From Flavobacterium aurantiibacter (GTDB lineage Bacteria; Bacteroidota; Bacteroidia; Flavobacteriales; Flavobacteriaceae): DNA of 64,000 nucleotides. Positions 1 to 64,000 of the stretch are shown one piece after another (the first letter of the stretch is position 1; each line of letters begins with the position of its first letter). Location: positions 1 to 64,000 of the forward strand of contig NZ_NOXX01000215.1 of NCBI RefSeq assembly GCF_002251775.1. Direction: 5' to 3'. Below the pieces are notes generated by a model that saw nothing but the letters and a program-made list of their open reading frames with translations, did no database searches and was not told the DNA's origin. The translations under genes and the position numbers were made by a program.

Positions 1-42
1 TTGGAGTATTAAGTATTAAGATTGGAGTATTAAGTATTAAGA
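1..42. repeat. 21-bp direct tandem repeat, two copies
   Basis: The unit TTGGAGTATTAAGTATTAAG plus A occurs exactly twice, at 1-21 and 22-42. It may continue to the left of the window edge. No gene is associated with it. Confidence 0.8.
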
Positions 43-192
43 CTTTGATGAATTTGCCACTGAACGTATCCTTATGCCCTACCGAACCTACCTATCGTTG
101 GTGCCTTCGCTCGACGAAGGTCGGACACTGTGAACATTGTGAACCACTTTATGGAACATTGCGCTCCCTCAATGCCTAAGCCCGCCGAAGGT

Positions 193-284
193 TGGTGCCT
201 GAGCTTGTCGAAGGCTGGTGCCTGAGCTTGTCGAAGGCTGGTGCCTGAGCTTGTCGAAGGCTGGTGCCTGAGCTTGTCGAAGGC
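193..284. repeat. Four perfect tandem copies of a 23-bp REP-like unit
   Basis: The unit runs TGGTGCCTGAGCTTGTCGAA followed by GGC and is repeated without spacers at 193-215, 216-238, 239-261 and 262-284. Degenerate relatives lie just upstream (the CGAAGG-type segments near 112-120 and 183-191). The core CTGAGCTTGTCGAAG is a dispersed intergenic repeat known from many bacteria. Open frames through it show only the repeat translation and are not genes. Confidence 0.9.
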
Positions 285-377
285 TAACCGCAAAGCACGC
301 AAAGATCTACGCAAAGTTCACAAAGAAGGAAGCTTTCCATTTTTTCTATTTTTTCTATTTTTTAAATTCTTTTTATT

Positions 378-425
378 CTTTCAATCTTTCAATCTTTCAA
401 TCTTTCAATCTCGAAATCTCGAAAT
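378..425. repeat. Short tandem repeats in a gene-free stretch
   Basis: Four copies of CTTTCAAT (378-409) are followed by two copies of CTCGAAAT (410-425). They sit in the pyrimidine-rich part of the 1-596 gene-free region. Apart from the repeats and the hairpin at 489-521 I see nothing else in that region. Confidence 0.8.
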
Positions 426-488
426 CTCTTCCCCTGCCCCGGATAGCAACGGAAAGCCTTTGAAAAAAAAGCCGAAAAGTCGAACAAC

Positions 489-521
489 AAAAAAAGCGCG
501 ACCAACGGAAGCGCTTTTTTT
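489..521. terminator. Bidirectional terminator, probably of the DedA gene
   Basis: A-run plus GCGC pairs with GCGC plus a T-run across an 11-nt loop, so it works on either strand. On the minus strand it lies about 75 nt past the DedA stop codon. The loop GACCAACGGAA matches a motif that also appears in the repeat elements near 13757-13770 and 21838-21852, so the terminator may derive from that repeat family. Confidence 0.65.
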
Positions 522-596
522 GTTTGTGAGGCCCGGCTTTTTGACAAAGCTTGAAGTGGATAGCCGGATTAGGCCCTAAAAATAAGTATCGTTACA

Positions 597-1295
597 CTAT
601 TCCGGATCGGTTTCGTTTGTAGGCGCTACCGATTTCTTGCCGAACTTATATATAACCGGAATCATGGTAACAGCAACTAAGCCGATAACAATAACTTCGA
701 TGTGTTCTTTTAAGTCGATTTGATAGTTCTCCAACAAGAAACCGTACAAATAATGCCCGGCGAAAATGAGCGAAAACGACCAAACGAAGGAGCTTAAAAT
801 ATTGTAAAACATAAACTTTTTGCGATCCATGTTTACAATACCTGCCACAATGGGTGCAAAGGTTCGGAAAATGGGAACGAAACGCGCAAAAATAATGGCG
901 CGACCTCCGTGCTTTTCGAAGAAATCTTTCGACTGTACCAAGTACTTTTTCTTCCACCAAAAACTGTCTTCTTTACTATACAAATAGTAACCGCTCTTGG
1001 CACCAAACCAATACCCTACGATATTGCCCAAAATTCCGGAAACTGCTACGAGCGTAGATAAAAGGGTAACGTTTAAAAAAGCACTTTCGATAAAAACCAC
1101 GTTTTCGATAAGCTCGCGGTTGTAGATACCTGCCAAAAAAAGCAGGCTATCACCGGGAAGAAAGAAACCCGCGAACAAACCGGTTTCGGCAAAAACGATA
1201 AACAACACGATGAATAAGCCAACTTTTAGACCGTTTATATCGAAATGAATATAGAACAAGGGGTCTAGTAAGTTTTTCCATTCAAAATTTTCCAT
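597..1295 (-). CDS. DedA family (VTT/SNARE-associated) integral membrane protein
   Basis: This 232-residue polytopic membrane protein has the DedA hallmarks: an acidic residue in the first hydrophobic hairpin followed by GLFAGFFLPGDSL (about 39-51), a glycine-rich segment GNIVGYWFGAKSG (90-102), and the ARFVPIFRTFAPIVAG block (137-152) with its conserved arginines and prolines. DedA proteins act in the inner membrane, and members have been linked to lipid-carrier flipping and membrane homeostasis; the substrate cannot be read here. The length is normal for the family. It is monocistronic, followed by the hairpin at 489-521. No clear promoter match was found upstream. Confidence 0.9.
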   Translation of the reverse strand: MENFEWKNLLDPLFYIHFDINGLKVGLFIVLFIVFAETGLFAGFFLPGDSLLFLAGIYNRELIENVVFIESAFLNVTLLSTLVAVSGILGNIVGYWFGAKSGYYLYSKEDSFWWKKKYLVQSKDFFEKHGGRAIIFARFVPIFRTFAPIVAGIVNMDRKKFMFYNILSSFVWSFSLIFAGHYLYGFLLENYQIDLKEHIEVIVIGLVAVTMIPVIYKFGKKSVAPTNETDPE

Positions 1296-1446
1296 CTGTG
1301 TTTGTTTTGTGATTGTATGGGCGAAAATACTAATTAAAGAGGCTTCAGCCTAGTTTACTGCTCGTGTTTACCAATTTATTAACGCGTTTTTAAGCGAATT
1401 GTAAGCTACTGCCTTTTCAGAACGCTAAAGGTCAACTTCCTACAAA

Positions 1447-2178
1447 TTAGCCGAACAACATAGCCACTCCTAAAACAATCATGATGCTGTTCTCGATAAA
1501 AGTGGCTTCGGTCATCGGCAATTTAAGCACGGTTCCCAAACAGGCACAGCGGATTTTCTGTTTGTGCAATAAGGTTCGCGTTACCCCCAAAGTGGTGGGA
1601 ATTAGCGTTAATAAACTCACTAAAATCGCCGGAATAACTGCAATTTCAAGCAAAAACAAAATGCCTAAAAGCAGTTCCAGAAACGGGTAAGCGCGTGCGT
1701 AGCCTTGGCTTTTGGCGGCAATCGGATCGTACATGGCAAAACTTTGTGCGAATCCGCTCACGTCTAAGAGTTTGAAAAACGAGAAAACGATATAAAACAA
1801 GCCCATAAAAAGCAGCATCATTCGTTTGGGTTCAAACTCGGGAACGGCGCCAAGAACGGTGCCTAGCAAAAGAAATCCGAAGATTAAAAAAAGCGGAAAC
1901 AGTTGTTTTAATTTGGAAACTTCCGCTTCGGTTTCGATTACTTTCTGCTTTACAGGCGCGGGTTCTTCAACTTCGTGATAAGCCGTTACGGTATATTTTC
2001 CGGGCAAGGCTTCGTTTAGTGCATCTGCCGAATAGCGAACAGCAGCATCTACTACGAGCTTTCCTTCGGCCATGTCGACCAAAACGTGTTGCATATCGGG
2101 CAAAACCGACAATGTATTTTCGACGGTAGCTTTACAACTTGTGCACGTCAGTCCGTTTATATGGTATATGGTACGCAT
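1447..2178 (-). CDS. HMA-domain and MauE/DoxX-like membrane fusion protein
   Basis: The 243-residue protein starts with a heavy-metal-associated fold of about 65 residues carrying the metal-binding pair CTSC (12-15). A charged linker (about 68-92) leads to about five hydrophobic segments (roughly 93-112, 121-139, 164-182, 183-202, 226-242). The C-terminal part has the CACLG motif (211-215) and resembles the MauE/DoxX group, which in other systems supports disulfide formation or maturation of periplasmic enzymes. A role in moving copper or another thiophilic metal at the membrane fits the HMA domain and the metal-related genes at 3314-6128, but this is inference. It is separated from that set by the RES-Xre pair. 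Confidence 0.75.
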   Translation of the reverse strand: MRTIYHINGLTCTSCKATVENTLSVLPDMQHVLVDMAEGKLVVDAAVRYSADALNEALPGKYTVTAYHEVEEPAPVKQKVIETEAEVSKLKQLFPLFLIFGFLLLGTVLGAVPEFEPKRMMLLFMGLFYIVFSFFKLLDVSGFAQSFAMYDPIAAKSQGYARAYPFLELLLGILFLLEIAVIPAILVSLLTLIPTTLGVTRTLLHKQKIRCACLGTVLKLPMTEATFIENSIMIVLGVAMLFG

Positions 2179-2206
2179 TCTTTCAAAATTGTTTGTTAGA
2201 TTTTTA

Positions 2207-2221
2207 GGATAAAATTTATCC
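2207..2221. promoter_or_regulatory. 15-bp palindrome upstream of the HMA/MauE gene
   Basis: GGATAAA, one central A, then TTTATCC forms a perfect inverted repeat about 29 nt before the ATG of the minus-strand gene ending at 1447. It could be an operator for a metal-responsive regulator, or a weak hairpin behind the RES toxin gene. The sequence does not decide between these. Confidence 0.35.
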
Positions 2222-2268
2222 GATAAGTTGTAGAATATTTTACTCGTACTACAAGCTAGATGAAATTT

Positions 2269-2739
2269 CTATGTTCTTTTTAATCGGCTATCAAATTGTA
2301 TTTTCTCTTTTGAGATAACTTTGATTTTTGACGAATCTGGATGATTTGGATTTATTAAGTAATTGTATTCGTGTGGGACTATGGCACTCGGAACTTTTAA
2401 AACCGCTGCTTGTCGTTGAGAAACAAAATCATCTCCAATAAACTGCGTTATAATAGTTGGTGGTTTTGCGTCCCAATTTTCGGGCAATTGACTTACAAGT
2501 AGTTCTAAAACTTCGATTTCATCTGGTATGAAAATTTCAACGTAATAGCGATCGGTCGGCAAATCTTCAGAAAAATCTAAGTGTACAGAAACTTCAAGCA
2601 CTGCAAGCGAACGAGATTCGGCAGTATAAACGAGATAAGTGTTTAAGCTATTCCATCTAAAGCCATCAGTCAAGGCTGCTCCCACGCCTGCTAAAGTTGC
2701 GTTTAAGTATTTTTCGCGCTCAACTCTAAAAACGGTCAT
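2269..2739 (-). CDS. RES-domain toxin of a RES-Xre (type II) toxin-antitoxin pair
   Basis: The 156-residue protein starts with MTVFRVEREKY and carries the features of RES toxins: an early arginine (R5), a TYLVYTAESRSLAVLEV segment with Tyr and Glu, and the block VPSAIVPHEYNYLINPNHPD near the C-terminus, where the RES serine lies. Characterised RES toxins degrade NAD+ by phosphorolysis or hydrolysis and stop growth. The start chosen here overlaps the antitoxin stop by one base (TAATG), which implies translational coupling. The frame is open for 41 codons further upstream but there it lies inside the antitoxin gene. Its length is typical of the family. Confidence 0.88.
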   Translation of the reverse strand: MTVFRVEREKYLNATLAGVGAALTDGFRWNSLNTYLVYTAESRSLAVLEVSVHLDFSEDLPTDRYYVEIFIPDEIEVLELLVSQLPENWDAKPPTIITQFIGDDFVSQRQAAVLKVPSAIVPHEYNYLINPNHPDSSKIKVISKEKIQFDSRLKRT

Positions 2740-3239
2740 TATGCTAAATTTCCGTATTCGATGCGATTTAGACAATTTTTCACCTCCTGAATACCGGTAA
2801 TAGAATCCAATAAACTCTCTGGAGTATTGCCACTTAATGCGATATTTGGCTTTTTCAACCAACGTTGAAATTTGTCTTCCTCATTATTAAAAACTTCCAA
2901 CCCAAAATCAAGAAGTTCAGTTAGTAGCAAAACAATTTCACTATCACGACCGTTTAGCAACGATTTCTCTCTCCGCTTTTTATTGTATGTTGTTTGCGGA
3001 AGACCAAAAATGTGCAAAACTTCTTTTATTGGCACATTAATTCGCTTGCTAATTACTTCCAATGAAGCGTACGGAATTCCAGCTCTTATAACACTTACGC
3101 GTTCTAGTTTTGTAGCCCAAACATATTCCTTGCCTTCCGATTCTAATCGCCACTGCGGAGCAGAAGTTTTAGCAAACATAGCTCTATTCACGCTTTCTTG
3201 CGGATTGTATGTTCCCTTTAGACCCACTTTGTTTTTCAT
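2739..3239 (-). CDS. Xre/MbcA/ParS-type antitoxin of the RES-Xre pair
   Basis: This 166-residue protein has an N-terminal helical HTH-like region (ASLEVISKRINVPIKEVLHIFGLP) and a C-terminal segment (EVFNNEEDKFQRWLKKPNIALSGNTPESLLDSITGIQEV) typical of the Xre-MbcA-ParS toxin-binding domain. Such proteins neutralise RES toxins and repress their own operon. I chose the internal ATG at 3239 rather than the first one at 3272, because a TATCTTTA box at 3259-3266 would place transcription start between the two. The RES gene follows with a one-base overlap. Confidence 0.88.
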   Translation of the reverse strand: MKNKVGLKGTYNPQESVNRAMFAKTSAPQWRLESEGKEYVWATKLERVSVIRAGIPYASLEVISKRINVPIKEVLHIFGLPQTTYNKKRREKSLLNGRDSEIVLLLTELLDFGLEVFNNEEDKFQRWLKKPNIALSGNTPESLLDSITGIQEVKNCLNRIEYGNLA

Positions 3240-3258
3240 AAAAACAGCACAATAACTG

Positions 3259-3266
3259 TAAAGATA
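3259..3266 (-). promoter_or_regulatory. Possible -7 element of the RES-Xre operon
   Basis: TATCTTTA on the minus strand differs at one position from the Bacteroidota -7 consensus TAnnTTTG. It lies 19 nt upstream of the antitoxin ATG at 3239. No convincing -33 TTTG was seen at the right distance. Confidence 0.3.
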
Positions 3267-3313
3267 CAACAATTATGCTGCATTATCTCTCTTGCCCAAA
3301 ATTAATAGCCGCC

Positions 3314-3652
3314 CTATTCTTTGCGATCGTATTTACAACAGTGGTGTAGATTGTTGTAGGTTTCGTCGTTGGCTTTTACATTTTTGGTATCGTGCCCTAT
3401 TTTCGCGACCGCTTTCTCAACGTCGGTTACCGAACATTTGGTTTCGTTAATGATGAGCTGTAAAACCTTGTCGTCGATATGCCACTCAGCCGATTTAACA
3501 CCGGGTACGCTGTACGCAGCTTTTTCAATGCGTTTCTTGCATTGCTCGCAATTGCCGTTTACTTCGACATTTACTTTTGCATTTTTATTTTTTTGTTGTG
3601 CTTGTGCAGAAAAGGCCACAAACAACAAAACGAGGTACACTAAATTTTTCAT
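3314..3652 (-). CDS. Secreted HMA-domain metal-binding protein
   Basis: The 112-residue protein has a signal peptide (MKNLVYLVLLFVAFSAQAQ) and then a single heavy-metal-associated domain with the binding pair CEQC (35-38 region). The tail ends in an HHCC cluster, a possible second metal site. It is predicted to be a periplasmic Cu(I) or similar soft-metal binder. It follows the TonB-dependent receptor gene by 9 nt in the same direction, so the two are probably co-transcribed, and receptor plus soluble chaperone would form one metal route. Metal identity is inferred from the fold only. Confidence 0.82.
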   Translation of the reverse strand: MKNLVYLVLLFVAFSAQAQQKNKNAKVNVEVNGNCEQCKKRIEKAAYSVPGVKSAEWHIDDKVLQLIINETKCSVTDVEKAVAKIGHDTKNVKANDETYNNLHHCCKYDRKE

Positions 3653-3661
3653 GATATAAAG

Positions 3662-5665
3662 TTAATTGATTTTAAAACGCAATCCTGCGTAATACATTCT
3701 TCCAAAAACAGGGCCATAAACTACCGAGGCGTCGAAATTGTTGCCAAACGGATCGTTAGCACCACTAATTACTTGAGGTTGTCTAAAATTTGTTGCGTTT
3801 TCAATGCCGCCGTACACTTCGAATACTTTGGAGAAAACACGGGTTACTTGGGTATTTAACGTACCGAATGCCGCCGACCTCTGCGGCAAATCGGTTGTGG
3901 TAGGTAATACTTGCGATCCGAGCCAATTATACGTTGCATCGAACTTCCAGCGTGAACCATTTTCGTGTTCGTGTGTCGAAAACTCGCCGTTTACAAAAAA
4001 ACGGTGTTTTGCTTGCAGCGGTCGTTGATTTGCTCCCGACGCAAAATCGGTTTTCATGTCGTAATATTTATACGAAGTTCGCAAGTTCAGATGCGTTAAG
4101 ATGTTGATGCTAAAATCGAGCTGTACGGCATTAACAAACGAATCGCCTTGAAGCATTTGAACCGATAATTCATTCGCTCGATACGGATCAATAACCACTT
4201 GTTGTTGAAAATCGGTGCGGTAAATATCGGCACCAATATTGGCACTACGTTTAAAAAGTTTAAACGATTGTGAATAGCTAAAACCGTAATTCCACGCAAT
4301 TTCTGGATCTAATCCATAAATTTCGCCGTTGCCACTAGCTACATTCCAAATTCGATTGCTGGCAAGAAACTGTTGGTTTTCGGCAAAGATATTGGCAATG
4401 CGTTTTCCGCGTCCGGCGCTAACTCGAAGTGTACCGCCTTCCCAAGGGTTGTAACGTGCATGCAAGCGCGGTGTGGCAAAAACACCCAAACGGTTGTGAT
4501 AATCCACACGAGCACCGGCTACTACACTAAAATCGTCGGTATTGTCGTACGTATATTCAAAGAAAGCACCAACCGAAGTATCGATGCGATGCGGGTTTGC
4601 CACAAAATTGGGCACACGAACCGTTTCGCCATACTGATCGAAATTAAACGACAAACCCGTTGCAAATTTGTTTAACGTATTCGAGATGATAGAATTAAAA
4701 ATTAAATTTGAATAGAAATTTGTTTGGCTAATTCCGTATTGATTTAGTCCGTAAAACCCTTCTTGATTGTGATACGAAAATGCGTTCTGAAATCCGATGG
4801 ATTGGAACGGCATGTCTGGAAACACGTAGCCAACTTTAGTTGACGCATCGAATCTCTGCGTATTGATTTCGGAACCCCAAGCCCCGTCGTGCAAAAATCC
4901 GGCGTGGTCGCGAAAATCTTTTTGGCCTGCTATTTTCTGATCGTTTAAGTATCGGAACGTGAAAAATCCGACGACTCCTTTTTCGTTGTTGGTGTACTGA
5001 TACCGATTGAGAATATTGACTTGTTGTCCAGTTGGATTGTCGAGAAAACCATCGTGATTCATGTCGTTTTGAACAAGACGAGCATTTCCGTGTACGAGCA
5101 AAAGTGATTTCCATCGCTGCGATAGGGTTTGGGAAATATGCGTATTGAGTTCAAATCGCGCATCGGAAGAGCCGTAGAAATTGACGAAAAATCGTTCGGC
5201 CTCGAACGGCTTAAGTAATTCGGTATTAATTTGTCCGGAAATACTTTCAAAACCGTTGACGACCGAACCAGCACCTTTTGTAATTTGAATACTCTGAATC
5301 CACGTGCCTGGTGTAAACGACAAACCAAAAGCCTGACTGGCACCTCGAACCGACGGAATATTCTCTTCAGTGATTGTAAGATACGGCGATGTTAAGCCGA
5401 GCATTTTTATTTGCCTTGCGCCGGTTAGCGCATCTGCGAAAGCAACATCGATAACCGGATTGGTATCGAAACTTTCTGCTAAATTACAACACGCGGCTTT
5501 CAACAACTCCTTTTTTGTCATCACATAGGTGTTGGCAGCGGGCTTTTTCAGTTGTTTCAGCGAGCGTTCGTTCGCTTTTAGATTTACTTCCTGTAAGGTA
5601 TCTTGCGCGAAAGTAGTAGCACTAAACACAAGTGCAAAAAGGCATAAAACCTTTATTTTATTCAT
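3662..5665 (-). CDS. TonB-dependent outer-membrane receptor, probably metal-related
   Basis: The 667-residue protein has a signal peptide ending near FAQD, a plug domain (about 40-150) and a 22-strand-type barrel ending in an aromatic-rich terminal strand (YAGLRFKIN). The N-terminal carboxypeptidase-like domain common in Bacteroidota receptors is absent. A double cysteine in the plug (KAACCNLAESF, about 57-67) recurs in receptors found next to HMA proteins and may contact a soft metal. It lies between a Cys-rich secreted protein gene and an HMA protein gene in one transcriptional unit. Copper import or scavenging is my inference. Confidence 0.85.
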   Translation of the reverse strand: MNKIKVLCLFALVFSATTFAQDTLQEVNLKANERSLKQLKKPAANTYVMTKKELLKAACCNLAESFDTNPVIDVAFADALTGARQIKMLGLTSPYLTITEENIPSVRGASQAFGLSFTPGTWIQSIQITKGAGSVVNGFESISGQINTELLKPFEAERFFVNFYGSSDARFELNTHISQTLSQRWKSLLLVHGNARLVQNDMNHDGFLDNPTGQQVNILNRYQYTNNEKGVVGFFTFRYLNDQKIAGQKDFRDHAGFLHDGAWGSEINTQRFDASTKVGYVFPDMPFQSIGFQNAFSYHNQEGFYGLNQYGISQTNFYSNLIFNSIISNTLNKFATGLSFNFDQYGETVRVPNFVANPHRIDTSVGAFFEYTYDNTDDFSVVAGARVDYHNRLGVFATPRLHARYNPWEGGTLRVSAGRGKRIANIFAENQQFLASNRIWNVASGNGEIYGLDPEIAWNYGFSYSQSFKLFKRSANIGADIYRTDFQQQVVIDPYRANELSVQMLQGDSFVNAVQLDFSINILTHLNLRTSYKYYDMKTDFASGANQRPLQAKHRFFVNGEFSTHEHENGSRWKFDATYNWLGSQVLPTTTDLPQRSAAFGTLNTQVTRVFSKVFEVYGGIENATNFRQPQVISGANDPFGNNFDASVVYGPVFGRMYYAGLRFKIN

Positions 5666-5711
5666 TATAAAAATCCATTAAAAGTTAATTACTGATTCAA
5701 AAACCAATAAT

Positions 5712-6128
5712 TTAACCCAAATGAATTTTCAGCGTACAAAATAAAATGTAAAGCGGCGGTGCGTGCGCATCGGGAAGTAATTCTAAGATTTGTTCTTCCT
5801 CGCACTTTATTACAAGTACAGCTTTTAGAGGTTGCGATTCGAAAGCTGTTCCGACCACCGCAGAAAAGTCGGGATACTTTTCAACCAGAAAATCTTTTTT
5901 GGCTTTTAGCTCTACTTTTTTGTCGGTACAACAAGGTTTGTCTTGTTTTGCTTTTATAGCGCAACAATCAACGCTGTTTTTAGAGATTGGTTCGCAATTG
6001 TCTTCTTGAGTAAAGAAATCGAGCGAAGCTAATTTATCGCCACAAAAATGAGCGGTAAATGCGAATCCCTGAGCGGTGCTCATTACCGTCAGTGCTAAGA
6101 AAATCGCTATGTACTTCTTAAAATTCAC
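5712..6128 (-). CDS. Secreted cysteine-rich HYC_CC_PP family protein
   Basis: The 138-residue protein has a signal peptide (about 1-24), then HFCGDK, a DCC, a PCC pair and a C-terminal AHAPPLY motif, the pattern after which the HYC_CC_PP family is named. Its function is not established. It is first in the unit with the TonB receptor and the secreted HMA protein. A TATCTTTG box at 6133-6140 ends only a few bases before the ATG, so the message may be nearly leaderless. The histidine/cysteine pattern suggests metal binding. Confidence 0.75.
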   Translation of the reverse strand: MNFKKYIAIFLALTVMSTAQGFAFTAHFCGDKLASLDFFTQEDNCEPISKNSVDCCAIKAKQDKPCCTDKKVELKAKKDFLVEKYPDFSAVVGTAFESQPLKAVLVIKCEEEQILELLPDAHAPPLYILFCTLKIHLG

Positions 6129-6132
6129 AGTA

Positions 6133-6140
6133 CAAAGATA
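6133..6140 (-). promoter_or_regulatory. -7 promoter element for the metal-related operon
   Basis: TATCTTTG is a perfect TAnnTTTG match directly upstream of the ATG at 6128. There is no exact TTTG at -33; the best nearby stretch is TTTCTG. The leader would be very short or absent. Confidence 0.5.
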
Positions 6141-6240
6141 GGGAGGTCTGTCTTAAATAGCAGAAATGCTTACTTAAAATCTTCTTAATGTAGCTGTTCC
6201 ACAAAGAACGTCGCCTGAAATTAGGAAGAAATCGGGTTAG

Positions 6241-6696
6241 TTAGTTTTGTTTGACAACTGCGTTTCGCTGAAAATAAAAAGCCGGAACGAACAATAAAAC
6301 TAAAATCGGATGAATGATAAAACGGCGTGCATAGAACATGGACATGAGGTTTTCATTTCGCGTCCACACTAAAATGGTTAGGAAGATAAACATCGCAACC
6401 AAAAAGAAAATTCCGTAAAGAATTGCCGAAAAACGAACTAACTTCCAGTCTTTAAATAAGGCGTAAATAATTCCGAGAGAAAAGAGCGTATTGAGTGAAT
6501 ATCGAAAAAGCATACTCAGCGATAAAAGCATCGTATTGGCATGCGGCAATTGCTTACCGTAAAAATCTTGTTTAAAAAAGTAAATAAACGGGTCGTAAAA
6601 CAAATGATTTTCAAATGCACGAACGCTAGCTAATAAAACTACAAATACCGCAAAAAGCAGAACACGTAATTTATGTTGGAGCAGTTTATTTAGCAT
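6241..6696 (-). CDS. Exosortase F system-associated membrane protein
   Basis: The 151-residue protein has four predicted membrane segments (about 10-27, 52-75, 88-110, 125-145). It overlaps the end of xrtF by 11 nt, so the two are translationally coupled. The position and size match the small membrane partner that accompanies XrtF in Flavobacteriaceae. Its biochemical role is unknown. The assignment rests on gene context plus topology more than on a catalytic motif. Confidence 0.75.
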   Translation of the reverse strand: MLNKLLQHKLRVLLFAVFVVLLASVRAFENHLFYDPFIYFFKQDFYGKQLPHANTMLLSLSMLFRYSLNTLFSLGIIYALFKDWKLVRFSAILYGIFFLVAMFIFLTILVWTRNENLMSMFYARRFIIHPILVLLFVPAFYFQRNAVVKQN

Positions 6697-7225
6697 AATT
6701 CGAAAATTTAGTTACCCAGACAATCCAGAGTACAAACGTTATGCCGTAGATGAGTAGCGGAAAAACAACATCGTGCATTAAATTTCCGTATTCGGGATAA
6801 GCATTTAGCCCCAAAATCAGTGCAACAATTCTGGCAATATTCAAAAAGTGAATGATTAATACTCCGCTTAATATAAAGAGAACGGTCGATTTCAATCTAC
6901 CGGTAAAAGCAATCACAAACGCGGTAAATAAAATCATGATGCTAACCGCGTTGCAGCCTTCGACGATGCGTACTACAGACTCGGCGCCGAGATAAATACG
7001 AAAAGCGGGTTCATTAATGCTTGGCCCCATCGATGCTACGTAACCCAAGGCGTTTAAAAGCCACACGCTTTGTTCGGTAACGATTTTAGTAAAAAAATCG
7101 GGTTCGAAAATCGCTAAATTTAACGACCGTAAATAGCTTTGATATATAACAGTTGCTACGATATACGACAAGAAAAAGCGTCCAAGAAAGTGTATAAACG
7201 GCTTGTATTGTTGATAATAATTCAA
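6686..7225 (-). CDS. xrtF: Exosortase family protein XrtF
   Basis: This 179-residue membrane transpeptidase-like protein carries the exosortase catalytic triad in order: cysteine in VEGCNAVSIM (about 89-98), arginine in NIARIVAL (about 129-136) and histidine in LMHDVVFP (about 149-156). Several hydrophobic segments surround these residues. Exosortases cleave and rearrange C-terminal sorting tails of exported proteins. No obvious cargo is encoded nearby. A TACTTTTG box at 7239-7246 on the minus strand may drive it. Confidence 0.85.
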   Translation of the reverse strand: MNYYQQYKPFIHFLGRFFLSYIVATVIYQSYLRSLNLAIFEPDFFTKIVTEQSVWLLNALGYVASMGPSINEPAFRIYLGAESVVRIVEGCNAVSIMILFTAFVIAFTGRLKSTVLFILSGVLIIHFLNIARIVALILGLNAYPEYGNLMHDVVFPLLIYGITFVLWIVWVTKFSNYAK

Positions 7226-7238
7226 TTCTTTTTTTTAA

Positions 7239-7279
7239 CAAAAGTATGTAAATCGACGCGAGTTCCTGTAATACCTTTG
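7239..7279. promoter_or_regulatory. Divergent -7 elements for xrtF and the GAF reductase gene
   Basis: The 68-bp divergent spacer has TACTTTTG on the minus strand (7246 to 7239) for xrtF and TACCTTTG on the plus strand (7272-7279) for the GAF-domain gene. Both match TAnnTTTG fully. Neither has a clear -33 TTTG at 17-21 nt. Confidence 0.45.
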
Positions 7280-7293
7280 CAAAAAAAATACGA

Positions 7294-7749
7294 ATGGAAT
7301 ATACAGCATTACTCGGTCAAGTACAGCAAATTTGCGCCAATGCAGCTACGACCAAAACAGAAAAGTTACAAGCAATCTGCGATTTATTAAAGGAAAACAT
7401 TAGTTATTACGATTGGGTTGGCTTCTATTTTAGAAACGGCGATAAAGAAGAGCTTATCTTGGGTCCGTACGCTGGTGCAGAAACCGATCATACAGTTATT
7501 CCGTTCGGAAAAGGAATCTGCGGACAAGTAGCGGTTTCGAATCAAAATTTTGTGGTTCCAGATGTGAGTGCGCAGGACAATTACATTGCATGCAGCATGA
7601 CGGTAAAATCGGAAATAGTTGTGCCCTTATTCGTAAATGGCGCGAATATCGGTCAGATCGACATCGACTCTGAAACCCTCGATGCTTTCGGTGTTGCCGA
7701 CGAGCGCTTTTTGGAGCAGGTGAATGTGGAAGTTGCGAAATTGTATTAA
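7294..7749 (+). CDS. GAF-domain free methionine-(R)-sulfoxide reductase
   Basis: The 151-residue single-GAF protein matches fRMsr enzymes: WVGFYFRNGDKEELILGPY early on, FGKGICGQVAVSN with the first cysteine (about residue 77), and YIACSMTVKSEIVVPLF with the catalytic cysteine (about 102). These enzymes reduce free methionine-R-sulfoxide in the cytoplasm using thioredoxin. A third cysteine present in the E. coli enzyme between these two appears to be missing, as in some other family members. It is monocistronic and divergent from xrtF. Confidence 0.85.
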   Translation: MEYTALLGQVQQICANAATTKTEKLQAICDLLKENISYYDWVGFYFRNGDKEELILGPYAGAETDHTVIPFGKGICGQVAVSNQNFVVPDVSAQDNYIACSMTVKSEIVVPLFVNGANIGQIDIDSETLDAFGVADERFLEQVNVEVAKLY

Positions 7750-7874
7750 CTAAATCGATAAAAGCTGCGAGGTTTAACTTTGTTTTGGAGCATTACTAAC
7801 GGCAAACTTTTGCTTATGCTCGCAGAGGAATCAGAAAATTACCAATTTGATTAAAAATTGATTTTCAAAAACTC

Positions 7875-8818
7875 ATGAAATACCTACCAACGTTACTACT
7901 TCTATTCGCACTTACTTCATACAGCCAAGAATCGGTACAAATCATCTATCTAGATTCACTCGATCAAAAAACGGCTTACAGCAAACACAAATCATACGCA
8001 AGTATTAGTGCTGCAGAATCATCGGGAAGCTTTGAAGTGAGTCAGTTTTTAAAAGACGGGATTTTAATTGCCAAAGGCAAAAGTGCAGAACCAAATACTT
8101 GGGTAAAAACAGGAATCGTTACCGCATATTTTCCCGATGGGACAATAAAAAGTAAAATTACTTACGAGAAAGATATACCTAGCGGTACTGCTGAATTTTG
8201 GTATGCGAATGGAAAAAACAACTTGAAGGATCGTACCACATCCCTGAAAACAATAAAATCCAAAATTTAAAAATCGATAATTTCTGGGACGCAAATGGAA
8301 ATCACCAAGTATCGAACGGAAATGGCTCTTACGAGGGTACTACTACTGAGGTTTTTGGTTACGAAATTCTGGAAAAAGGAACAATCAAAGACGGATATCG
8401 AGACGGTAGCTGGATATTGACAAGCATAAACAACAAAGAAAAATGGACCTTGAATTACGCTAATAACGCTTTTACAGACGGCATTTATGTAGACGATAAG
8501 GGCAATTCTGAAAATTTTACAGAATTATATACGTCTCCAATAGACAACGGTGGTAAGGAAAAAATAATGAAGCACTTGGTAAAAAATTTAATCATACCAG
8601 AGAATCTAACTTCTAATATTAAAGTCATTGCAAAGTTAACAATTGGCCTGCAGGGAGGTATCTCTAATGTTACTTTCCCAGATAAACTCGACGCCACGCT
8701 CGAAAAGAACATCAAAAGCGCATTACTTCGATTAAAGGATGTAAAACCAGCAACAAAACTGGGCAAGAAAATTAGCTATACGATTTCCTTTCCCATTAAC
8801 ATACAAGCCAGCAAATAG
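7875..8818 (+). pseudogene. Secreted MORN-like/TonB-C-like protein gene broken by a -1 frameshift
   Basis: The first frame (7875-8270) encodes a signal peptide and a MORN-type antitoxin-like repeat (GTIKSKITYEKDIPSGTAEFW). It then drifts into a short nonsense tail. The frame one base back (from about 8198 to 8818) continues the same repeat as GKKQLEGSYH and runs to a C-terminal domain (about 60 residues before the end) that resembles the TonB C-terminal fold. The shift point is an A-run at 8213-8218 where one extra A would restore a single protein of about 315 residues. The function is unknown. It may be a true pseudogene, a homopolymer sequencing error, or a slippage-dependent gene. Confidence 0.7.
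8213..8219 (+). other. A AAA AAC heptamer at the frameshift point
   Basis: In the zero frame the ribosome reads GGA AAA AAC, so positions 8213-8219 spell X_XXY_YYZ, a canonical -1 slippery heptamer. A -1 slip here leads straight into the long downstream frame. I see no strong stem-loop 5-10 nt downstream, which weakens a programmed role. Confidence 0.5.
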
Positions 8819-8921
8819 ATAAAAGAGCGCAATTACTTCATATTTACATGTGTAAAACGCCAGAATGCTCCCAAATACAAACTGGAAACTGTCCTAAAGA
8901 AAACGGTTTCTAAAATTTTAT

Positions 8922-8952
8922 TTTGCACAACGCGAATTAAAACATACCTTTG
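8922..8952 (+). promoter_or_regulatory. rpsO promoter
   Basis: TTTG (8922-8925), a 19-nt spacer, then TACCTTTG (8945-8952) is a full match to the Bacteroidota housekeeping promoter. Transcription should start near 8956, giving a leader of about 50 nt. Confidence 0.85.
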
Positions 8953-9008
8953 CAGCCGAATTGCAAAAACAACAATTCATACATAATAATCATTTTAACA
9001 ATATTAGC

Positions 9009-9278
9009 ATGTACTTAACTAAAGAAGTAAAAGAAGAAATTTTCACAAAGCACGGCGGTTCAGCTGGAAATACAGGTTCGGCTGAAGGTCAAATCGCTTT
9101 GTTCACATTCCGTATCAACCACCTAACAGGTCACTTGAAAAAGAATCGCCACGACTACAACACGGAGCGCTCTCTTGTGAAGTTGGTAGGAAAGCGCAGA
9201 AGCTTGCTTGATTATCTGAAAAACAAAGATATCAACAGATACCGCGAAATCATCAAGGAATTGAATATTAGAAAATAA
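9009..9278 (+). CDS. rpsO: 30S ribosomal protein S15
   Basis: This 89-residue protein has the standard S15 length and motifs: GSAEGQIALFTFRINHLTGH (about 23-42), HLKKNRHDYNTERSLVKLVGKRR and a basic C-terminus. S15 binds 16S rRNA early in 30S assembly. I chose the ATG giving MYLTKEVKEE, since upstream in-frame codons lie in the leader after the promoter. The rpsO-pnp order seen here is widespread in bacteria. A strong terminator separates the two genes, so pnp probably has its own transcription or depends on read-through. Confidence 0.97.
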   Translation: MYLTKEVKEEIFTKHGGSAGNTGSAEGQIALFTFRINHLTGHLKKNRHDYNTERSLVKLVGKRRSLLDYLKNKDINRYREIIKELNIRK

Positions 9279-9287
9279 TCAAAAGGG

Positions 9288-9318
9288 AAAAGAGGTGCTT
9301 ACGCGCCTCTTTTTTTTA
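9288..9318 (+). terminator. rpsO terminator
   Basis: GAGGTGC pairs with GCGCCTC (one U-G pair) around a TTAC loop, with an A-run before and eight T after. It lies 10 nt past the rpsO stop codon. Confidence 0.9.
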
Positions 9319-9450
9319 CACGACTTTCAGCCCTAAACAACTGATAGTCAAATTGCCAAAAGCAGAAAAAAAGTACGGTTTTTCATTGGGCGCACACAAC
9401 TACAACAACAACACAGCTACCCATTGTTTAATCAAGTGAATTAAATTTTT

Positions 9451-11706
9451 ATGATTCCAAACGTATTTAAAGAGGTTATCGATTTAGGAGACGGAAGAAC
9501 CATCTCAATCGAAACCGGAAAACTTGCCAAACTGGCAGACGGCTCTGTTGTAATTAGAATGGGCGACACCATGTTGCTCGGAACGGTTGTTTCCGCAAGA
9601 AAAGCCAGCCCAGGCGTTGATTTTCTACCATTAACCGTAGATTATCGCGAAAAATTCGCCGCCGCCGGACGTTTCCCAGGCGGATTCTTCAAAAGAGAAG
9701 CCCGACCAAGCGACGCTGAGGTGCTTACCATGCGACTAGTAGATCGCGTTCTCAGACCTCTTTTCCCTGACGATTATCACGCCGAAACGCAAGTGATGAT
9801 TCAACTGATGTCGCACGACGAATCCGTGATGCCCGATGCACTTGCAGGTCTTGCAGCTTCTGCGGCCCTTGCCCTATCAGACATCCCGTTTCCAACACTC
9901 ATCTCTGAGGTGCGCGTAGGTCGTATCAACGGCCAATTCGTAATCAATCCGAGTAAAGAGCAACTCGAAAATTCCGACATCGACATGATCATCGGTGCTT
10001 CACGCGATACCATTGCTATGGTGGAAGGTGAAATGAAAGAAATTTCTGAAAAAGAAATGGTGGAAGCCATCAAATTTGCACACGAAGCCATCAAAATTCA
10101 AATCGATGCACAAGAGCGTTTACGCGATGCTTTTGGCAAAAAAGAAGTGCGTACCTACGAAGAAGAACGCCACGATGCCGAATTAGAAGCGAAAATTCAC
10201 GAGTTGGTGTACAACCAATACTACGAAGTAGCGCAATCGGGAACAGGAAAACAAGAACGTGGCGAGCGTTTTTCTGAAATTAAAGAAGCTGCTAAAGCTA
10301 CTTTTACCGAGGAAGAATTGGCAGAAAACGGCGACTTAATCAGCAAGTACATTTACAAAACGCAAAAAGAAGCCGTTAGAAACGTAATTCTTGATTTAGG
10401 CGTTCGCCTCGACGGCAGAAAAACTACCGAAATCAGACCTATTTGGTGCGAGGTGGATTATTTGCCACGTGTTCACGGATCGGCTTTGTTTACACGAGGT
10501 GAAACTCAGGCATTAGCAACAGCTACTTTGGGTACTTCGCGCGAAGCAAATATCATCGATTCGCCTTCAGAACAAGGAGAAGAAAAATTCTACCTACACT
10601 ATAACTTCCCACCGTTTTCAACCGGAGAAGCGAAACCATTACGCGGAACGTCGCGTCGTGAGGTCGGACACGGAAACTTGGCGCAACGTGCCTTGAAAAA
10701 CATGATTCCTGCCGATTGCCCGTACACTGTACGTATCGTTTCAGAAGTTTTAGAATCCAACGGATCGTCGTCGATGGCAACGGTTTGTGCGGGAACTTTA
10801 GCACTGATGGACGCTGGTGTGCAAATGATTAAGCCCGTTTCAGGTATTGCCATGGGATTGATTAGCGACAGTAAAACCGGACGTTGGGCGGTATTGTCGG
10901 ACATCTTAGGTGATGAAGATCACTTAGGAGATATGGACTTTAAAGTTACCGGTACTGCCGACGGTATAACGGCTTGTCAAATGGATATTAAAATCGACGG
11001 TTTGGCGTACGACATCATGGAAAAAGCTTTGGATCAAGCACGTGAAGGCCGACTTCACATCTTGGGCAAGCTTACCGAAACGATGGCGCAACCACGTGCC
11101 GATGTGAAAACGTTTGCACCGAAAATCATTATGCGTACCATTCCAGGAGCCTACATCGGAGCCCTTATCGGACCGGGTGGAAAAGTGATTCAAGAATTGC
11201 AAAAAGCTACCAAAACAACTATTGTTATCAATGAAGTTGACGAACAAGGCGTTGTTGAAATATTAGGTACCGATCCAGACGGAATTGCAGCGGTGTTGGC
11301 CAAAATTGACAGCATTATCTTCAAACCAGAAGTGGGCGAAACCTACGAAGTGAAAGTGATTAAGCTCTTAGATTTCGGTGCAGTTGTAGAATATACGGCA
11401 GCTCCAGGAAACGAGATTTTACTTCACGTTTCCGAACTTTCGTGGGAGCGTACAGAAAACGTTACCGACGTGGTTAATATGGGCGATGTTTTTGAGGTGA
11501 AATACATGGGTATCGATCCGAAAACGAAGAAAGAACGTGTTTCGAAAAAGGCTTTGTTGCCACGTCCTCCAAGAGACGAGAATCGTCCGCCGCGCGATGA
11601 AAACCGCGGGCCACGAAACGACGATCGCGGACCGAGAAAAGATTTCAAAGGCCCAAGACCCGACAACAGAGGACCGCGCGAAAACCGCGAAGAAAAATCC
11701 GAATAA
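9451..11706 (+). CDS. pnp: Polyribonucleotide nucleotidyltransferase (PNPase)
   Basis: The 751-residue enzyme degrades RNA 3'-5' by phosphorolysis. It has two RNase PH domains: the first contains [20 protein letters not shown], the second [15 protein letters not shown] and [20 protein letters not shown]. These are followed by a KH domain ([16 protein letters not shown], about 570-585) and an S1 domain ([17 protein letters not shown] through LLHVSELSW). The tail from about 705 is an RNA-binding-like basic extension with repeated [19 protein letters not shown] units. Family length is about 700, so the tail accounts for the excess. A clear terminator follows. Confidence 0.97.
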
Positions 11707-11728
11707 ATAGAAAATTCGAATAATAATG

Positions 11729-11757
11729 AAGACCGCTGCATTGGCGGTCTTTTTTTT
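11729..11757 (+). terminator. pnp terminator
   Basis: AAGACCGC pairs with GCGGTCTT across a 7-nt loop and is followed by a T-run. It lies 23 nt after the pnp stop codon. Confidence 0.9.
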
Positions 11758-11820
11758 GGATTTAATTGGGGCGTGCCGGCGCAAAAAAGCAGTTACCCAA
11801 AGGAACATAGTGCACGCGCC

Positions 11821-11903
11821 GTCCGGCTTTCGGCTATATCTTTTCGCGCCGCGTTGCTCTGCGAAAAGGATACCGCCTCAATCCGTCACGCGGCAATCGT
11901 TAC
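11821..11903. repeat. Dispersed structured repeat, copy A, in the pnp-12189 spacer
   Basis: The copy contains GGCTATATCTTTTCGC, a short loop, then GCGAAAAGGATACCGC and finally GGCAATCGTTAC. The arms TATCTTTTCGC and GCGAAAAGGATA pair into a hairpin. The order TATCTTTT - loop - AAAAGGAT.CCGC - GGCAATCGTTAC is shared with copy B at 53626-53717. The surrounding spacer (11758-12188) is GC-rich in this half and AT-rich in the second half. I see no gene in it. Confidence 0.75.
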
Positions 11904-12188
11904 AAAAATAACGTTTCAAGAACATGAATTAGAAACAATACGCCTCTACTTTTATGAGTGCCGTGCTGTACATTTTTTATAAGAAGAATAAAGATTTTAA
12001 AAAAACGGAAAATCAAACTGAAATTGCAACATACGCCTAAACGGTTTACCTGCAATACCAGTCTTTCTAGATGCCTGCACCACGATTTGCAAAGTTAAAT
12101 TTTAAAGAAATTGAACTAGCTTGAATTATCACAGTCTCAAACTATTGTATATTCGAGCAGAAAAACTAACTTGTAGTATAGTAGGATT

Positions 12189-13622
12189 ATGAAAAAAATA
12201 GTGTGGGCACTTTTCCTTACAACTGCCGTATGGTCACAACAAATAGTCAAAACGTTTAATGTAAAGCTGGAAAAGAAAACCGGAGTATTTCACGTAATTG
12301 AAGAACAGAAAAAACAAATCGCTTTGTTCTTTACCGATAAAAAATCGGTTCGTGCGCTCCGATTAGACGATAATTTTCAGTTCATCGATTCGATTAACGC
12401 CGCACGAATCGATAAAAAATACGATGCTATAATTGGCTCTAGCGTTTCAGACAACCGATACTATGTTTATTGGTCGACACCCAACAACAAAGAAATCGTT
12501 GCCCAATGCTTTGATTTCGGAACTAAACAGACCAGCGAAAAAGCGCATAAGTTTGGTTTTTCAGAAGAACGCCTATTTAAGAAAATAACGGTCAATAACA
12601 TCTTTTACCTCATTACCGCAACGAAAAACGAAAGCATTTTAAATCTATATGCTTTTGCAGATGGTAACGTGACCAAAAAAAGCATCGACTTGTCGAACAT
12701 AGCCTTTATAAACGAGGAAATGAAACGAACCAAATTGTGGGACATTTTAAGTGCGCAAACAGACATTGATTTCCCTTTTGCCGTGCAGAATATTTTAAAT
12801 GAAACACCGCCATCGCTGGCATTTAGCGCAAGTAAAAGAAAAGTATATGTGAAAGACAACACGCTGATTTTTGTTTTCGACACCAACCAGAGTTTTTCGC
12901 AAATGCTGCGTATCGATTTAAATGATTTTTCTGTTTCGCAAACCGCATTTCAGCAACCATTTTTAATTGAAACCGAACTTGGCTACAACGATTCCAATTC
13001 GTTTTTGGTGGATGACAAGCTCATTCAAATGAAAATTAACTCAGAAAAAATGAAGATTTCGGTTAAAAATATGGATAAGACGGAGCTAAAACTTATTGAA
13101 CTGACCGACGAGCAAGAAATTGATTTTAAAAACTCGCCCATAATCCAAGAAAATGGCAATATTAAAAACACCCGTGTTTTAGAAACTTCAAATCAGCTGC
13201 TTCGCAAAATATACAACACCAACCCTTCCATAAGTTGCTACAGTTTTAATGATAAAATATACCTGACTTTAGGAGGCGTATCGGTTAATACGGCGAACAA
13301 TGGTGTCGCAACAGGGGTCTTGATTGGCGGTTTAGCAGGTGGTTTAATTGCAGCTGCTCTTTCCAGTAATTACTCGGTAGATAACCTCGATTCGTACGCG
13401 AACCGAAAAATCATGTACATTAATTGTGTATTCGACAAAAATTTCAACCATATTGAAGGAGATATTATTAGACTTCCCTTCGACAGGTTACGCAAATTTG
13501 CTTTCGAAAATGAGAAACTTACCGCTCGAAGCATTTTTCAAATCAATAAGCAGTTGTTCTTTGGTGGCTACGATAACGAAAATCAAACCTACTCGTTTTA
13601 CCGCTTTAGTAACTCCTTGTAA
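12189..13622 (+). CDS. Secreted protein of unknown function
   Basis: I do not recognise this 477-residue protein. It has a signal peptide (MKKIVWALFLTTAVWSQ) and a long soluble region rich in alternating beta-strand-like segments, with repeated phrases such as NRYYVYWSTPNNKEIVAQCF and NIFYLITATKNESILNLYAF that suggest a propeller-like fold. Near residues 372-392 a glycine-rich hydrophobic stretch (GVATGVLIGGLAGGLIAAAL) resembles a glycine-zipper insertion and is unusual in an exported beta protein. It has no obvious operon partner and lies between pnp and rpoD. Function is unassigned. Confidence 0.8.
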   Translation: MKKIVWALFLTTAVWSQQIVKTFNVKLEKKTGVFHVIEEQKKQIALFFTDKKSVRALRLDDNFQFIDSINAARIDKKYDAIIGSSVSDNRYYVYWSTPNNKEIVAQCFDFGTKQTSEKAHKFGFSEERLFKKITVNNIFYLITATKNESILNLYAFADGNVTKKSIDLSNIAFINEEMKRTKLWDILSAQTDIDFPFAVQNILNETPPSLAFSASKRKVYVKDNTLIFVFDTNQSFSQMLRIDLNDFSVSQTAFQQPFLIETELGYNDSNSFLVDDKLIQMKINSEKMKISVKNMDKTELKLIELTDEQEIDFKNSPIIQENGNIKNTRVLETSNQLLRKIYNTNPSISCYSFNDKIYLTLGGVSVNTANNGVATGVLIGGLAGGLIAAALSSNYSVDNLDSYANRKIMYINCVFDKNFNHIEGDIIRLPFDRLRKFAFENEKLTARSIFQINKQLFFGGYDNENQTYSFYRFSNSL

Positions 13623-13685
13623 TTACGGGAAGTAGTAGTTTAGTTTTTTGCTGGCCTTTTTAAGTACACAGTTTTCTCTGGAAAC

Positions 13686-13876
13686 GATACGCCGCAATAG
13701 CGATTGACGCGAAAAGGGGACAAAAAACAGCGCGTGCGCACCGCGAGTTTTAAGGGCGACCAGCGGAAGCACGCAAAACCGCTGGTGTGCCGCAGCTGTT
13801 TGCGAACCCTTGCAGCAAAAAGCGCGACGCTGCGGTGTACGGAATTTCCACTATTGCCGCAGCGGATTGCCCAAAA
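13686..13876. repeat. GC-rich multi-hairpin repeat region upstream of rpoD
   Basis: This gene-free stretch stands out by GC content. It contains at least two perfect hairpins: ACCAGCGG (13759-13766) with CCGCTGGT (13779-13786), and CGCTGCGG (13828-13835) with CCGCAGCG (13857-13864). The segment GGGCGACCAGCGGAAGC is shared, with one change, with 497-513 and with the minus strand around 21837-21852, so this is another member of the dispersed repeat family. The rest of 13623-14008 holds the rpoD promoter and leader. Confidence 0.65.
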
Positions 13877-13923
13877 AAAATAAACATAACATAATCAGAA
13901 CTTTACGTTTAATTCTGAAATAA

Positions 13924-13956
13924 TTTGGAAGAAATTTTTGGCTGTGTGTAACTTTT
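13924..13956 (+). promoter_or_regulatory. Candidate rpoD promoter
   Basis: TTTG (13924-13927), 21 nt, then TAACTTTT (13949-13956), one mismatch to TAnnTTTG. It would give a leader of about 50 nt. Confidence 0.4.
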
Positions 13957-13995
13957 TGACAGAGCGCTGCGTACAAGTACTGTATCCATAACAGC

Positions 13996-14001
13996 AAGGA
14001 G
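13996..14001 (+). promoter_or_regulatory. Strong Shine-Dalgarno before rpoD
   Basis: AAGGAG lies 7 nt before the ATG at 14009. Strong Shine-Dalgarno sites are uncommon in Bacteroidota, so its presence fixes the start and suggests efficient or regulated translation. Confidence 0.65.
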
Positions 14002-14008
14002 TTAAAAA

Positions 14009-14872
14009 ATGAGACAACTCAAAATTACCAAGCAGGTTACCAATCGGGAAACTGCATCGTTAGATAAGTATTTACAAGAAATCGGAAAGGTTGATTTGAT
14101 TACCGCTGATGAGGAAGTTGAATTGGCACAGAAGATTAAAGCCGGCGACCAGCGCGCGTTAGAAAAGCTTACCAAAGCCAACTTGCGTTTCGTGGTTTCG
14201 GTTGCTAAACAATATCAGAATCAAGGACTTACACTTCCGGATTTAATTAATGAAGGAAACTTAGGATTGATAAAAGCCGCACAACGTTTTGACGAAACAC
14301 GTGGATTTAAATTCATTTCGTACGCCGTTTGGTGGATCAGACAATCGATTTTACAAGCTTTGGCCGAACAATCGCGTATTGTGCGTTTGCCGCTGAACAA
14401 AATCGGTTCGATTAATAAAATTAACAAAATGTACGCTTTGTTGGAGCAATCGAACGAGCGTCCGCCTAGTGCCGAGGAAATTGCGAAAGAGCTCGACATG
14501 ACGGTAAACGACGTGAAGGAGTCGATGAAAAACTCAGGCCGTCACCTTTCGATGGATGCTCCTTTAGTGGAAGGAGAGGATTCGAATTTATACGACGTAT
14601 TGCGTTCGGGCGAATCGCCAAATCCGGATCGCGAATTGATTCACGAATCGTTGCGCATCGAAATTGAGCGTTCGTTAGAGACCCTAACACCAAGAGAAGC
14701 CGATGTAGTGCGCTTGTATTTTGGTTTGGGCGACCAACACCCGATGACCTTAGAAGAAATTGGTGAAACCTTTGATTTGACCCGCGAACGCGTTCGACAA
14801 ATTAAAGAAAAAGCGATCAGACGCTTAAAACATACCTCAAGAAGCAAAATTTTAAAAACTTATTTGGGATAA
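14009..14872 (+). CDS. rpoD: Primary RNA polymerase sigma-70 factor
   Basis: The 287-residue sigma factor has regions 1.2 ([20 protein letters not shown]), 2 ([18 protein letters not shown] through [16 protein letters not shown]), 3 and 4, ending with the helix-turn-helix [20 protein letters not shown]. It lacks region 1.1 and the non-conserved insert of proteobacterial RpoD. That short form is the normal primary sigma of Bacteroidota, which recognises the TTTG/TAnnTTTG promoters seen elsewhere in this window. A Shine-Dalgarno supports the start. Two terminators follow. Confidence 0.95.
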
Positions 14873-14897
14873 ATAATAAGTTTTACGATTTTTACGG

Positions 14898-14975
14898 CGA
14901 ACAACAGTCTGATTAACTGTTCGTTTTTTGATTGATGATTGAAACTCCGGCTGATTACCGGAGTTTTGTTTTTTT
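14898..14975 (+). terminator. Two consecutive terminators after rpoD
   Basis: The first hairpin has CGAACA and TGTTCG arms (14898-14923, with an internal bulge) and six T. The second is stronger: AAACTCCGG (14942-14950) pairs with CCGGAGTTT (14958-14966), followed by a T-rich run. From here to 15215 the spacer holds only AT-rich sequence and candidate -7 boxes. Confidence 0.85.
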
Positions 14976-15160
14976 GGGAGATTGCGTTCTACAGTTGCAA
15001 ATAATGATAAAGTTTCGATAGAAAAAAGGTACTAAGCTAACCCCCAAGTAGTAAACTTAATTATATCAAACTTCAAAAAAACAACAAGGTAAAATTACTT
15101 TTGTCGCTCTGCTGAGATTGTCAAAAAGTTATTCTTTAATGTTAAATTTTTATCCGAACG

Positions 15161-15168
15161 TATCTTTG
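15161..15168 (+). promoter_or_regulatory. Candidate -7 element for the mini-ORF/GLPGLI/receptor operon
   Basis: TATCTTTG is a full match to TAnnTTTG, 47 nt before the ATT at 15216. A second box, TACTTTTG, lies at 15096-15103. No good -33 TTTG is seen for either. Confidence 0.45.
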
Positions 15169-15215
15169 TAAATTAAAATACTTATATTTGTTGCATAACT
15201 TTACATTTTTAATTT

Positions 15216-15437
15216 ATTAAAAAGCTATTTTTTACAATTGCAGCATTAATTGGTTTTGCAACCGCGTCTAACGCACAATGCAACCAGCAATCAACTTTAT
15301 TAATCACAGAATGCGGCAGATGGTGTGTTACTGTGCAAGTTAAGCTTACTGGCTACCTAGAAGTTGATGCAGTCGCGCCGAGATACAGAAAGCCAACACT
15401 TGAAGAACTTCAGTTTGCCGCATCTGTCTTATGTTAA
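15216..15437 (+). CDS. Small secreted Cys-containing peptide with an ATT start
   Basis: A 73-codon frame begins ATT AAA AAG CTA and reads as a textbook signal peptide, (M)KKLFFTIAALIGFATASNA, followed by a mature peptide of about 53 residues with four cysteines (positions 22, 33, 37, 73, the last being the final residue). An in-frame TAA at 15210-15212 excludes an upstream start, and no ATG, GTG or TTG occurs early in the frame. So either ATT initiates, as known for infC and pcnB in E. coli, or an ATG was lost. The stop lies 9 nt before the GLPGLI gene. No family is recognised. The order secreted peptide - GLPGLI - receptor suggests the peptide may belong to that system. Confidence 0.55.
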   Translation: MKKLFFTIAALIGFATASNAQCNQQSTLLITECGRWCVTVQVKLTGYLEVDAVAPRYRKPTLEELQFAASVLC

Positions 15438-15446
15438 ATTAACGAT

Positions 15447-16277
15447 ATGACAAAATGCATTTTTTTTACAATTGTGCTTACTTCTTCTTTTTTATTCGGT
15501 CAAGCTCCAAAGAAATCTACGACTGATGTTAAAATAACATACCAATTAAAATACAAACGTTTGGTAGATTCTGAAGATCGGAAAATTTCGCAGGGAGTTC
15601 TTCTAATAGGCAGAGACAATTCTTTCTTTTCGTTTGAAGGTATGATCGAACTTAACAAATTAAAAAAGGAAAAGGAGTTAACTATTGATGACGTAATGGC
15701 AAATCAACCACCCTATTATCTTGTTATTAAGAGAGAAAAAGGCAATTTAGTGCATTATGAGTCAATCGTTAATGATTACTACCTAATTAATGAACCTGTT
15801 TTGGTTAATTGGGACTTAATTAACCAAGATAGTTTGATTGGTAAAGTGAACTGTAAAAAAGCAATTACCAACTACGGTGGTCGGAAATGGATTGCATGGT
15901 ATAATCCCGAAATTGCTGTTTCAACCGGACCTTATGTATTTGATGGCTTACCGGGACTGATTTATAAAATCTCTGACTCCGAAAACACATTCACTTTCGA
16001 TCTTGAAGAAATAAAAAACGAGAAATTCGAAGTTGACTCCAATATTGCAAACTACTTTATTAACAGCGAACAAAAACCCTTCGAAGCCATATCTAGAGAA
16101 AAATTTTTCAAGATACGATCGCGACTAAACCGAATGAGTCTCGACCAACGGATGGCTTACATGAATCGAAGCAAGGAAGAGCAAGAGAAGTTATTGATTA
16201 CAGACGAGAACGGGGAGGCAATTCGAACAAATTCGCCCGCTAAAGCAAAAAATTTCTTTGAAAAAGACCAATTGTAG
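15447..16277 (+). CDS. GLPGLI family protein
   Basis: The 276-residue exported protein has a signal peptide (about 1-19) and the family signature FDGLPGLIYKISD at about 170-182, preceded by the usual WIAWYNPEIAVSTGPYVF block. GLPGLI proteins occur in many Bacteroidota, often as paralogues and often beside outer-membrane receptors; their function is not established. The stop codon overlaps the GTG start of the next gene by one base (TAGTG), so the two are translationally coupled. A small secreted peptide frame lies directly upstream. Confidence 0.88.
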   Translation: MTKCIFFTIVLTSSFLFGQAPKKSTTDVKITYQLKYKRLVDSEDRKISQGVLLIGRDNSFFSFEGMIELNKLKKEKELTIDDVMANQPPYYLVIKREKGNLVHYESIVNDYYLINEPVLVNWDLINQDSLIGKVNCKKAITNYGGRKWIAWYNPEIAVSTGPYVFDGLPGLIYKISDSENTFTFDLEEIKNEKFEVDSNIANYFINSEQKPFEAISREKFFKIRSRLNRMSLDQRMAYMNRSKEEQEKLLITDENGEAIRTNSPAKAKNFFEKDQL

Positions 16278-18952
16278 TGAAATTGGTAAGAAAAGTATTC
16301 TGTGTGATTTTTATGGCATCCTTTTTTGGGATGCCATTTTCTATGTATTGCCAGCAGATTACGATCAAAGGTTTAATCACTGCTGAAAAAAATGAGGCCA
16401 TCCAAGGTTGTATTGTAACTGTAAGCAACAGTAAAACGTTGGATAAAGTCTTAGCCTACGGAACTTCAATAAGTAATGGCGCTTATGAAGTCAATTTTGA
16501 TAACAATACAAAACTAGACAGCCTTTACTTAACGGTAAAACACTTTAGCTATGAATCGATTTTAATTAAAATTCCAGCTAAAAGTATCATTCAAAACTTC
16601 ATCCTTACGGAAAAAATCAATGAACTCAACGAGGTAATAATCAAAAAGGAACGAACTTTAGAAGTAAAAGGAGACACCTTATCATACCTGGTACACGGCA
16701 TAAAGTCGGCTAAAGACTATACCATAGAAGATGTATTAAAGCGCATACCCGGAATAAGTGTAAAAGAAAACGGGCAAATAACCTATAACGAGAAGCCGAT
16801 TAGTCATTTGTACATAAATGGCGTTGATTTACTCGAAGGACGTTACAGCATTGCCACACAAGGCATTCCTGCCGACGCGGTTAAAACTGTAGATGTGATG
16901 AAGAGGCACCATCACAAGCGAATTGACATTGGTAGAACGGAAAGCGATAATGTTTCCTTGAATTTGAAAATAAAAGACGGAGTTAATGCACTTTTCGGGA
17001 CACTCAAGTCGGAAATTGGTATTCCGTTCCTAACAGCAAACGCCGATGTCACACCTATTTATCTTCGAAAAAAAATCCAAAACATAGGATCTTTAAAGGC
17101 AAATAACATCGGGAAAACACTAAAAAATGTAGGTGACGACCTGCAACTCGACAACAGTAATGCATACGCTCTCAAACTCAACGAGCTGCAGGTAATTAGC
17201 CCGCCCAACATTAATGGCGTAGCGATATCCGATAAATTTTGGCTCGACAACGATTCAAAAGCCATCACAAACGATGCACTGTATAAAGTAAACGACTCAA
17301 CTTTGGTGAAATGGAATGCAAATTACGTGAACGAGTTAAGTCGTATTGAAAGCAAAACTACAACCACTTTTTTAGCCAACGATGCCACGAATACTAATGT
17401 AAATATCAGCAGAAATCAATTGCGCACACAGCGTTTTCAAACAGGATCGAGTCAAGAAATCAATAAAAGAAATTACTATCTAAAAAATAGTTTTAACATC
17501 AAACTTACAGACAATACAGGTAACGAAAAAAGCAACTTAAATAGCATTGATGTTCTTTCAACCTTTAATCGCCGCGACTTTCTGCTAAACGAAATAATTA
17601 CTTTTAAAAAAGTGGTTTCTAGAAATAAAACGATAGAAAGCGGCGCCGTTGTTGATTTCGAGCTAAAAAATGAAACCTTAGCTGTTAATCCTCCGGTTTT
17701 TGAAGATCTGTTTAACTCGAATTCCCTGAATTCAAAAACAGCACAAGGCGTTCGCGTAACTAGGTTTAATGCGGGTGCTTTCGCGGAGTATCAATTTGCA
17801 ATAGGAAAAGTAGAGTGGAAATTAAACCAAACTGCAAACTATCAGCATTTTAATTTTATGAGCGGACTCGAATTACAACCCACAACTACAAACCTTGAGT
17901 TCCCATTTAAAAGTGATTTTGAGTTCGATAAAACTACATCCATTACGGAACTTAAGTCGAATGTACTCCTAGGAAAAACTCGTATTTCGTGGTCCTTAGC
18001 CAGCGAATTCATTTCTTTACAAATGAACGAAAAGGCAGAAACTAATTTAAACCTGAACAAAAACTATTTATTTTTACAACCGCGGTTGAACATAAAACAC
18101 ACCTTCAATTCCAAATGGATTGCAGGAACGAGCTATTCCTTAAAAAATTCGATTTCAGACTTTAGAAATTTAATTCCGCCACTAATTTTAAGTAGCTTCA
18201 ATACTCTGGTGCAAAATCCCTTTTTTGTAAACAAAACACAAGCTCATTCGATTACGCCTTACTTAAATTTCGACGATGTCCTAAGCAGCTTTTACCTCAA
18301 CCTCAACTGTGGCTGGGACCAAACAAAATCCGATGTAACATTCGATAGCGAAGTAAATTCGGACGGTTTTATTACCAATAAAGTTATTTTAAGACCAAAC
18401 ACCTTCCTTACTTATCGCTTCGGAACAACTATTCGCAAGAGTTTTCTTGGATCCTTGAACGCAAACTTGTCTTACAATTTTAGATATACTGAAAACGAAC
18501 TCTTTTTTAATAACGAGTTTCTAATATCGCTAAACAAATCACACAACATCGATTTTGAAATCAGTTGGGACGAAGGAACTTGGTTTGGAGCAGTTTATAA
18601 AGCAAATGCGTTCCTAAGCACCTCCTTTTTACCTAGAAATGAAGTGGAAAACAAAGCCCTATTCCAAACGGCTAATTTGGATTTCTATACCAGCGAAGAA
18701 ACTCGGATTAGTCTCGGAACCGAAGCGGCAACTGCCACTACTTCTCGAGCCGCAAAAGCCGATACCAATGTACTTTTCAACGCACAGTTTTTTTACAAAC
18801 CATCGAAGAAACTGTTTCTTTCAGCTGGACTGCTCAATTTATTCGACACTAAAGTATTTACAACGACGAATAGTTTAGCGAACATTGTAAACGTGTATCA
18901 ATTTTCACTTCGACCACGACAGTTTACTTTAGGTTTGAATTACAGCTTTTGA
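16277..18952 (+). CDS. TonB-dependent-receptor-like outer-membrane protein paired with GLPGLI
   Basis: The 891-residue protein has a signal sequence, then an N-terminal carboxypeptidase-regulatory-like domain (TIKGLITAEKNEAIQGCIVTV, about 29-110), a plug-like domain (DTLSYLVHGIKSAKDYTIEDVLKRIPGI, about 133-165) and a long beta-barrel ending in an aromatic strand (QFTLGLNYSF). A GTG start overlapping the GLPGLI stop is preferred because of the tight coupling. Receptors of this kind without a SusD partner are common next to GLPGLI genes; the ligand is unknown and a peptide is possible. Base composition is AT-rich relative to pnp and rpoD, which could indicate transfer. Confidence 0.85.
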   Translation: MKLVRKVFCVIFMASFFGMPFSMYCQQITIKGLITAEKNEAIQGCIVTVSNSKTLDKVLAYGTSISNGAYEVNFDNNTKLDSLYLTVKHFSYESILIKIPAKSIIQNFILTEKINELNEVIIKKERTLEVKGDTLSYLVHGIKSAKDYTIEDVLKRIPGISVKENGQITYNEKPISHLYINGVDLLEGRYSIATQGIPADAVKTVDVMKRHHHKRIDIGRTESDNVSLNLKIKDGVNALFGTLKSEIGIPFLTANADVTPIYLRKKIQNIGSLKANNIGKTLKNVGDDLQLDNSNAYALKLNELQVISPPNINGVAISDKFWLDNDSKAITNDALYKVNDSTLVKWNANYVNELSRIESKTTTTFLANDATNTNVNISRNQLRTQRFQTGSSQEINKRNYYLKNSFNIKLTDNTGNEKSNLNSIDVLSTFNRRDFLLNEIITFKKVVSRNKTIESGAVVDFELKNETLAVNPPVFEDLFNSNSLNSKTAQGVRVTRFNAGAFAEYQFAIGKVEWKLNQTANYQHFNFMSGLELQPTTTNLEFPFKSDFEFDKTTSITELKSNVLLGKTRISWSLASEFISLQMNEKAETNLNLNKNYLFLQPRLNIKHTFNSKWIAGTSYSLKNSISDFRNLIPPLILSSFNTLVQNPFFVNKTQAHSITPYLNFDDVLSSFYLNLNCGWDQTKSDVTFDSEVNSDGFITNKVILRPNTFLTYRFGTTIRKSFLGSLNANLSYNFRYTENELFFNNEFLISLNKSHNIDFEISWDEGTWFGAVYKANAFLSTSFLPRNEVENKALFQTANLDFYTSEETRISLGTEAATATTSRAAKADTNVLFNAQFFYKPSKKLFLSAGLLNLFDTKVFTTTNSLANIVNVYQFSLRPRQFTLGLNYSF

Positions 18953-18986
18953 TAAAACTTCGGAAGTTAGCATTTGTATTTTACCC

Positions 18987-20087
18987 TCAAACCAACAAAT
19001 ACGAAGTACTTCTGCCACCACTGTCCGATTTTACAAAAACATTTTTGGCAATTAAATCATTTAAATCACGTACCGCGCTGTCTTTAGAACATTTGCCCAT
19101 TTTAGCGTACTTCTCCGAAGTTAATTTTCCTTCAAAACCGTCTAAAACTTTATTGATAATGAGCTTTTGTCGCTCGCTGAGTATCGTTTCGGCATGCTTT
19201 TTCCAGAAGTTTACCTTTGCAAAAACCAAACTCAAATTAATCTCTGTTAACTTCAACGCATTCAGCAAACAAAGTAAAAACCAAACCATCCACTCGGTGA
19301 TGTCTAAACTGCCGCGCTGCGTTTTCTCTAAAATTTCGTAGTAGTTTTTTCGATCAATTCGAATACTGGCCGACAAGCTGTAAAAGCGTTGCGAACTCGA
19401 ATCGGAACGGGCCAAAAGCATATCCGTAAGCGCACGCCCGATCCTGCCATTGCCGTCGGAAAACGGATGTATTGTCACAAACCACAAATGCGCCATCGCA
19501 GCTTTTAAAACCTGATCGGGAGTTTCATCGCTGTTAAACCACTCCAAAAAAACTTCCATCTCTCGCGGAACGAATTCGGCCGCCGGTGACTCAAAATGAA
19601 CAGTTTCTCTACCTATCGTACCCGAAACCACTTGCATCGGACCTCTGGCATCTGTGCGGTAGGCGCCAACGGTAATCCGATGAGAACCCGTTTGCTTCGA
19701 CGGAAACAACCACTTATGCCACATAAACAAACGCTCGTGCGTCAGCGGCTCTTGATAATTTTGCGTGGCATCAAGCATCATTTCAACCACACCATCAATG
19801 TTGCGATCGAGCTTCAAACTGCCACCAATGTCAACTCCCAATTTCTGAGCAATTGACGAACGAACCAAATGCTGATCTAGATACTCGCCCTCTATTTCCG
19901 AAGTTTTTAGCACATCCAAAGTGAGCGTATTCAAAACGGCAGCCGATTGCAAGTCAAAACCAATCGCCTCCATCTTCCCCATCAAACGACCCTGTAAGTT
20001 TCGCACATGACTCAACAACGGAAGTATTTCCGACTCATCGTAATCAAACTTAGGCCAACCGCGCAATTTATGTATGTAAAATCCCAC
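18987..20087 (-). CDS. Fic family protein with N-terminal inhibitory helix (DUF4172 type)
   Basis: The protein has an N-terminal segment typical of DUF4172 (FYIHKLRGWPKFDYDE), an inhibitory helix motif SEIEGE (about 63-68), and the Fic core with the catalytic motif HPFSDGNGRIGR (about 207-218). A C-terminal winged-helix-like region (ILSERQKLIINKVLDGFEG onward) follows. Fic enzymes transfer AMP or similar groups to target proteins; the (S/T)xxxE(G/N) helix blocks the active site, so activity is autoinhibited. I prefer the GTG at 20087, because a perfect TATCTTTG box covers the alternative TTG start at 20105. No cognate antitoxin gene is adjacent. Confidence 0.87.
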   Translation of the reverse strand: MGFYIHKLRGWPKFDYDESEILPLLSHVRNLQGRLMGKMEAIGFDLQSAAVLNTLTLDVLKTSEIEGEYLDQHLVRSSIAQKLGVDIGGSLKLDRNIDGVVEMMLDATQNYQEPLTHERLFMWHKWLFPSKQTGSHRITVGAYRTDARGPMQVVSGTIGRETVHFESPAAEFVPREMEVFLEWFNSDETPDQVLKAAMAHLWFVTIHPFSDGNGRIGRALTDMLLARSDSSSQRFYSLSASIRIDRKNYYEILEKTQRGSLDITEWMVWFLLCLLNALKLTEINLSLVFAKVNFWKKHAETILSERQKLIINKVLDGFEGKLTSEKYAKMGKCSKDSAVRDLNDLIAKNVFVKSDSGGRSTSYLLV

Positions 20088-20102
20088 AACGCTTCCTTTC
20101 CC

Positions 20103-20179
20103 CAAAGATACATCATCCCTCTTGGTTTAAAAACTATTCGACGCATTTTTTGCATTTATTAAAGCAATTATTCGACGCA
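20103..20179 (-). promoter_or_regulatory. fic promoter region with two 11-bp direct repeats
   Basis: On the minus strand TATCTTTG (20110 to 20103) is a full -7 match. Upstream of it, TATTCGACGCA (plus-strand reading) occurs exactly twice, at 20135-20145 and 20169-20179, 34 bp apart. The spacing of about three helical turns and the position just above the core promoter fit a two-site operator. The remaining spacer to 20419 holds the exbB promoter and nothing else I can name. Confidence 0.5.
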
Positions 20180-20355
20180 AAATGTATTAAAACTGAAATT
20201 TTATTACTTTATATGGCATAAATTACCTTAATTAAGCAGCTATTCGTTGCAGCTTATCCGAGTAAAACTACTGCTTATCTAACTCGCGGTCGTAATTCGC
20301 AACTACGAACAATTAAAAAACTGTTCACAATTAATGCAAACTTCAATCGTTATGG

Positions 20356-20388
20356 TTTGTAGAAAGGAAAATAATTAAAGTATTTTTG
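20356..20388 (+). promoter_or_regulatory. exbB promoter
   Basis: TTTG (20356-20359), 21-nt spacer, TATTTTTG (20381-20388). Both boxes match the Bacteroidota consensus. The leader is about 28 nt. Confidence 0.75.
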
Positions 20389-20419
20389 TTTTTAATCGTT
20401 TGATCTAAAACCACAACAT

Positions 20420-21139
20420 ATGAGCCTAAACGCAATTTTATTGCAAACCGAAACCGTAGCCGACACGCTTGCAAATGCAGCCGCTGCTGCCACAACCGAT
20501 GTTAGTGTAACCGAAAATGTATCTTACCTCGAATTTTTAATGAAAGGCGGTATCATGATTATCCCAATCATCATCCTGCTGTTTTATTGCATTTTCGTCA
20601 TCGTCGAACGCTACCTTTCCATCAAAAAAGCCACCAAACAAGACGTGCTCTTGCTACACGACGTGAAAGCGCAGCTTAAAGCCGGAAAAATCGATAATGC
20701 ACTTATGGTGTGTAACCGCCAAAATACCGCGTCTGGTAACATTTTACGAAGCGGAATTGCTATAATCGGACGTCCGATCAGCGAAATAGAGTCGGTTATG
20801 GAAAAAACCGCAAACGTCGAAATTTCCCAAATGGAAAAAGGACTTGGCCACCTCGGACTCATCTCCGGTATCGCGCCAATCCTCGGATTTATTGGCACTA
20901 TTTCTGGTGTAATCAAAATTTTCCACACCATTTCAAACACCGGTAATTTGAATATTCAGACCATTTCGGGCGGACTCTACGAAAAGATGATTAGCTCCGG
21001 AGCCGGACTCGTTGTTGGGGTTGTGGCTTACGCCGCTTACCATTTGTACAATATGTGGATCGACAGCTTTGCGCTTAAAGTCGAAAAACAAACACTCGAA
21101 ATAATCAACATTATTCACGAACCACAACATGGCAATTAA
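20420..21139 (+). CDS. exbB: MotA/TolQ/ExbB proton channel family protein
   Basis: The 239-residue inner-membrane protein has an Ala/Thr-rich N-terminal segment and three membrane helices (about 44-66, 140-162, 180-205). The ExbB core is GLISGIAPILGFIGTISGVIKIF followed by SGGLYEKMISSGAGLVVGVVAY. With ExbD and a TonB protein it converts proton-motive force to energise outer-membrane receptors, several of which are encoded in this window. The stop overlaps the exbD start by 11 nt. TolQ is the main alternative, but the two-gene layout with a single short ExbD favours the Exb type. Confidence 0.88.
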   Translation: MSLNAILLQTETVADTLANAAAAATTDVSVTENVSYLEFLMKGGIMIIPIIILLFYCIFVIVERYLSIKKATKQDVLLLHDVKAQLKAGKIDNALMVCNRQNTASGNILRSGIAIIGRPISEIESVMEKTANVEISQMEKGLGHLGLISGIAPILGFIGTISGVIKIFHTISNTGNLNIQTISGGLYEKMISSGAGLVVGVVAYAAYHLYNMWIDSFALKVEKQTLEIINIIHEPQHGN

Positions 21140-21521
21140 GCGAAACAGACGATTTCATCCTGAAATTCCTACGGCATCGCTCAGCGATATCATGTTCTTT
21201 TTATTCCTGTTTTTCTTGATTATCTCGACCTTGGCAAATCCAAACGTGATTAAACTCACCTTGCCCAAGGCAAAATCAAACGAAACTACGAACAAAGATC
21301 ACATTACACTTTCCGTGACTGAAGATCAACGCTATTTTGTCGATAAAACTGAGGTAAGTTTCTCTGAACTCGAAAACAAACTCTTAGAGCAAACTACGCT
21401 TAAAGGTGATAAAGTAGTGGTAGTGCGACTCCCGGCCGACAATAAAGTGCAAGATTTGGTCGACGTAATGCAAATCGGCGTAAAACTCAAACTCAATTTT
21501 GTAATTGCTACAGCGAAGTAG
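21129..21521 (+). CDS. exbD: ExbD/TolR family biopolymer transport protein
   Basis: The 130-residue protein has a short cytoplasmic N-terminus with a basic patch, one membrane helix with the conserved aspartate (SLSDIMFFLFLFFLIISTLA, about 17-36, D20) and a periplasmic domain with LPKAKSNETTNKDHITLSV. The aspartate carries protons in the ExbB/ExbD motor. It starts inside the 3' end of exbB. No tonB gene follows directly; instead a repeat and MITE-like region begins. Confidence 0.88.
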   Translation: MAIKRNRRFHPEIPTASLSDIMFFLFLFFLIISTLANPNVIKLTLPKAKSNETTNKDHITLSVTEDQRYFVDKTEVSFSELENKLLEQTTLKGDKVVVVRLPADNKVQDLVDVMQIGVKLKLNFVIATAK

Positions 21522-21546
21522 ATTTCTTTTATTTCTAGAATTTTCA

Positions 21547-21925
21547 GAAGCTATTCCGGCTGTTCGCTGCAAATCCGCGCCCAAAAAACGTAATTTAACG
21601 TGAGTTTGATGTAAAAATTAAAGTTAGAAAACATTTAAATAGTTGATTACAAGGCGTATTTTCTTTGGGATACCGAGGTATCTCAAAAAAATACAACGCA
21701 GTAAGCGACTGTTTAAATGGTTAGCTTTAAAAATTGCTGAACAAAGATTTCCATAAAATATTTAAACACCTCAATTCGAGCGTTCTAACAAAGATTTTTA
21801 TGTCGAACTCACGTTAAGTAACACAAGCTTAGCCTGGCTTCCGTTGGTCGCCCGCACGTCTTGGTAAATTAGTGTTTTTTGGGCTTTGGGTTTTTCGCTG
21901 CCATCCGGGCTAGGGCAATCGTTAC
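21547..21925. repeat. Dispersed structured repeat, copy C, split by an insertion
   Basis: The left part (GAAGCTATTCCGGCTGTTCG, 21547-21566, compare GAAGCTATTCCCGCTATCCG in copy B) and the right part (GCTGCCATCCGGGCTAGGGCAATCGTTAC, 21897-21925) belong to one repeat. Between them the hairpin arms CCCAAAAAAC (21580-21589) and GTTTTTTGGG (21873-21882) face each other across about 280 bp that contains the MITE-like element. The right part also encodes codons near the C-terminus of the minus-strand AsmA-type gene. Confidence 0.65.
21595..21817. mobile_element. MITE-like foldback element, 223 bp
   Basis: Terminal inverted repeats of 24 bp begin TTAACGTGAGTTTGATGTAA (21595) and end with its near-complement CTCACGTTAA (21817). 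An inner long imperfect hairpin spans about 21610-21743, centred on GATACC-GA-GGTATC at 21669-21682. There is no coding capacity. TTAA at both ends could be part of the terminal repeats or a duplicated target. It looks like a non-autonomous element moved by a transposase encoded elsewhere. Confidence 0.7.
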
Positions 21926-22540
21926 CGAAAATCCGTTTCCTTTTACCGGCAACGAATCGTTCTTAATCAACATCGATTCTTTGGGCGCTTCACTTTCCGT
22001 TTCGTCGGTTTTCTTACTAAAAAAACGAATCTTCGGATTGTCTTTCGTTCCGCGAACCGTGCACGGAATTCCAATCAAACCAAAAGGCGGCAAACCAACG
22101 CGCAGTTTCAAATTCATCTGCCCGTTAAAATTCGTTTTTCCTTCAAATCGCAAACGAAACAATCCGGCACCAAATTTCGTCCGATCTATCGTAATCACAT
22201 TGTTTCGAATGCTGCTTTTTACCACAACTTTTTTCAAATCCGGATTGGCTACGGCATCCGAACCCGTTTTCTTTCCAACAATCGAAAACATCTTTAGTCC
22301 TTTTACCTTAATGTCTTCCAAAGTCAACGAACCCGCACCTACGATGCTCGGATATATCGGCTCCATATTTTCGTTTAATACGCCGTTCAAGCGATAATCC
22401 AACGATACTAAACCCGAAGCACTCGCTGCCGAACTTGCTGCCGTTCTAAACAATTCGATTTCATTGTACGCGCGCTTAATATCGAAATTTGAAGCGGTAA
22501 GTCGTACATCGTAACCTGCTTTTTCCGTTCCGGAGTTTTT
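21869..22540 (-). pseudogene. C-terminal fragment of the AsmA-type gene, after an in-frame stop
   Basis: The frame continues directly from the TAA that ends the 22541-24712 gene, with no frame change. It reads KNSGTEKAGYDVRLTASNFD and on to DRTKFGAGLFRLRFEGKTNF and LRVGLPPFGLIGIPCTVRGT, typical of the C-terminus of AsmA-like proteins. The last about 20 residues (VTIALARMAAKNPK) are encoded by the right part of repeat copy C. There is no credible start codon of its own, so this is the cut-off end of one 947-codon gene. Confidence 0.8.
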
Positions 22541-24712
22541 TTACGTTCCTGTAGCAGCCACTTTGCAGCCAATTAAATCGAAACCTGTTTTGGCTAATCG
22601 CAAAGTTCCGCGATCGGCATGTACGGCGCCAAAGAAGTCGTTCAAATTCAAATCGTTATAAACAATTTTTTGCGCTTTTGCACGCAAGGTAATATCCAGA
22701 TTTGTGGGCACTACCACTACTCCACTGGTTTTCGCAGCAGCTGTACTTGTTTCGGGTAGTGTTTCCGAATCGTTTGGTTTCGCTACAGGTTCGGCTGCCA
22801 TCCATTCAGAAACAACTAACTGATCGGCTTCAAACAAGAAATTTCCTTTCAACACCGCATCTTTCTCAAACAAAAACGGAATTACATCTAAAATCTGTCC
22901 GTTCATGCGCAACTCCGACGAGCCATAACGCGCCGTAAACGCATCAAATTTCATCTGATTCTTCACAAAAGAAAAATCGCCTTTCTCGACCTTAAAATCC
23001 AACGGCAGAATGCCCGCTTTCAAACGGATGTTCCGAACTTTCAAATAACCATCGTTTTGCAACGCGCCAAAATTCTTTGCTGCAATAGCCGAGGCTGCTC
23101 CCGATACATTTAATTTCATGTCGAGAAAACCATCAAGATTCGAGATTTTAAAAACTTTCGCAATCCGACCTACGTCTAAGGCGCCAGCAGCTTTGATTTT
23201 GTAAGATATATTTTCGGGATTCACAAACAAAGCCGAAGCGGTAAATGCTTGCTTTTCGAAAGTAAATTGTATGTTATTTAAATCAACTTTGGTGCTGCTT
23301 AACTTGGGCGTTTTGTTAAAAACTCCGGCAACTATATTAATATTCTGAATCGGATTTGGGTAGTAACTACTTCGTATCTCACCGTTATTCAAACTCAAAT
23401 CGAAATCGGTTTTCGGCATCAGCGATTTACTTGCTTCGTATACACCGGCTATGGTTCCTTCTGCCTTGAGCGAGCCGCGCAACTTCACAAAATCCAAATT
23501 CAATGCATCAGAAAAGTCTTTTAAATCAAAACGTGCTTGTACATCCGATTTCATCAAAATCCGCTCAATTCCCGTTGAAACATAATTGGCTTTGGCAAAA
23601 CCGTTCCCGAGCTTAAAATTAAAATCTTTTAAAGAGACATTGGTTTGCGAAAAGTTGAGTTGCCGCGCCGAAACCAACAATTTAAAATTCAAGTTTTCAA
23701 TAGGCATGGGCGCCGATTTACTTTTCACCAAACCGTTTCGCACGTTAAATAAAAAATTAAAATTCGGATTGGTATTGGTTGCGGCGGCATACTTTCCTTT
23801 TATAGAAAAACCAACGTCGGCTTTGCCTTGGAGCATTGTTTGGCTTTGCCATTGCGTATATTCTGGGGGTAATGCCGAAAATAAATCGTCGAGATTGCAA
23901 TCACTGGCGCGAGCAGAAATATCCATAAAGTAACCGTCGTTCAAAAACTCGAACAATCCATTAAATCGAACAGCTAATTTATTGATGATCAGATCGTTCT
24001 TTTCAAAAGTAAAAGCCAACGAATTGGTATTAATTTTTGTGATTAATTCGGCCTGAACTTTCTTGTCTTTTAAATACTGTTTTCCTCCGTAGGCTAAATC
24101 CAAAGCTTGAATAGAAGCAGTGGTTTGCAAATCGAAAACAGCTCGATCTAAATTTCCGACTCCCAAATAATTAAAACCCCTTGCATTAAACAAGAAATTC
24201 AGTGATTGGTCGGCGTAATCGAGTTTTGCATTATTAATTTCTATGTGCTCCAAACGAATGGCCGTAGTTGAAGAATCGGATTTCGACTTAGTATCAGCCG
24301 ATTTATAGACGTTATAATTGGCGCGACCTTGCGTATCGACTTTGATAGCTATTTCAGGATTTTCAACATAAATTTCATCGATTTCAACGGTACTTTCAAA
24401 GACCAATTTATACAAATCGACACCAAAAGCTACTTCTTCCGCACGAACTAAATTTTGATCTTGAAAAGGCGCAGAACCGTTTAACTTAAATCGCTCTAAG
24501 GATAAGGTAAGCGACGGGAAGTGGTTGAAGAACGACAAACTGCTCGATTCAAAATCGAGTTTACCGTCAATATGTTGGTTTGCATACGCTTTAACTTCTT
24601 TCTCGATAAATTCCGGAAAAAGGAGCGGAAACAAAAACATGAGCAACAAAACCAGCAGAAGGGAGCCAGCTGTGTACTTTACTATTTTTAAAAGTATCTT
24701 AGGAAGTTTCAT
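22541..24712 (-). CDS. AsmA family protein, truncated by a premature TAA
   Basis: The 723-residue product has an N-terminal membrane anchor (about 12-35) and a long periplasmic region of repeated amphipathic strands of the AsmA/repeating-beta-groove type (LDFESSSLSFFNHFPSLTLS, then many LNN/FNG repeats). Family members are thought to carry phospholipids between the inner and outer membrane. A single TAA follows AATGT, where a tyrosine codon (TAC or TAT) would let the frame run on 224 codons to 21869. The truncated protein lacks the C-terminal domain and may be non-functional. Sequencing error in the adjoining A-run is the main alternative. Confidence 0.8.
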   Translation of the reverse strand: MKLPKILLKIVKYTAGSLLLVLLLMFLFPLLFPEFIEKEVKAYANQHIDGKLDFESSSLSFFNHFPSLTLSLERFKLNGSAPFQDQNLVRAEEVAFGVDLYKLVFESTVEIDEIYVENPEIAIKVDTQGRANYNVYKSADTKSKSDSSTTAIRLEHIEINNAKLDYADQSLNFLFNARGFNYLGVGNLDRAVFDLQTTASIQALDLAYGGKQYLKDKKVQAELITKINTNSLAFTFEKNDLIINKLAVRFNGLFEFLNDGYFMDISARASDCNLDDLFSALPPEYTQWQSQTMLQGKADVGFSIKGKYAAATNTNPNFNFLFNVRNGLVKSKSAPMPIENLNFKLLVSARQLNFSQTNVSLKDFNFKLGNGFAKANYVSTGIERILMKSDVQARFDLKDFSDALNLDFVKLRGSLKAEGTIAGVYEASKSLMPKTDFDLSLNNGEIRSSYYPNPIQNINIVAGVFNKTPKLSSTKVDLNNIQFTFEKQAFTASALFVNPENISYKIKAAGALDVGRIAKVFKISNLDGFLDMKLNVSGAASAIAAKNFGALQNDGYLKVRNIRLKAGILPLDFKVEKGDFSFVKNQMKFDAFTARYGSSELRMNGQILDVIPFLFEKDAVLKGNFLFEADQLVVSEWMAAEPVAKPNDSETLPETSTAAAKTSGVVVVPTNLDITLRAKAQKIVYNDLNLNDFFGAVHADRGTLRLAKTGFDLIGCKVAATGT

Positions 24713-24760
24713 CGTTACAAAGGTAACGGGCTGTTTCTAAACGGCAAACAAAGAGCATAA

Positions 24761-24788
24761 AAAAGCCGCTCGATTAGAGCGGCTCTTT
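24761..24788. terminator. Terminator after the sus operon
   Basis: AGCCGCTC (24764-24771) pairs with GAGCGGCT (24777-24784) around GATTA. On the minus strand a T-run follows. The A and T tracts on both sides make it usable by the convergent direction too. Confidence 0.85.
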
Positions 24789-24793
24789 AAAAC

Positions 24794-27682
24794 TTAGTTT
24801 TTCACAAGTTTGACACTTGAAGTTCGGCTAAAGGCATCGGTTGCCTTTACGATATATACTCCAGGAGTTAGATCTGAAATATCGAAACTGAATTCAGCGT
24901 CGTAACTGTTTGAAAATGATTTTACTTGCTGACCTCTGATGTTATAGATTTGAACATCAGCCACAGCTTTATTCAAAGCAAAACTATTTGTTGTTGGATT
25001 CGGACTAGCCACAAGTGCTTGAATATCTTCGAACGAATCTACATTCAATAAAGCTTGTTGGTTACCGTAAACTCTGAAACCACCGGCTGGAATCGAAATT
25101 GGAGCCGTAGTATTGGTTACAACCAATTGTGTGTTATCCATTAAGTTATACCATGTTCCAGTGAAAGGGAAACTTGGATTAATGTTTTGCTGCGCTACAG
25201 AAAAGTTTGCTAAAACAACTACGTTTCGCAATTGCGTTGTTGGCAGAGAATTGTTGAAAATATAGATACGCTGACGGATGTTATTTCCGTCTGGACTTAT
25301 AGCGTAGTCTCCTTCAAATACAGGCTCATTAATTTTCAATTCGATTAATCTCTTGAATGCCTGATAAATCGGACCTCTGTTTGCACTACCTAACCAGTTA
25401 TTTGTCCACTGATACTGTGGTTTTGTGTCTAGCTTACAATCGCCAGCAGTTACATCAAAATCGGTATTTACGGTGCCGTTTGTACAAGTGAAAATGGAAT
25501 CGTCGCAACCCAATTCGGCAAAATGCCAAATCATTTTTGGACCTGGTACTAATAATGAGGTAGCTGCAATAGAAGCGGCTCTGCTAAGTGTATTGGTTAA
25601 GTTATTAAGTGGAGGAAAAGCACCACCACCGTTTCCGTAAGCACGTGCACTGTACATTACACGCTCTTTATCGTGAGATTCTGGATAACCAATGAGACGC
25701 TTCGCAGAAAAACCTCTTGAATTATGACCAACACGGGTGATATCTGCATCTGTAGAATAACCACCTGCTAACTGTGAATAAGCGAATGTCAATTCACCCC
25801 ACATCATTACACCTTTGCTTGGGTTTTCGTTGATACGATAATTTGCCCATTGTTGCTCTTCGCCATCGCTACCTAAATGCTCGAAAATAGCTAAGTGAGT
25901 TGGATCGAGCGACCAAGTAAAGTCGGCGTATTCTCTTAAAACATCAACACGATCTTGATGATATCCATTGGTACATGATTCTTGATTTGGTCCAGGAGGA
26001 CAGTTTTGGGTAAATCCTTTAGTCAAATCCCAACGGAAACCGTCTACTTTAAATTCTTCAATCCAGTGCTTAACGACACGCTTTACATAATTTCTAGTAC
26101 GTGATTGTTGGTGATTAAAGTCAGAACCTACGTTATAGCTGTGCATTCCTTGTGTATTGAAATATGGGTTCTCAGAACTTGGATCACCCCAACCATCTCC
26201 GTCTGGGTCGTTCATCCACATACGAACCATTGGATTGCGACCAAAAGCGTGGTTAAGTGCGATATCTAGAATTACAGCAATGCCGTTTTGGTGACATAAG
26301 TCTATGAACTCTTTGAATTTATCAGAAGTTCCATAGAATTTATCTAAAGCCATGTGGAAAGAGGTATTGTAACCCCAGCTTTCGTTACCTTCGAATTCCA
26401 TAACGGGCATCAATTGAATAGCGTTAATTTTCAAATTAACGAAGTAGTCCATTTTATCAATTAAGTCTTGATAGCTGCGATTTGAATCGAAGTCGCGTAC
26501 TAAAAGTTCGTAAATAACCAAGTCTTCTTTCTTAGGTTTAACGAAATTGGTAACCTGCCAATTATAAGGAGTTGGATTTGTTTTGAAAACAGTAATCTCT
26601 CTGTTTTGTCCGGCTGGATATGCCGGAATGTTCGGATACTTTGAACTAGGAATCCACGGATCGTCGAAGTTAGAGATCACTAAAGTTGAGTATGGATCTG
26701 CTGTTCGAACGAGTGAAGGCGAATTGTTAATTGGAGTCGTATCTACTACCCAATATTGATATAAGATGTTTTCGCCTGGAGTTAAGTTTTCTAGTGTCAA
26801 CCAAAATTTTGTGGAACCTGGTGCAGAATCTTTGCGCATCGCGTGAGCTGCAGTAGGCTGCCAGTTGTTGAAGTTACCTGCTACGTAAACGAAATCTTTT
26901 CCGGGCGCATCGAGAACTAAAGTAGCCTTAGTTTGATCGGCCATTAAGTTAACGCCATCAAGCATATTAGCCGGCATCGCTTGCGAAATTGTTCCTGGAT
27001 TTACTAATGCCGAAAATCTTTTTGTAATGGTAAAAGCCCCTTGTGTTACTTCTAATTCGTAAACTTGATTTCCATTAATATTTGTATGATTAAAGGAAAA
27101 TGTAGAGGTAGCGGGATTTGTAGACAACACATTGCCATTAGCTCTCAAAACATAAGCTGCATCACCATTAGTGTTGTTTGCAGTAATATTCAACGAACCA
27201 TTAGCTGCTAGAAGCGTCGTGCTGTTTTCAAGTGGAGCTGTTAAATTTACTTGAAACGCACCTACTTCTGTTAAGATATCTTGCGACTTTTTATCACCCG
27301 TACCGTTTTTAGCTTTCACCAAAAATCCAATTCTACCAATACCTACGCGATTGTAGAAGGTGGTTGGTGTCATTGTGAAGGTATAGGTATCATTGCCTGC
27401 GTTGTAAGTGAACTTGTTTGCTTCGTTAGAGTTTATCCATTGACCGTTTGTGGGACAATCTTGGATGTTTGCATCGTTGATATCAAAGCTCCAAGCCCAG
27501 ATATACAATGCATTGTTCGTTACGCCCCAAGTAGATTCATTGACGCTATTACCGTTAATTGTAATAGTAATTGAAGTAGTTTCCTCAAATAGTGCGGGTG
27601 TTATACTGTGGGTTACAGTTTGCTGTTGCCCCATAGCAGTAACACTGATTAAAAAACATAGAAACAGTATAATTTTTTTCAT
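24794..27682 (-). CDS. Secreted GH13 alpha-amylase with T9SS type A sorting domain
   Basis: The 962-residue protein has a signal peptide (1-18), N-terminal beta-sandwich regions (about 20-230), a CBM48/E-set-like glycogen-binding domain (FVYVAGNFNNWQPTAAHAM, about 264-315) and a GH13 barrel (about 385-800). Catalytic residues are the nucleophile in VDGFRWD (D552), the acid/base in LAIFEHLG (E601) and the stabiliser in PESHDKE (D671). The last about 75 residues (SPNPTTNSFALNKAVADVQI through SSVKLVKN) are a type A sorting domain, so it should leave the cell by type IX secretion. It is the last gene of the susCDE unit and would cut starch at the surface. A hairpin precedes it at 27710-27738. Confidence 0.92.
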   Translation of the reverse strand: MKKIILFLCFLISVTAMGQQQTVTHSITPALFEETTSITITINGNSVNESTWGVTNNALYIWAWSFDINDANIQDCPTNGQWINSNEANKFTYNAGNDTYTFTMTPTTFYNRVGIGRIGFLVKAKNGTGDKKSQDILTEVGAFQVNLTAPLENSTTLLAANGSLNITANNTNGDAAYVLRANGNVLSTNPATSTFSFNHTNINGNQVYELEVTQGAFTITKRFSALVNPGTISQAMPANMLDGVNLMADQTKATLVLDAPGKDFVYVAGNFNNWQPTAAHAMRKDSAPGSTKFWLTLENLTPGENILYQYWVVDTTPINNSPSLVRTADPYSTLVISNFDDPWIPSSKYPNIPAYPAGQNREITVFKTNPTPYNWQVTNFVKPKKEDLVIYELLVRDFDSNRSYQDLIDKMDYFVNLKINAIQLMPVMEFEGNESWGYNTSFHMALDKFYGTSDKFKEFIDLCHQNGIAVILDIALNHAFGRNPMVRMWMNDPDGDGWGDPSSENPYFNTQGMHSYNVGSDFNHQQSRTRNYVKRVVKHWIEEFKVDGFRWDLTKGFTQNCPPGPNQESCTNGYHQDRVDVLREYADFTWSLDPTHLAIFEHLGSDGEEQQWANYRINENPSKGVMMWGELTFAYSQLAGGYSTDADITRVGHNSRGFSAKRLIGYPESHDKERVMYSARAYGNGGGAFPPLNNLTNTLSRAASIAATSLLVPGPKMIWHFAELGCDDSIFTCTNGTVNTDFDVTAGDCKLDTKPQYQWTNNWLGSANRGPIYQAFKRLIELKINEPVFEGDYAISPDGNNIRQRIYIFNNSLPTTQLRNVVVLANFSVAQQNINPSFPFTGTWYNLMDNTQLVVTNTTAPISIPAGGFRVYGNQQALLNVDSFEDIQALVASPNPTTNSFALNKAVADVQIYNIRGQQVKSFSNSYDAEFSFDISDLTPGVYIVKATDAFSRTSSVKLVKN

Positions 27683-27709
27683 TTTGGAGAATTTTATTGC
27701 GGAAGATAA

Positions 27710-27738
27710 AAAGGGCTATGGAAAAGACAGCCCTCTTT
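27710..27738 (-). terminator. Hairpin between susE and the amylase gene, possible attenuator
   Basis: On the minus strand AGGGCT, an 11-nt loop, then AGCCCT followed by TTTTTATC lies in the 76-nt gap after the susE stop. It looks like a weak intrinsic terminator and may lower amylase expression relative to susCDE, or protect the upstream message end. Confidence 0.5.
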
Positions 27739-27758
27739 AAAAAAATTTTAAGAACGAA

Positions 27759-28817
27759 TTAGTTTAGGGTCAGTGTGTAAGTGTACTGTCTTGGGTTACT
27801 AAGATCAAGTACCACGTGATAGTTTCCAGAAGCATCTACTGACAAATTTGGTCCATCATAGTTCATTGATCCGTCATCATCAGGATCTCCTCCCAAATTA
27901 ATCGTCCAAGCATTGTTTGCTCTAAACTTAAACTCACCAGCAGTCATTTGGATATCTCCTTCAAAAGCCTTCGTAGTAGGATTATAAGTCAAAGGAGTAC
28001 TAGCATCCCATCCACCTGGCGTAGCTGCGCCAACAATCCCCCATGCTGCAGGCTCTAGTGAATAGGTTAAAGACGTTGTGTTAGCTCTAACTCTGTAATA
28101 CGCAGTTGTAGAAACTGCGCAATTAACTTCATCGGTATCTGTTAGGATACCAGAAAAAGTCCCATCATCTCCGTAATCAGTATTACCCCAGTTGAAGTTT
28201 CCTGCAGGATCTGGAGCTACAAATTTAAATTCACCCGCAGTAAGCATGATAAAACCCTCATAATCAGTTTCCCCAAAAGCAGAAGCCGCCAAACGTGGCG
28301 CAGTTCCCGGCGACCAGTCTTGATAAGCTCCAGGAACAGCTAATTTTGGTAATGCCGTTGAATATGGTGTAACCAAATAGGTAATTACGTCAGAAAAACG
28401 CTCTTGTGACGCTGGCTCCCCAACGCTTGATTTTACACGGATTTCAATTGCTCCTTGTGTAAAAGGAGTTAATCCTACAGAAACAGAAGCTCCATTTAAA
28501 GCTTCAGAAATTACGCTTGCATATGTGTTAGAAGTTGAAACTAAATCTAGTGGACTATCGAAATTATCACCAGCTTTATCAATCTGAACTACGTAAGTTA
28601 TACTAGTTGGCGTACCGTAATCCATAGCAGCCCACGTTAAACTTAATCCTGGATTCAGAGGCGTTTCAGGACCTAATACCACTGCATCGCCAGATGTTGG
28701 AGATAAAATTGCAAAATCTCCTTTAGCTTCTAAAAATCGAAGCTCTTGTTCGTCTTCACAAGCAACAAAGCCTGTAAACAATGACAATAAAAAAACGGAC
28801 TTTAATATTCTTTTCAT
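27759..28817 (-). CDS. SusE/SusF-type starch-binding outer-membrane lipoprotein
   Basis: The 352-residue lipoprotein has a lipobox ending at Cys20 (TGFVACEDEQ), an N-terminal SusE domain (about 25-150; ILSPTSGDAVVLGPETPLNP) and two tandem carbohydrate-binding modules (about 155-255 and 260-352), each with aromatic and acidic repeats such as AGEFKFVAPDPAGNFNWGNT and AGEFKFRANNAWTINLGG. Surface SusE/F proteins hold starch near the SusCD transporter. The gene lies 22 nt after susD in the same operon. Confidence 0.88.
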   Translation of the reverse strand: MKRILKSVFLLSLFTGFVACEDEQELRFLEAKGDFAILSPTSGDAVVLGPETPLNPGLSLTWAAMDYGTPTSITYVVQIDKAGDNFDSPLDLVSTSNTYASVISEALNGASVSVGLTPFTQGAIEIRVKSSVGEPASQERFSDVITYLVTPYSTALPKLAVPGAYQDWSPGTAPRLAASAFGETDYEGFIMLTAGEFKFVAPDPAGNFNWGNTDYGDDGTFSGILTDTDEVNCAVSTTAYYRVRANTTSLTYSLEPAAWGIVGAATPGGWDASTPLTYNPTTKAFEGDIQMTAGEFKFRANNAWTINLGGDPDDDGSMNYDGPNLSVDASGNYHVVLDLSNPRQYTYTLTLN

Positions 28818-28839
28818 TTTTAATACTTTTTATTTTTTT

Positions 28840-30435
28840 TTAATAACCTGGATTTTGAGTTAAGTTTGGATTAGCAGCAATAGCAAGAACAGGGATTGGA
28901 TAAACAGATCTGAAGGCACCGATAGCAATACCGTTTTGCGCATTACCTTTCCAAGCCCAATTGTATGATCCACCAGTAAATCGACCGTATCGAATTAAAT
29001 CTTGACGTCTGTGAGCTTCCCAGTGCAATTCACGGGCACGCTCATCTAAGATGAAATCAAGAGTTAACTGACTTGCAGTAATATTTTGCAAGTTGTTTCC
29101 ATTCGCGCGCTCTCTTAATAAATTAACATAATTCAATGCGTTGCTAGCAGTGGCATTAGATGCTCCTCTCAAGAAACACTCGGCGTACATTAAATAAACA
29201 TCTGCTAAACGGAATAATGGAAAGTCTGTATCCACAAAAGTTTGGTTACTTCCATTGGCTCCTGACGACGTTTTGTTCGAATATTTCGCAAGAATAAAAC
29301 CTTGATCGCGATTGATAACATCAGTAATATCTATAGGTCTAGAACCCGAAATAATAGTGTTTCGTACATCGTTATCAAACTGTGCGCCATTGAATTTCTC
29401 GACAAACTGTCTTCTTAATCGTATAGCACCACCCCAACCACCAGGACCAACTCCTAATGATTCTCCATTTGCTTCTAAAGACCCTACAGAACCATTAATC
29501 ATAACCGTAGTTGGTCCAAAATTCTGAGTAACTACACCGTCAGACTGGATTGCGAAAATCATTTCTGGAGATGTGTTGTTATCAGCTGCAAAGTTTGCCA
29601 AGTAATTTGGAGCTAATGAATAGCCACCAGCGATGATTGCTTCGAGTTGAGTAACGCACTCATTATACTTTTGCTGACCAATATAAACTTCAGCGTTTAG
29701 ATACATTTTAGCTAAGATCATACGAGCCATAGCAGCGTCTAATCTTCCCGACTGATTTGTTCTTGGAGCTTTCAAAGCAGGTAACACAGCTAAAAGTTCC
29801 GACTCGATGTAGTTGAATAACTGCTGTCTGTCGTATTGAACACCTGCAACTGCTACCGGTTGGTCTTCTGTATTGAATGCCGCTTTACCAAACATATCCA
29901 TCAAATGATAATAAGCTAAAGCACGTAGAACACGAATTTCATCGCGATAGGCTGGAATTTCAGCAGCGTTTTGTGGGTTACGGCTAGCTACTAAATCTGG
30001 AGTACTCTGTCTTAGAAATTCATTACATAACGCTATTTGAAATTGCGCACGACTGAACATACCTCTAACAATTGGGTTTTCGGCAGTCCAAATATTTCTC
30101 TGAATTTCACGAACACCTGCATCGTTTTCGTAGCTCCACAACATTTCATCTGTTGCAAGCGATTGCAAATACAGCAAACATCTACCATATTGGCTTGTCC
30201 CCGCATCAATTCCACCAATGTTGGAACTTCCTGGACCTTCGGTTCCAGTTAACGCAAGGTTTCCGTAAACTCCAGCCAGACCGGCAACGTACGCATCAGG
30301 ACGAGCGAAATACTCGTCGGACAGGAAAACGGCTGGGTTATTCGGCGTAATTTCTAAATCACTTTCACAAGAAAACAGTAGCGTTCCCGTGAGCGCGAAA
30401 AAAACCGACTTTAAAATTTGTCTTTTCATTTTCAT
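28840..30435 (-). CDS. susD: SusD/RagB family nutrient-binding outer-membrane lipoprotein
   Basis: The 531-residue lipoprotein has a signal peptide with the lipobox cysteine at 23 (LLFSCESDLE). The RagB/SusD fold follows: LRALAYYHLMDMFGKAAF TPR-like helices around 165-185, FPLFRLADVYLMYAECFLRG around 410-430, and the C-terminal LDFILDERARELHWEAHRRQD block. SusD forms the lid over SusC and binds malto-oligosaccharides here, judging by the adjoining amylase, SusE and maltose genes. It follows susC by 8 nt. Confidence 0.93.
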   Translation of the reverse strand: MKMKRQILKSVFFALTGTLLFSCESDLEITPNNPAVFLSDEYFARPDAYVAGLAGVYGNLALTGTEGPGSSNIGGIDAGTSQYGRCLLYLQSLATDEMLWSYENDAGVREIQRNIWTAENPIVRGMFSRAQFQIALCNEFLRQSTPDLVASRNPQNAAEIPAYRDEIRVLRALAYYHLMDMFGKAAFNTEDQPVAVAGVQYDRQQLFNYIESELLAVLPALKAPRTNQSGRLDAAMARMILAKMYLNAEVYIGQQKYNECVTQLEAIIAGGYSLAPNYLANFAADNNTSPEMIFAIQSDGVVTQNFGPTTVMINGSVGSLEANGESLGVGPGGWGGAIRLRRQFVEKFNGAQFDNDVRNTIISGSRPIDITDVINRDQGFILAKYSNKTSSGANGSNQTFVDTDFPLFRLADVYLMYAECFLRGASNATASNALNYVNLLRERANGNNLQNITASQLTLDFILDERARELHWEAHRRQDLIRYGRFTGGSYNWAWKGNAQNGIAIGAFRSVYPIPVLAIAANPNLTQNPGY

Positions 30436-30443
30436 TTTGCTTT

Positions 30444-33400
30444 TTAAAATTTCACGTTAGCACCAAACAAGAACTGACGCTGTCTTGGATATATCGTATT
30501 GTCAATACCTTCGTTGTTGATTTCAGGATCCAATCCGCTGTATTTCGTGATGATGAAAGCGTTCTGACATCCTGTAAATAGACGTAAAGAAGCTTTACCA
30601 TCTAACCATTTTGGGAATGTATATCCTAAGGTGATGTTATCCATTCTAAGGAAAGAACCGTTCTCGATATATAAATCAGACAAGATTGTTTCTGCTGCTC
30701 CAATCGAAAACTCATTGTCAAAATAACTAGTAGGAATGTTCGACAACTGCGCATCTGCACTTAGTGCGTAGGTTGAATAAGCGCGTCCAGCGTTTACCTG
30801 GTTAAAGACTCTATTTCCAATACTTGCACGCATGAAAAACGAGAAATCAAAATTCTTGTAATTTAGATTCGAAGAAAAACCAAAGGTTGCGTCTGGATCT
30901 GGATTTTTGTAGATATAACGGTCGTTCTCATTAATGATACCATCGGCATTCAAATCTGCAAAGGCACCTTCAATTGGGCGACCCGTTGTATCATACAATT
31001 GCTTGTACATTAAAAATGAAAACGGAGTAAATCCTTCACGGTGCACACCGCTTCTTCCACCGATACCGCCAGGTAAAGAACCTGTTAATATATCTGAATC
31101 TGCAACCAATTCCTCAATTCTACGCTCGAAACGCGTTACGTTAAAGTTAACGTTCCAATTAAATGAATCACCTCGAACGATATCTGCATTAATCGAAAAT
31201 TCAATACCTTTTGTTGAAAAGCTACCAATGTTCGCTGGACCTTGGTTTCCAAAGTTTGAACCATCGGCAAAAGGAGTTTCCGCGAAGAACAAGTCTTCCG
31301 TTAATTTATAAAATACGTCAACGGCTCCATTAATTCTATTTCCAAAGAAACCGTAATCGATACCTGCATTGTAAGTGGTCGTTGTTTCCCACTTCAAATC
31401 TGGATTATACGATTGTGGAACTCCAACTTGGAAATTCGTTCCTCCAATGTTGTACTGCGAATTTGTAAAACCAACGTTGTAACGAGCAAGGTAGAAATCG
31501 CCGGCATTAATATCCTGTTGACCAGACACACCGTATCCTAATCTTAATTTCAAATCAGAAACTGTATTAGAATCTTTAAAGAAATCTTCTTTCATCTTCC
31601 ATGCAAAAGCTGCTGCCGGGAAGAAACCCCAACGATTATCCTCAGAAAAACGCGAAGTACCATCGCGACGGAAAGAAGCAGTAAGAATATACTTGTCGTT
31701 GAATGTGAAATTAGCACGTCCAAAATATCCTACTAAAACGACATCTGGATCGGCAAAATTAACCGGCACTCTGTTTGCGGTTAGGTCAAACATATTTCCA
31801 GAATTATAACCATCGTAGGTAAATACTTGGTAAGAGTAACCAGCTGTTGCATCGATGTTTACTTTTCCAAAAGTTTTGTTGTATGCTAAATAACCATCGA
31901 GCAATTTATTCGTTCTTCTCTGTGATAAATAGGTTGAACGACCAATAAATCTAGTTGCGTCGGTTGGGTCAAGATCTGCAGTGGCCACACCATTTGCGCT
32001 TCTGAATAAAGTTCTAACACTATATGCTTGATCGTATCCTAAATTAACAACAGCGCGTAGTTCAGGAAGGAAATGAAACTTGTAATCAAACTCTAAATTT
32101 CCGAAAACACGATCTTGGCGTCCTTGATCATCGGTTTGTAACAACTGTGCTACAGGATTTCGTGGCGATTGCGGTGCTGGCAATGCTCCTGAAGGACCAG
32201 CTATTTGGTATTCAAAAAAACCACTAAATGCACTAGGTTCGTAACGAACTGGTTTAGTCGGATCGAAACGAATTGCTGTACCTTCCACTCCGTCAGCAAA
32301 ACGATTTTTCTCTACAACATAATTTGCAGAAAAATTGATTTTTAAATGATCTTTAAATAGGCGTGGATTAAGTGCTAGAGATGTACTTGTTCTCTGAAAG
32401 GTATTAGTTAATCGCAAACCTTCCTGAAAGGTATTATTCAAAGTAAGTTTTGCTGGAACCACATTGAAAAGACTTCCACGAATCGACAAGTTGTTATCTA
32501 CAAAGTCTGTTCTTCTGTAAATCTCATCCTGCCAATTGGTATCGGAAATAATACGGCCTTCAATTTGTGGTGTAGTTGGATCGTCAAAAGTACCTGGCGC
32601 CGCGTTTGGATCTGGAACACCAAGTCTGTTGGTAATGTAAGCCGAAGGATTTGCTGGATTAAACGCCGGGCTCACAGACTGAAGAAACGAAGTAAATTGA
32701 CTTGCATTCATTACTTCAATCTGATTTATCTGATTTCCGCTTCCGTATTGGAAGTTGTAATCAACGGATAGCTTTTTAGAACCTCTCTTAGTATTGATGA
32801 TAATAACACCATTAGCTGCTCGGGAACCGTAGATTGCCGTAGCCGACGCATCCTTTAAGATATTAAAGCTCTCGATGTCATTCGGATTTAACGATGCTAG
32901 AATTGAGGTTGATCCTTCATTTCTATTATTTGTAATCGGCAATCCGTCAATAACAATTAATGGATCATTCGAAGCCGACAGCGAAGAACCTCCTCGAATT
33001 CTGATCTGAGCACCTGAACCAGGAGCACCACCACCTAAGTTTACAGTTACACCAGCAACTCTACCCGCAAGTAGGTTTTCAGCTGTGACGTTTGCTCCTT
33101 TGTTGAATTCTTTAGAACTTAGTTGTGTCACCGAACCCGTAGCATCTTTTTTACGAACACTACCGTATCCAATTTGAACCACAACCTCGGTAAGTTCATT
33201 TGTTTCCTCAGCTAAGGAAATGGCAACAGATTTTTGCCCAGTAAAGGTTTCCGATACTTCCTTATAACCAATAAAAGAGAAGACGACTACCTGTCCATTT
33301 TTTAAACCAGACAGACTAAATTTCCCGTCGAAATCTGTGGAAGTACCGTTTGTGGTACCTTGAACGACTACGCTGACCCCCGGTAACGGCTGCCCTGATG

Positions 33401-33497
33401 CTTTATCAGTTACCGTTCCCGTTAAAGTGCTCTGTGCTAGAACACTAAACGGCAGAAGTAGTACGGAAAGTAACAACTTTTTGTAAATTGTTTTCAT
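30444..33497 (-). CDS. susC: SusC/RagA family TonB-linked outer-membrane protein
   Basis: The 1017-residue protein has a signal peptide (1-21), a carboxypeptidase-like regulatory domain (LTGTVTDKASGQPLPGVSVV, about 24-100), a TonB-dependent plug with VQIGYGSVRKKDATGSV and RIRGGSSLSASNDPLIVIDG, and a barrel ending in RQFLFGANVKF. It imports oligosaccharides with SusD using ExbB/ExbD/TonB energy. The promoter carries a 14-bp palindrome next to the divergent LacI-type gene, so expression is likely sugar-controlled. The leader is about 90 nt. Confidence 0.94.
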   Translation of the reverse strand: MKTIYKKLLLSVLLLPFSVLAQSTLTGTVTDKASGQPLPGVSVVVQGTTNGTSTDFDGKFSLSGLKNGQVVVFSFIGYKEVSETFTGQKSVAISLAEETNELTEVVVQIGYGSVRKKDATGSVTQLSSKEFNKGANVTAENLLAGRVAGVTVNLGGGAPGSGAQIRIRGGSSLSASNDPLIVIDGLPITNNRNEGSTSILASLNPNDIESFNILKDASATAIYGSRAANGVIIINTKRGSKKLSVDYNFQYGSGNQINQIEVMNASQFTSFLQSVSPAFNPANPSAYITNRLGVPDPNAAPGTFDDPTTPQIEGRIISDTNWQDEIYRRTDFVDNNLSIRGSLFNVVPAKLTLNNTFQEGLRLTNTFQRTSTSLALNPRLFKDHLKINFSANYVVEKNRFADGVEGTAIRFDPTKPVRYEPSAFSGFFEYQIAGPSGALPAPQSPRNPVAQLLQTDDQGRQDRVFGNLEFDYKFHFLPELRAVVNLGYDQAYSVRTLFRSANGVATADLDPTDATRFIGRSTYLSQRRTNKLLDGYLAYNKTFGKVNIDATAGYSYQVFTYDGYNSGNMFDLTANRVPVNFADPDVVLVGYFGRANFTFNDKYILTASFRRDGTSRFSEDNRWGFFPAAAFAWKMKEDFFKDSNTVSDLKLRLGYGVSGQQDINAGDFYLARYNVGFTNSQYNIGGTNFQVGVPQSYNPDLKWETTTTYNAGIDYGFFGNRINGAVDVFYKLTEDLFFAETPFADGSNFGNQGPANIGSFSTKGIEFSINADIVRGDSFNWNVNFNVTRFERRIEELVADSDILTGSLPGGIGGRSGVHREGFTPFSFLMYKQLYDTTGRPIEGAFADLNADGIINENDRYIYKNPDPDATFGFSSNLNYKNFDFSFFMRASIGNRVFNQVNAGRAYSTYALSADAQLSNIPTSYFDNEFSIGAAETILSDLYIENGSFLRMDNITLGYTFPKWLDGKASLRLFTGCQNAFIITKYSGLDPEINNEGIDNTIYPRQRQFLFGANVKF

Positions 33498-33594
33498 ACA
33501 TTTTGTTTAGGTTAAAATTGAGTTTTTTTGCTTGTAATTTTGCTTCGAGTGTTAAATTTATGTAAATCTGTCACGAAAAAAAATTTAGCTTCGT

Positions 33595-33628
33595 TAAAGA
33601 TACGCCGAAAACGTTTTCGTGTTGAAAA
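33595..33628 (-). promoter_or_regulatory. susC promoter overlapped by a LacI-type operator
   Basis: On the minus strand TATCTTTA (33602 to 33595) is a near-perfect -7 box. CGAAAACGTTTTCG (33606-33619) is a perfect 14-bp palindrome with a central CG, the typical shape of a LacI-family operator, and it fills the spacer between -7 and the expected -33 region. Binding there should block or alter polymerase access. Confidence 0.7.
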
Positions 33629-33723
33629 CTTTTACAATCACGCATATTTTTAAGGAAGTAATTCACAGAATAGAAAATTCGAATTACCTTTATTCACAAA
33701 TCAATATTTCTTAAATTGTCAAA

Positions 33724-34752
33724 ATGAAGCGCAAAGTCACACTAAAGCAAATTGCAAAAGAGTTAGATGTTTCCATTTCAACCGTCTCAAAATCACTTCG
33801 CGATTCACCCGAAATATCTGAAGAAACCCGACTCAAGGTGCAAGCATTTGCTAAATTGTATAACTACAAACCAAACAATATTGCTCTAAGTCTCAAAAAC
33901 AGAAAAACTAAAACCATTGGCGTGATCATTCCTGAAATTGTTCACCACTTTTTTAGTACCGTTATTAGCGGTGTGGAAAGTGTTGCTAATGAGTACGGCT
34001 ACAGCGTGGTAGTATGCCTTTCCAACGAATCGTTCGACAAGGAAGTAATCAATATGGAAATGCTTGCTAACGGTAGTATCGACGGCTTTATCATGTCGCT
34101 TTCAAAAGAAACGCAATTCAAAAAAGATTTCCACCACATAAATGAAGTGATTAGCCAGGGAATGCCTGTGGTTATGTTTGATCGAATTACAAATGAAATT
34201 TTTTGCGATAAAGTAATCATCGACGACAAACAAGCTGCCTACGAAGCCGTATCGTATCTAATCGAAAAAGGTCGAAAACAAATTGCTTTAGTCACCACAG
34301 CCGATTACGTTTCCGTGGGCAAACTCCGTACCGACGGCTACATGAAAGCACTTGCCGACCACGATATTGCCGTCAATGAAAAGCTCATCATTCGTGCCGA
34401 CGACGAAATTCAGTGCAAACAGGAGGTTCAAAAACTGCTTGAGCAAGGCGCGATCGATGGCGTTTTGGCTGTAAACGAATTGTATGCCGTAACCATTATT
34501 AAAACAGCCAACAAAATGCAAATTGCCGTACCGGAACAACTGGCTGTCATTGCGTTTACCGACGGAATTATTTCGCAATATGCAACTCCAACAATCACTA
34601 CTGTAAGTCAAAACGGCATCAAAATGGGGCAAACCGCTGCCAAAATGCTCATAGACCGTTTGGAAGAAGAGGAAACCGAATACAGTACTGCCGAGCAATA
34701 CACCACAGAAGTAATTGAAACCAATTTAATTATCCGAGATTCAACAAATTAA
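33724..34752 (+). CDS. LacI family transcriptional regulator of the maltose/starch locus
   Basis: The 342-residue protein has an N-terminal LacI HTH (VTLKQIAKELDVSISTVSKSLR, about 5-26), the hinge region (YKPNNIALSLKNRKTKTIGVIIP) and a periplasmic-binding-type effector domain. It is divergent from susC and precedes the transporter and phosphorylase genes, so maltose or a derivative is the likely effector. The probable operator is the palindrome at 33606-33619; half-site-like CGAAAAC and GTTTTG also occur at 34845-34864 near the transporter promoter. Whether it represses or activates cannot be read from sequence. Confidence 0.92.
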   Translation: MKRKVTLKQIAKELDVSISTVSKSLRDSPEISEETRLKVQAFAKLYNYKPNNIALSLKNRKTKTIGVIIPEIVHHFFSTVISGVESVANEYGYSVVVCLSNESFDKEVINMEMLANGSIDGFIMSLSKETQFKKDFHHINEVISQGMPVVMFDRITNEIFCDKVIIDDKQAAYEAVSYLIEKGRKQIALVTTADYVSVGKLRTDGYMKALADHDIAVNEKLIIRADDEIQCKQEVQKLLEQGAIDGVLAVNELYAVTIIKTANKMQIAVPEQLAVIAFTDGIISQYATPTITTVSQNGIKMGQTAAKMLIDRLEEEETEYSTAEQYTTEVIETNLIIRDSTN

Positions 34753-34786
34753 CTGTCGTTTCCAAATTTTAATTTTTTAAAACTTA

Positions 34787-34814
34787 TTGAAATTCTATTT
34801 TTTCGATATCTTTG
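34787..34814 (+). promoter_or_regulatory. Promoter of the maltose transporter operon
   Basis: TTG (34787-34789), 17-nt spacer, TATCTTTG (34807-34814). Downstream, in the leader, CGAAAAC-7 nt-GTTTTG (34845-34864) resembles the arms of the susC operator with a wider spacing. Confidence 0.65.
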
Positions 34815-34863
34815 GCAGCAATTATCAAAGCTTGTAATTTACTTCGAAAACAAATAAAGTTTT

Positions 34864-34882
34864 GATAAGCAACGCGCTTATC
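34864..34882 (+). promoter_or_regulatory. Leader hairpin before the maltose transporter gene
   Basis: GATAAGC and GCTTATC form a perfect 7-bp inverted repeat with loop AACGC, ending 22 nt before the ATG at 34905. It could be a regulator site or an mRNA-stabilising 5' hairpin. Confidence 0.4.
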
Positions 34883-34904
34883 GTATCTCATTTTAATTAC
34901 GATA

Positions 34905-36458
34905 ATGGAAAAGCGAAAATTAAGTTTTTGGCAAATCTGGAACATGAGTTTTGGGTTTCTTGGTATTCAGTTCGGGTTTGCACTGCAGAACGCAAATACA
35001 TCAAGAATCTTTGACACTCTTGGTGCCGACCCAGATAAGATTGGATTTTACTGGTTAGCAGCCCCACTTACAGGTCTTATTGTACAACCAATTGTTGGCT
35101 ATTTTTCTGATCGAACATGGACTCGATTAGGGAGAAGACGTCCGTATTTCTTGGTCGGTGCAATTTTAGCTTCACTGGCATTATTCGCCATGCCTAATTC
35201 GCCTAGTCTTTGGATTGCAATTGGAACTTTGTGGATTATGGACTCTTCCATAAACATTTCCATGGAACCTTTTCGCGCCTTTGTTGGTGATAACCTGCCC
35301 GAAAACCAAAGAACTCTAGGCTTTGCCATGCAAAGTTTCTTTATCGGACTTGGAGCGGTTGTTGGCTCGGCATTGCCCTGGATATTTACCAACATTTTCG
35401 AACTTTCAAACACGGCTGCTGAAGGCGTAATTCCGGATTCTGTAAAGTGGTCTTTTTATGTCGGAGCAATTGTCTTTTTTCTAGCGGTATTATGGACGGT
35501 TCTTAAATCGAAAGAATATTCTCCCGAGGAACTACAAGCGTTTGAGGACGCCAAAAGAGCAACATCTACCAAAGACCACCACGAAAAGGTGAGCACACAA
35601 AAGAATGTAACTACAAAACTACAAGCAACTTACGGTGCCGTACTCGCTCTTATAGGAGGAATACTCACGTATTTTGTACATCAACTTAATCTTAAGGCCG
35701 ATGCAAATGGGGAAACTGGAGCACATAAAGAATTGTATTTACTGTCCATTGGTCTGTTAGTTGTTGGAGTGCTTTTCCTAATTGTATCGCAACTTAGAAA
35801 AAATGAGGTGCGAAATGGCTTTACCGTTATCATCACCGATTTATTAAACATGCCAAAAACCATGAAACAACTTGCCTATGTGCAGTTTTTTTCGTGGTTT
35901 GCGCTTTTTGCCATGTGGATTTACACCACACAAGCGGTAACTGGCCACGTTTTTGGCACAACAGACTCCACCACGAAAGAGTACAACGATGCTGCCGATT
36001 GGGTTGCGGTGATGTTTACCATCTACAACTTAGTAGCTGCTGCAGTGGCATTTTTACTTCCAGCTTTAGCTCGTCGAACCAGCAACAAGTTTACACATAT
36101 GTTGGCGCTCATCGCGGGAGGTATCGGATTGATTTCAATCTATTTTCTTTCCGACAAAGTAGGATTACTGTTGGCTATGACTGGCGTTGGAATTGCTTGG
36201 GCAAGTATTCTTTCTATTCCTTATGCCATGTTATCGGGTTCCTTACCAGCTGCAAAAATGGGCTACTACATGGGAGTTTTTAACTTCTTTATAGTTATTC
36301 CGCAAATCGTTGCAGGAACGGTTCTCGGATTTATGGTTAAAGAATGGTTCAACGAACAACCTGTTTATGCATTGATTGTTGGCGGATGTTCGATGATTTT
36401 TGCGGGAATTTTAACGCTTGGTGTTTCTACCAATAAAAAAATTGACATTAATGAGTAA
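34905..36458 (+). CDS. MFS (SLC45/GPH-like) maltose/disaccharide transporter
   Basis: The 517-residue inner-membrane protein has 12 or so membrane segments. It carries the signature GYFSDRTWTRLGRRRPYFLVGA (about 65-86, given here in part as RTWTRLGRRRPYF) typical of sucrose/maltose:H+ symporters. A long polar loop (about 205-245) divides the two halves. Its position before pgmB and maltose phosphorylase argues for maltose uptake into the cytoplasm. Its last 8 nt overlap the pgmB start, so translation is coupled. Confidence 0.9.
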   Translation: MEKRKLSFWQIWNMSFGFLGIQFGFALQNANTSRIFDTLGADPDKIGFYWLAAPLTGLIVQPIVGYFSDRTWTRLGRRRPYFLVGAILASLALFAMPNSPSLWIAIGTLWIMDSSINISMEPFRAFVGDNLPENQRTLGFAMQSFFIGLGAVVGSALPWIFTNIFELSNTAAEGVIPDSVKWSFYVGAIVFFLAVLWTVLKSKEYSPEELQAFEDAKRATSTKDHHEKVSTQKNVTTKLQATYGAVLALIGGILTYFVHQLNLKADANGETGAHKELYLLSIGLLVVGVLFLIVSQLRKNEVRNGFTVIITDLLNMPKTMKQLAYVQFFSWFALFAMWIYTTQAVTGHVFGTTDSTTKEYNDAADWVAVMFTIYNLVAAAVAFLLPALARRTSNKFTHMLALIAGGIGLISIYFLSDKVGLLLAMTGVGIAWASILSIPYAMLSGSLPAAKMGYYMGVFNFFIVIPQIVAGTVLGFMVKEWFNEQPVYALIVGGCSMIFAGILTLGVSTNKKIDINE

Positions 36459-37116
36459 AAAAGGTTTCATATTCGATTTAGACGGCGTAATTGTTGACAC
36501 TGCGAAGTATCACTACTTGGCGTGGCAAAAAATAGCTGAAAAGCTCGGAATCGAATTTACACCACACCACAACGAAAAACTAAAAGGCGTTAGCCGCGTT
36601 CGATCGCTGGAAATAATTATGGAACTCGGAAAAATTACAGCGACCGAACAAGAAAAACAACTTTGGCTCACACAAAAGAACGACGACTATTTATCCTATC
36701 TAACCGATATTGATAGCTCTGAGATCTTACCAGGCGTGATGCCTATTTTGTCGCATTTAGAAACACTAAAACAACCTATTGCTTTAGGTTCGGCGAGCAA
36801 AAACGCACGGCCGATTTTAGAAAAAACCGGTATCATTGATTTGTTCGACGCCATTGTAGATGGAAACGACGTATCACAGGCGAAACCCGATCCGGAAGTT
36901 TTTTTAGTTGCAGCTCGTAAACTTAATCTGGCTCCTGAAGATTGTATCGTTTTTGAAGATTCGGAAGCGGGAATTCAGGCAGCAAACATTGCCGGTATGG
37001 TAAGTGTAGGAATTGGCGATGCGAAAGTACTTCATGAAGCCGCTTTCAATTTCCCGGATTTCACGCACATGGACACCGCATTTATTGACGGTTTATTAAA
37101 AAAAGTAAAAGCTTAA
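36451..37116 (+). CDS. pgmB: Beta-phosphoglucomutase
   Basis: The 221-residue HAD-superfamily enzyme has the nucleophile motif FIFDLDGVIVD (D9 and D11), a helical cap domain, the ALGSASKNA threonine/serine motif (about 114-122), lysine in QAKPDPEVF (about 143-151) and the acidic VFEDSEAGIQAA motif. It converts beta-glucose-1-phosphate, released by maltose phosphorylase, to glucose-6-phosphate. The ATG at 36451 was chosen over upstream codons because the product then begins directly at the core fold (MSKKGFIFDLDG). Confidence 0.94.
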   Translation: MSKKGFIFDLDGVIVDTAKYHYLAWQKIAEKLGIEFTPHHNEKLKGVSRVRSLEIIMELGKITATEQEKQLWLTQKNDDYLSYLTDIDSSEILPGVMPILSHLETLKQPIALGSASKNARPILEKTGIIDLFDAIVDGNDVSQAKPDPEVFLVAARKLNLAPEDCIVFEDSEAGIQAANIAGMVSVGIGDAKVLHEAAFNFPDFTHMDTAFIDGLLKKVKA

Positions 37117-37158
37117 TGTAGAATGATGCAGGACGACTGCAAAACAAAATTTATTTAA

Positions 37159-39459
37159 ATGAATCAGGATTATATCAAACCCGATGGATGGTCGATTATC
37201 GAAGAAGGATTTGATCAGGAACGCGTAAAATCGTCTGAAAGTTTGTTCAGTATTGGAAACGGAGCCATGGGGCAACGTGCCAATTTTGAAGAAAGTTACA
37301 GCGGAGAAACGTTTCAAGGCAGCTATATCGCAGGGATTTACTATCCCGACAAAACCAAAGTGGGTTGGTGGAAAAACGGTTATCCCGAGTACTTCGCAAA
37401 AGTACTCAATGCACCGAACTGGATCGGAATCGATTTTTCTGTAAACGGAGAATCGTTCGATTTGGCGAAATGCACCGCAGTCGCTGATTTTAAACGCGAA
37501 CTTAACATGAAAGCCGGTTGGTACCGCAGAAGCTTTACGGCAACACTCGCCAACCAGTCGCAAATTGCCGTCGAAGTAACGCGCTTTCTATCGCTCGAAC
37601 TCGACGAAGTTGGCGTTATACAATACAACATTACCGCTTTATCTGGCGCGCTTTCGCTGAAAATAAACTCGTACGTAGATGCTGCGGTACATAACGAAGA
37701 TGCCAACTGGGAAGAACGTTTTTGGGAAACCTTAAGCAGCACCAAAGCAACCGACGCCGTTTACGTTACCGCACGCACTTTTAAGACACACTTTGAAGCG
37801 ACCACATTTGGCGCAACAAACGTGAGCAACAACGGAACAGCTATCGCTGCGAAAGAAATTTCACAAGAATCGGCCGATAAATTAGGTGTTGTTTTTGAAA
37901 CTACTGTTGCTCAAAACACAACCCTAAGTATCACCAAATTTGGTGGCTATACGGTTTCGATGAACCATGAAAACACGGTAGCTGCTGCGCAAAAAGTTGT
38001 AGAACAAGCACGTGCTTTAGGCTACGGCAAATTACTGCAGATGCAAGCTGAAGCGTGGTCGAAAATTTGGGAAATGAGCGATATCACTATTGAAGGCGAT
38101 GTAAAAGCGCAACAAGGTATCCGTTTCAATATTTTCCAACTCAACCAAACGTATCTTGGAAAAGATTCGCGTTTAAACATCGGGCCGAAAGGATTTACCG
38201 GCGAAAAATACGGCGGATCAACCTACTGGGATACCGAAGCATATTGTATTCCGTTTTACATGGCTACAAAAGATCAGGAAGTGGCGCGTAACCTACTTAC
38301 GTATCGCTACAACCAACTCGATCGAGCGATCGAAAACGCAGGTAAACTCGGTTTTAATAATGGTGCCGCGCTCTATCCGATGGTTACTATGAACGGAGAA
38401 GAGTGTCATAATGAATGGGAAATTACTTTCGAAGAAATTCACCGAAACGGCGCTATTGCTTTTGCTATTTACAATTACTACCGCTACACCGGCGATTACA
38501 GCTACATTCCGGAAAAAGGTCTTGAAGTTTTAATTGGTATTGCTCGTTTCTGGAAACAGCGCGCCAACTTCTCGACAGATAAAAATAAGTATGTGATTTT
38601 AGGTGTTACAGGACCAAACGAATACGAGAATAACGTAAACAACAACTGGTACACCAATTATATTGCGAAATGGTGTATGGAATACGCAGCCGAACAAACC
38701 GAACGCGTAGCTAAAGAATATCCCGCAGATTACAGTCGAATTGTCGCAAAAGTAAAATTGGGTTCACAAGAAATTAGCGAATGGCGCGAAGTAGGTACCA
38801 ACATGTATTTCCCGTATTCGGAAACGTACGGCGTTTACTTGCAACAAGACGGTTTCTTGGATAAAGAGTTGGTAAAAGTCGACAAGCTCGATCGTTCGCA
38901 GCGTCCGATTAACCAAAAATGGTCTTGGGATCGCATTTTGCGTTCGCCATATATTAAGCAAGCCGACGTACTTCAAGGATTTTATTTCTTTGAAGATCAT
39001 TTTACCACAGAAGAATTAGAGAAGCATTTTGATTTTTATGAACCTTTTACCGTTCACGAAAGTTCGCTTTCGCCTTGCGTTCACTCGATACAGGCGGCAG
39101 TTCTTGGAAAAATGGAAATGGCTTATACTTTTTACTTGCGTACATCGCGCTTAGATTTAGACGATTACAATAAGGAAGTTGAAGAAGGCTGCCACATTAC
39201 CTCGATGGCCGGAACATGGATGAGTATTGTAGAAGGTTTTGGCGGCATGCGCGTAAAAGACAATCAGTTGCACTTTACACCACGCATACCGAAAGAATGG
39301 GAAGGATACTCGTTTAAGATTAACTTCAGACATCAGATTTTAAAAGTTACTGTAAAGCACGGCGAAACGCAGTTTATGGTGGATGGCGACAAACCGTTGC
39401 ACGTCATTGTGAACGGAAAAGCTGTAGAAGTGATACCCAACAGTTTAATTGCTGTTTAA
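37159..39459 (+). CDS. GH65 maltose phosphorylase
   Basis: The 766-residue protein has the GH65 layout: an N-terminal beta-sandwich domain (about 1-270), a linker, an (alpha/alpha)6 barrel with YWDTEAYCIPFYMATKDQEV (356-375) and MNGEECHNEWEITFEEIHRN (411-430), and a C-terminal beta domain. The general acid should be the glutamate in TGPNEYENNV (E488), matching the known catalytic position of bacterial maltose phosphorylase. It splits maltose with phosphate into glucose and beta-glucose-1-phosphate. Trehalose or kojibiose phosphorylase are alternatives, but the starch locus and PgmB favour maltose. Confidence 0.92.
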   Translation: MNQDYIKPDGWSIIEEGFDQERVKSSESLFSIGNGAMGQRANFEESYSGETFQGSYIAGIYYPDKTKVGWWKNGYPEYFAKVLNAPNWIGIDFSVNGESFDLAKCTAVADFKRELNMKAGWYRRSFTATLANQSQIAVEVTRFLSLELDEVGVIQYNITALSGALSLKINSYVDAAVHNEDANWEERFWETLSSTKATDAVYVTARTFKTHFEATTFGATNVSNNGTAIAAKEISQESADKLGVVFETTVAQNTTLSITKFGGYTVSMNHENTVAAAQKVVEQARALGYGKLLQMQAEAWSKIWEMSDITIEGDVKAQQGIRFNIFQLNQTYLGKDSRLNIGPKGFTGEKYGGSTYWDTEAYCIPFYMATKDQEVARNLLTYRYNQLDRAIENAGKLGFNNGAALYPMVTMNGEECHNEWEITFEEIHRNGAIAFAIYNYYRYTGDYSYIPEKGLEVLIGIARFWKQRANFSTDKNKYVILGVTGPNEYENNVNNNWYTNYIAKWCMEYAAEQTERVAKEYPADYSRIVAKVKLGSQEISEWREVGTNMYFPYSETYGVYLQQDGFLDKELVKVDKLDRSQRPINQKWSWDRILRSPYIKQADVLQGFYFFEDHFTTEELEKHFDFYEPFTVHESSLSPCVHSIQAAVLGKMEMAYTFYLRTSRLDLDDYNKEVEEGCHITSMAGTWMSIVEGFGGMRVKDNQLHFTPRIPKEWEGYSFKINFRHQILKVTVKHGETQFMVDGDKPLHVIVNGKAVEVIPNSLIAV

Positions 39460-39461
39460 TA

Positions 39462-39489
39462 AAACTGCCCGTTTTTTCGGGCAGTTTTT
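39462..39489 (+). terminator. Terminator after maltose phosphorylase
   Basis: AAACTGCCCG (39462-39471) pairs with CGGGCAGTTT (39478-39487) around six T, followed by T residues. It should cut transcription before the GH13-GH31-GH13 genes, so those need read-through or a promoter in the repeat-bearing spacer. Confidence 0.88.
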
Positions 39490-39504
39490 GGTTACTGCTG
39501 TTTG

Positions 39505-39616
39505 GATAACGATTGCCGCGGCAAGGATTGCAGCAAGGTGCCGTGCACCGCGGAAAGCCTGGCGGCAGCCGAAAACTCTTTTTATTGAAGTACAAACGTT
39601 GGCTGCCGAGCCGCCC
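39505..39616. repeat. Dispersed structured repeat, copy E, in the GH13 leader
   Basis: GATAACGATTGCCGCGGCAA and the next 50 nt resemble the reverse complement of copy A (TAACGATTGCCGCG...GGATTG). Inverted arms CGGCAGCC (39563-39570) and GGCTGCCG (39601-39608), extended by GGCGGC/GCCGCC, make a hairpin. It ends 15 nt before the ATG of the GH13 gene and so may shape that leader. Confidence 0.65.
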
Positions 39617-39630
39617 AAAAAATAAAAAAA

Positions 39631-41460
39631 ATGAAAAAACTTATTGCTTTACTCCTACTTGCTCAGATTGGATTTGCACAGATTCAAAAAGTAGAACCGC
39701 CGTTTTGGTACAGCGGCATGAAAAAAACCGAATTGCAATTGATGCTTTACGGTAAAAATATTGGAAATTCCGTGGTGAGTTGTGATAAAGCAACTGTTGT
39801 TGGCGTAATTCGCACGGAAAATCCGAATTATTTATTTGTGAATTTGGATTTGAAAAACGTTCCGGCTGGATCACTTGAACTGTCTTTAACGCAAGGGAAA
39901 AAAGTTGAAAAACGTACGTACGAACTACGAGCACGCAGAAAAGACAGTGCTAATCGTAAAGGATTTGACTCGAGCGATGTTATGTATTTACTGATGCCGG
40001 ACCGCTTTGCCAACGGAAATCCGAATAACGACAGCACTTCTGACACAGCCGATAAATTTAACCGCAGTTCGCAAGACGGACGTCACGGTGGCGATATTGC
40101 CGGTATGAAGAAACATTTGGATTATCTGGAAGATTTAGGCGTTACCGCAGTTTGGAGTACGCCTTTATGCGAAGACAATGACCCGAAAACCTCGTATCAC
40201 GGCTACGCACAATCGGATGTTTACCGCATTGACCCGCGTTACGGCAGCAATGAGGAATATGTTGATTTTGTGGAAGCTGCACATCAGAAGGGCATAAAAG
40301 TGGTTAAAGATTACGTGACCAACCACTGGGGAACTGAACATTGGCTTTTAAAAGATTTGCCTACGTACAAATGGGTGCATCAATTTCCGGGTTACGGCCA
40401 AACCAATTACCGCATGACCACACAATTCGACGTAAATGCTTCGAAAATTGACAGCAGATACTGCATGGACGGGTGGTTTGTGCGTTCTATGCCCGATTTA
40501 GATCAGACCAATGAATTGGTTTTAAACTACCTGACACAAAACGCATTATGGTGGATCGAATACGCCAATTTGGATGGATTTAGAGTAGATACGTACAGCT
40601 ACGCCGACAAGCACGCTATTGCAAAATGGACCAAAGCGATTATGGATGAATATCCGAATTTCAACATCGTGGGCGAAGTTTGGATGTACGACCAAGCACA
40701 AATGGCGTATTGGCAGAAGGATAGTAAAATTGGCGCGATACAATCGTACAACTCGTATTTGCCGTCGGTTATGGATTTTACGCTTCAAGGCGAATTGGGT
40801 TCGGCTTTGAAAGAAGAAGAATCGAATTGGACCAATGGTTTAATCAAGGTTTACAACAATTTTACAAATGATTTTCTGTATCCGAATACCGATAATTTGT
40901 TGGTGTTTTTTGAAAATCACGATACTCAGCGTTTCAACCACATTTACAACGGAAATTTCGCGAAATACAAGATGGCGTTAGCTATTATTGCAACGGTCCG
41001 TGGGATTCCGCAGATTTATTACGGAAGTGAAATTGGTATGCAAGGCAACAAAGACAAGGGAGACGGCGACATTCGCAGAGATTTTCCTGGCGGTTGGAGC
41101 GGCGACACCAATAATGCCTTTACGTTAGCTGGTAGAACTGCCGAGCAAAACCAATTTCACGAATTCACCAAAAAAGTGTTCAATTACCGCAAGAATAATC
41201 CGGTTTTGCACTTTGGAAAGATGAAACACTATTTGCCGATCAACAACGTTTATGTGTATTTCCGCACGTTGAATGAAAAGTCGGTTATGGTAGTAGTGAA
41301 TAACAATAAAGAAGCCCAAACACTAGACTTAACAACGTATAACGAAAGTTTAGCGGGTTACAGAACTGGACAGGAAATCGTGACGGGTTCGAAATTAGAA
41401 ATCAATAAATCGCTCTCAGTTCCGGCACAAGACGTGTTAATCATAGAGCTACAAAAATAA
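39631..41460 (+). CDS. Secreted GH13 neopullulanase/cyclomaltodextrinase-type alpha-amylase
   Basis: The 609-residue protein has a signal peptide (1-16), an N-terminal immunoglobulin-like domain (about 18-100) and a GH13 barrel with PDRFANGNPNND, DYVTNHWG, nucleophile in LDGFRVD (D320), acid/base in NIVGEVW (E349) and stabiliser in FFENHD (D431). The layout matches periplasmic SusA-type enzymes that trim imported oligosaccharides to maltose and glucose. The GH31 gene starts 2 nt after its stop, so they are co-translated. A structured repeat occupies its leader. Confidence 0.92.
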   Translation: MKKLIALLLLAQIGFAQIQKVEPPFWYSGMKKTELQLMLYGKNIGNSVVSCDKATVVGVIRTENPNYLFVNLDLKNVPAGSLELSLTQGKKVEKRTYELRARRKDSANRKGFDSSDVMYLLMPDRFANGNPNNDSTSDTADKFNRSSQDGRHGGDIAGMKKHLDYLEDLGVTAVWSTPLCEDNDPKTSYHGYAQSDVYRIDPRYGSNEEYVDFVEAAHQKGIKVVKDYVTNHWGTEHWLLKDLPTYKWVHQFPGYGQTNYRMTTQFDVNASKIDSRYCMDGWFVRSMPDLDQTNELVLNYLTQNALWWIEYANLDGFRVDTYSYADKHAIAKWTKAIMDEYPNFNIVGEVWMYDQAQMAYWQKDSKIGAIQSYNSYLPSVMDFTLQGELGSALKEEESNWTNGLIKVYNNFTNDFLYPNTDNLLVFFENHDTQRFNHIYNGNFAKYKMALAIIATVRGIPQIYYGSEIGMQGNKDKGDGDIRRDFPGGWSGDTNNAFTLAGRTAEQNQFHEFTKKVFNYRKNNPVLHFGKMKHYLPINNVYVYFRTLNEKSVMVVVNNNKEAQTLDLTTYNESLAGYRTGQEIVTGSKLEINKSLSVPAQDVLIIELQK

Positions 41461-41462
41461 TT

Positions 41463-43820
41463 ATGCGTTTTACAATTCGTATTTTCCTTTTACTTGCGGT
41501 AACAGTAGGTTATGCGCAGCGCGAATACCAATCGTATTCCAACGACAACGGCATTCACACGATTCGAGTTTCCGATGGTGTTTACAAGATCCGATTTTTT
41601 AGCAACGAAGCAGTTGAAACGGAATTTATTGCCAACGGCAGTACCACTGAAAGTTCGCTTGCAATAGTTGATAAATCCGTTTATAGAGAAATTAAAAGCC
41701 GGGAATTGAGTGATAAAATCAACCTATCGTCGGGCTTAATACGTGTCGTTGTAACTTACAAACCGTTTAGCATCGCGTATTATAAATCCGGTCAATTAAT
41801 AGCCACCGAATTGGCGGCTTCGCGAACAAACAAAGAAACTTCGGTGAAACTCAGTGTAAATGCTGATGAGAGTTTGCTGGGAGGCGGTTCGCGGGTTTTA
41901 GGAATGAACAGACGCGGCAACAAACTGCGACTGTATAACAAGGCACATTACGGATACGAAACGCGATCGGAGTTGATGAACTATTGTATTCCGATGTATT
42001 TATCGTCGGAACTGTACGGAGTTCATTTCGACAATACGTGGGTAGGCGATTTAGATTTAGACAGCGGAAAACAAAATGTAGTTACCTATTCGGCAGAAGG
42101 CGGGCCAGTACGCTACCAAATTTTTGCAGGCCGAACTTGGAAAGATTTAATAAAAACATACACAACTTTAACCGGGCGTCAACCTTTGCCGCCGCGTTAT
42201 GCCTTAGGTAATTTTAGCAGTCGATTTGGTTATCATTCGCAAAAAGAAGCAGAGAAAACAATTGCTGCGTTCAAAAAAGAAGGAATTCCTGTAGACGCCA
42301 TCATCTTTGATTTATATTGGTTTGGAACAACGATCAAAGAAACTATGGGAAATTTAGAAGTATGGCGCGACAGCTTTCCGAAGTTTGAAAAAATGATTTC
42401 GAAGTTCTCAAAACAAGGCATTAAAACCATTTTAATAACTGAACCATTCATTCTTAAATCGTCGTCGAAATGGAATGAAGCTGTTGCAGAAGGAATTCTA
42501 GCCAAAGATTCGCTTTCACAACCTGCGGTTTACGACTTTTACTTTGGAACGACTGGTTTAATTGACCTCGACAAACCTAAGGCGAAAGAATGGTTTTGGA
42601 ATGTGTACGATAAATTCATAAAGAAAGGCGTTGCTGGTTGGTGGGGCGATTTAGGTGAACCCGAAGTACATCCAAAATGGGTGCGTCACGAATCGGGAGT
42701 AGCGCACCAGGTACACAATGTATACGGACACAAATGGGCGGAACTTTTAGCTACGAAATATGCTGAAAATTATCCAAATACACGTCCGTTTATTCTAATG
42801 CGTTCAGGATATTCGGGTTCGCAACGTTTCGGTATGATTCCGTGGTCGGGCGATGTTAACCGAACTTGGGGCGGTTTGAAAGCCCAACCTGAGATTGCCC
42901 TCCAGATGGGATTGCAAGGTTTAGGCTATATGCATTCGGATTTAGGAGGTTTTGCAGGAGCGAATCTCGACGACGAATTATACGTTCGCTGGTTGCAATA
43001 CGGCGTTTTTCAACCTATTTTCCGACCTCATGCACAGGAAGAAGTGGCTTCGGAGCCCGTATTTAGAAGTGAAAACGCAAAAAAACTAGCTCGTAAAGCT
43101 ATTTTGGAGCGCTACGCCTTACTGCCGTACAATTACAGTTTAGCGTTTGAAAACAACCAAAACGGAACGCCACTGATGCGACCCTTGTTTTTTGAAGAGC
43201 CAACCAATAAATCTCTTTTTGTAAATGCAGATGGTTACTTGTGGGGAAATGATTTCTTAGTTGTTCCCGTTACCGACGCTAAGTTGGATGAAAAAACCGT
43301 TTACTTTCCGAAAACAGCGCGTTGGGTAGATTATTACGATCCGACAAAAATCTACGAAGGTGGAAAATACGTTCCTGTGAAAACAGCTGAGGATCACATT
43401 CCGGTTTTCGTGCGTTCAGGAGCAGTTATTCCTACTTGCAGCGACCTAAATGCGGGTTCTGCTTCGATGAAAGAGCTTACATTAAGTTATTATTACAACG
43501 AAAATTACCCGACTGTCGCGACGGTTTATTTTGACGACGGTACTACGACAAACGCTTTCGAAAAAGGAAATTACGAATTGCTGCGCATTACGAAAGATAC
43601 GGGTAGCGAAACGCTGAATATAAAATCAGAAAAGGGAACTGCTTTTAAAGCGGTTAAGCGAAAAATCACTTTGAAGATCATTCAAGCACCGAAAACACTT
43701 ACTGCAATTGAAGTGAATGGAAAATTATTAAAAAACAACTCGAAATCGGCTGATGCAGCTCCAAGCTTTTCTTTTGAAATAACTTCGGGACAGGAAATAA
43801 AAATCAATCTTAAAAAATGA
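41463..43820 (+). CDS. Secreted GH31 alpha-glucosidase
   Basis: The 785-residue protein has a signal peptide (1-18), an N-terminal galactose-mutarotase-like domain, and a GH31 barrel. The nucleophile lies in GWWGDLGEP (D396), the acid/base in IPWSGDVNRTW (D464), with FILMRSGYSGSQR between. A C-terminal beta domain follows. GH31 enzymes release glucose from non-reducing ends of alpha-glucans; the periplasmic role would parallel SusB, which is from a different family (GH97). Its stop overlaps the next GH13 gene by 4 nt (ATGA). Confidence 0.9.
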   Translation: MRFTIRIFLLLAVTVGYAQREYQSYSNDNGIHTIRVSDGVYKIRFFSNEAVETEFIANGSTTESSLAIVDKSVYREIKSRELSDKINLSSGLIRVVVTYKPFSIAYYKSGQLIATELAASRTNKETSVKLSVNADESLLGGGSRVLGMNRRGNKLRLYNKAHYGYETRSELMNYCIPMYLSSELYGVHFDNTWVGDLDLDSGKQNVVTYSAEGGPVRYQIFAGRTWKDLIKTYTTLTGRQPLPPRYALGNFSSRFGYHSQKEAEKTIAAFKKEGIPVDAIIFDLYWFGTTIKETMGNLEVWRDSFPKFEKMISKFSKQGIKTILITEPFILKSSSKWNEAVAEGILAKDSLSQPAVYDFYFGTTGLIDLDKPKAKEWFWNVYDKFIKKGVAGWWGDLGEPEVHPKWVRHESGVAHQVHNVYGHKWAELLATKYAENYPNTRPFILMRSGYSGSQRFGMIPWSGDVNRTWGGLKAQPEIALQMGLQGLGYMHSDLGGFAGANLDDELYVRWLQYGVFQPIFRPHAQEEVASEPVFRSENAKKLARKAILERYALLPYNYSLAFENNQNGTPLMRPLFFEEPTNKSLFVNADGYLWGNDFLVVPVTDAKLDEKTVYFPKTARWVDYYDPTKIYEGGKYVPVKTAEDHIPVFVRSGAVIPTCSDLNAGSASMKELTLSYYYNENYPTVATVYFDDGTTTNAFEKGNYELLRITKDTGSETLNIKSEKGTAFKAVKRKITLKIIQAPKTLTAIEVNGKLLKNNSKSADAAPSFSFEITSGQEIKINLKK

Positions 43821-45475
43821 AAGGGATTAAAATCGGATTATTAGCGCTACTGATTTTTGCAAGCTCATGTAAATCAACCGAAACTGCACAAAAATCAAGC
43901 AGTAAAAAGCCATTTGTTTGGGAAGCGGCCAATGTGTATTTCTTACTAACCGATCGTTTTTACGACGGAAACGCAAGTAAAACCATTTACTTAGATCGGA
44001 ATAAAGAAACGGGCAAGTTGCGCGGATTTGAGGGCGGCAATTTAAAAGGTGTGATCAAAAAAATGAAAGAAGGTTATTTCGAAGATTTGGGTATCAACGC
44101 CATTTGGATGACTCCTTTGGTAGAGCAAATTCACGAAGGAACCGATGAAGGAACTGGATTTAGCTACGGTTTTCACGGATATTGGGCGAAAGATTGGACG
44201 CGATTAGACCCTAATTTTGGTACCGAAGCCGATTTAGCCGAACTCGTTAAACTTGCCCACAGCAAAGGCATTCGAATCATTCTCGACGGAGTTGTAAATC
44301 ATACCGGGCCGGTAACTCCGAAAGATCCGGTATGGCCCGACGACTGGGTGCGTACGAGTCCGCAATGCGTATATCAAACATACGAAAACACGATTAGCTG
44401 TACGTTGGTGAAGAATCTTCCGGATGTAAAAACTGAATCTGAAGCCAATGTTTCCCTCCCTCCTGCCCTGGTTGAGAAATGGAAAAAAGAAGGTCGGTAC
44501 GAATCCGAAATCGCATCTTTGGATAAATTTTTCAAAGAAACGGGCTATCCACGCGCACCGAAATACTACATCATAAAATGGTTGGCTGATTATGTGTTAA
44601 AATATGGAATCGATGGTTACCGTGCAGATACAGCTAAACATACCGAAGAAGATGTATGGATGGCACTAAAAAACAGCTGTTCTTCTGCTTTTGAGCAGTG
44701 GAAAAAACAAAATCCGAAAGATGTCCTCGACGAGAATCCGTTTTATATGATTGGCGAAGTGTACAATTACAGCATTCACGACGGACGCCAGTTCAAATTT
44801 TCAGACAAGACTGTCGATTATTTCGCGAATGGATTCGATAATCTCATCAATTTTTCATTCAAAGGCGACGCCAACAAACCTTACGAAGAATTATTTTCAC
44901 AGTACAACAACTACTTACAAAACCAGCTTAAAGGCAAAAGTGTCTTGAACTATGTTTCCTCGCACGACGATGGAGGTCCGTTTGATAAGCAACGTAAAAA
45001 ACCATACGAATCTGCCACAAAATTGCTGCTTTGCCCGGGCATAGCTCAAATTTATTACGGAGATGAAACGGCGCGCCCACTCGATATTCCGGGTACTCAA
45101 GGCGATGCCACCCTGCGTTCGTTCATGAATTGGAACGATTTGAAAGAGAATAAAGCCACGCAAGATATTTACGCACACTGGAAAAAACTGGCAAACTTCC
45201 GTAAAAACCACACGGCGGTTGGCGCGGGAGTACATCAGAAAATTAGCAGTAAAAACGGTTATTTCTTTAAACGAACGTATCAAAAAAACAATATCAAAGA
45301 TGTGGTTGTTGTTGGCTTAGATTTGAGTGAAGGAAGTAAAGAAATTCCGGTTGATAGCGCTTTCGCGGAAGGAACAAAAGTGCGCGATAGGTATTCCGGA
45401 CAAACAACTGTTATCAAAAATGGTGTTGCAGTTATTGATTCCAATTTCAAAATTGTATTACTCGAGGCACTATAA
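43817..45475 (+). CDS. GH13 alpha-amylase lipoprotein
   Basis: The 552-residue protein has a lipobox with Cys18 (LLIFASSCKS), then a GH13 barrel: LTDRFYDGN, DGVVNHTGP, nucleophile in GIDGYRADTAKH (D271), acid/base in MIGEVYNY (E314), stabiliser in SSHDDGG (D384). A C-terminal beta domain ends the protein. An insertion of about 90 residues between the GVVNH and GYRAD motifs includes several cysteines. It is translationally coupled to GH31. Whether the anchor faces the periplasm or the surface is not shown; no sorting tail is present. Confidence 0.9.
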   Translation: MKGIKIGLLALLIFASSCKSTETAQKSSSKKPFVWEAANVYFLLTDRFYDGNASKTIYLDRNKETGKLRGFEGGNLKGVIKKMKEGYFEDLGINAIWMTPLVEQIHEGTDEGTGFSYGFHGYWAKDWTRLDPNFGTEADLAELVKLAHSKGIRIILDGVVNHTGPVTPKDPVWPDDWVRTSPQCVYQTYENTISCTLVKNLPDVKTESEANVSLPPALVEKWKKEGRYESEIASLDKFFKETGYPRAPKYYIIKWLADYVLKYGIDGYRADTAKHTEEDVWMALKNSCSSAFEQWKKQNPKDVLDENPFYMIGEVYNYSIHDGRQFKFSDKTVDYFANGFDNLINFSFKGDANKPYEELFSQYNNYLQNQLKGKSVLNYVSSHDDGGPFDKQRKKPYESATKLLLCPGIAQIYYGDETARPLDIPGTQGDATLRSFMNWNDLKENKATQDIYAHWKKLANFRKNHTAVGAGVHQKISSKNGYFFKRTYQKNNIKDVVVVGLDLSEGSKEIPVDSAFAEGTKVRDRYSGQTTVIKNGVAVIDSNFKIVLLEAL

Positions 45476-45484
45476 AATATCGAA

Positions 45485-46162
45485 ATGCTAAAAATTGGTC
45501 ATCGCGGAATTCCGACGCAGTTTTTGGAAAATAGCCTAAAAGGTTTTGAATACTGCTCGGAATTTGGCGCCAATGGTATCGAATACGACGTTCGAACAGA
45601 CCGCGACGGCGTATTTTGGATTATGCACGACCGTTCAACCAAACGTACTTGCACAGAAGCCGTTCTTTTGGCCGACACAGCTACTGCCTTACTAGAACAA
45701 ATTCGGATGTGCGACGGCAGTACTATTCCAAAATTGCGAACCGTATTAGAGCGTTTTCCAAATCTGCTGCACAATATGGAATTAAAAACGACGGCAGCTG
45801 CAGCCTTGATTTCATTTTTAGATGAAACCCTTGCTGAAGTTCGATTTCCTAAAGAACAAATTGTACTCACGAGCTTTTTACCCGAAAATTGGCCGATATT
45901 TGCCCAAAGTAGGTATCGATTCGGATGTTTGTTCGAACATATAAATGAACAAGACATTGCCCATATCGCAGAATTACAGCCCGAATTTGTAGTCTTAAAC
46001 CACGCTTTCGCGGAAGAAAAAACCGTTCGAAGCTGCGTTGATTCTAAACTGAAAGTCTGGCTCTATACGGTGAACGATCGGGCTGCCGTCCGATTTTGGA
46101 AAAGTACTGAATTGATCGACGGAATTATAAGTGACGACTTTACGCTTTTAAATGAAATGTGA
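45485..46162 (+). CDS. Glycerophosphodiester phosphodiesterase family protein
   Basis: The 225-residue GDPD-type TIM barrel has the catalytic set: IGHRG (His/Arg, 4-8), ENSLKGF (15-21), the metal-binding GIEYDVRTDRDG (Glu/Asp) and WIMHDRSTKRT (second His). No signal peptide is present, so it should act in the cytoplasm on glycerophosphodiesters. It starts 9 nt after the amylase gene but its function is unrelated to starch. It overlaps the following flavoprotein gene by 11 nt. Confidence 0.88.
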   Translation: MLKIGHRGIPTQFLENSLKGFEYCSEFGANGIEYDVRTDRDGVFWIMHDRSTKRTCTEAVLLADTATALLEQIRMCDGSTIPKLRTVLERFPNLLHNMELKTTAAAALISFLDETLAEVRFPKEQIVLTSFLPENWPIFAQSRYRFGCLFEHINEQDIAHIAELQPEFVVLNHAFAEEKTVRSCVDSKLKVWLYTVNDRAAVRFWKSTELIDGIISDDFTLLNEM

Positions 46163-47363
46163 TATTGCAATAATTGGCGGCGGCGCGGCAGGGTTCTTTA
46201 CGGCCATCAATGCGGCAACACAAAATCCGAAACTAAAATTTGTGATTTTAGAGCGCGGAAAAGAGGTGCTTTCGAAAGTGCGTATAAGCGGCGGCGGACG
46301 TTGTAACGTGACGCACGATTGCATGGATCCGCGTGAATTGGTAAAGAATTACCCGCGTGGCGAAAAAGAACTGTTGGGTCCGTTTTCAAAATTTGGCCCG
46401 AAACAAACCATTGAGTGGTTCGAATCGCGCGGCGTTGCGTTAAAAACCGAATCCGACGGCCGTATGTTTCCGATTAGCAATAAAAGTCAGACGATAATCG
46501 ATTGCTTTTTAAACGAATGCAGAAAACTCGGCATCGTCATCGAAACGGGAATTGTTGTAAAAGACATTCAAAAAACTGCCGACAGCTTTGAAATCACAAC
46601 AACAACGCAGCCCGTACATGCACAGAAAGTCGTTGTAGCTGCTGGTTCGAGTGCGAAAGTTTGGGATATTTTACAAAATCTAGGTCATAATATCATCCCT
46701 CCCATTCCGTCGCTGTTCACATTCAATGTAGTTGAAAAAGAGATTACGGCACTTGCAGGCATCTCTAAACGAGTTAGCGTATCGATTCCACAACTGAAAT
46801 TAAAACAAGTAGGCAATTTACTCATTACCCATTGGGGATTTAGCGGGCCGGCAGTTTTGAGATTGAGCGCCGTTGCTGCTCGTGAATTAGCGAAATTGGA
46901 ATACCGCTTTCAAATTCAAATCGATTGGCTCAACGAAGACTCTACTACAGCCGACTACGAAACGGAACTGCGAACGTTACTTTTAGAACACCACAAAAAA
47001 ACGATTCTCAATACCAATATTTTTGGATTTTCGAACCGGCATTGGTTGTTTCTGTTGGAAAAAACTGCCATTCCGCAACAAAAGAAAATCGCCGAGTTAA
47101 GCAAAAAAGATTACCGTGCAATGGCAACGGTGCTGCGTTCCGATGCGTACCAAATCAACGGAAAAAGTACGTTTAAAGAAGAATTTGTAACCGCAGGAGG
47201 CGTTTCTTTAAAAGACATCAACTTCAAAGATTTTTCCAGCAAAAAAACAGAAAACCTCTATATCGTGGGCGAATGTTTAAACATTGACGCCGTAACAGGA
47301 GGTTTTAATTTTCAAAACGCTTGGACAGGCGGTTTTCTTGCCGCTATGGCATTAACGCAATAA
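46152..47363 (+). CDS. BaiN/RdsA family FAD-dependent oxidoreductase
   Basis: The 403-residue flavoprotein has an N-terminal FAD-binding motif IIGGGAAGFFTAINAA (7-22), the family block VRISGGGRCNVTHDC (42-56) and a C-terminal FAD contact (YIVGECLNIDAVTGGFNFQN). It matches the HI0933/BaiN family, whose physiological substrates are mostly unknown. It converges with nuoN, the two genes overlapping by 12 bp at their 3' ends, so no terminator lies between them. Confidence 0.9.
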   Translation: MKCDIAIIGGGAAGFFTAINAATQNPKLKFVILERGKEVLSKVRISGGGRCNVTHDCMDPRELVKNYPRGEKELLGPFSKFGPKQTIEWFESRGVALKTESDGRMFPISNKSQTIIDCFLNECRKLGIVIETGIVVKDIQKTADSFEITTTTQPVHAQKVVVAAGSSAKVWDILQNLGHNIIPPIPSLFTFNVVEKEITALAGISKRVSVSIPQLKLKQVGNLLITHWGFSGPAVLRLSAVAARELAKLEYRFQIQIDWLNEDSTTADYETELRTLLLEHHKKTILNTNIFGFSNRHWLFLLEKTAIPQQKKIAELSKKDYRAMATVLRSDAYQINGKSTFKEEFVTAGGVSLKDINFKDFSSKKTENLYIVGECLNIDAVTGGFNFQNAWTGGFLAAMALTQ

Positions 47364-48722
47364 ATCGGTTACTAAAGACGGAAATAATCCAATCGTCAGA
47401 TTCAATAGCAGAGCAACTGTTGCCACTGCGTAGATGTAAAACGGACGACCGGTTCTCTCGTGTTGCGGTTCTTTGGTGTACATCGCTAAAATCAGCTTGA
47501 AATAATAACCTACAGCGATAATTGAATTCACTACTGCTACGATTACTAAAGCCAGATGCCCGCTTTCTAAAACTTGCGAAAACAACATTAATTTAGCGAA
47601 GAAGCCTGCAAAGATCGGAATACCCGCCATCGAAAGTAAAGAAGTGGTGAGCACGAACGCCAAGAAAGGATTTGATTTTCCTAAACCTTGAAAGTTCACG
47701 ATATCTTCGTTTTCTAAATGCCTGCACACGTATAGAATAACACTAAACGCACCGATTCCTGCGAAAGCATAAGCCGTACCGTAGTAAAGCAGCGTTCCTG
47801 CAGAAATCTGAGTTCCTATTAATGTCATTAGCATAAAACCAGCATGCGATATCCCTGAAAAAGCCAACATACGTTTTACATTCGCTTGGCGTAACGCCAT
47901 GATGTTTCCAACGGTCATCGACAAGCCAGAAAGCACAACAAGTACCGTTTGCGACGTTTCGGGTAAATTACCACTCATTGCGAAGAAAAGCTTAAAGAAG
48001 GTTGCCATAGCGGTTACCTTCGCCAAAGTACTCATTGTTGCAGTAGTTAATGCTGGTGCACCTTCATAAACGTCGGGAGCCCAGAAATGGAAAGGAACTG
48101 CTGCAATTTTGAACAAGAGTCCGATAGCGAGCAAAATTCCACCGATGTAGAACCATTCTTCAACGTCGGCTGAAACGGCAGCTTCCATAATCACACGCAT
48201 ATCAAACGATCCGATGGCACCGTAAATCAAGCAAATTCCAAAAAGAATGATACCTGAAGCGAACGAACCCATTAAGAAATATTTCATTCCCGATTCGTTC
48301 GACTTAATATTCAAACGGCGACTTGCAGCTAGGATGTACAGAGAAATAGAAAGTACTTCGATTCCTAAAAAAAACATGGCTAGATTTCCGAAACTAACCA
48401 TAGCGGCGGCTCCTGAAAGCAAGAAAATTTTAATGGCAACGAAATCGCTCAATTTCTCAGGTACGTCGTCGTAAAAATGATGTCCTAAGGCGACCAAAAA
48501 GGTTGTAAGCACGATAAACAAAGCCGTAAAAGTCACCGAGAAGTTATCTACTACAATCATGTTGTTGTAGTACGAAGCTGTTTGGTTATAATCTAGACTA
48601 TTTAAGTATAAAATTCCGCACAATGCCACGATTGAGAACGGAACTAAGATCTTTCTGAGATTCAGTAATTCGAATATCAGACAAATAACGCCAAGTGCTG
48701 TAATTGCTATTAAAGTGTTCAT
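47352..48722 (-). CDS. nuoN: NADH-quinone oxidoreductase subunit N
   Basis: The 456-residue membrane protein has about 14 helices and the antiporter-like core: GIEVLSISLYILAASRR (about 118-134), the lysine-bearing LFKIAAVPFHFWAPDVYEGAP (about 203-223) and RQANVKRMLAFSGISHAGFML. It is one of the proton-pumping arms of complex I. It is the last gene of the nuo operon, 9 nt after nuoM. Its 3' end overlaps the convergent flavoprotein gene. Confidence 0.94.
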   Translation of the reverse strand: MNTLIAITALGVICLIFELLNLRKILVPFSIVALCGILYLNSLDYNQTASYYNNMIVVDNFSVTFTALFIVLTTFLVALGHHFYDDVPEKLSDFVAIKIFLLSGAAAMVSFGNLAMFFLGIEVLSISLYILAASRRLNIKSNESGMKYFLMGSFASGIILFGICLIYGAIGSFDMRVIMEAAVSADVEEWFYIGGILLAIGLLFKIAAVPFHFWAPDVYEGAPALTTATMSTLAKVTAMATFFKLFFAMSGNLPETSQTVLVVLSGLSMTVGNIMALRQANVKRMLAFSGISHAGFMLMTLIGTQISAGTLLYYGTAYAFAGIGAFSVILYVCRHLENEDIVNFQGLGKSNPFLAFVLTTSLLSMAGIPIFAGFFAKLMLFSQVLESGHLALVIVAVVNSIIAVGYYFKLILAMYTKEPQHERTGRPFYIYAVATVALLLNLTIGLFPSLVTDLLR

Positions 48723-48731
48723 TCCGGTTGG

Positions 48732-50174
48732 TTAGTTTGTGCTAATTTGAGCGATAATTTCATTTACGGCTGGTGCAATCAAATCGTTTATTGGTTGCGG
48801 ATAAATTCCAAAGAAGAAGATAACAGCGGCTAGAGCGCCAAAAATAAGCGACTCGGTCACGGATAAGTCGGCAAAAGGCTTTTTGTTGGCCTCACCCAAC
48901 ATAACTTGCTGGTACATTTTCAACATGTAATATGCTCCCAAAACAATGGTTAAACCTCCAATTACGGAAAACCAAACGTTCTGAGTAGAAAGTGAAAACA
49001 ACAATCCGAATTCACCCACGAAATTCACAGTACCAGGAAGCGCGACCGATGCTAACGTAACAATCAAGAATGCAGAAGCAAACTTTACGGCTTGTGCTCT
49101 AATTCCACCAAGTTCGCTGATGGCGCGTGTTTGGTAGCGACGTTCAATGACTTCAACAGCAAAGAAAACGCCAACTACAACTAAACCATGACCAAACATT
49201 TGAATGATGCCGCTGGTGATTCCATCGGCGGTCAAACCATAGAAACCTGCAGCTATTAATCCAACGTGCGCTAAAGATGAATACGCGAGTAATTTCTTGA
49301 CATCACGCTGACGCAAAGCAACGATCGATCCATAAATAACTCCTGCAATTCCGATCCATACCAAATAAGGCATCAACTCTTTCGATGCATCGGGCGAAAT
49401 AGGAATTTGCCAACGAATCACGCTATACAATCCCATTTTAAGCATGATACCCGAAAGTAACATCGTACCCATAGCAGGCGCCTTTTGGTACACGTTTGCT
49501 TGCCAAGTATGAAACGGAATCAGTGGAATCTTAATCGCATACGCTAAAAAGAAACCTCCAAAAACAAGTAGTTGCTCGTCGTAAGAAAGTTCTAATTTAT
49601 ATAAATCAGTTAGTAATAAACTTCCCGCTTTTCCATACAAATAAACAAAACCAACAAGCATAAACAGCGAACCAGCAAACGTGTAAATAAAGAATTTCAC
49701 CACTTGCTTTTTGCGTTCTTCAGCATCACCGCTTCCCCAAATTAATGCAATGAAGTAAATCGGTATTAAGGCAACCTCCCAAAAGATGTAGTATAATAAT
49801 CCGTTTGAGGCAACGAATGTTCCACACATGGCGAAAGCCATCAACAAGACGAGTGCGTACAACGATTTTGCGTTTGCGAATTTCGTTTCGATACCGCTTG
49901 CCACGATTAGCGGAAGCAATGTTGTGGTGAGCACCAGCATGAGAAGTGCTAAACCATCAAGTCGTAAATCGAAACCAATGCTTGGCTTTGAAATCCAATC
50001 AAAATGAATATTTTCTGGCAACTGCCCGCCGTAATGCAGCGAAACCAGATAAAGCGAGTATCCGAACGCTACTGTTGAGATCAACAATGCAACACGAGAT
50101 GCCGCTTTATCAACGGAAAAGTAGGTAAGACCGGCGCCGACTAAAAGTAAAATAAGTAAGTAGATAACTTCCAT
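48732..50174 (-). CDS. nuoM: NADH-quinone oxidoreductase subunit M
   Basis: The 480-residue polytopic protein shows NuoM features: the glutamate in YIFWEVALIPIYFIALIWG (about 128-146), the lysine region YAIKIPLIPFHTWQANVYQK and LRQRDVKKLLAYSSLAHVGL (about 265-284). It is a proton-translocating antiporter-like subunit of the complex I membrane arm. Gene spacing to nuoL is 9 nt. Length is normal. Confidence 0.95.
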   Translation of the reverse strand: MEVIYLLILLLVGAGLTYFSVDKAASRVALLISTVAFGYSLYLVSLHYGGQLPENIHFDWISKPSIGFDLRLDGLALLMLVLTTTLLPLIVASGIETKFANAKSLYALVLLMAFAMCGTFVASNGLLYYIFWEVALIPIYFIALIWGSGDAEERKKQVVKFFIYTFAGSLFMLVGFVYLYGKAGSLLLTDLYKLELSYDEQLLVFGGFFLAYAIKIPLIPFHTWQANVYQKAPAMGTMLLSGIMLKMGLYSVIRWQIPISPDASKELMPYLVWIGIAGVIYGSIVALRQRDVKKLLAYSSLAHVGLIAAGFYGLTADGITSGIIQMFGHGLVVVGVFFAVEVIERRYQTRAISELGGIRAQAVKFASAFLIVTLASVALPGTVNFVGEFGLLFSLSTQNVWFSVIGGLTIVLGAYYMLKMYQQVMLGEANKKPFADLSVTESLIFGALAAVIFFFGIYPQPINDLIAPAVNEIIAQISTN

Positions 50175-50183
50175 ACGTGCTGA

Positions 50184-52070
50184 TTATTGAGCTAAAAATA
50201 AATACGATACTATAAGACAGAATCCGATTACAAAAACGAATAAGTACAATCCGATACTGCCGTTGTGTACTTTTCTTCCCTGATTGCTGATTTCTGCAGC
50301 AGCTTTTCCGAATCCATACACCAACGAACCTAGAGCCGTTTCCACCACATCTCTGAAGAAACGCGCCAATAAATTAATCGGTTTTACAAAAACGCTGTCG
50401 TACAATTCGTCAACGTAGTATTTTTCAGCCAGTACTTTCGTAAATCCAGTTACTTCACTGTCTTCACCCGGAACTTCTTTGTTTGAAATGTATTTTCTGT
50501 ACGCGATAAAAATTCCAACAAGCGCACCTACCGAAGCAACGGCCATCAAGATATACGCTGTTTGATCTAATGCGTGATGCTCTGGCGCACCATCTGTATG
50601 AAGCAAGGGCTCTAAAAAGTGCATCAACCAACTTGATCCTGGAATACTGATTAATCCGCCAACGGCAGCTAGAGTTGCCAAAATAACAAGCGGTATCGTC
50701 ATTAAAGCAGGACTTTCATGCAAATGACTCTTTGCGTGTTCTGTTCCTCTAAATTCACCAAAAAAGGTCAAGAACATTAAACGGAACATATAAAAAGCTG
50801 TAAGAATAGAAGCTAACGAAGCTACTGCCCAAAACGGAATGCTGTAATGGAAAGCTTCTAATAAAATTTCGTCCTTAGACCAAAAGCCTGAGAGTGGAAA
50901 AATACCTGCAATTGCTAAACTTGAGATAAGCATGGTAATGAATGTGATTGGCATTACTTTACGCAAACCACCCATTTTTCGCATGTCTTGTTCGTCGGAA
51001 TTCGCGTGAATTACCGAACCTGCACCCAAGAACAAACACGCCTTAAAAAACGCATGTGTGATTACATGAAAAACGGCAACTTCATACGCTCCAACTCCCA
51101 AGGCTAAGAACATAAGTCCTAATTGCGAAACTGTTGAATACGCCAGTACTTTCTTGATATCATTCTGCGCTAAGCCAATCGTAGCCGCGAAAAGTGCTGT
51201 TGATACACCAACTACGGCGATAACATTCTGAATGGCCGGAACTAAATCGAATAAGAAATGCAGTCGCGTAACCATAAAGATACCTGCCGTTACCATCGTT
51301 GCTGCGTGAATTAATGCAGAAACTGGCGTCGGACCAGCCATGGCGTCGGGTAACCAAGTGTATAGTGGCAACTGTGCCGACTTTCCGCAGGCACCAATAA
51401 ACAAACAAAGTGCTGCAACTGCCAACCAAGTAGAATCAACCAAACTACCTTTCGTTTGAAAAAATGTTTCCAAACCTTGATAATCGAGCGTTCCAGCTAC
51501 AGTTGCTAAAATGAATATACCGATAAGTAAGCCTAAATCGCCCACACGGTTCATGATGAACGCTTTCTTTGCAGCATCGTTGTAAGCCTGATTGCTGTAC
51601 CAAAATCCGATTAGCAAATACGAGCACAATCCTACACCTTCCCAACCGATAAACAAAATTGGTAAGTTACTTCCGCTGACCAAAACGATCATAAAGAAGA
51701 CAAACAAGTTCAGATACGAGAAAAACTTATAAAAATCTTTATCGTGGTGCATATAGCTGATCGAATACAAGTGAATCAGCGAACCGATACCCGTCACGAA
51801 AAGCAACCACAATAAACTCAATTGATCGAATTGAAAAGAAAAATCAACACTAAAATTTTGGAATGTCAACCAGTGAAATAAATCAGCTTTCGTATCCGCG
51901 CCAGGCTCCAAACCCAGAAACAGCAACAACGTACAAACAAAACTAATAACAATAGCTAAAGTTCCGATAGCACCTGAAGCACCTTTTCCGAGTTGCTTCC
52001 CTAAAAAAGTATTGATTAAAAAGCCACCTAACGGAGCTAATAACAGCAGTAAAATAATCGATAAATCCAT
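50184..52070 (-). CDS. nuoL: NADH-quinone oxidoreductase subunit L
   Basis: The 628-residue protein is the largest antiporter-like subunit. It has LFIGWEGVGLCSYLLIGFWY (about 136-155), GKSAQLPLYTWLPDAMAGPT (about 229-248), PVSALIHAATMVTAGIFMV and QNDIKKVLAYSTVSQLGLM, and then the long C-terminal amphipathic helix that ties the membrane arm together (from about 530). It follows nuoK by 3 nt. Confidence 0.95.
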   Translation of the reverse strand: MDLSIILLLLLAPLGGFLINTFLGKQLGKGASGAIGTLAIVISFVCTLLLFLGLEPGADTKADLFHWLTFQNFSVDFSFQFDQLSLLWLLFVTGIGSLIHLYSISYMHHDKDFYKFFSYLNLFVFFMIVLVSGSNLPILFIGWEGVGLCSYLLIGFWYSNQAYNDAAKKAFIMNRVGDLGLLIGIFILATVAGTLDYQGLETFFQTKGSLVDSTWLAVAALCLFIGACGKSAQLPLYTWLPDAMAGPTPVSALIHAATMVTAGIFMVTRLHFLFDLVPAIQNVIAVVGVSTALFAATIGLAQNDIKKVLAYSTVSQLGLMFLALGVGAYEVAVFHVITHAFFKACLFLGAGSVIHANSDEQDMRKMGGLRKVMPITFITMLISSLAIAGIFPLSGFWSKDEILLEAFHYSIPFWAVASLASILTAFYMFRLMFLTFFGEFRGTEHAKSHLHESPALMTIPLVILATLAAVGGLISIPGSSWLMHFLEPLLHTDGAPEHHALDQTAYILMAVASVGALVGIFIAYRKYISNKEVPGEDSEVTGFTKVLAEKYYVDELYDSVFVKPINLLARFFRDVVETALGSLVYGFGKAAAEISNQGRKVHNGSIGLYLFVFVIGFCLIVSYLFLAQ

Positions 52071-52073
52071 TAG

Positions 52074-52394
52074 TTATCCTCTAAGCTTTTTAAGATTTGA
52101 CACATCAATCGACCCGATATTTCTGAAAATAGAAACCAAAATAGCCAAACCAACAGCTACTTCGGCTGCAGCTACAGCCATCGAGAAAAATACAAATACT
52201 TGTCCTTGTGCATCTTCATGGTACGTCGAAAACGCAACAAAAAGAAGGTTCACTGCATTGAGCATGATTTCAATAGACATCAATACAATAATCGCGTTTC
52301 GACGATAGAGCACACCGAAAACTCCGATGCAGAACAACAACACCGACAAAAAGATGTAATTGTTAATTCCAACTTGATTTAAAACGTCCTGCAT
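52074..52394 (-). CDS. nuoK: NADH-quinone oxidoreductase subunit K
   Basis: The 106-residue protein has three membrane helices with the conserved glutamates in [17 protein letters not shown] (about 35-51) and [17 protein letters not shown] (about 71-87). It forms part of the E-channel of complex I. It overlaps nuoJ by 1 nt. Confidence 0.95.
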
Positions 52395-52915
52395 TATAGT
52401 TGTACTTTTTCTTTTTTAGACAATAAAACAGTTCCAATCATCGCTACAAGAAGTAATATCGATGCAAATTCAAACGGCACCATATAACCTTCTTCGCCAT
52501 CAAGTAAAACTTGACCTAATACTTTAATCGATTGATAATCAATTCCACTAGCCGGAACCACATCGGCAACGGGTTGCGAATTCACAAAAATCGTTAGCAT
52601 TATTAAACACATGCAGCAAAAAACCACCACAGCGCCCAAACGGGTAATGCGCGGTTTGTGCACCTCGTCTTCTTTGTTCAGATTCATAAGCATGATCGTA
52701 AACAGAAGCAAAATCATAATGGCGCCGGAATACACGATAATGTGAACGATAGCTAAAAATTGTGCGTTGAGTAGCAGATAATGACCAGCGATTGTAAAGA
52801 AACAAATCACCAAATAAATAGCCGAGTGAATCGGATTTCTGCTGTAAATCGTTAAAAACGCTGTAGCAAGCGTAATTGCCGATAAAATGTAAAAAGTGAG
52901 TAGTACTGCCGACAT
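52394..52915 (-). CDS. nuoJ: NADH-quinone oxidoreductase subunit J
   Basis: The 173-residue membrane protein has five helices; the core segment [20 protein letters not shown] and [14 protein letters not shown] (about 44-78) carries the NuoJ signature including the conserved VYSGAIMIL. It overlaps nuoI and nuoK by single bases, a sign of coupled translation. Confidence 0.94.
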
Positions 52916-53460
52916 TAACGTGTCATTTGAGATTGAGCATTAATCATTGCCTGAGTTAAAGGCATTACCAAACGGTCTTTTCCAAAGATAAAGTCTTCAC
53001 GACCGTACATCGCTGGAACCAACTGCTTAGATTCTGTGAGATAAATTGCGTCTTTCGGACAGGCTTCTTCGCACAATCCACAAAAAATGCAACGCAACAT
53101 ATTAATTTCGTAAACCGAAGCATACTTTTCCTCGCGATACAAATGCTTTTCTTCAGGCTTGCGCTCGGCTGCAGTCATCGTAATCGCTTCAGCCGGACAA
53201 GACAAAGCGCATAAACCACAAGCCGTGCAGTTTTCACGACCCAATTCATCGCGCTTTAATTGATGCTGACCCCGATACACATCGCTGCGCTCACGCACTT
53301 GCTCTGGATATTTGATGGTAACTTTTCGCTTAAATAAGTGCCTGATTGTGATAAACAATCCCTTAATAATCGCAACTAAATAAAGGCCTTCCCAAAAATT
53401 CATCTTTTTGTTCACCACCTCTTTTTTGCGTCCCGATAATGAAATCGTTTCTATTGCCAT
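52915..53460 (-). CDS. nuoI: NADH-quinone oxidoreductase subunit I
   Basis: The 181-residue peripheral subunit binds two 4Fe-4S clusters through CTACGLCALSCP (about 79-90) and CIFCGLCEEACP (about 125-136). It relays electrons toward the quinone site. It starts after a 260-nt repeat-bearing gap from nuoH, the only large gap in the operon. I saw no convincing internal promoter there. Confidence 0.95.
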   Translation of the reverse strand: MAIETISLSGRKKEVVNKKMNFWEGLYLVAIIKGLFITIRHLFKRKVTIKYPEQVRERSDVYRGQHQLKRDELGRENCTACGLCALSCPAEAITMTAAERKPEEKHLYREEKYASVYEINMLRCIFCGLCEEACPKDAIYLTESKQLVPAMYGREDFIFGKDRLVMPLTQAMINAQSQMTR

Positions 53461-53572
53461 CTCTAATTTACTTTTTCGTTTTTATAGACTCTATCTGTCT
53501 CAGTATTTTAAACAAGGTGTCCCGATTACTTTCGGAACTAAATCCTTTTCAAATCTCGTTTCTAGTTTCTCT

Positions 53573-53717
53573 CCCGATAGCCGTCGGGGCTCGTTTCTCG
53601 CTTCTCAAAACTATTCTATTTTTTTGAAGCTATTCCCGCTATCCGCTGTATCTTTTTTATTCCACGAGGCTTCATAAAAAAGGATGCCGCTCCTATCGGG
53701 GCTAGGGCAATCGTTAC
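53573..53717. repeat. Dispersed structured repeat, copy B, in the nuoH-nuoI gap
   Basis: The main unit (53626-53717) reads GAAGCTATTCCCGCTATCCG, CTGTATCTTTTTT, a loop, AAAAAAGGATGCCGCTCC, then GGGCTAGGGCAATCGTTAC. The T-run and A-run arms pair into a hairpin. It starts 3 nt after the nuoH stop codon. A smaller hairpin CCCGA/TCGGG (53573-53588) lies beside it. The rest of 53461-53572 holds only a pyrimidine-rich stretch. Confidence 0.75.
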
Positions 53718-53720
53718 CGA

Positions 53721-54773
53721 CTAAAATCCTAACGCCTCTAAAATTTCGCTCTTCAATACAAATGCACCCGTCAAAAATATGTTCACAATTGCCAACGGAA
53801 TCAATATTTTCCAACCTAAACGCATCAACTGATCGTAACGAAAACGCGGAATCGTCCATCTTACCCACATAAAGAAGAAGATGAAGAAACATATTTTCGC
53901 AAATAAAACAACAATTCCTAAAATATTAGCCGGATTTACACCCCAGTTGTTAACCACCCATTCCATACCGGGATAGTTGTATCCACCAAAGTACAGGGTC
54001 GCCAAAATTGTCGATGAAATAAACATACTCGCGTACTCAGCAAAGAGATAGAATCCCATACGCATAGACGAATACTCGGTGTGATAACCACCAATTAACT
54101 CGGCTTCACATTCCGCTAAATCGAAAGGCGTACGATTGGTTTCTGCGAAAGAGCAAACCAAGAAAATCACAAAACCAATCGGCTGGTAAAACACGTTCCA
54201 CTGCATGCCCGGCTGCTGCGCCACGATTTCGCGTAAGCTCAACGAACCACTCATCATTAACAGAGCAATAATGGCCAATCCCATTGCAATTTCATACGAA
54301 ATCATTTGGCTGGCCGCACGCATGGCGCTCATCAACGAAAATTTGTTGTTCGATGCCCAACCGCCAATCATGATTCCATAAACACCAACAGATAAAACGC
54401 CAAAGATGTACAATAAAGCCACATCGATGTCGGTTGCTTGCAAAATCACGGTTCTTCCAAACATTTCCAACTTATCACCCCACGGAATCACGGCGCTAGT
54501 CATTAAAGCTACGCTCATCGAAATTCCCGGGCCTACGATAAATAAAAACTTATTTGGCGTATCTGGTAAAAATTCTTCTTTACTAAACAATTTCAAACCG
54601 TCGGCAAGTGGCTGTAAAATACCGCCTTTTCCCGCGCGGTTCGGACCAATACGATCCTGTAACCAAGCAGCAACTTTACGTTCCGCTAAAGTCGAATACA
54701 TAGCCATAAGCATCGTAATCGCGAAAATGACTACAATGAAAATGCTCTTTTCTATAATGATTGCACTATCCAT
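53721..54773 (-). CDS. nuoH: NADH-quinone oxidoreductase subunit H
   Basis: The 350-residue membrane subunit forms the quinone entry channel. It shows ERKVAAWLQDRIGPNRAGKG (about 31-50), ADGLKLFSKEEFLPD (about 57-71), SFAETNRTPFDLAECEAELI and GYHTEYSSMRMGFYLFAEYA (about 213-250), and WVRWTIPRFRYDQLMRLGWK. It follows nuoG by 3 nt. A repeat element follows its stop. Confidence 0.96.
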   Translation of the reverse strand: MDSAIIIEKSIFIVVIFAITMLMAMYSTLAERKVAAWLQDRIGPNRAGKGGILQPLADGLKLFSKEEFLPDTPNKFLFIVGPGISMSVALMTSAVIPWGDKLEMFGRTVILQATDIDVALLYIFGVLSVGVYGIMIGGWASNNKFSLMSAMRAASQMISYEIAMGLAIIALLMMSGSLSLREIVAQQPGMQWNVFYQPIGFVIFLVCSFAETNRTPFDLAECEAELIGGYHTEYSSMRMGFYLFAEYASMFISSTILATLYFGGYNYPGMEWVVNNWGVNPANILGIVVLFAKICFFIFFFMWVRWTIPRFRYDQLMRLGWKILIPLAIVNIFLTGAFVLKSEILEALGF

Positions 54774-54776
54774 AGA

Positions 54777-55820
54777 CTACAGGTTTCCTTTTAAAAACGT
54801 TTCTTGCTCTTCCGGCTTCAAAGGTACACTCGTCATCGAAATTTTCTTGCGATCTTGGTCGCGACCTTTCAAAATATTTTTTTCGGTTGCAATTACTACT
54901 TTGTCCAACGGACGTGTATAGTTATTTTGGTTGATAACCGAATCTTTTTCAAACTTGCGTGGACCTTCAATCACCCAATCCGCAACGTTTTTGTGCTCAA
55001 AACGACATTCGTTGCAAATAAATTCTTCCACTTCGTGATATTCGTCTTTACGACCCGTTACACGCTGAATTTCGTTTCCAAACATCCAAACAGTAACTTT
55101 TCCGCAACACTTATCGCAATCGCGGTGTGCATTAAACGGCTTGTTAAACCAAACGCGCGATTTAAAACGGAAGGTTTTGTCGGTAAGTGCACCAACTGGG
55201 CAAACATCGATCATGTTTCCAGAAAACTCATTGTCGATTGCTTTTGAGATGCAAGTCGAAATATTAGAGTGATCACCGCGATCGAGTACGCCGTGTACGC
55301 GATTATCAGTAAGCTGATCGGCTACCATCACACAACGGTAGCACAAAATACAGCGATTCATGTGCAATTGGATATTCGGTCCGATGTCTTCGGGTTCGAA
55401 CGTGCGTTTTTCTTCGATAAAGCGCGTCTGGCTCTTACCGTGCTTGAAACTTAGATTTTGCAAGTCGCACTCACCGGCTTGGTCGCAAATCGGACAATCT
55501 AACGGGTGATTGATCAATAAAAATTCGGTAACCGACTTACGGGCGTCTTGCACGCGTTGCGAACTGGCGCTGTTCACTTCCATCCCGTCCATACAACCGG
55601 TAACGCACGAAGCCATAAGTTTTGGCATCGGACGTGGGTCGGCATCTGAACCTTTACTCACTTCTACCAAACAGCAACGACATTTTCCGCCGCTTCCTTT
55701 TAGTTTCGAATAGTAGCACATTGCCGGCGGAACGCTTTCGCCTCCCAACATTCTTGCAGCTTGCAAGATGGTTGTTCCCGGTTCTACTTCAATCGGTTGC
55801 CCGTCTATTGTTACTTTCAT
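54777..55820 (-). CDS. nuoG: NADH-quinone oxidoreductase subunit G, short form
   Basis: The 347-residue protein has an N-terminal 2Fe-2S ferredoxin domain (MCYYSKLKGSGGKCRCCLVE, about 34-53), the His/Cys cluster motif HPLDCPICDQAGECDL (about 105-120) and a 4Fe-4S motif NRCILCYRCV. It lacks the molybdopterin-oxidoreductase-like half found in longer NuoG proteins; to my knowledge short forms are usual in flavobacteria. It follows the Toprim-like gene by only 5 nt, so an accessory cassette separates it from nuoF. Confidence 0.93.
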   Translation of the reverse strand: MKVTIDGQPIEVEPGTTILQAARMLGGESVPPAMCYYSKLKGSGGKCRCCLVEVSKGSDADPRPMPKLMASCVTGCMDGMEVNSASSQRVQDARKSVTEFLLINHPLDCPICDQAGECDLQNLSFKHGKSQTRFIEEKRTFEPEDIGPNIQLHMNRCILCYRCVMVADQLTDNRVHGVLDRGDHSNISTCISKAIDNEFSGNMIDVCPVGALTDKTFRFKSRVWFNKPFNAHRDCDKCCGKVTVWMFGNEIQRVTGRKDEYHEVEEFICNECRFEHKNVADWVIEGPRKFEKDSVINQNNYTRPLDKVVIATEKNILKGRDQDRKKISMTSVPLKPEEQETFLKGNL

Positions 55821-55825
55821 TAATC

Positions 55826-56356
55826 TTATATTTTAACGAACTCTTTTATTTCAAACTCAAACTTCTTTTCAAGCAAATACTCGATTTGCAACTTAACTTT
55901 TAAAACGTGATTGTCAAAGCTTGCATGTTCTTCTAAAACATAATCAATTAGCTCTGCAAATCTACTATCATTTTCAGGAGTAACCGACTTTGATTTCTGC
56001 ATAAACTCCTCAAAACTTTCAAATTCAAAAGCGCTCACATCTTTATTTCGCTTTATCAAAAAACTATTAATCCAATGCTCAAATTGTCTCGGACCAATCA
56101 AAAACAAAAACTGAAATTTCTCTTCTCTTTTAAAACAACGTGAATTGGCATCTTTATAAATTTCTTTAAAATCAGCTGGAATCCTCTTGTTTTTATCTTC
56201 ATCTATAATTCCAATTCTAAAACTATCTTTACTCCTTTGTACAATTCCTTTTATGACTTCACTTTCATTTTTCTCCTTTCGAATCAAGCCTTTATTTCCT
56301 AGCAGTTTTGCGAAGAAATAACGATCGGCGTTGCATTCTACTCCAATAACAGCCAT
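55826..56356 (-). CDS. Toprim-like protein of an ATPase-Toprim cassette
   Basis: This 176-residue protein is not a Nuo subunit. It has features of a Toprim fold: a first-strand glutamate in IGVECNADRYF (E7), an acidic pair in GIIDEDKNKR (D52, D54) and a later GPRQFEHWINSF segment like the P-x-FE-x-W patch of RloB-type proteins. Toprim partners of AAA ATPases in OLD, AbiL/RloB and PARIS-type systems act as nucleases or effectors. It starts 3 nt after the ATPase stop and ends 5 nt before nuoG. Exact family and activity are inferred; no search was run. Confidence 0.65.
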   Translation of the reverse strand: MAVIGVECNADRYFFAKLLGNKGLIRKEKNESEVIKGIVQRSKDSFRIGIIDEDKNKRIPADFKEIYKDANSRCFKREEKFQFLFLIGPRQFEHWINSFLIKRNKDVSAFEFESFEEFMQKSKSVTPENDSRFAELIDYVLEEHASFDNHVLKVKLQIEYLLEKKFEFEIKEFVKI

Positions 56357-56359
56357 TTC

Positions 56360-57385
56360 TTAATTGTTTTCCCACAACTGGTCAAAATTAAAAAATGCAT
56401 TCATCCCAAGCTCGTAAACGTCCTCGTTGTTTTCTCGCTTCATCAGCTTAACCTGTGTTTCGCCTTGAACGTTGTTAACTAGATATATGTTTGTCTTGGC
56501 TTTACTGTCGTCGTCTCGAAGAAATTCTTGAATGATAAAATCGCTATGTGTTACAATAAAAAACTGATTTTTATTTTTATCGTATTTTACTGCGTTTGTA
56601 AACTCTTGAATATAAGGCTCAAAACAGTGCGCTTCGGGTTCTTCAAATAATAAGACCGATTCATCATTACTTATTATTGCAGCTTTGTAAAAAATTAATC
56701 TCTGCAAAGTGTCTGCAATCATATTATACGAAAGGGTAAATACGGTGCCATCATTATACTCTTTAAAAATCTTTAAATCGTTGGTACTTTTTTCAATTAA
56801 AAATTTTAAATCGTTTTGCTTAAAGAGTAGATTTACTTGTGCCCTTAGCTCCGGAACAGAAGCGATAATTCTTCCAATATTTTTCCCAGAAGGAAACTCT
56901 AAGCTATCTTTATTCGAAACTTTGTTACTACTAACGTATCCACTAAAATTATATTTCTTAACGCGATTCCTCGTAGTAAAATCTTTTTTAATTTTTACCT
57001 CAGAATTTCGATCATTCTCCTCATTATAAGAATCAAAAATAATCGACCTTATTGGATCTCCGCTATCAAGAGTCTTGTAATGAAGAAAAAGCTCTCCATA
57101 GCTGAACGTTGACTTTATGGAACTTGAATCGAGTTCGACAATAGCTTCTCGACCAGTATCTCCCTCAAAAAATAATTCTTGATAATTATTTTGGCGGACG
57201 AAATCAGCTAAATGAACGTCGTTTCTATCCAGTGAGAACATCCCGTATAACCCCAACGCCTCCAACAAATTACTCTTTCCGGCATTTGGCTTTCCAATAA
57301 ACACGTTAATTACATTACAATCCTCAATCGATGCTTGACGTATCGATTTAAAATTGCTGATATTTATGTTATTAATGTGTTTCAA
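56360..57385 (-). CDS. AAA/ABC-type (OLD/RecF-like) ATPase of an accessory cassette
   Basis: The 341-residue protein has an N-terminal SNFKSIR strand-loop, Walker A GKPNAGKS (31-38), a long middle region, Walker B with tandem glutamates in SVLLFEEPEAH (243-253) and the switch histidine in FIVTHSDF (H280). This is the AAA15/RecF/OLD type of ATPase used in several anti-phage modules with a Toprim or RloB partner. It lies 21 nt after nuoF and before the Toprim-like gene, on the same strand as the nuo operon. Its AT-rich base composition stands out against nuoF and nuoG and suggests acquisition by transfer. Confidence 0.8.
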   Translation of the reverse strand: MKHINNINISNFKSIRQASIEDCNVINVFIGKPNAGKSNLLEALGLYGMFSLDRNDVHLADFVRQNNYQELFFEGDTGREAIVELDSSSIKSTFSYGELFLHYKTLDSGDPIRSIIFDSYNEENDRNSEVKIKKDFTTRNRVKKYNFSGYVSSNKVSNKDSLEFPSGKNIGRIIASVPELRAQVNLLFKQNDLKFLIEKSTNDLKIFKEYNDGTVFTLSYNMIADTLQRLIFYKAAIISNDESVLLFEEPEAHCFEPYIQEFTNAVKYDKNKNQFFIVTHSDFIIQEFLRDDDSKAKTNIYLVNNVQGETQVKLMKRENNEDVYELGMNAFFNFDQLWENN

Positions 57386-57406
57386 GGTTTTATAAATTCT
57401 GGTAAT

Positions 57407-58774
57407 TTAAACTCCTACTCCAGCCACTAAATGTTTCACCTTTTCAAACGGCTCTGCTACAAAATGGTCGCGATTTTTTATTTTTTCAGGGAAACGAACA
57501 TGGTATTCAAATTCATCTCTAAAATGACGAATGGCAGCAGCAACCGGCCATGCAGCGGCGTCGCCTAACGGACAAATCGTATTTCCTTCGATTTTCGATT
57601 GAATATCCCACAACAAATCAATGTCTTCTTCGCGACCCATTCCGTTTTCAATACGGTACAATACTTTCTCCAACCAACCTGTTCCTTCGCGGCAAGGCGA
57701 ACATTGTCCGCAGCTTTCATGGTGGTAAAAACGTGCAAAATTCCACGTGTTGCGAACAATACACGCGCGATCGTCGTACACGATAAATCCGCCCGAACCC
57801 AGCATTGAACCGGTAGCAAATCCGCCATCGCTCAAGCTTTCGTAAGTCATTAAACGATCTTCACCGTTTGCTGTTTTGTATATTAAATTCGCGGGTAAAA
57901 TCGGCACAGAACTTCCACCGGGCACAAACGCCTTCAACGGACGATCGGTGCTCATTCCACCTAAATATTCATCGGAGTTCATGAATTCATAAACCGACAA
58001 ACCTAACTCTATTTCGTAAACACCTGGATTCTTAATGTTTCCAGATGCCGATATTAATTTTGTACCTGTTGAGCGTCCGATACCAATTTTAGCGTAATCG
58101 GCACCGCTGTTGTTCACAATCCACGGCACTGCCGCAATCGTTTCCACGTTATTTACCACAGTTGGATTAGCCCACAGACCCGATACAGCTGGAAACGGTG
58201 GCTTAATACGCGGATTTCCACGCTTGCCTTCCAACGATTCAATCAATGCAGTTTCCTCACCACAAATGTACGCGCCGGCACCACAGTGCACGTGTAACTC
58301 TAAGTCGTAACCCGAACCTAGGATGTTCTTTCCGAGAAATCCTGCAGCTTTAGCTTCGGCAATAGCACGTTCCAAGATTTTGTACACCCACATATACTCA
58401 CCACGGATGTAGATGTAGGATAAATTCGCGCCAAGTGCATAGGAAGAGGTAATCATTCCCTCGATCAGCAAATGCGGAATGTACTCCATCAAAAAGCGGT
58501 CTTTGAAAGTTCCTGGCTCCGACTCGTCGGCGTTGCAAACCAAGTGCCTTGGCTTACCACTTTTTTTATCGATAAAGCTCCACTTCATTCCAGCTGGGAA
58601 ACCTGCGCCTCCACGTCCGCGCAAACCCGACGTTTTCACTTCTTCCACAACCTCGTCCGGCGTCATATTCTTGAGTGCCTTTTCTACGGAAGCATATCCT
58701 CCCTCCCGACGGTACACCTCGAATGTCTTGATTCCAGGAACATTTATTTTATCTAGTAATATTTTTTGTGCCAT
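57407..58774 (-). CDS. nuoF: NADH-quinone oxidoreductase subunit F
   Basis: The 455-residue NADH-binding subunit has the FMN/NADH glycine-rich loops SGLRGRGGAGFPAGMKWSF (about 50-68) and CNADESEPGTFKDR (about 80-93), and the 4Fe-4S motif ESCGQCSPCREG with the later CPLGDAA cysteine. It accepts hydride from NADH. It lies 4 nt after the broken hepT gene and 21 nt before the ATPase gene, so accessory cassettes flank it on both sides. Confidence 0.96.
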   Translation of the reverse strand: MAQKILLDKINVPGIKTFEVYRREGGYASVEKALKNMTPDEVVEEVKTSGLRGRGGAGFPAGMKWSFIDKKSGKPRHLVCNADESEPGTFKDRFLMEYIPHLLIEGMITSSYALGANLSYIYIRGEYMWVYKILERAIAEAKAAGFLGKNILGSGYDLELHVHCGAGAYICGEETALIESLEGKRGNPRIKPPFPAVSGLWANPTVVNNVETIAAVPWIVNNSGADYAKIGIGRSTGTKLISASGNIKNPGVYEIELGLSVYEFMNSDEYLGGMSTDRPLKAFVPGGSSVPILPANLIYKTANGEDRLMTYESLSDGGFATGSMLGSGGFIVYDDRACIVRNTWNFARFYHHESCGQCSPCREGTGWLEKVLYRIENGMGREEDIDLLWDIQSKIEGNTICPLGDAAAWPVAAAIRHFRDEFEYHVRFPEKIKNRDHFVAEPFEKVKHLVAGVGV

Positions 58775-58778
58775 AGTA

Positions 58779-59126
58779 TTATAAACTACTTTTTATAACA
58801 AGAATATCTTTTTTTAATGGTACGATCTCTTTCGTTACAATTTGATATATAATCGATTCATCTACTCGAAAGTATTCATGCGAAATCATATTTCTTGTCG
58901 CAATAATCTTTCTCCAAGGAGCCGATGTTTCGCTGCCGTAAAGCAATTCCTCAGAAATATGATTGGTAGCTTCACCAATTATTTCCAGCAATCTTTCGAC
59001 GGCTAACTTTTTTTCTTAGTTGGAGCAAAAGTCTTCGAAAGAAACATTCTTCATAATCATCTCTATCTTTTCAATTGCTTCCAAAATATGAAATATTCGG
59101 ACCTTATCTCCAAGATTACGCTTCAT
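58779..59126 (-). pseudogene. hepT: HepT-type HEPN toxin, broken by an in-frame TAA
   Basis: From the ATG at 59126 the frame reads MKRNLGDKVRIFHILEAIEK and so on for 36 codons, meets TAA at 59016-59018, and continues in the same frame as EKKLAVERLLEIIGEATNHI to the HEPN RNase motif RNMISHEY (R-x4-H-x-Y). Together they give a normal HepT/DUF86 protein of about 115 residues. HepT toxins cleave RNA and are silenced by MntA-mediated AMPylation. A CAA glutamine or TAC/TAT tyrosine codon probably became TAA. The gene overlaps mntA by 11 nt and ends 4 nt before nuoF. Confidence 0.78.
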
Positions 59127-59409
59127 AAATCAATACTTTGTCGCTATCTATCTCTTGCTCGATTAATGGAGAAACATACTTGGCAGAAACAAAATCAACA
59201 TTCTTATTCAATAATTCTTTAATTTCTTCCCACCATCCAACGTAATTCCAACCTATATGCTTTGAATAATCCCAATCGATAAGTAAATCAATATCACTAT
59301 TTTCATCTGCCTCGCCTCGTGCGTACGATCCAAACAAATATACTTTATGTACCGGTTTATCCCGGAAGAAAGTTCGTATTTGTTCAACTTGAGAGGCTGA
59401 CAATTGCAT
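59116..59409 (-). CDS. mntA: MntA-type minimal nucleotidyltransferase antitoxin
   Basis: The 97-residue protein has the minimal nucleotidyltransferase signature GSYARGEADENSDIDLLID: GS (27-28), ten residues, then DID (D39, D41), with a third aspartate in NKNVDFVS (D72). In type VII systems MntA adds AMP groups to the HepT tyrosine and so disarms it. Its ATG overlaps the nuoE stop by one base (TAATG) and its 3' end overlaps hepT by 11 nt. The antitoxin is intact although the toxin is broken. Confidence 0.88.
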   Translation of the reverse strand: MQLSASQVEQIRTFFRDKPVHKVYLFGSYARGEADENSDIDLLIDWDYSKHIGWNYVGWWEEIKELLNKNVDFVSAKYVSPLIEQEIDSDKVLIYEA

Positions 59410-59954
59410 TACTTATCGTGTAAGGTTATCTTATTCTCTTTGCAATCTGCGATCAATTGATCGATCTTTTCTTCATTGAGGTGCTCCACGTAGAAATCGC
59501 CCAACTGCATCATTGGTGCGTATCCGCAAGCTCCTAAACACTCTACTCCGCGTACTTCAAATAAGCCATCGGCAGTAAGCTCTGCCACATTAACACCTAA
59601 TTTCTTACAGGTATAATCCATTAAGTTTTCCACACCATTCAAACAGCAAGGCGAAGTTTGACAAAACTCGAACATATACTTGCCAATCGGACGCTGATTA
59701 TACATGGTGTAAAAGGTCACAACTTCGTATACCTCGATAGGTTTAATACCCAGAATTTCGGCAACTTTATCTTGAAGCGGTACACTCAACCAATTGTCGT
59801 GCGCATCCTGCACTTCGTGTAAAACAGGTAACAAAGCCGACTTGCGTTTATCCGCCGGATAACGCGAAATCAACTCGTCGATGCGTGCTTGAAGTTCAGG
59901 TGTTATATTGATTTCTTGATGGTACTGTTTTCTTTCCATAATTTCGTTATGCAT
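59409..59954 (-). CDS. nuoE: NADH-quinone oxidoreductase subunit E
   Basis: The 181-residue thioredoxin-like 2Fe-2S subunit has the paired cysteines FCQTSPCCLNG (about 97-107) and ECLGACGYAP (about 137-146) and the GIKPIEVYEVVTFYTMYNQ segment. The start used overlaps the nuoD stop by 8 nt (ATGCATAA); a second ATG at 59939 would also work. Translation is coupled to mntA downstream. Confidence 0.94.
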   Translation of the reverse strand: MHNEIMERKQYHQEINITPELQARIDELISRYPADKRKSALLPVLHEVQDAHDNWLSVPLQDKVAEILGIKPIEVYEVVTFYTMYNQRPIGKYMFEFCQTSPCCLNGVENLMDYTCKKLGVNVAELTADGLFEVRGVECLGACGYAPMMQLGDFYVEHLNEEKIDQLIADCKENKITLHDK

Positions 59955-61182
59955 CTAATTCGCCAGCAATTACATTTAAGCTTGAAAGTGTTGCAATCGC
60001 ATCGGATAACATTTCACCTTTCACCATATAATTAAAGGCTTGGTAGTAAATAAAACACGGACGTCGGAAGTGTAAGCGGTAAGGTGTGCGACTTCCGTCG
60101 GTAATTAAATAAAACCCGAGTTCTCCGTTTCCGCCTTCTACTGGATGATATACTTCGGTAACCGGAACCGGCACTTCGCCCATTACAATTTTAAAGTGGT
60201 AGATTAAGCCTTCCATAGTGTTGTATACTTCATCTTTTGGAGGAAGGTAATAATCGGGAACGTCGGCGTGATACGGACCTTCTGGCATTTTGTCGATAGC
60301 CTGACGGATAATTTTCAAACTTTCCCAAACTTCGGCATTACGAACACAAAAACGATCGTAAGTATCGCCTGATTTTCCAACAGGGATTTCAAAATCAAAA
60401 TCTTCGTAAGAAGAATACGGCTGCATCACACGAATGTCGTAATCAACTCCAGTTGCACGTAAATTCGGACCTGTAAATCCGAAATTCATGGCGTCTTCAG
60501 CTGAAATCGCACCCACGTTGATGGTACGATCCATGAAGATTCTGTTTCGCGTAAGTAAGCTTTCAAACTCGGTCCAGATTGGTGGAAATTCTTCCAAAAG
60601 TTTCTCAATTTTTTCAAAAACTTTCGGCGACCAATCGCGTTCAAAACCACCGATTCGGCCCATATTTGTTGTAAGACGTGCACCGCAAATCTCTTCGTAA
60701 ATCTCATAAATCTTCTCGCGATACTGGAACACATATAAGAAACCTGTAAGAGCACCCGTATCAACTCCTAAAACCGAATTACAAATAATGTGGTCGGCAA
60801 TACGAGCAAGTTCCATTACGATTACGCGCATGTATTGAACACGCTTCGGAACTTCAATTCCCAAAGCCTTTTCTAAAGTCATCCACCAACCCATATTGTT
60901 GATTGGCGACGAACAGTAGTTCATACGGTCGGTAAGTGGCGTAATTTGATAAAACGGACGATTTTCTGCAATCTTTTCAAAGGCGCGGTGAATGTACCCA
61001 ACCGTTCCTTCGCCCTCAATAATACGCTCGCCATCCATTAACAAAATATTTTGAAATATTCCGTGGGTTGCTGGGTGGGTAGGTCCTAAATTGAGGATGG
61101 AAAGCTCACTGCCGTCGTCGTTTTTATGCTTTTCGATAATTGTAGCAAAACGTTGTTCTGGTGGTAAAAGTAACTCTGACAT
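59947..61182 (-). CDS. nuoD: NADH-quinone oxidoreductase subunit D
   Basis: The 411-residue hydrogenase-like subunit lines the quinone pocket. It shows LGPTHPATHGIFQNILLMDG (about 32-51), the tyrosine/histidine region, YIHRAFEKIAENRPFYQITP, RVIVMELARIADHI and the C-terminal RPCFIYYQAFNYM. The length is normal. It lies 15 nt after nuoC. Confidence 0.96.
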   Translation of the reverse strand: MSELLLPPEQRFATIIEKHKNDDGSELSILNLGPTHPATHGIFQNILLMDGERIIEGEGTVGYIHRAFEKIAENRPFYQITPLTDRMNYCSSPINNMGWWMTLEKALGIEVPKRVQYMRVIVMELARIADHIICNSVLGVDTGALTGFLYVFQYREKIYEIYEEICGARLTTNMGRIGGFERDWSPKVFEKIEKLLEEFPPIWTEFESLLTRNRIFMDRTINVGAISAEDAMNFGFTGPNLRATGVDYDIRVMQPYSSYEDFDFEIPVGKSGDTYDRFCVRNAEVWESLKIIRQAIDKMPEGPYHADVPDYYLPPKDEVYNTMEGLIYHFKIVMGEVPVPVTEVYHPVEGGNGELGFYLITDGSRTPYRLHFRRPCFIYYQAFNYMVKGEMLSDAIATLSSLNVIAGELDA

Positions 61183-61197
61183 GGTACTGCTTTTAGA

Positions 61198-61719
61198 TTA
61201 ACAATTATCTGTTGTTCTTCCGAAGAAACGGTCGTCTTTATCGGTACGACCACCATCTTCTAGTGGATATTCTTTACGAAGCGGAAACACCGTCATTTCA
61301 TCCATGTTAAGGATGCGTTTCAACTGCGGGTGACCCATAAATCGGATACCGTAAAAATCGTAGGTTTCGCGTTCTTGCCAGTTTGCACTTCGGAACAAAT
61401 CAGATACCGTAGGGATTTCAGGCTGCGCACCACTCAAAAAGCATTTGATGCGAATACGAACGTTTTCAAACCAATTGTGTATGTGATATACCACTGCAAA
61501 CTGCCTGTCTTCACTAGCTTCTGGATAATGTACGCCGCACAAATCGGTTAAAAAATTAAAGTTCAATGACGGTTCACTTTTCAAAAACTGAATCACCTCT
61601 TTGATTACAGCTGGCTCAGCTTCAAAAGTTAATATGTCGTGAATTTGATTAAAGTCGGAAACGCTGTCCCCAAACTTGGCAAGCAGCGTTTCGTGAATAA
61701 ATTGGTTTTCTAAACCCAT
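61198..61719 (-). CDS. nuoC: NADH-quinone oxidoreductase subunit C
   Basis: The 173-residue peripheral subunit has the 30-kDa signature WQERETYDFYGIRFMGHPQL followed by KRILNMDEM and PLRKEYPLEDGGRTDKDDRF. It is separate from nuoD rather than fused. It starts one base after the nuoB stop. Confidence 0.95.
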   Translation of the reverse strand: MGLENQFIHETLLAKFGDSVSDFNQIHDILTFEAEPAVIKEVIQFLKSEPSLNFNFLTDLCGVHYPEASEDRQFAVVYHIHNWFENVRIRIKCFLSGAQPEIPTVSDLFRSANWQERETYDFYGIRFMGHPQLKRILNMDEMTVFPLRKEYPLEDGGRTDKDDRFFGRTTDNC

Positions 61720-61720
61720 T

Positions 61721-62272
61721 TTATTGGATGTTGTATGAGGCTAATAATTCAGTGTACTCAGGTGAACTGCGGCGGCGTACCGACTCGCTTTTCACTAAAT
61801 CTTGCAAACGCATAATCCCGTCGAGAATTTGCTCCGGACGCGGCGGACAACCTGGCACGTAAACATCGACCGGAATTACTTTATCAATTCCTTGAAGCAC
61901 GCTGTAGGTGTCGAAAATTCCGCCCGAGCACGCACAGGCTCCAACAGATATAACCCATTTAGGTTCTGCCATTTGTTCGTATACCTGACGCAAAATAGGC
62001 GCCATTTTTTTTGCGATAGTTCCCATTACCAGAAGCATGTCGGCCTGACGTGGTGAAAAACTCATACGCTCCGAACCAAAACGCGCCACATCGTAATGAG
62101 ACGCCATGGTAGCCATGAATTCTATACCACAACAAGAAGTTGCAAAAGGCAAAGGCCAAAGCGAATTAGCACGCGCTAACCCTACTACTGAATCGAGTTT
62201 AGTTGCAAAAAAACCTTCTCCGGCAAAGCCTTCTGGAGCAGGTGCATTGGTAATTATTTTTGAATCGCTCAT
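61721..62272 (-). CDS. nuoB: NADH-quinone oxidoreductase subunit B
   Basis: The 183-residue subunit carries the terminal N2 4Fe-4S cluster ligands: the adjacent pair in [10 protein letters not shown] (about 45-54), [13 protein letters not shown] (about 111-123) and [11 protein letters not shown] (about 140-150). It transfers electrons to quinone. The spacing to nuoA is 25 nt. Confidence 0.96.
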
Positions 62273-62297
62273 AGTTGTATCATCGTTACGTTAAGGA

Positions 62298-62666
62298 TTA
62301 CTCCCACTCCAAACCTTTTTTCTTGATTACATAAAAGAAACCAACCAACAACAAAGCCATAAAGATGCCCATTTTAAGGAAGCCTTCCATACCCATAGCC
62401 TTGAAATTGACCGCCCACGGATACAAGAAAATTACTTCCACATCAAACAAAACAAATAAGATGGCTACGAGAAAATACTTTACAGAGAATGGAATTCGAG
62501 CGTTTCCGATGGATTCAATTCCACACTCAAAATTCTTGTCTTTATTTTTTGAAAGCCTGCGTGGACCAAGAAAACTCGAACCCACAATGGTTAGCGCAAC
62601 AAAACCGACCGCTAACAACATCTGCATCAAAATCGGAACATAATCAACCTGAGAAGATTGCATCAT
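62298..62666 (-). CDS. nuoA: NADH-quinone oxidoreductase subunit A
   Basis: The 122-residue membrane subunit has three helices (about 10-30, 70-90, 95-115) with KNFECGIESIGNARIPFSVK in the loop, whose cysteine is a NuoA hallmark, and FDVEVIFLYPWAVNF. I chose the ATG at 62666, because the operon promoter lies at 62687-62717 and the longer frame (to 62735) would start upstream of it. It is the first gene of the nuo operon. Confidence 0.93.
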   Translation of the reverse strand: MMQSSQVDYVPILMQMLLAVGFVALTIVGSSFLGPRRLSKNKDKNFECGIESIGNARIPFSVKYFLVAILFVLFDVEVIFLYPWAVNFKAMGMEGFLKMGIFMALLLVGFFYVIKKKGLEWE

Positions 62667-62686
62667 TTTGTTTAAATTTTTGCCCA

Positions 62687-62717
62687 CAAAGATAAACGGC
62701 AACGGGGATATTAACAA
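62687..62717 (-). promoter_or_regulatory. nuo operon promoter
   Basis: On the minus strand TTG (62717 to 62715), 20 nt, TATCTTTG (62694 to 62687). Transcription should start about 62683, leaving about 17 nt before the nuoA ATG. Confidence 0.75.
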
Positions 62718-62783
62718 CCTTATTAGGTTCGACAAATATTAAAGTTGTCTATTTTTAATCATTATAAATAATATGTCCGTTTT

Positions 62784-63269
62784 TTAGTTCAGCCACCAAA
62801 TCGAGGCGTTCAAAATTGCCGCAAAAGCAACCCATATCATATACGGAATCAATAACTTAGCCGAAACGACATCGATTTTCCGAAATTGCAGGTAGGTTTC
62901 GTAAATCAACAATTCTAATAAAACAATCTCGACTAATGCCAAAAGCGGATTTTTCAATCCGAAAAACAAAAACGACCATGCCGTATTCAAGGCGAATTGA
63001 ATCCACCAAAATAAAAGTGCTTTTCTGATCACAGCCACTTCCGATTTTGTGTTGCTCCATACTCGAGCAGCAGCTATGGCCATGAAAACGTACAAAACAC
63101 TCCAAACCGGCGCAAACAACCAGTTTGGCGGATTAAAAAAAGGTTTTTCTAAAAAAACAAACCAAGTTTCGATTCCCGGACGCGTTACCTGCCCGACTAA
63201 AAATCCGATTCCCAATGTAGTGGCAATCAAAGTTGCACTTTTTACTGCCAAATCTCTTCCTGTCTTCAT
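62784..63269 (-). CDS. TspO/MBR family tryptophan-rich membrane protein
   Basis: The 161-residue protein has five membrane helices and the family pattern PFFNPPNWLFAPVWSVLYVFMA (about 43-64, in part PPNWLFAPVWSVLY), WWIQFALNTAWSFLFFGL (about 88-105) and PYMIWVAFAAILNASIWWLN at the C-terminus. TspO proteins bind porphyrins and sterol-like ligands; their role in flavobacteria is not settled. It lies upstream of the nuo promoter on the same strand. Confidence 0.9.
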   Translation of the reverse strand: MKTGRDLAVKSATLIATTLGIGFLVGQVTRPGIETWFVFLEKPFFNPPNWLFAPVWSVLYVFMAIAAARVWSNTKSEVAVIRKALLFWWIQFALNTAWSFLFFGLKNPLLALVEIVLLELLIYETYLQFRKIDVVSAKLLIPYMIWVAFAAILNASIWWLN

Positions 63270-63285
63270 ACGTACAAAATGAAAG

Positions 63286-63313
63286 TTGATACACGCGCTT
63301 TGTATTATCTTTG
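63286..63313 (+). promoter_or_regulatory. Promoter of the mevalonate-pathway gene
   Basis: TTG (63286-63288), 17 nt, TATCTTTG (63306-63313). The start codon at 63326 follows after about 12 nt, so the leader is very short. Confidence 0.65.
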
Positions 63314-63325
63314 CGCAAAAACTTC

Positions 63326-64000
63326 ATGCAGCTTCACGAAGATTTTATCACAAACTTAATTCCTTCCGCAAATTTTCAGCACAAATCTACGTTTAGTGCG
63401 CCAAGTAATATCGCTCTGGTTAAATATTGGGGAAAAAATCCGGATCAAACCCCGGCAAATCCGTCGATTAGTTTCACACTGAACGACTGCAAAACCATCA
63501 CTTCCGTAGAAGCAAGCTTTGCAAATCAGTTTTCATTTGATTTTTATTTCGAAGGCGAACGCAAACCAAGTTTCTTGCCTAAACTACAAACGTTTTTTGA
63601 CAAGATTCTTCCCTACTGCGCGTTCTTGAACGGTTTAACACTTAAAATCGATTCCAAAAATACATTCCCACATTCGTCGGGCATTGCTTCATCGGCCTCG
63701 GCTTTGGCAGCTTTAGCTATGAATATCTGCGACATCGAACGCCAACTCAGTTCCCATCCGAACGAAGAACACTTGTTGAAAAAAGCTTCGTTTTTAGCCC
63801 GAATTGGTTCTGGCAGCGCCTGCCGAAGTATTTCTGGAAATCCGGTTATCTGGGGAAAAAACGAAACCTTTCCAGCGGCATCCGATTTGTACGGCATCGC
63901 TTTTCCAAATACCTTACACGCGGTTTTTCACAACTTTCAAGATACTATAATGCTTGTAGATGTTGGACAAAAAGTAGTTTCCAGCACAGCCGGGCACGCA
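63326..64000 (+). CDS. mvaD: Diphosphomevalonate decarboxylase, N-terminal part (cut by window end)
   Basis: The open frame runs 225 codons to the window edge without a stop. It begins MQLHEDFITNL and shows the family motif SAPSNIALVKYWGKNP (about 24-39), the GHMP-kinase glycine/serine loop HSSGIASSASALAALAM (about 114-130) and ARIGSGSACRSISG (about 158-171). The enzyme makes isopentenyl diphosphate from mevalonate diphosphate with ATP, which indicates the mevalonate route for isoprenoids, as known for Flavobacteriia. The reading starts at the first ATG after the promoter. Confidence 0.93.
   Translation, partial: MQLHEDFITNLIPSANFQHKSTFSAPSNIALVKYWGKNPDQTPANPSISFTLNDCKTITSVEASFANQFSFDFYFEGERKPSFLPKLQTFFDKILPYCAFLNGLTLKIDSKNTFPHSSGIASSASALAALAMNICDIERQLSSHPNEEHLLKKASFLARIGSGSACRSISGNPVIWGKNETFPAASDLYGIAFPNTLHAVFHNFQDTIMLVDVGQKVVSSTAGHA

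Follow-up and report, generated by a model that had tools for sequence, protein, structure and literature searches.

A small secreted-protein gene with ATT in place of its ATG start codon heads a GLPGLI–receptor operon in Flavobacterium aurantiibacter

Does a reading frame that opens with ATT mark a bacterial gene held under special translational control, or one that has lost its start codon? The question is raised by a short frame in Flavobacterium aurantiibacter (NCBI RefSeq assembly GCF_002251775.1), which lies within positions 1 to 64,000 of contig NZ_NOXX01000215.1 (forward strand), the 64,000-nucleotide (nt) stretch of DNA analysed here and hereafter referred to as the window. The original prediction, made from the letters of the window alone, described a secreted mini-gene with only an ATT start and pointed to the translational autoregulation that such rare starts serve in known cases. 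Here we describe the gene family to which the frame belongs, its operon and the state of its copies in related genomes, and weigh start-codon loss against a working ATT start.

Features of the frame

The frame begins with the codons ATT-AAA-AAG and translates to IKKLFFTIAALIGFATASNAQCNQQSTLLITECGRWCVTVQVKLTGYLEVDAVAPRYRKPTLEELQFAASVLC, followed by a stop codon (Table 1). Upstream, the in-frame TAA at 15210–15212 starts six bases 5′ of the ATT, and the earliest in-frame ATG, GTG or TTG is a GTG at codon 40. The encoded protein has a signal peptide and four cysteines (residues 22, 33, 37 and 73), and its C-terminal residue is a cysteine. Around the probable cleavage site, which reads SNAQC in the window, the Ala, Gln and Cys residues are invariant in all six aligned family members, the window included; the invariant columns of the six further comprise the four cysteines, a G-x3-VD motif and RKP, present here as GYLEVD and RKP. 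The window frame contains no stop or frameshift and retains all four cysteines and the LTGYLEVD and RKP motifs. The sequence features named in the original prediction, from the signal peptide at ATT AAA AAG to the cysteines, the upstream stop and the want of an early standard start, are thus borne out. Its claim that automated callers would miss the frame holds for the standard-start open reading frame (ORF) lister used, which gave no entry of at least 40 amino acids in this frame. We also scanned both strands of the window for frames of 50–250 codons with an ATH or CTG start, a lysine as the second residue, a hydrophobic uncharged stretch and no early standard start, and with the lysine required the sole match was the frame itself.

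Table 1 Features of the small-gene locus in the window
Feature	Position	Strand	Basis
Terminator-like hairpin and T run, 3′ of the sigma-70 factor gene	14940..14968	+	Pattern match; 4 found versus 3.4 expected in shuffles, weak alone
−7 promoter element match TATCTTTG	15161..15168	+	Consensus TAHHTTTG, Bacteroidota (excerpt of PMC6847099)
−7 promoter element match TATATTTG	15183..15190	+	Consensus TAHHTTTG (excerpt of PMC6847099)
In-frame stop TAA	15210..15212	+	Sequence; 5′ of the ATT
ATT at the ATG position of the closest homologue, L037/L043	15216..15218	+	Gap-free DNA alignment from the leader into the gene
Signal peptide, probable cleavage between SNA and QC	15216..15275	+	Sequence and alignment; predicted cleavage site
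Small secreted four-Cys protein gene, operon gene 1, probably start-lost	15216..15437	+	Sequence, homologues, alignment, dN/dS
GLPGLI family protein gene (TIGR01200)	15447..16277	+	128 bits versus cutoff 50; Pfam Porph_ging PF09697 28.7 bits versus 25
TonB-dependent-receptor-like outer membrane protein gene, GTG start	16277..18952	+	Overlaps the GLPGLI stop; 891 residues

Operon and promoter surroundings

The GLPGLI and receptor genes lie directly downstream of the frame, with 9 nt separating the small-gene stop from the GLPGLI ATG. In the receptor-like gene, the Plug domain is sub-threshold in Pfam (14.9 bits versus 23.9), and the TonB-dependent-receptor-like name is based partly on gene layout. 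A sigma-70 factor gene lies upstream, set apart from the operon by the terminator-like hairpin. Perfect matches to TAHHTTTG occur at 15096, 15161 and 15183 upstream of the frame, and 21 are present on the whole plus strand of the window. With the spacing of 4–5 nt between the −7 element and the start site that is given in the excerpt of PMC6847099, the element nearest the frame predicts a transcript start at about 15195 and hence a leader of about 20 nt. The leader RNA is A/U-rich and weakly structured (minimum free energy −1 kcal/mol), and an Rfam scan of 14860–16300 gave two matches, both under their gathering scores. Given the sigma-70 gene, hairpin and −7 matches upstream and the GLPGLI and receptor-like genes behind it, the small frame opens an operon of three genes (small gene, GLPGLI, receptor-like). 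Convergent with this operon, a Fic-domain protein with DUF4172 is encoded on the minus strand at 18987–20105.

A gene family found through its neighbour

Single-protein searches with the window frame found, in 199 genus genomes, the frame itself and weak matches (best E value 0.02) and, over the genome contigs, no match; a plasmid search queried with the homologous L037 protein also found none. Homologues were reached via the GLPGLI neighbour and not via the frame itself. A search of 398 genus genomes with the GLPGLI protein returned 12 matches at E ≤ 1e-20, seven of them, including the window, at E < 1e-50, and a homologous small gene starting with ATG lies directly 5′ of that GLPGLI gene in L032, L036 and L037. 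A profile of five rows (A1; L032, L035, L036, L037 and the window) matched 6 of 398 Flavobacterium genomes over nearly its whole length, with 91.6–160 bits; five of the six are the rows of the profile, and all remaining matches score 26.1 bits or less. The sixth and sole new match, L055, starts with ATG and precedes a GLPGLI gene. Weak profile matches (L056–L060, L047, L049 and L050) were dropped, because by eye the common part was the signal peptide only. With the profile, one of 199 relatives matched, the window itself; a family-level search matched 2 of 299 genomes, the window and G750, adding one locus; and a second draw of genus genomes around another centre recovered the same family loci and none that was new. 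Outside the genus, the small-gene family is rare in the genomes searched.

Neither Pfam nor NCBIfam gave a match to the window protein at E ≤ 1. Of the six members of a second set (A2), none matched PHROGs at E ≤ 0.01; their lowest Pfam E value was 0.031, and their best NCBIfam score was 19.4 bits versus a cutoff of 40, over residues 1–32 of one member. Several loci carry two handles: L043, L044, L045 and L046 are equivalent to L037, L035, L032 and L036, respectively, and L157, L158 and L159 are longer stretches of L156, L033 and L035.

Homologues with the same neighbours settle the frame as a gene, and on this comparative evidence it is a real, conserved small secreted-protein gene. Relatives with the same frame and ATG for ATT, which the original prediction had proposed to look for, do exist, and the conservation that it named as support is found as well, the homologues keeping the cysteines, the motifs, the gene order and the third-position bias. 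We accordingly define a GLPGLI-linked family of small secreted four-Cys proteins, whose AQ-Cys signal, four cysteines and motifs, and gene order are all found in the window; the standard start codon of the family, ATG in L032, L036, L037 and L055, is replaced there by ATT.

Intact and damaged copies in nine loci

Nine loci were compared: seven from the GLPGLI search, L055 from the A1 profile, and L156/L157 from the 299-genome search, to which the small gene itself led. Four of the nine, L032, L036, L037 and L055, carry an intact small gene with ATG. In L035, it is frameshifted by shortening of a run of six A to five just after the ATG, a lesion that lies in an A run of a metagenome assembly and may be an assembly error. 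In L156, which belongs to another genus, ATA stands at the start position and TAA at codon 24, and either change may have come first. L033 retains a 3′ remnant only (local alignment score 61 versus a shuffle mean of 27, with 0 of 500 shuffles reaching 61), and L034 has no recognisable small gene (score 25, reached by 392 of 500 shuffles).

The GLPGLI gene is open in eight of the nine loci. The exception, L055, is the opposite case, in which the small gene is intact and the GLPGLI gene is truncated close to the end of a contig. The receptor gene shows no interruption over the available sequence in seven of the nine: it is nearly full length in the window, L043, L046, L157 and L158 (from residue 18), is split between the two contig ends in L159, and runs open to the contig end in L045; it was not found in L034 and L055, where contig ends are nearby. 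No stops interrupt the GLPGLI and receptor genes of L157, L158, L159 and the window. Thus, as assembled, L035, L033 and L156 show a first gene that is damaged next to GLPGLI and receptor genes that are kept.

Relative to the intact copies, the sole candidate lesion seen in the window copy is the start codon, at which AUU may keep some activity. In the receptor tree, the window stands beside L043 and L159 with full support, a grouping that places the ATG-to-ATT change on the window branch, after the split. Because L043, the closest orthologue, has ATG, the non-standard start is not conserved among orthologues. Neither use of the ATT as a start nor the regulatory role that the original prediction attached to it is supported. 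With ATG in the sister copy, and with a visibly broken small gene next to open downstream genes in three of the other eight loci, loss of the start codon is likelier than a special ATT.

Selection on the window copy

Between the window and its closest homologue, L037, the small gene differs at 19, 18 and 42 sites at codon positions 1, 2 and 3, respectively (dN 0.30, dS about 2.3–2.4); without the start codon the counts are 19, 18 and 41, with a third-position excess at p = 0.0004. For the receptor gene of the same pair, dN is 0.15 and dS 1.6. We used a codon model and a relative-rate test to date the start loss, in a gene that is short and has synonymous sites near saturation. The codon model gave an omega of 0.077 on the window branch (0.103 under the other topology); making the window branch fully neutral worsened the fit by 2.6 log units (1.6 with the alternative tree), and partial decay over fractions of 0.1, 0.2, 0.3 and 0.5 of the branch fitted 0.9–2.2 log units worse than none. 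In the relative-rate test with outgroups pooled, 14 changes fell to the window versus 6 to its sister, no significant excess (p = 0.115; p = 0.057 to 0.77 with single outgroups), and in the small-gene tree the window branch measures 0.53 versus 0.17 for the sister. The codon-position bias, dN/dS and the codon model indicate that the frame has been protein-coding for most of its separate history. As applied to these sequences, the tests lean against long decay and are blind to recent loss, so the lack of decay signs fits a very recent loss and a working ATT alike.

Comparison with infC and silCR

Two known systems resemble the window case. In 30 Flavobacterium loci with infC, the gene for translation initiation factor IF3, 26 genes were readable, and none of the 26 has ATG, GTG or TTG in its first 18 codons; the start inferred before AIR is ATA in 22 and ATC in 1, the other 3 not being scored, and the gene of the window's own genome (G000:C150, L080) has an inferred ATA. 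The lack of an early standard start in 26 of 26 genes makes non-AUG initiation at AUH codons at least plausible in the genus. A weak infC start serves autoregulation, as described in the excerpt of PMC5472188. infC thus shares with the window ATT a non-standard AUH start (AUU, AUA or AUC), but AUH is common to the 23 scored infC genes, whereas the ATT is unique to one copy, of a gene whose product has no known link to translation.

The closest mechanistic parallel that we met in documented cases is silCR, the autoinducer of the streptococcal sil locus: according to the excerpt of PMC2766830, its ATG has become ATA in strain JS95, whose cells do not make the peptide yet still respond when it is added, and other strains keep the ATG. 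Both are genes of small secreted products with a changed start codon. The parallel is one of likeness and not of membership, as silCR differs in phylum, sequence, size and transport (an ABC exporter with a two-component system), and its loss was examined by experiment, whereas the window case is known from sequence.

Probable start-codon loss and its alternatives

The reading that we favour, with moderate confidence and from comparison of the copies, is that the window ATT reflects a lost start codon, a damaged rather than a special start. The ancestral start of the small gene would be ATG. Its change to ATT in the window lineage would be a start-loss lesion that leaves little or none of the small protein to be made but spares the promoter and both downstream genes, GLPGLI and receptor, and that is recent enough for the frame still to be open. 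The main competitor holds that the ATT works, low-efficiency AUU initiation keeping a secreted protein scarce on purpose, possibly under IF3 control as in infC. We consider this possible, if less likely. The frame is open and constrained, the codon model gives no hint of decay, and the perfect −7 box and the A/U-rich, little-structured leader would suit it; the inferred AUH start of infC very probably means that AUH initiation occurs in these cells, and IF3-repressed non-standard starts are documented for Streptomyces sigR (GTC) and infC in the excerpt of PMC5472188. Against it, all four intact relatives use ATG, and the sole other copy with an ATH start, L156, has a nonsense codon as well. 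Moreover, positions −3 and −6 of the leader are T, and initiation benefits from A at these sites according to the excerpt of PMC6847099, although the ATG-bearing relative L043 also lacks A there.

An assembly or sequencing error, with G as the true base and hence an ordinary ATG, is improbable in our judgement. The genome is a draft of 227 contigs and the four intact relatives have ATG, but an error that happened to strike the third base of the start codon would be an unlikely one, and draft assemblies seldom contain single-base consensus errors. That the frame is a chance open stretch and no gene is scarcely credible: the single-sequence searches, with their best non-self E value of 0.02 in the 199 genus genomes and no relative in the genome contigs, would have allowed it, and it is already refuted by the homologues that the profile and the neighbourhood revealed, with their shared residues, gene order and codon bias.

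Probable exchange of the GLPGLI gene within the operon

The three genes have diverged to different degrees. Between the window and L043, the receptors are 75.6% identical over 896 stop-to-stop residues and the small gene about 60%, versus 35–37% for the GLPGLI protein; in a blastn comparison of the two, no DNA aligned between 15369 and 16247, and both flanks are about 75% identical. In a comparison pair, UBA8409 (L032/L045) versus G219 (L033), the receptors share about 77% identity over the part present and the GLPGLI proteins 60%. From these alignments, it appears likeliest that one of the two lineages (window or L043) exchanged its GLPGLI gene within the operon, and likeliest, too, that the small gene and the receptor travelled together.

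GLPGLI neighbourhoods

GLPGLI matches are present in 55 of 61 genus genomes. Like the window gene, several GLPGLI genes of the genus are preceded by a small secreted Cys-containing protein, but these small proteins have other mature sequences, and the best-scoring GLPGLI subtype has no such gene. The proposal that every GLPGLI gene has a small partner was rejected, as none was found at the 27 recognised GLPGLI genes in the 30 best-scoring loci. By our home-made gene and signal-peptide caller, from which all partner counts come, 6 of 10 recognised GLPGLI genes in the 12 loci nearest the window have a small partner (missed at the window, L033, L034 and L035; the motif filter failed to pick up L041 and L042), as do 7 of 24 in 14 hand-picked regions with other GLPGLI genes, a biased set spanning several clusters; as controls, the caller gave 5 of 118 other genes in the same loci and 1 of 31 in the window.

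In L114, L119, L120, L122, L124 and L126, as well as L116 (1436–1738) and L117 (994–1260) of the window's own genome, small secreted Cys proteins precede GLPGLI genes. These small proteins have similar signal peptides and variable mature parts, and their genes sometimes alternate with GLPGLI genes in tandem arrays closed by a receptor gene; such neighbours are possibly cognate pairs. In L038, L039, L040 and L042, an inverted repeat with T or A/T-rich sequence behind it lies between the small gene and the GLPGLI gene and looks terminator-like by eye; a terminator there would give much small-gene and little GLPGLI transcript. A peptide of 50–60 residues with a Gly-Gly-type end (ADGGNKICWLA) adjoins the GLPGLI gene in L041 and presumably resembles a precursor of a peptide natural product.

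Structure models and literature

Structure models reached a pLDDT of 52 (poor) for the single window protein and 67 (moderate) with six sequences, and Foldseek of the small-protein model against the PDB gave no match at E ≤ 0.001, and we therefore make no claim about the fold. Searches against solved structures gave two chance-level matches for GLPGLI and none for the small family. In the excerpts of the GLPGLI literature, the family is named in lists of regulated genes and their discussion only, and among the matches listed for GLPGLI together with small secreted proteins, or for the model accessions, nothing bears on function.

Discussion

In its intact version, the small protein would be exported by Sec, cleaved before QC and folded with two disulfides, and it may act outside the inner membrane with its own receptor as partner and the GLPGLI protein as an accessory. 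A broader scheme, which we offer as a doubtful one, is that GLPGLI/receptor operons constitute an undescribed secreted-protein system of the Flavobacteriaceae, in which gene 1 would encode a cognate outside factor (a signal, a scavenger or a competition protein). Lineages would repeatedly silence gene 1, in two or three cases at or near the start codon, and keep the receptor and GLPGLI genes, thereby becoming non-producers still able to import, sense or resist the factor; the window ATT would be one such case, perhaps leaky and reversible.

At this locus, comparison of gene neighbourhoods explained an exotic-looking start codon better than the sequence alone, and brought out a small-protein family to which the single-sequence search and the ORF lister had both been blind in the window. 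Should it prove general that the small gene is lost and its operon partners are retained, this would provide a handle on the function of the GLPGLI proteins.
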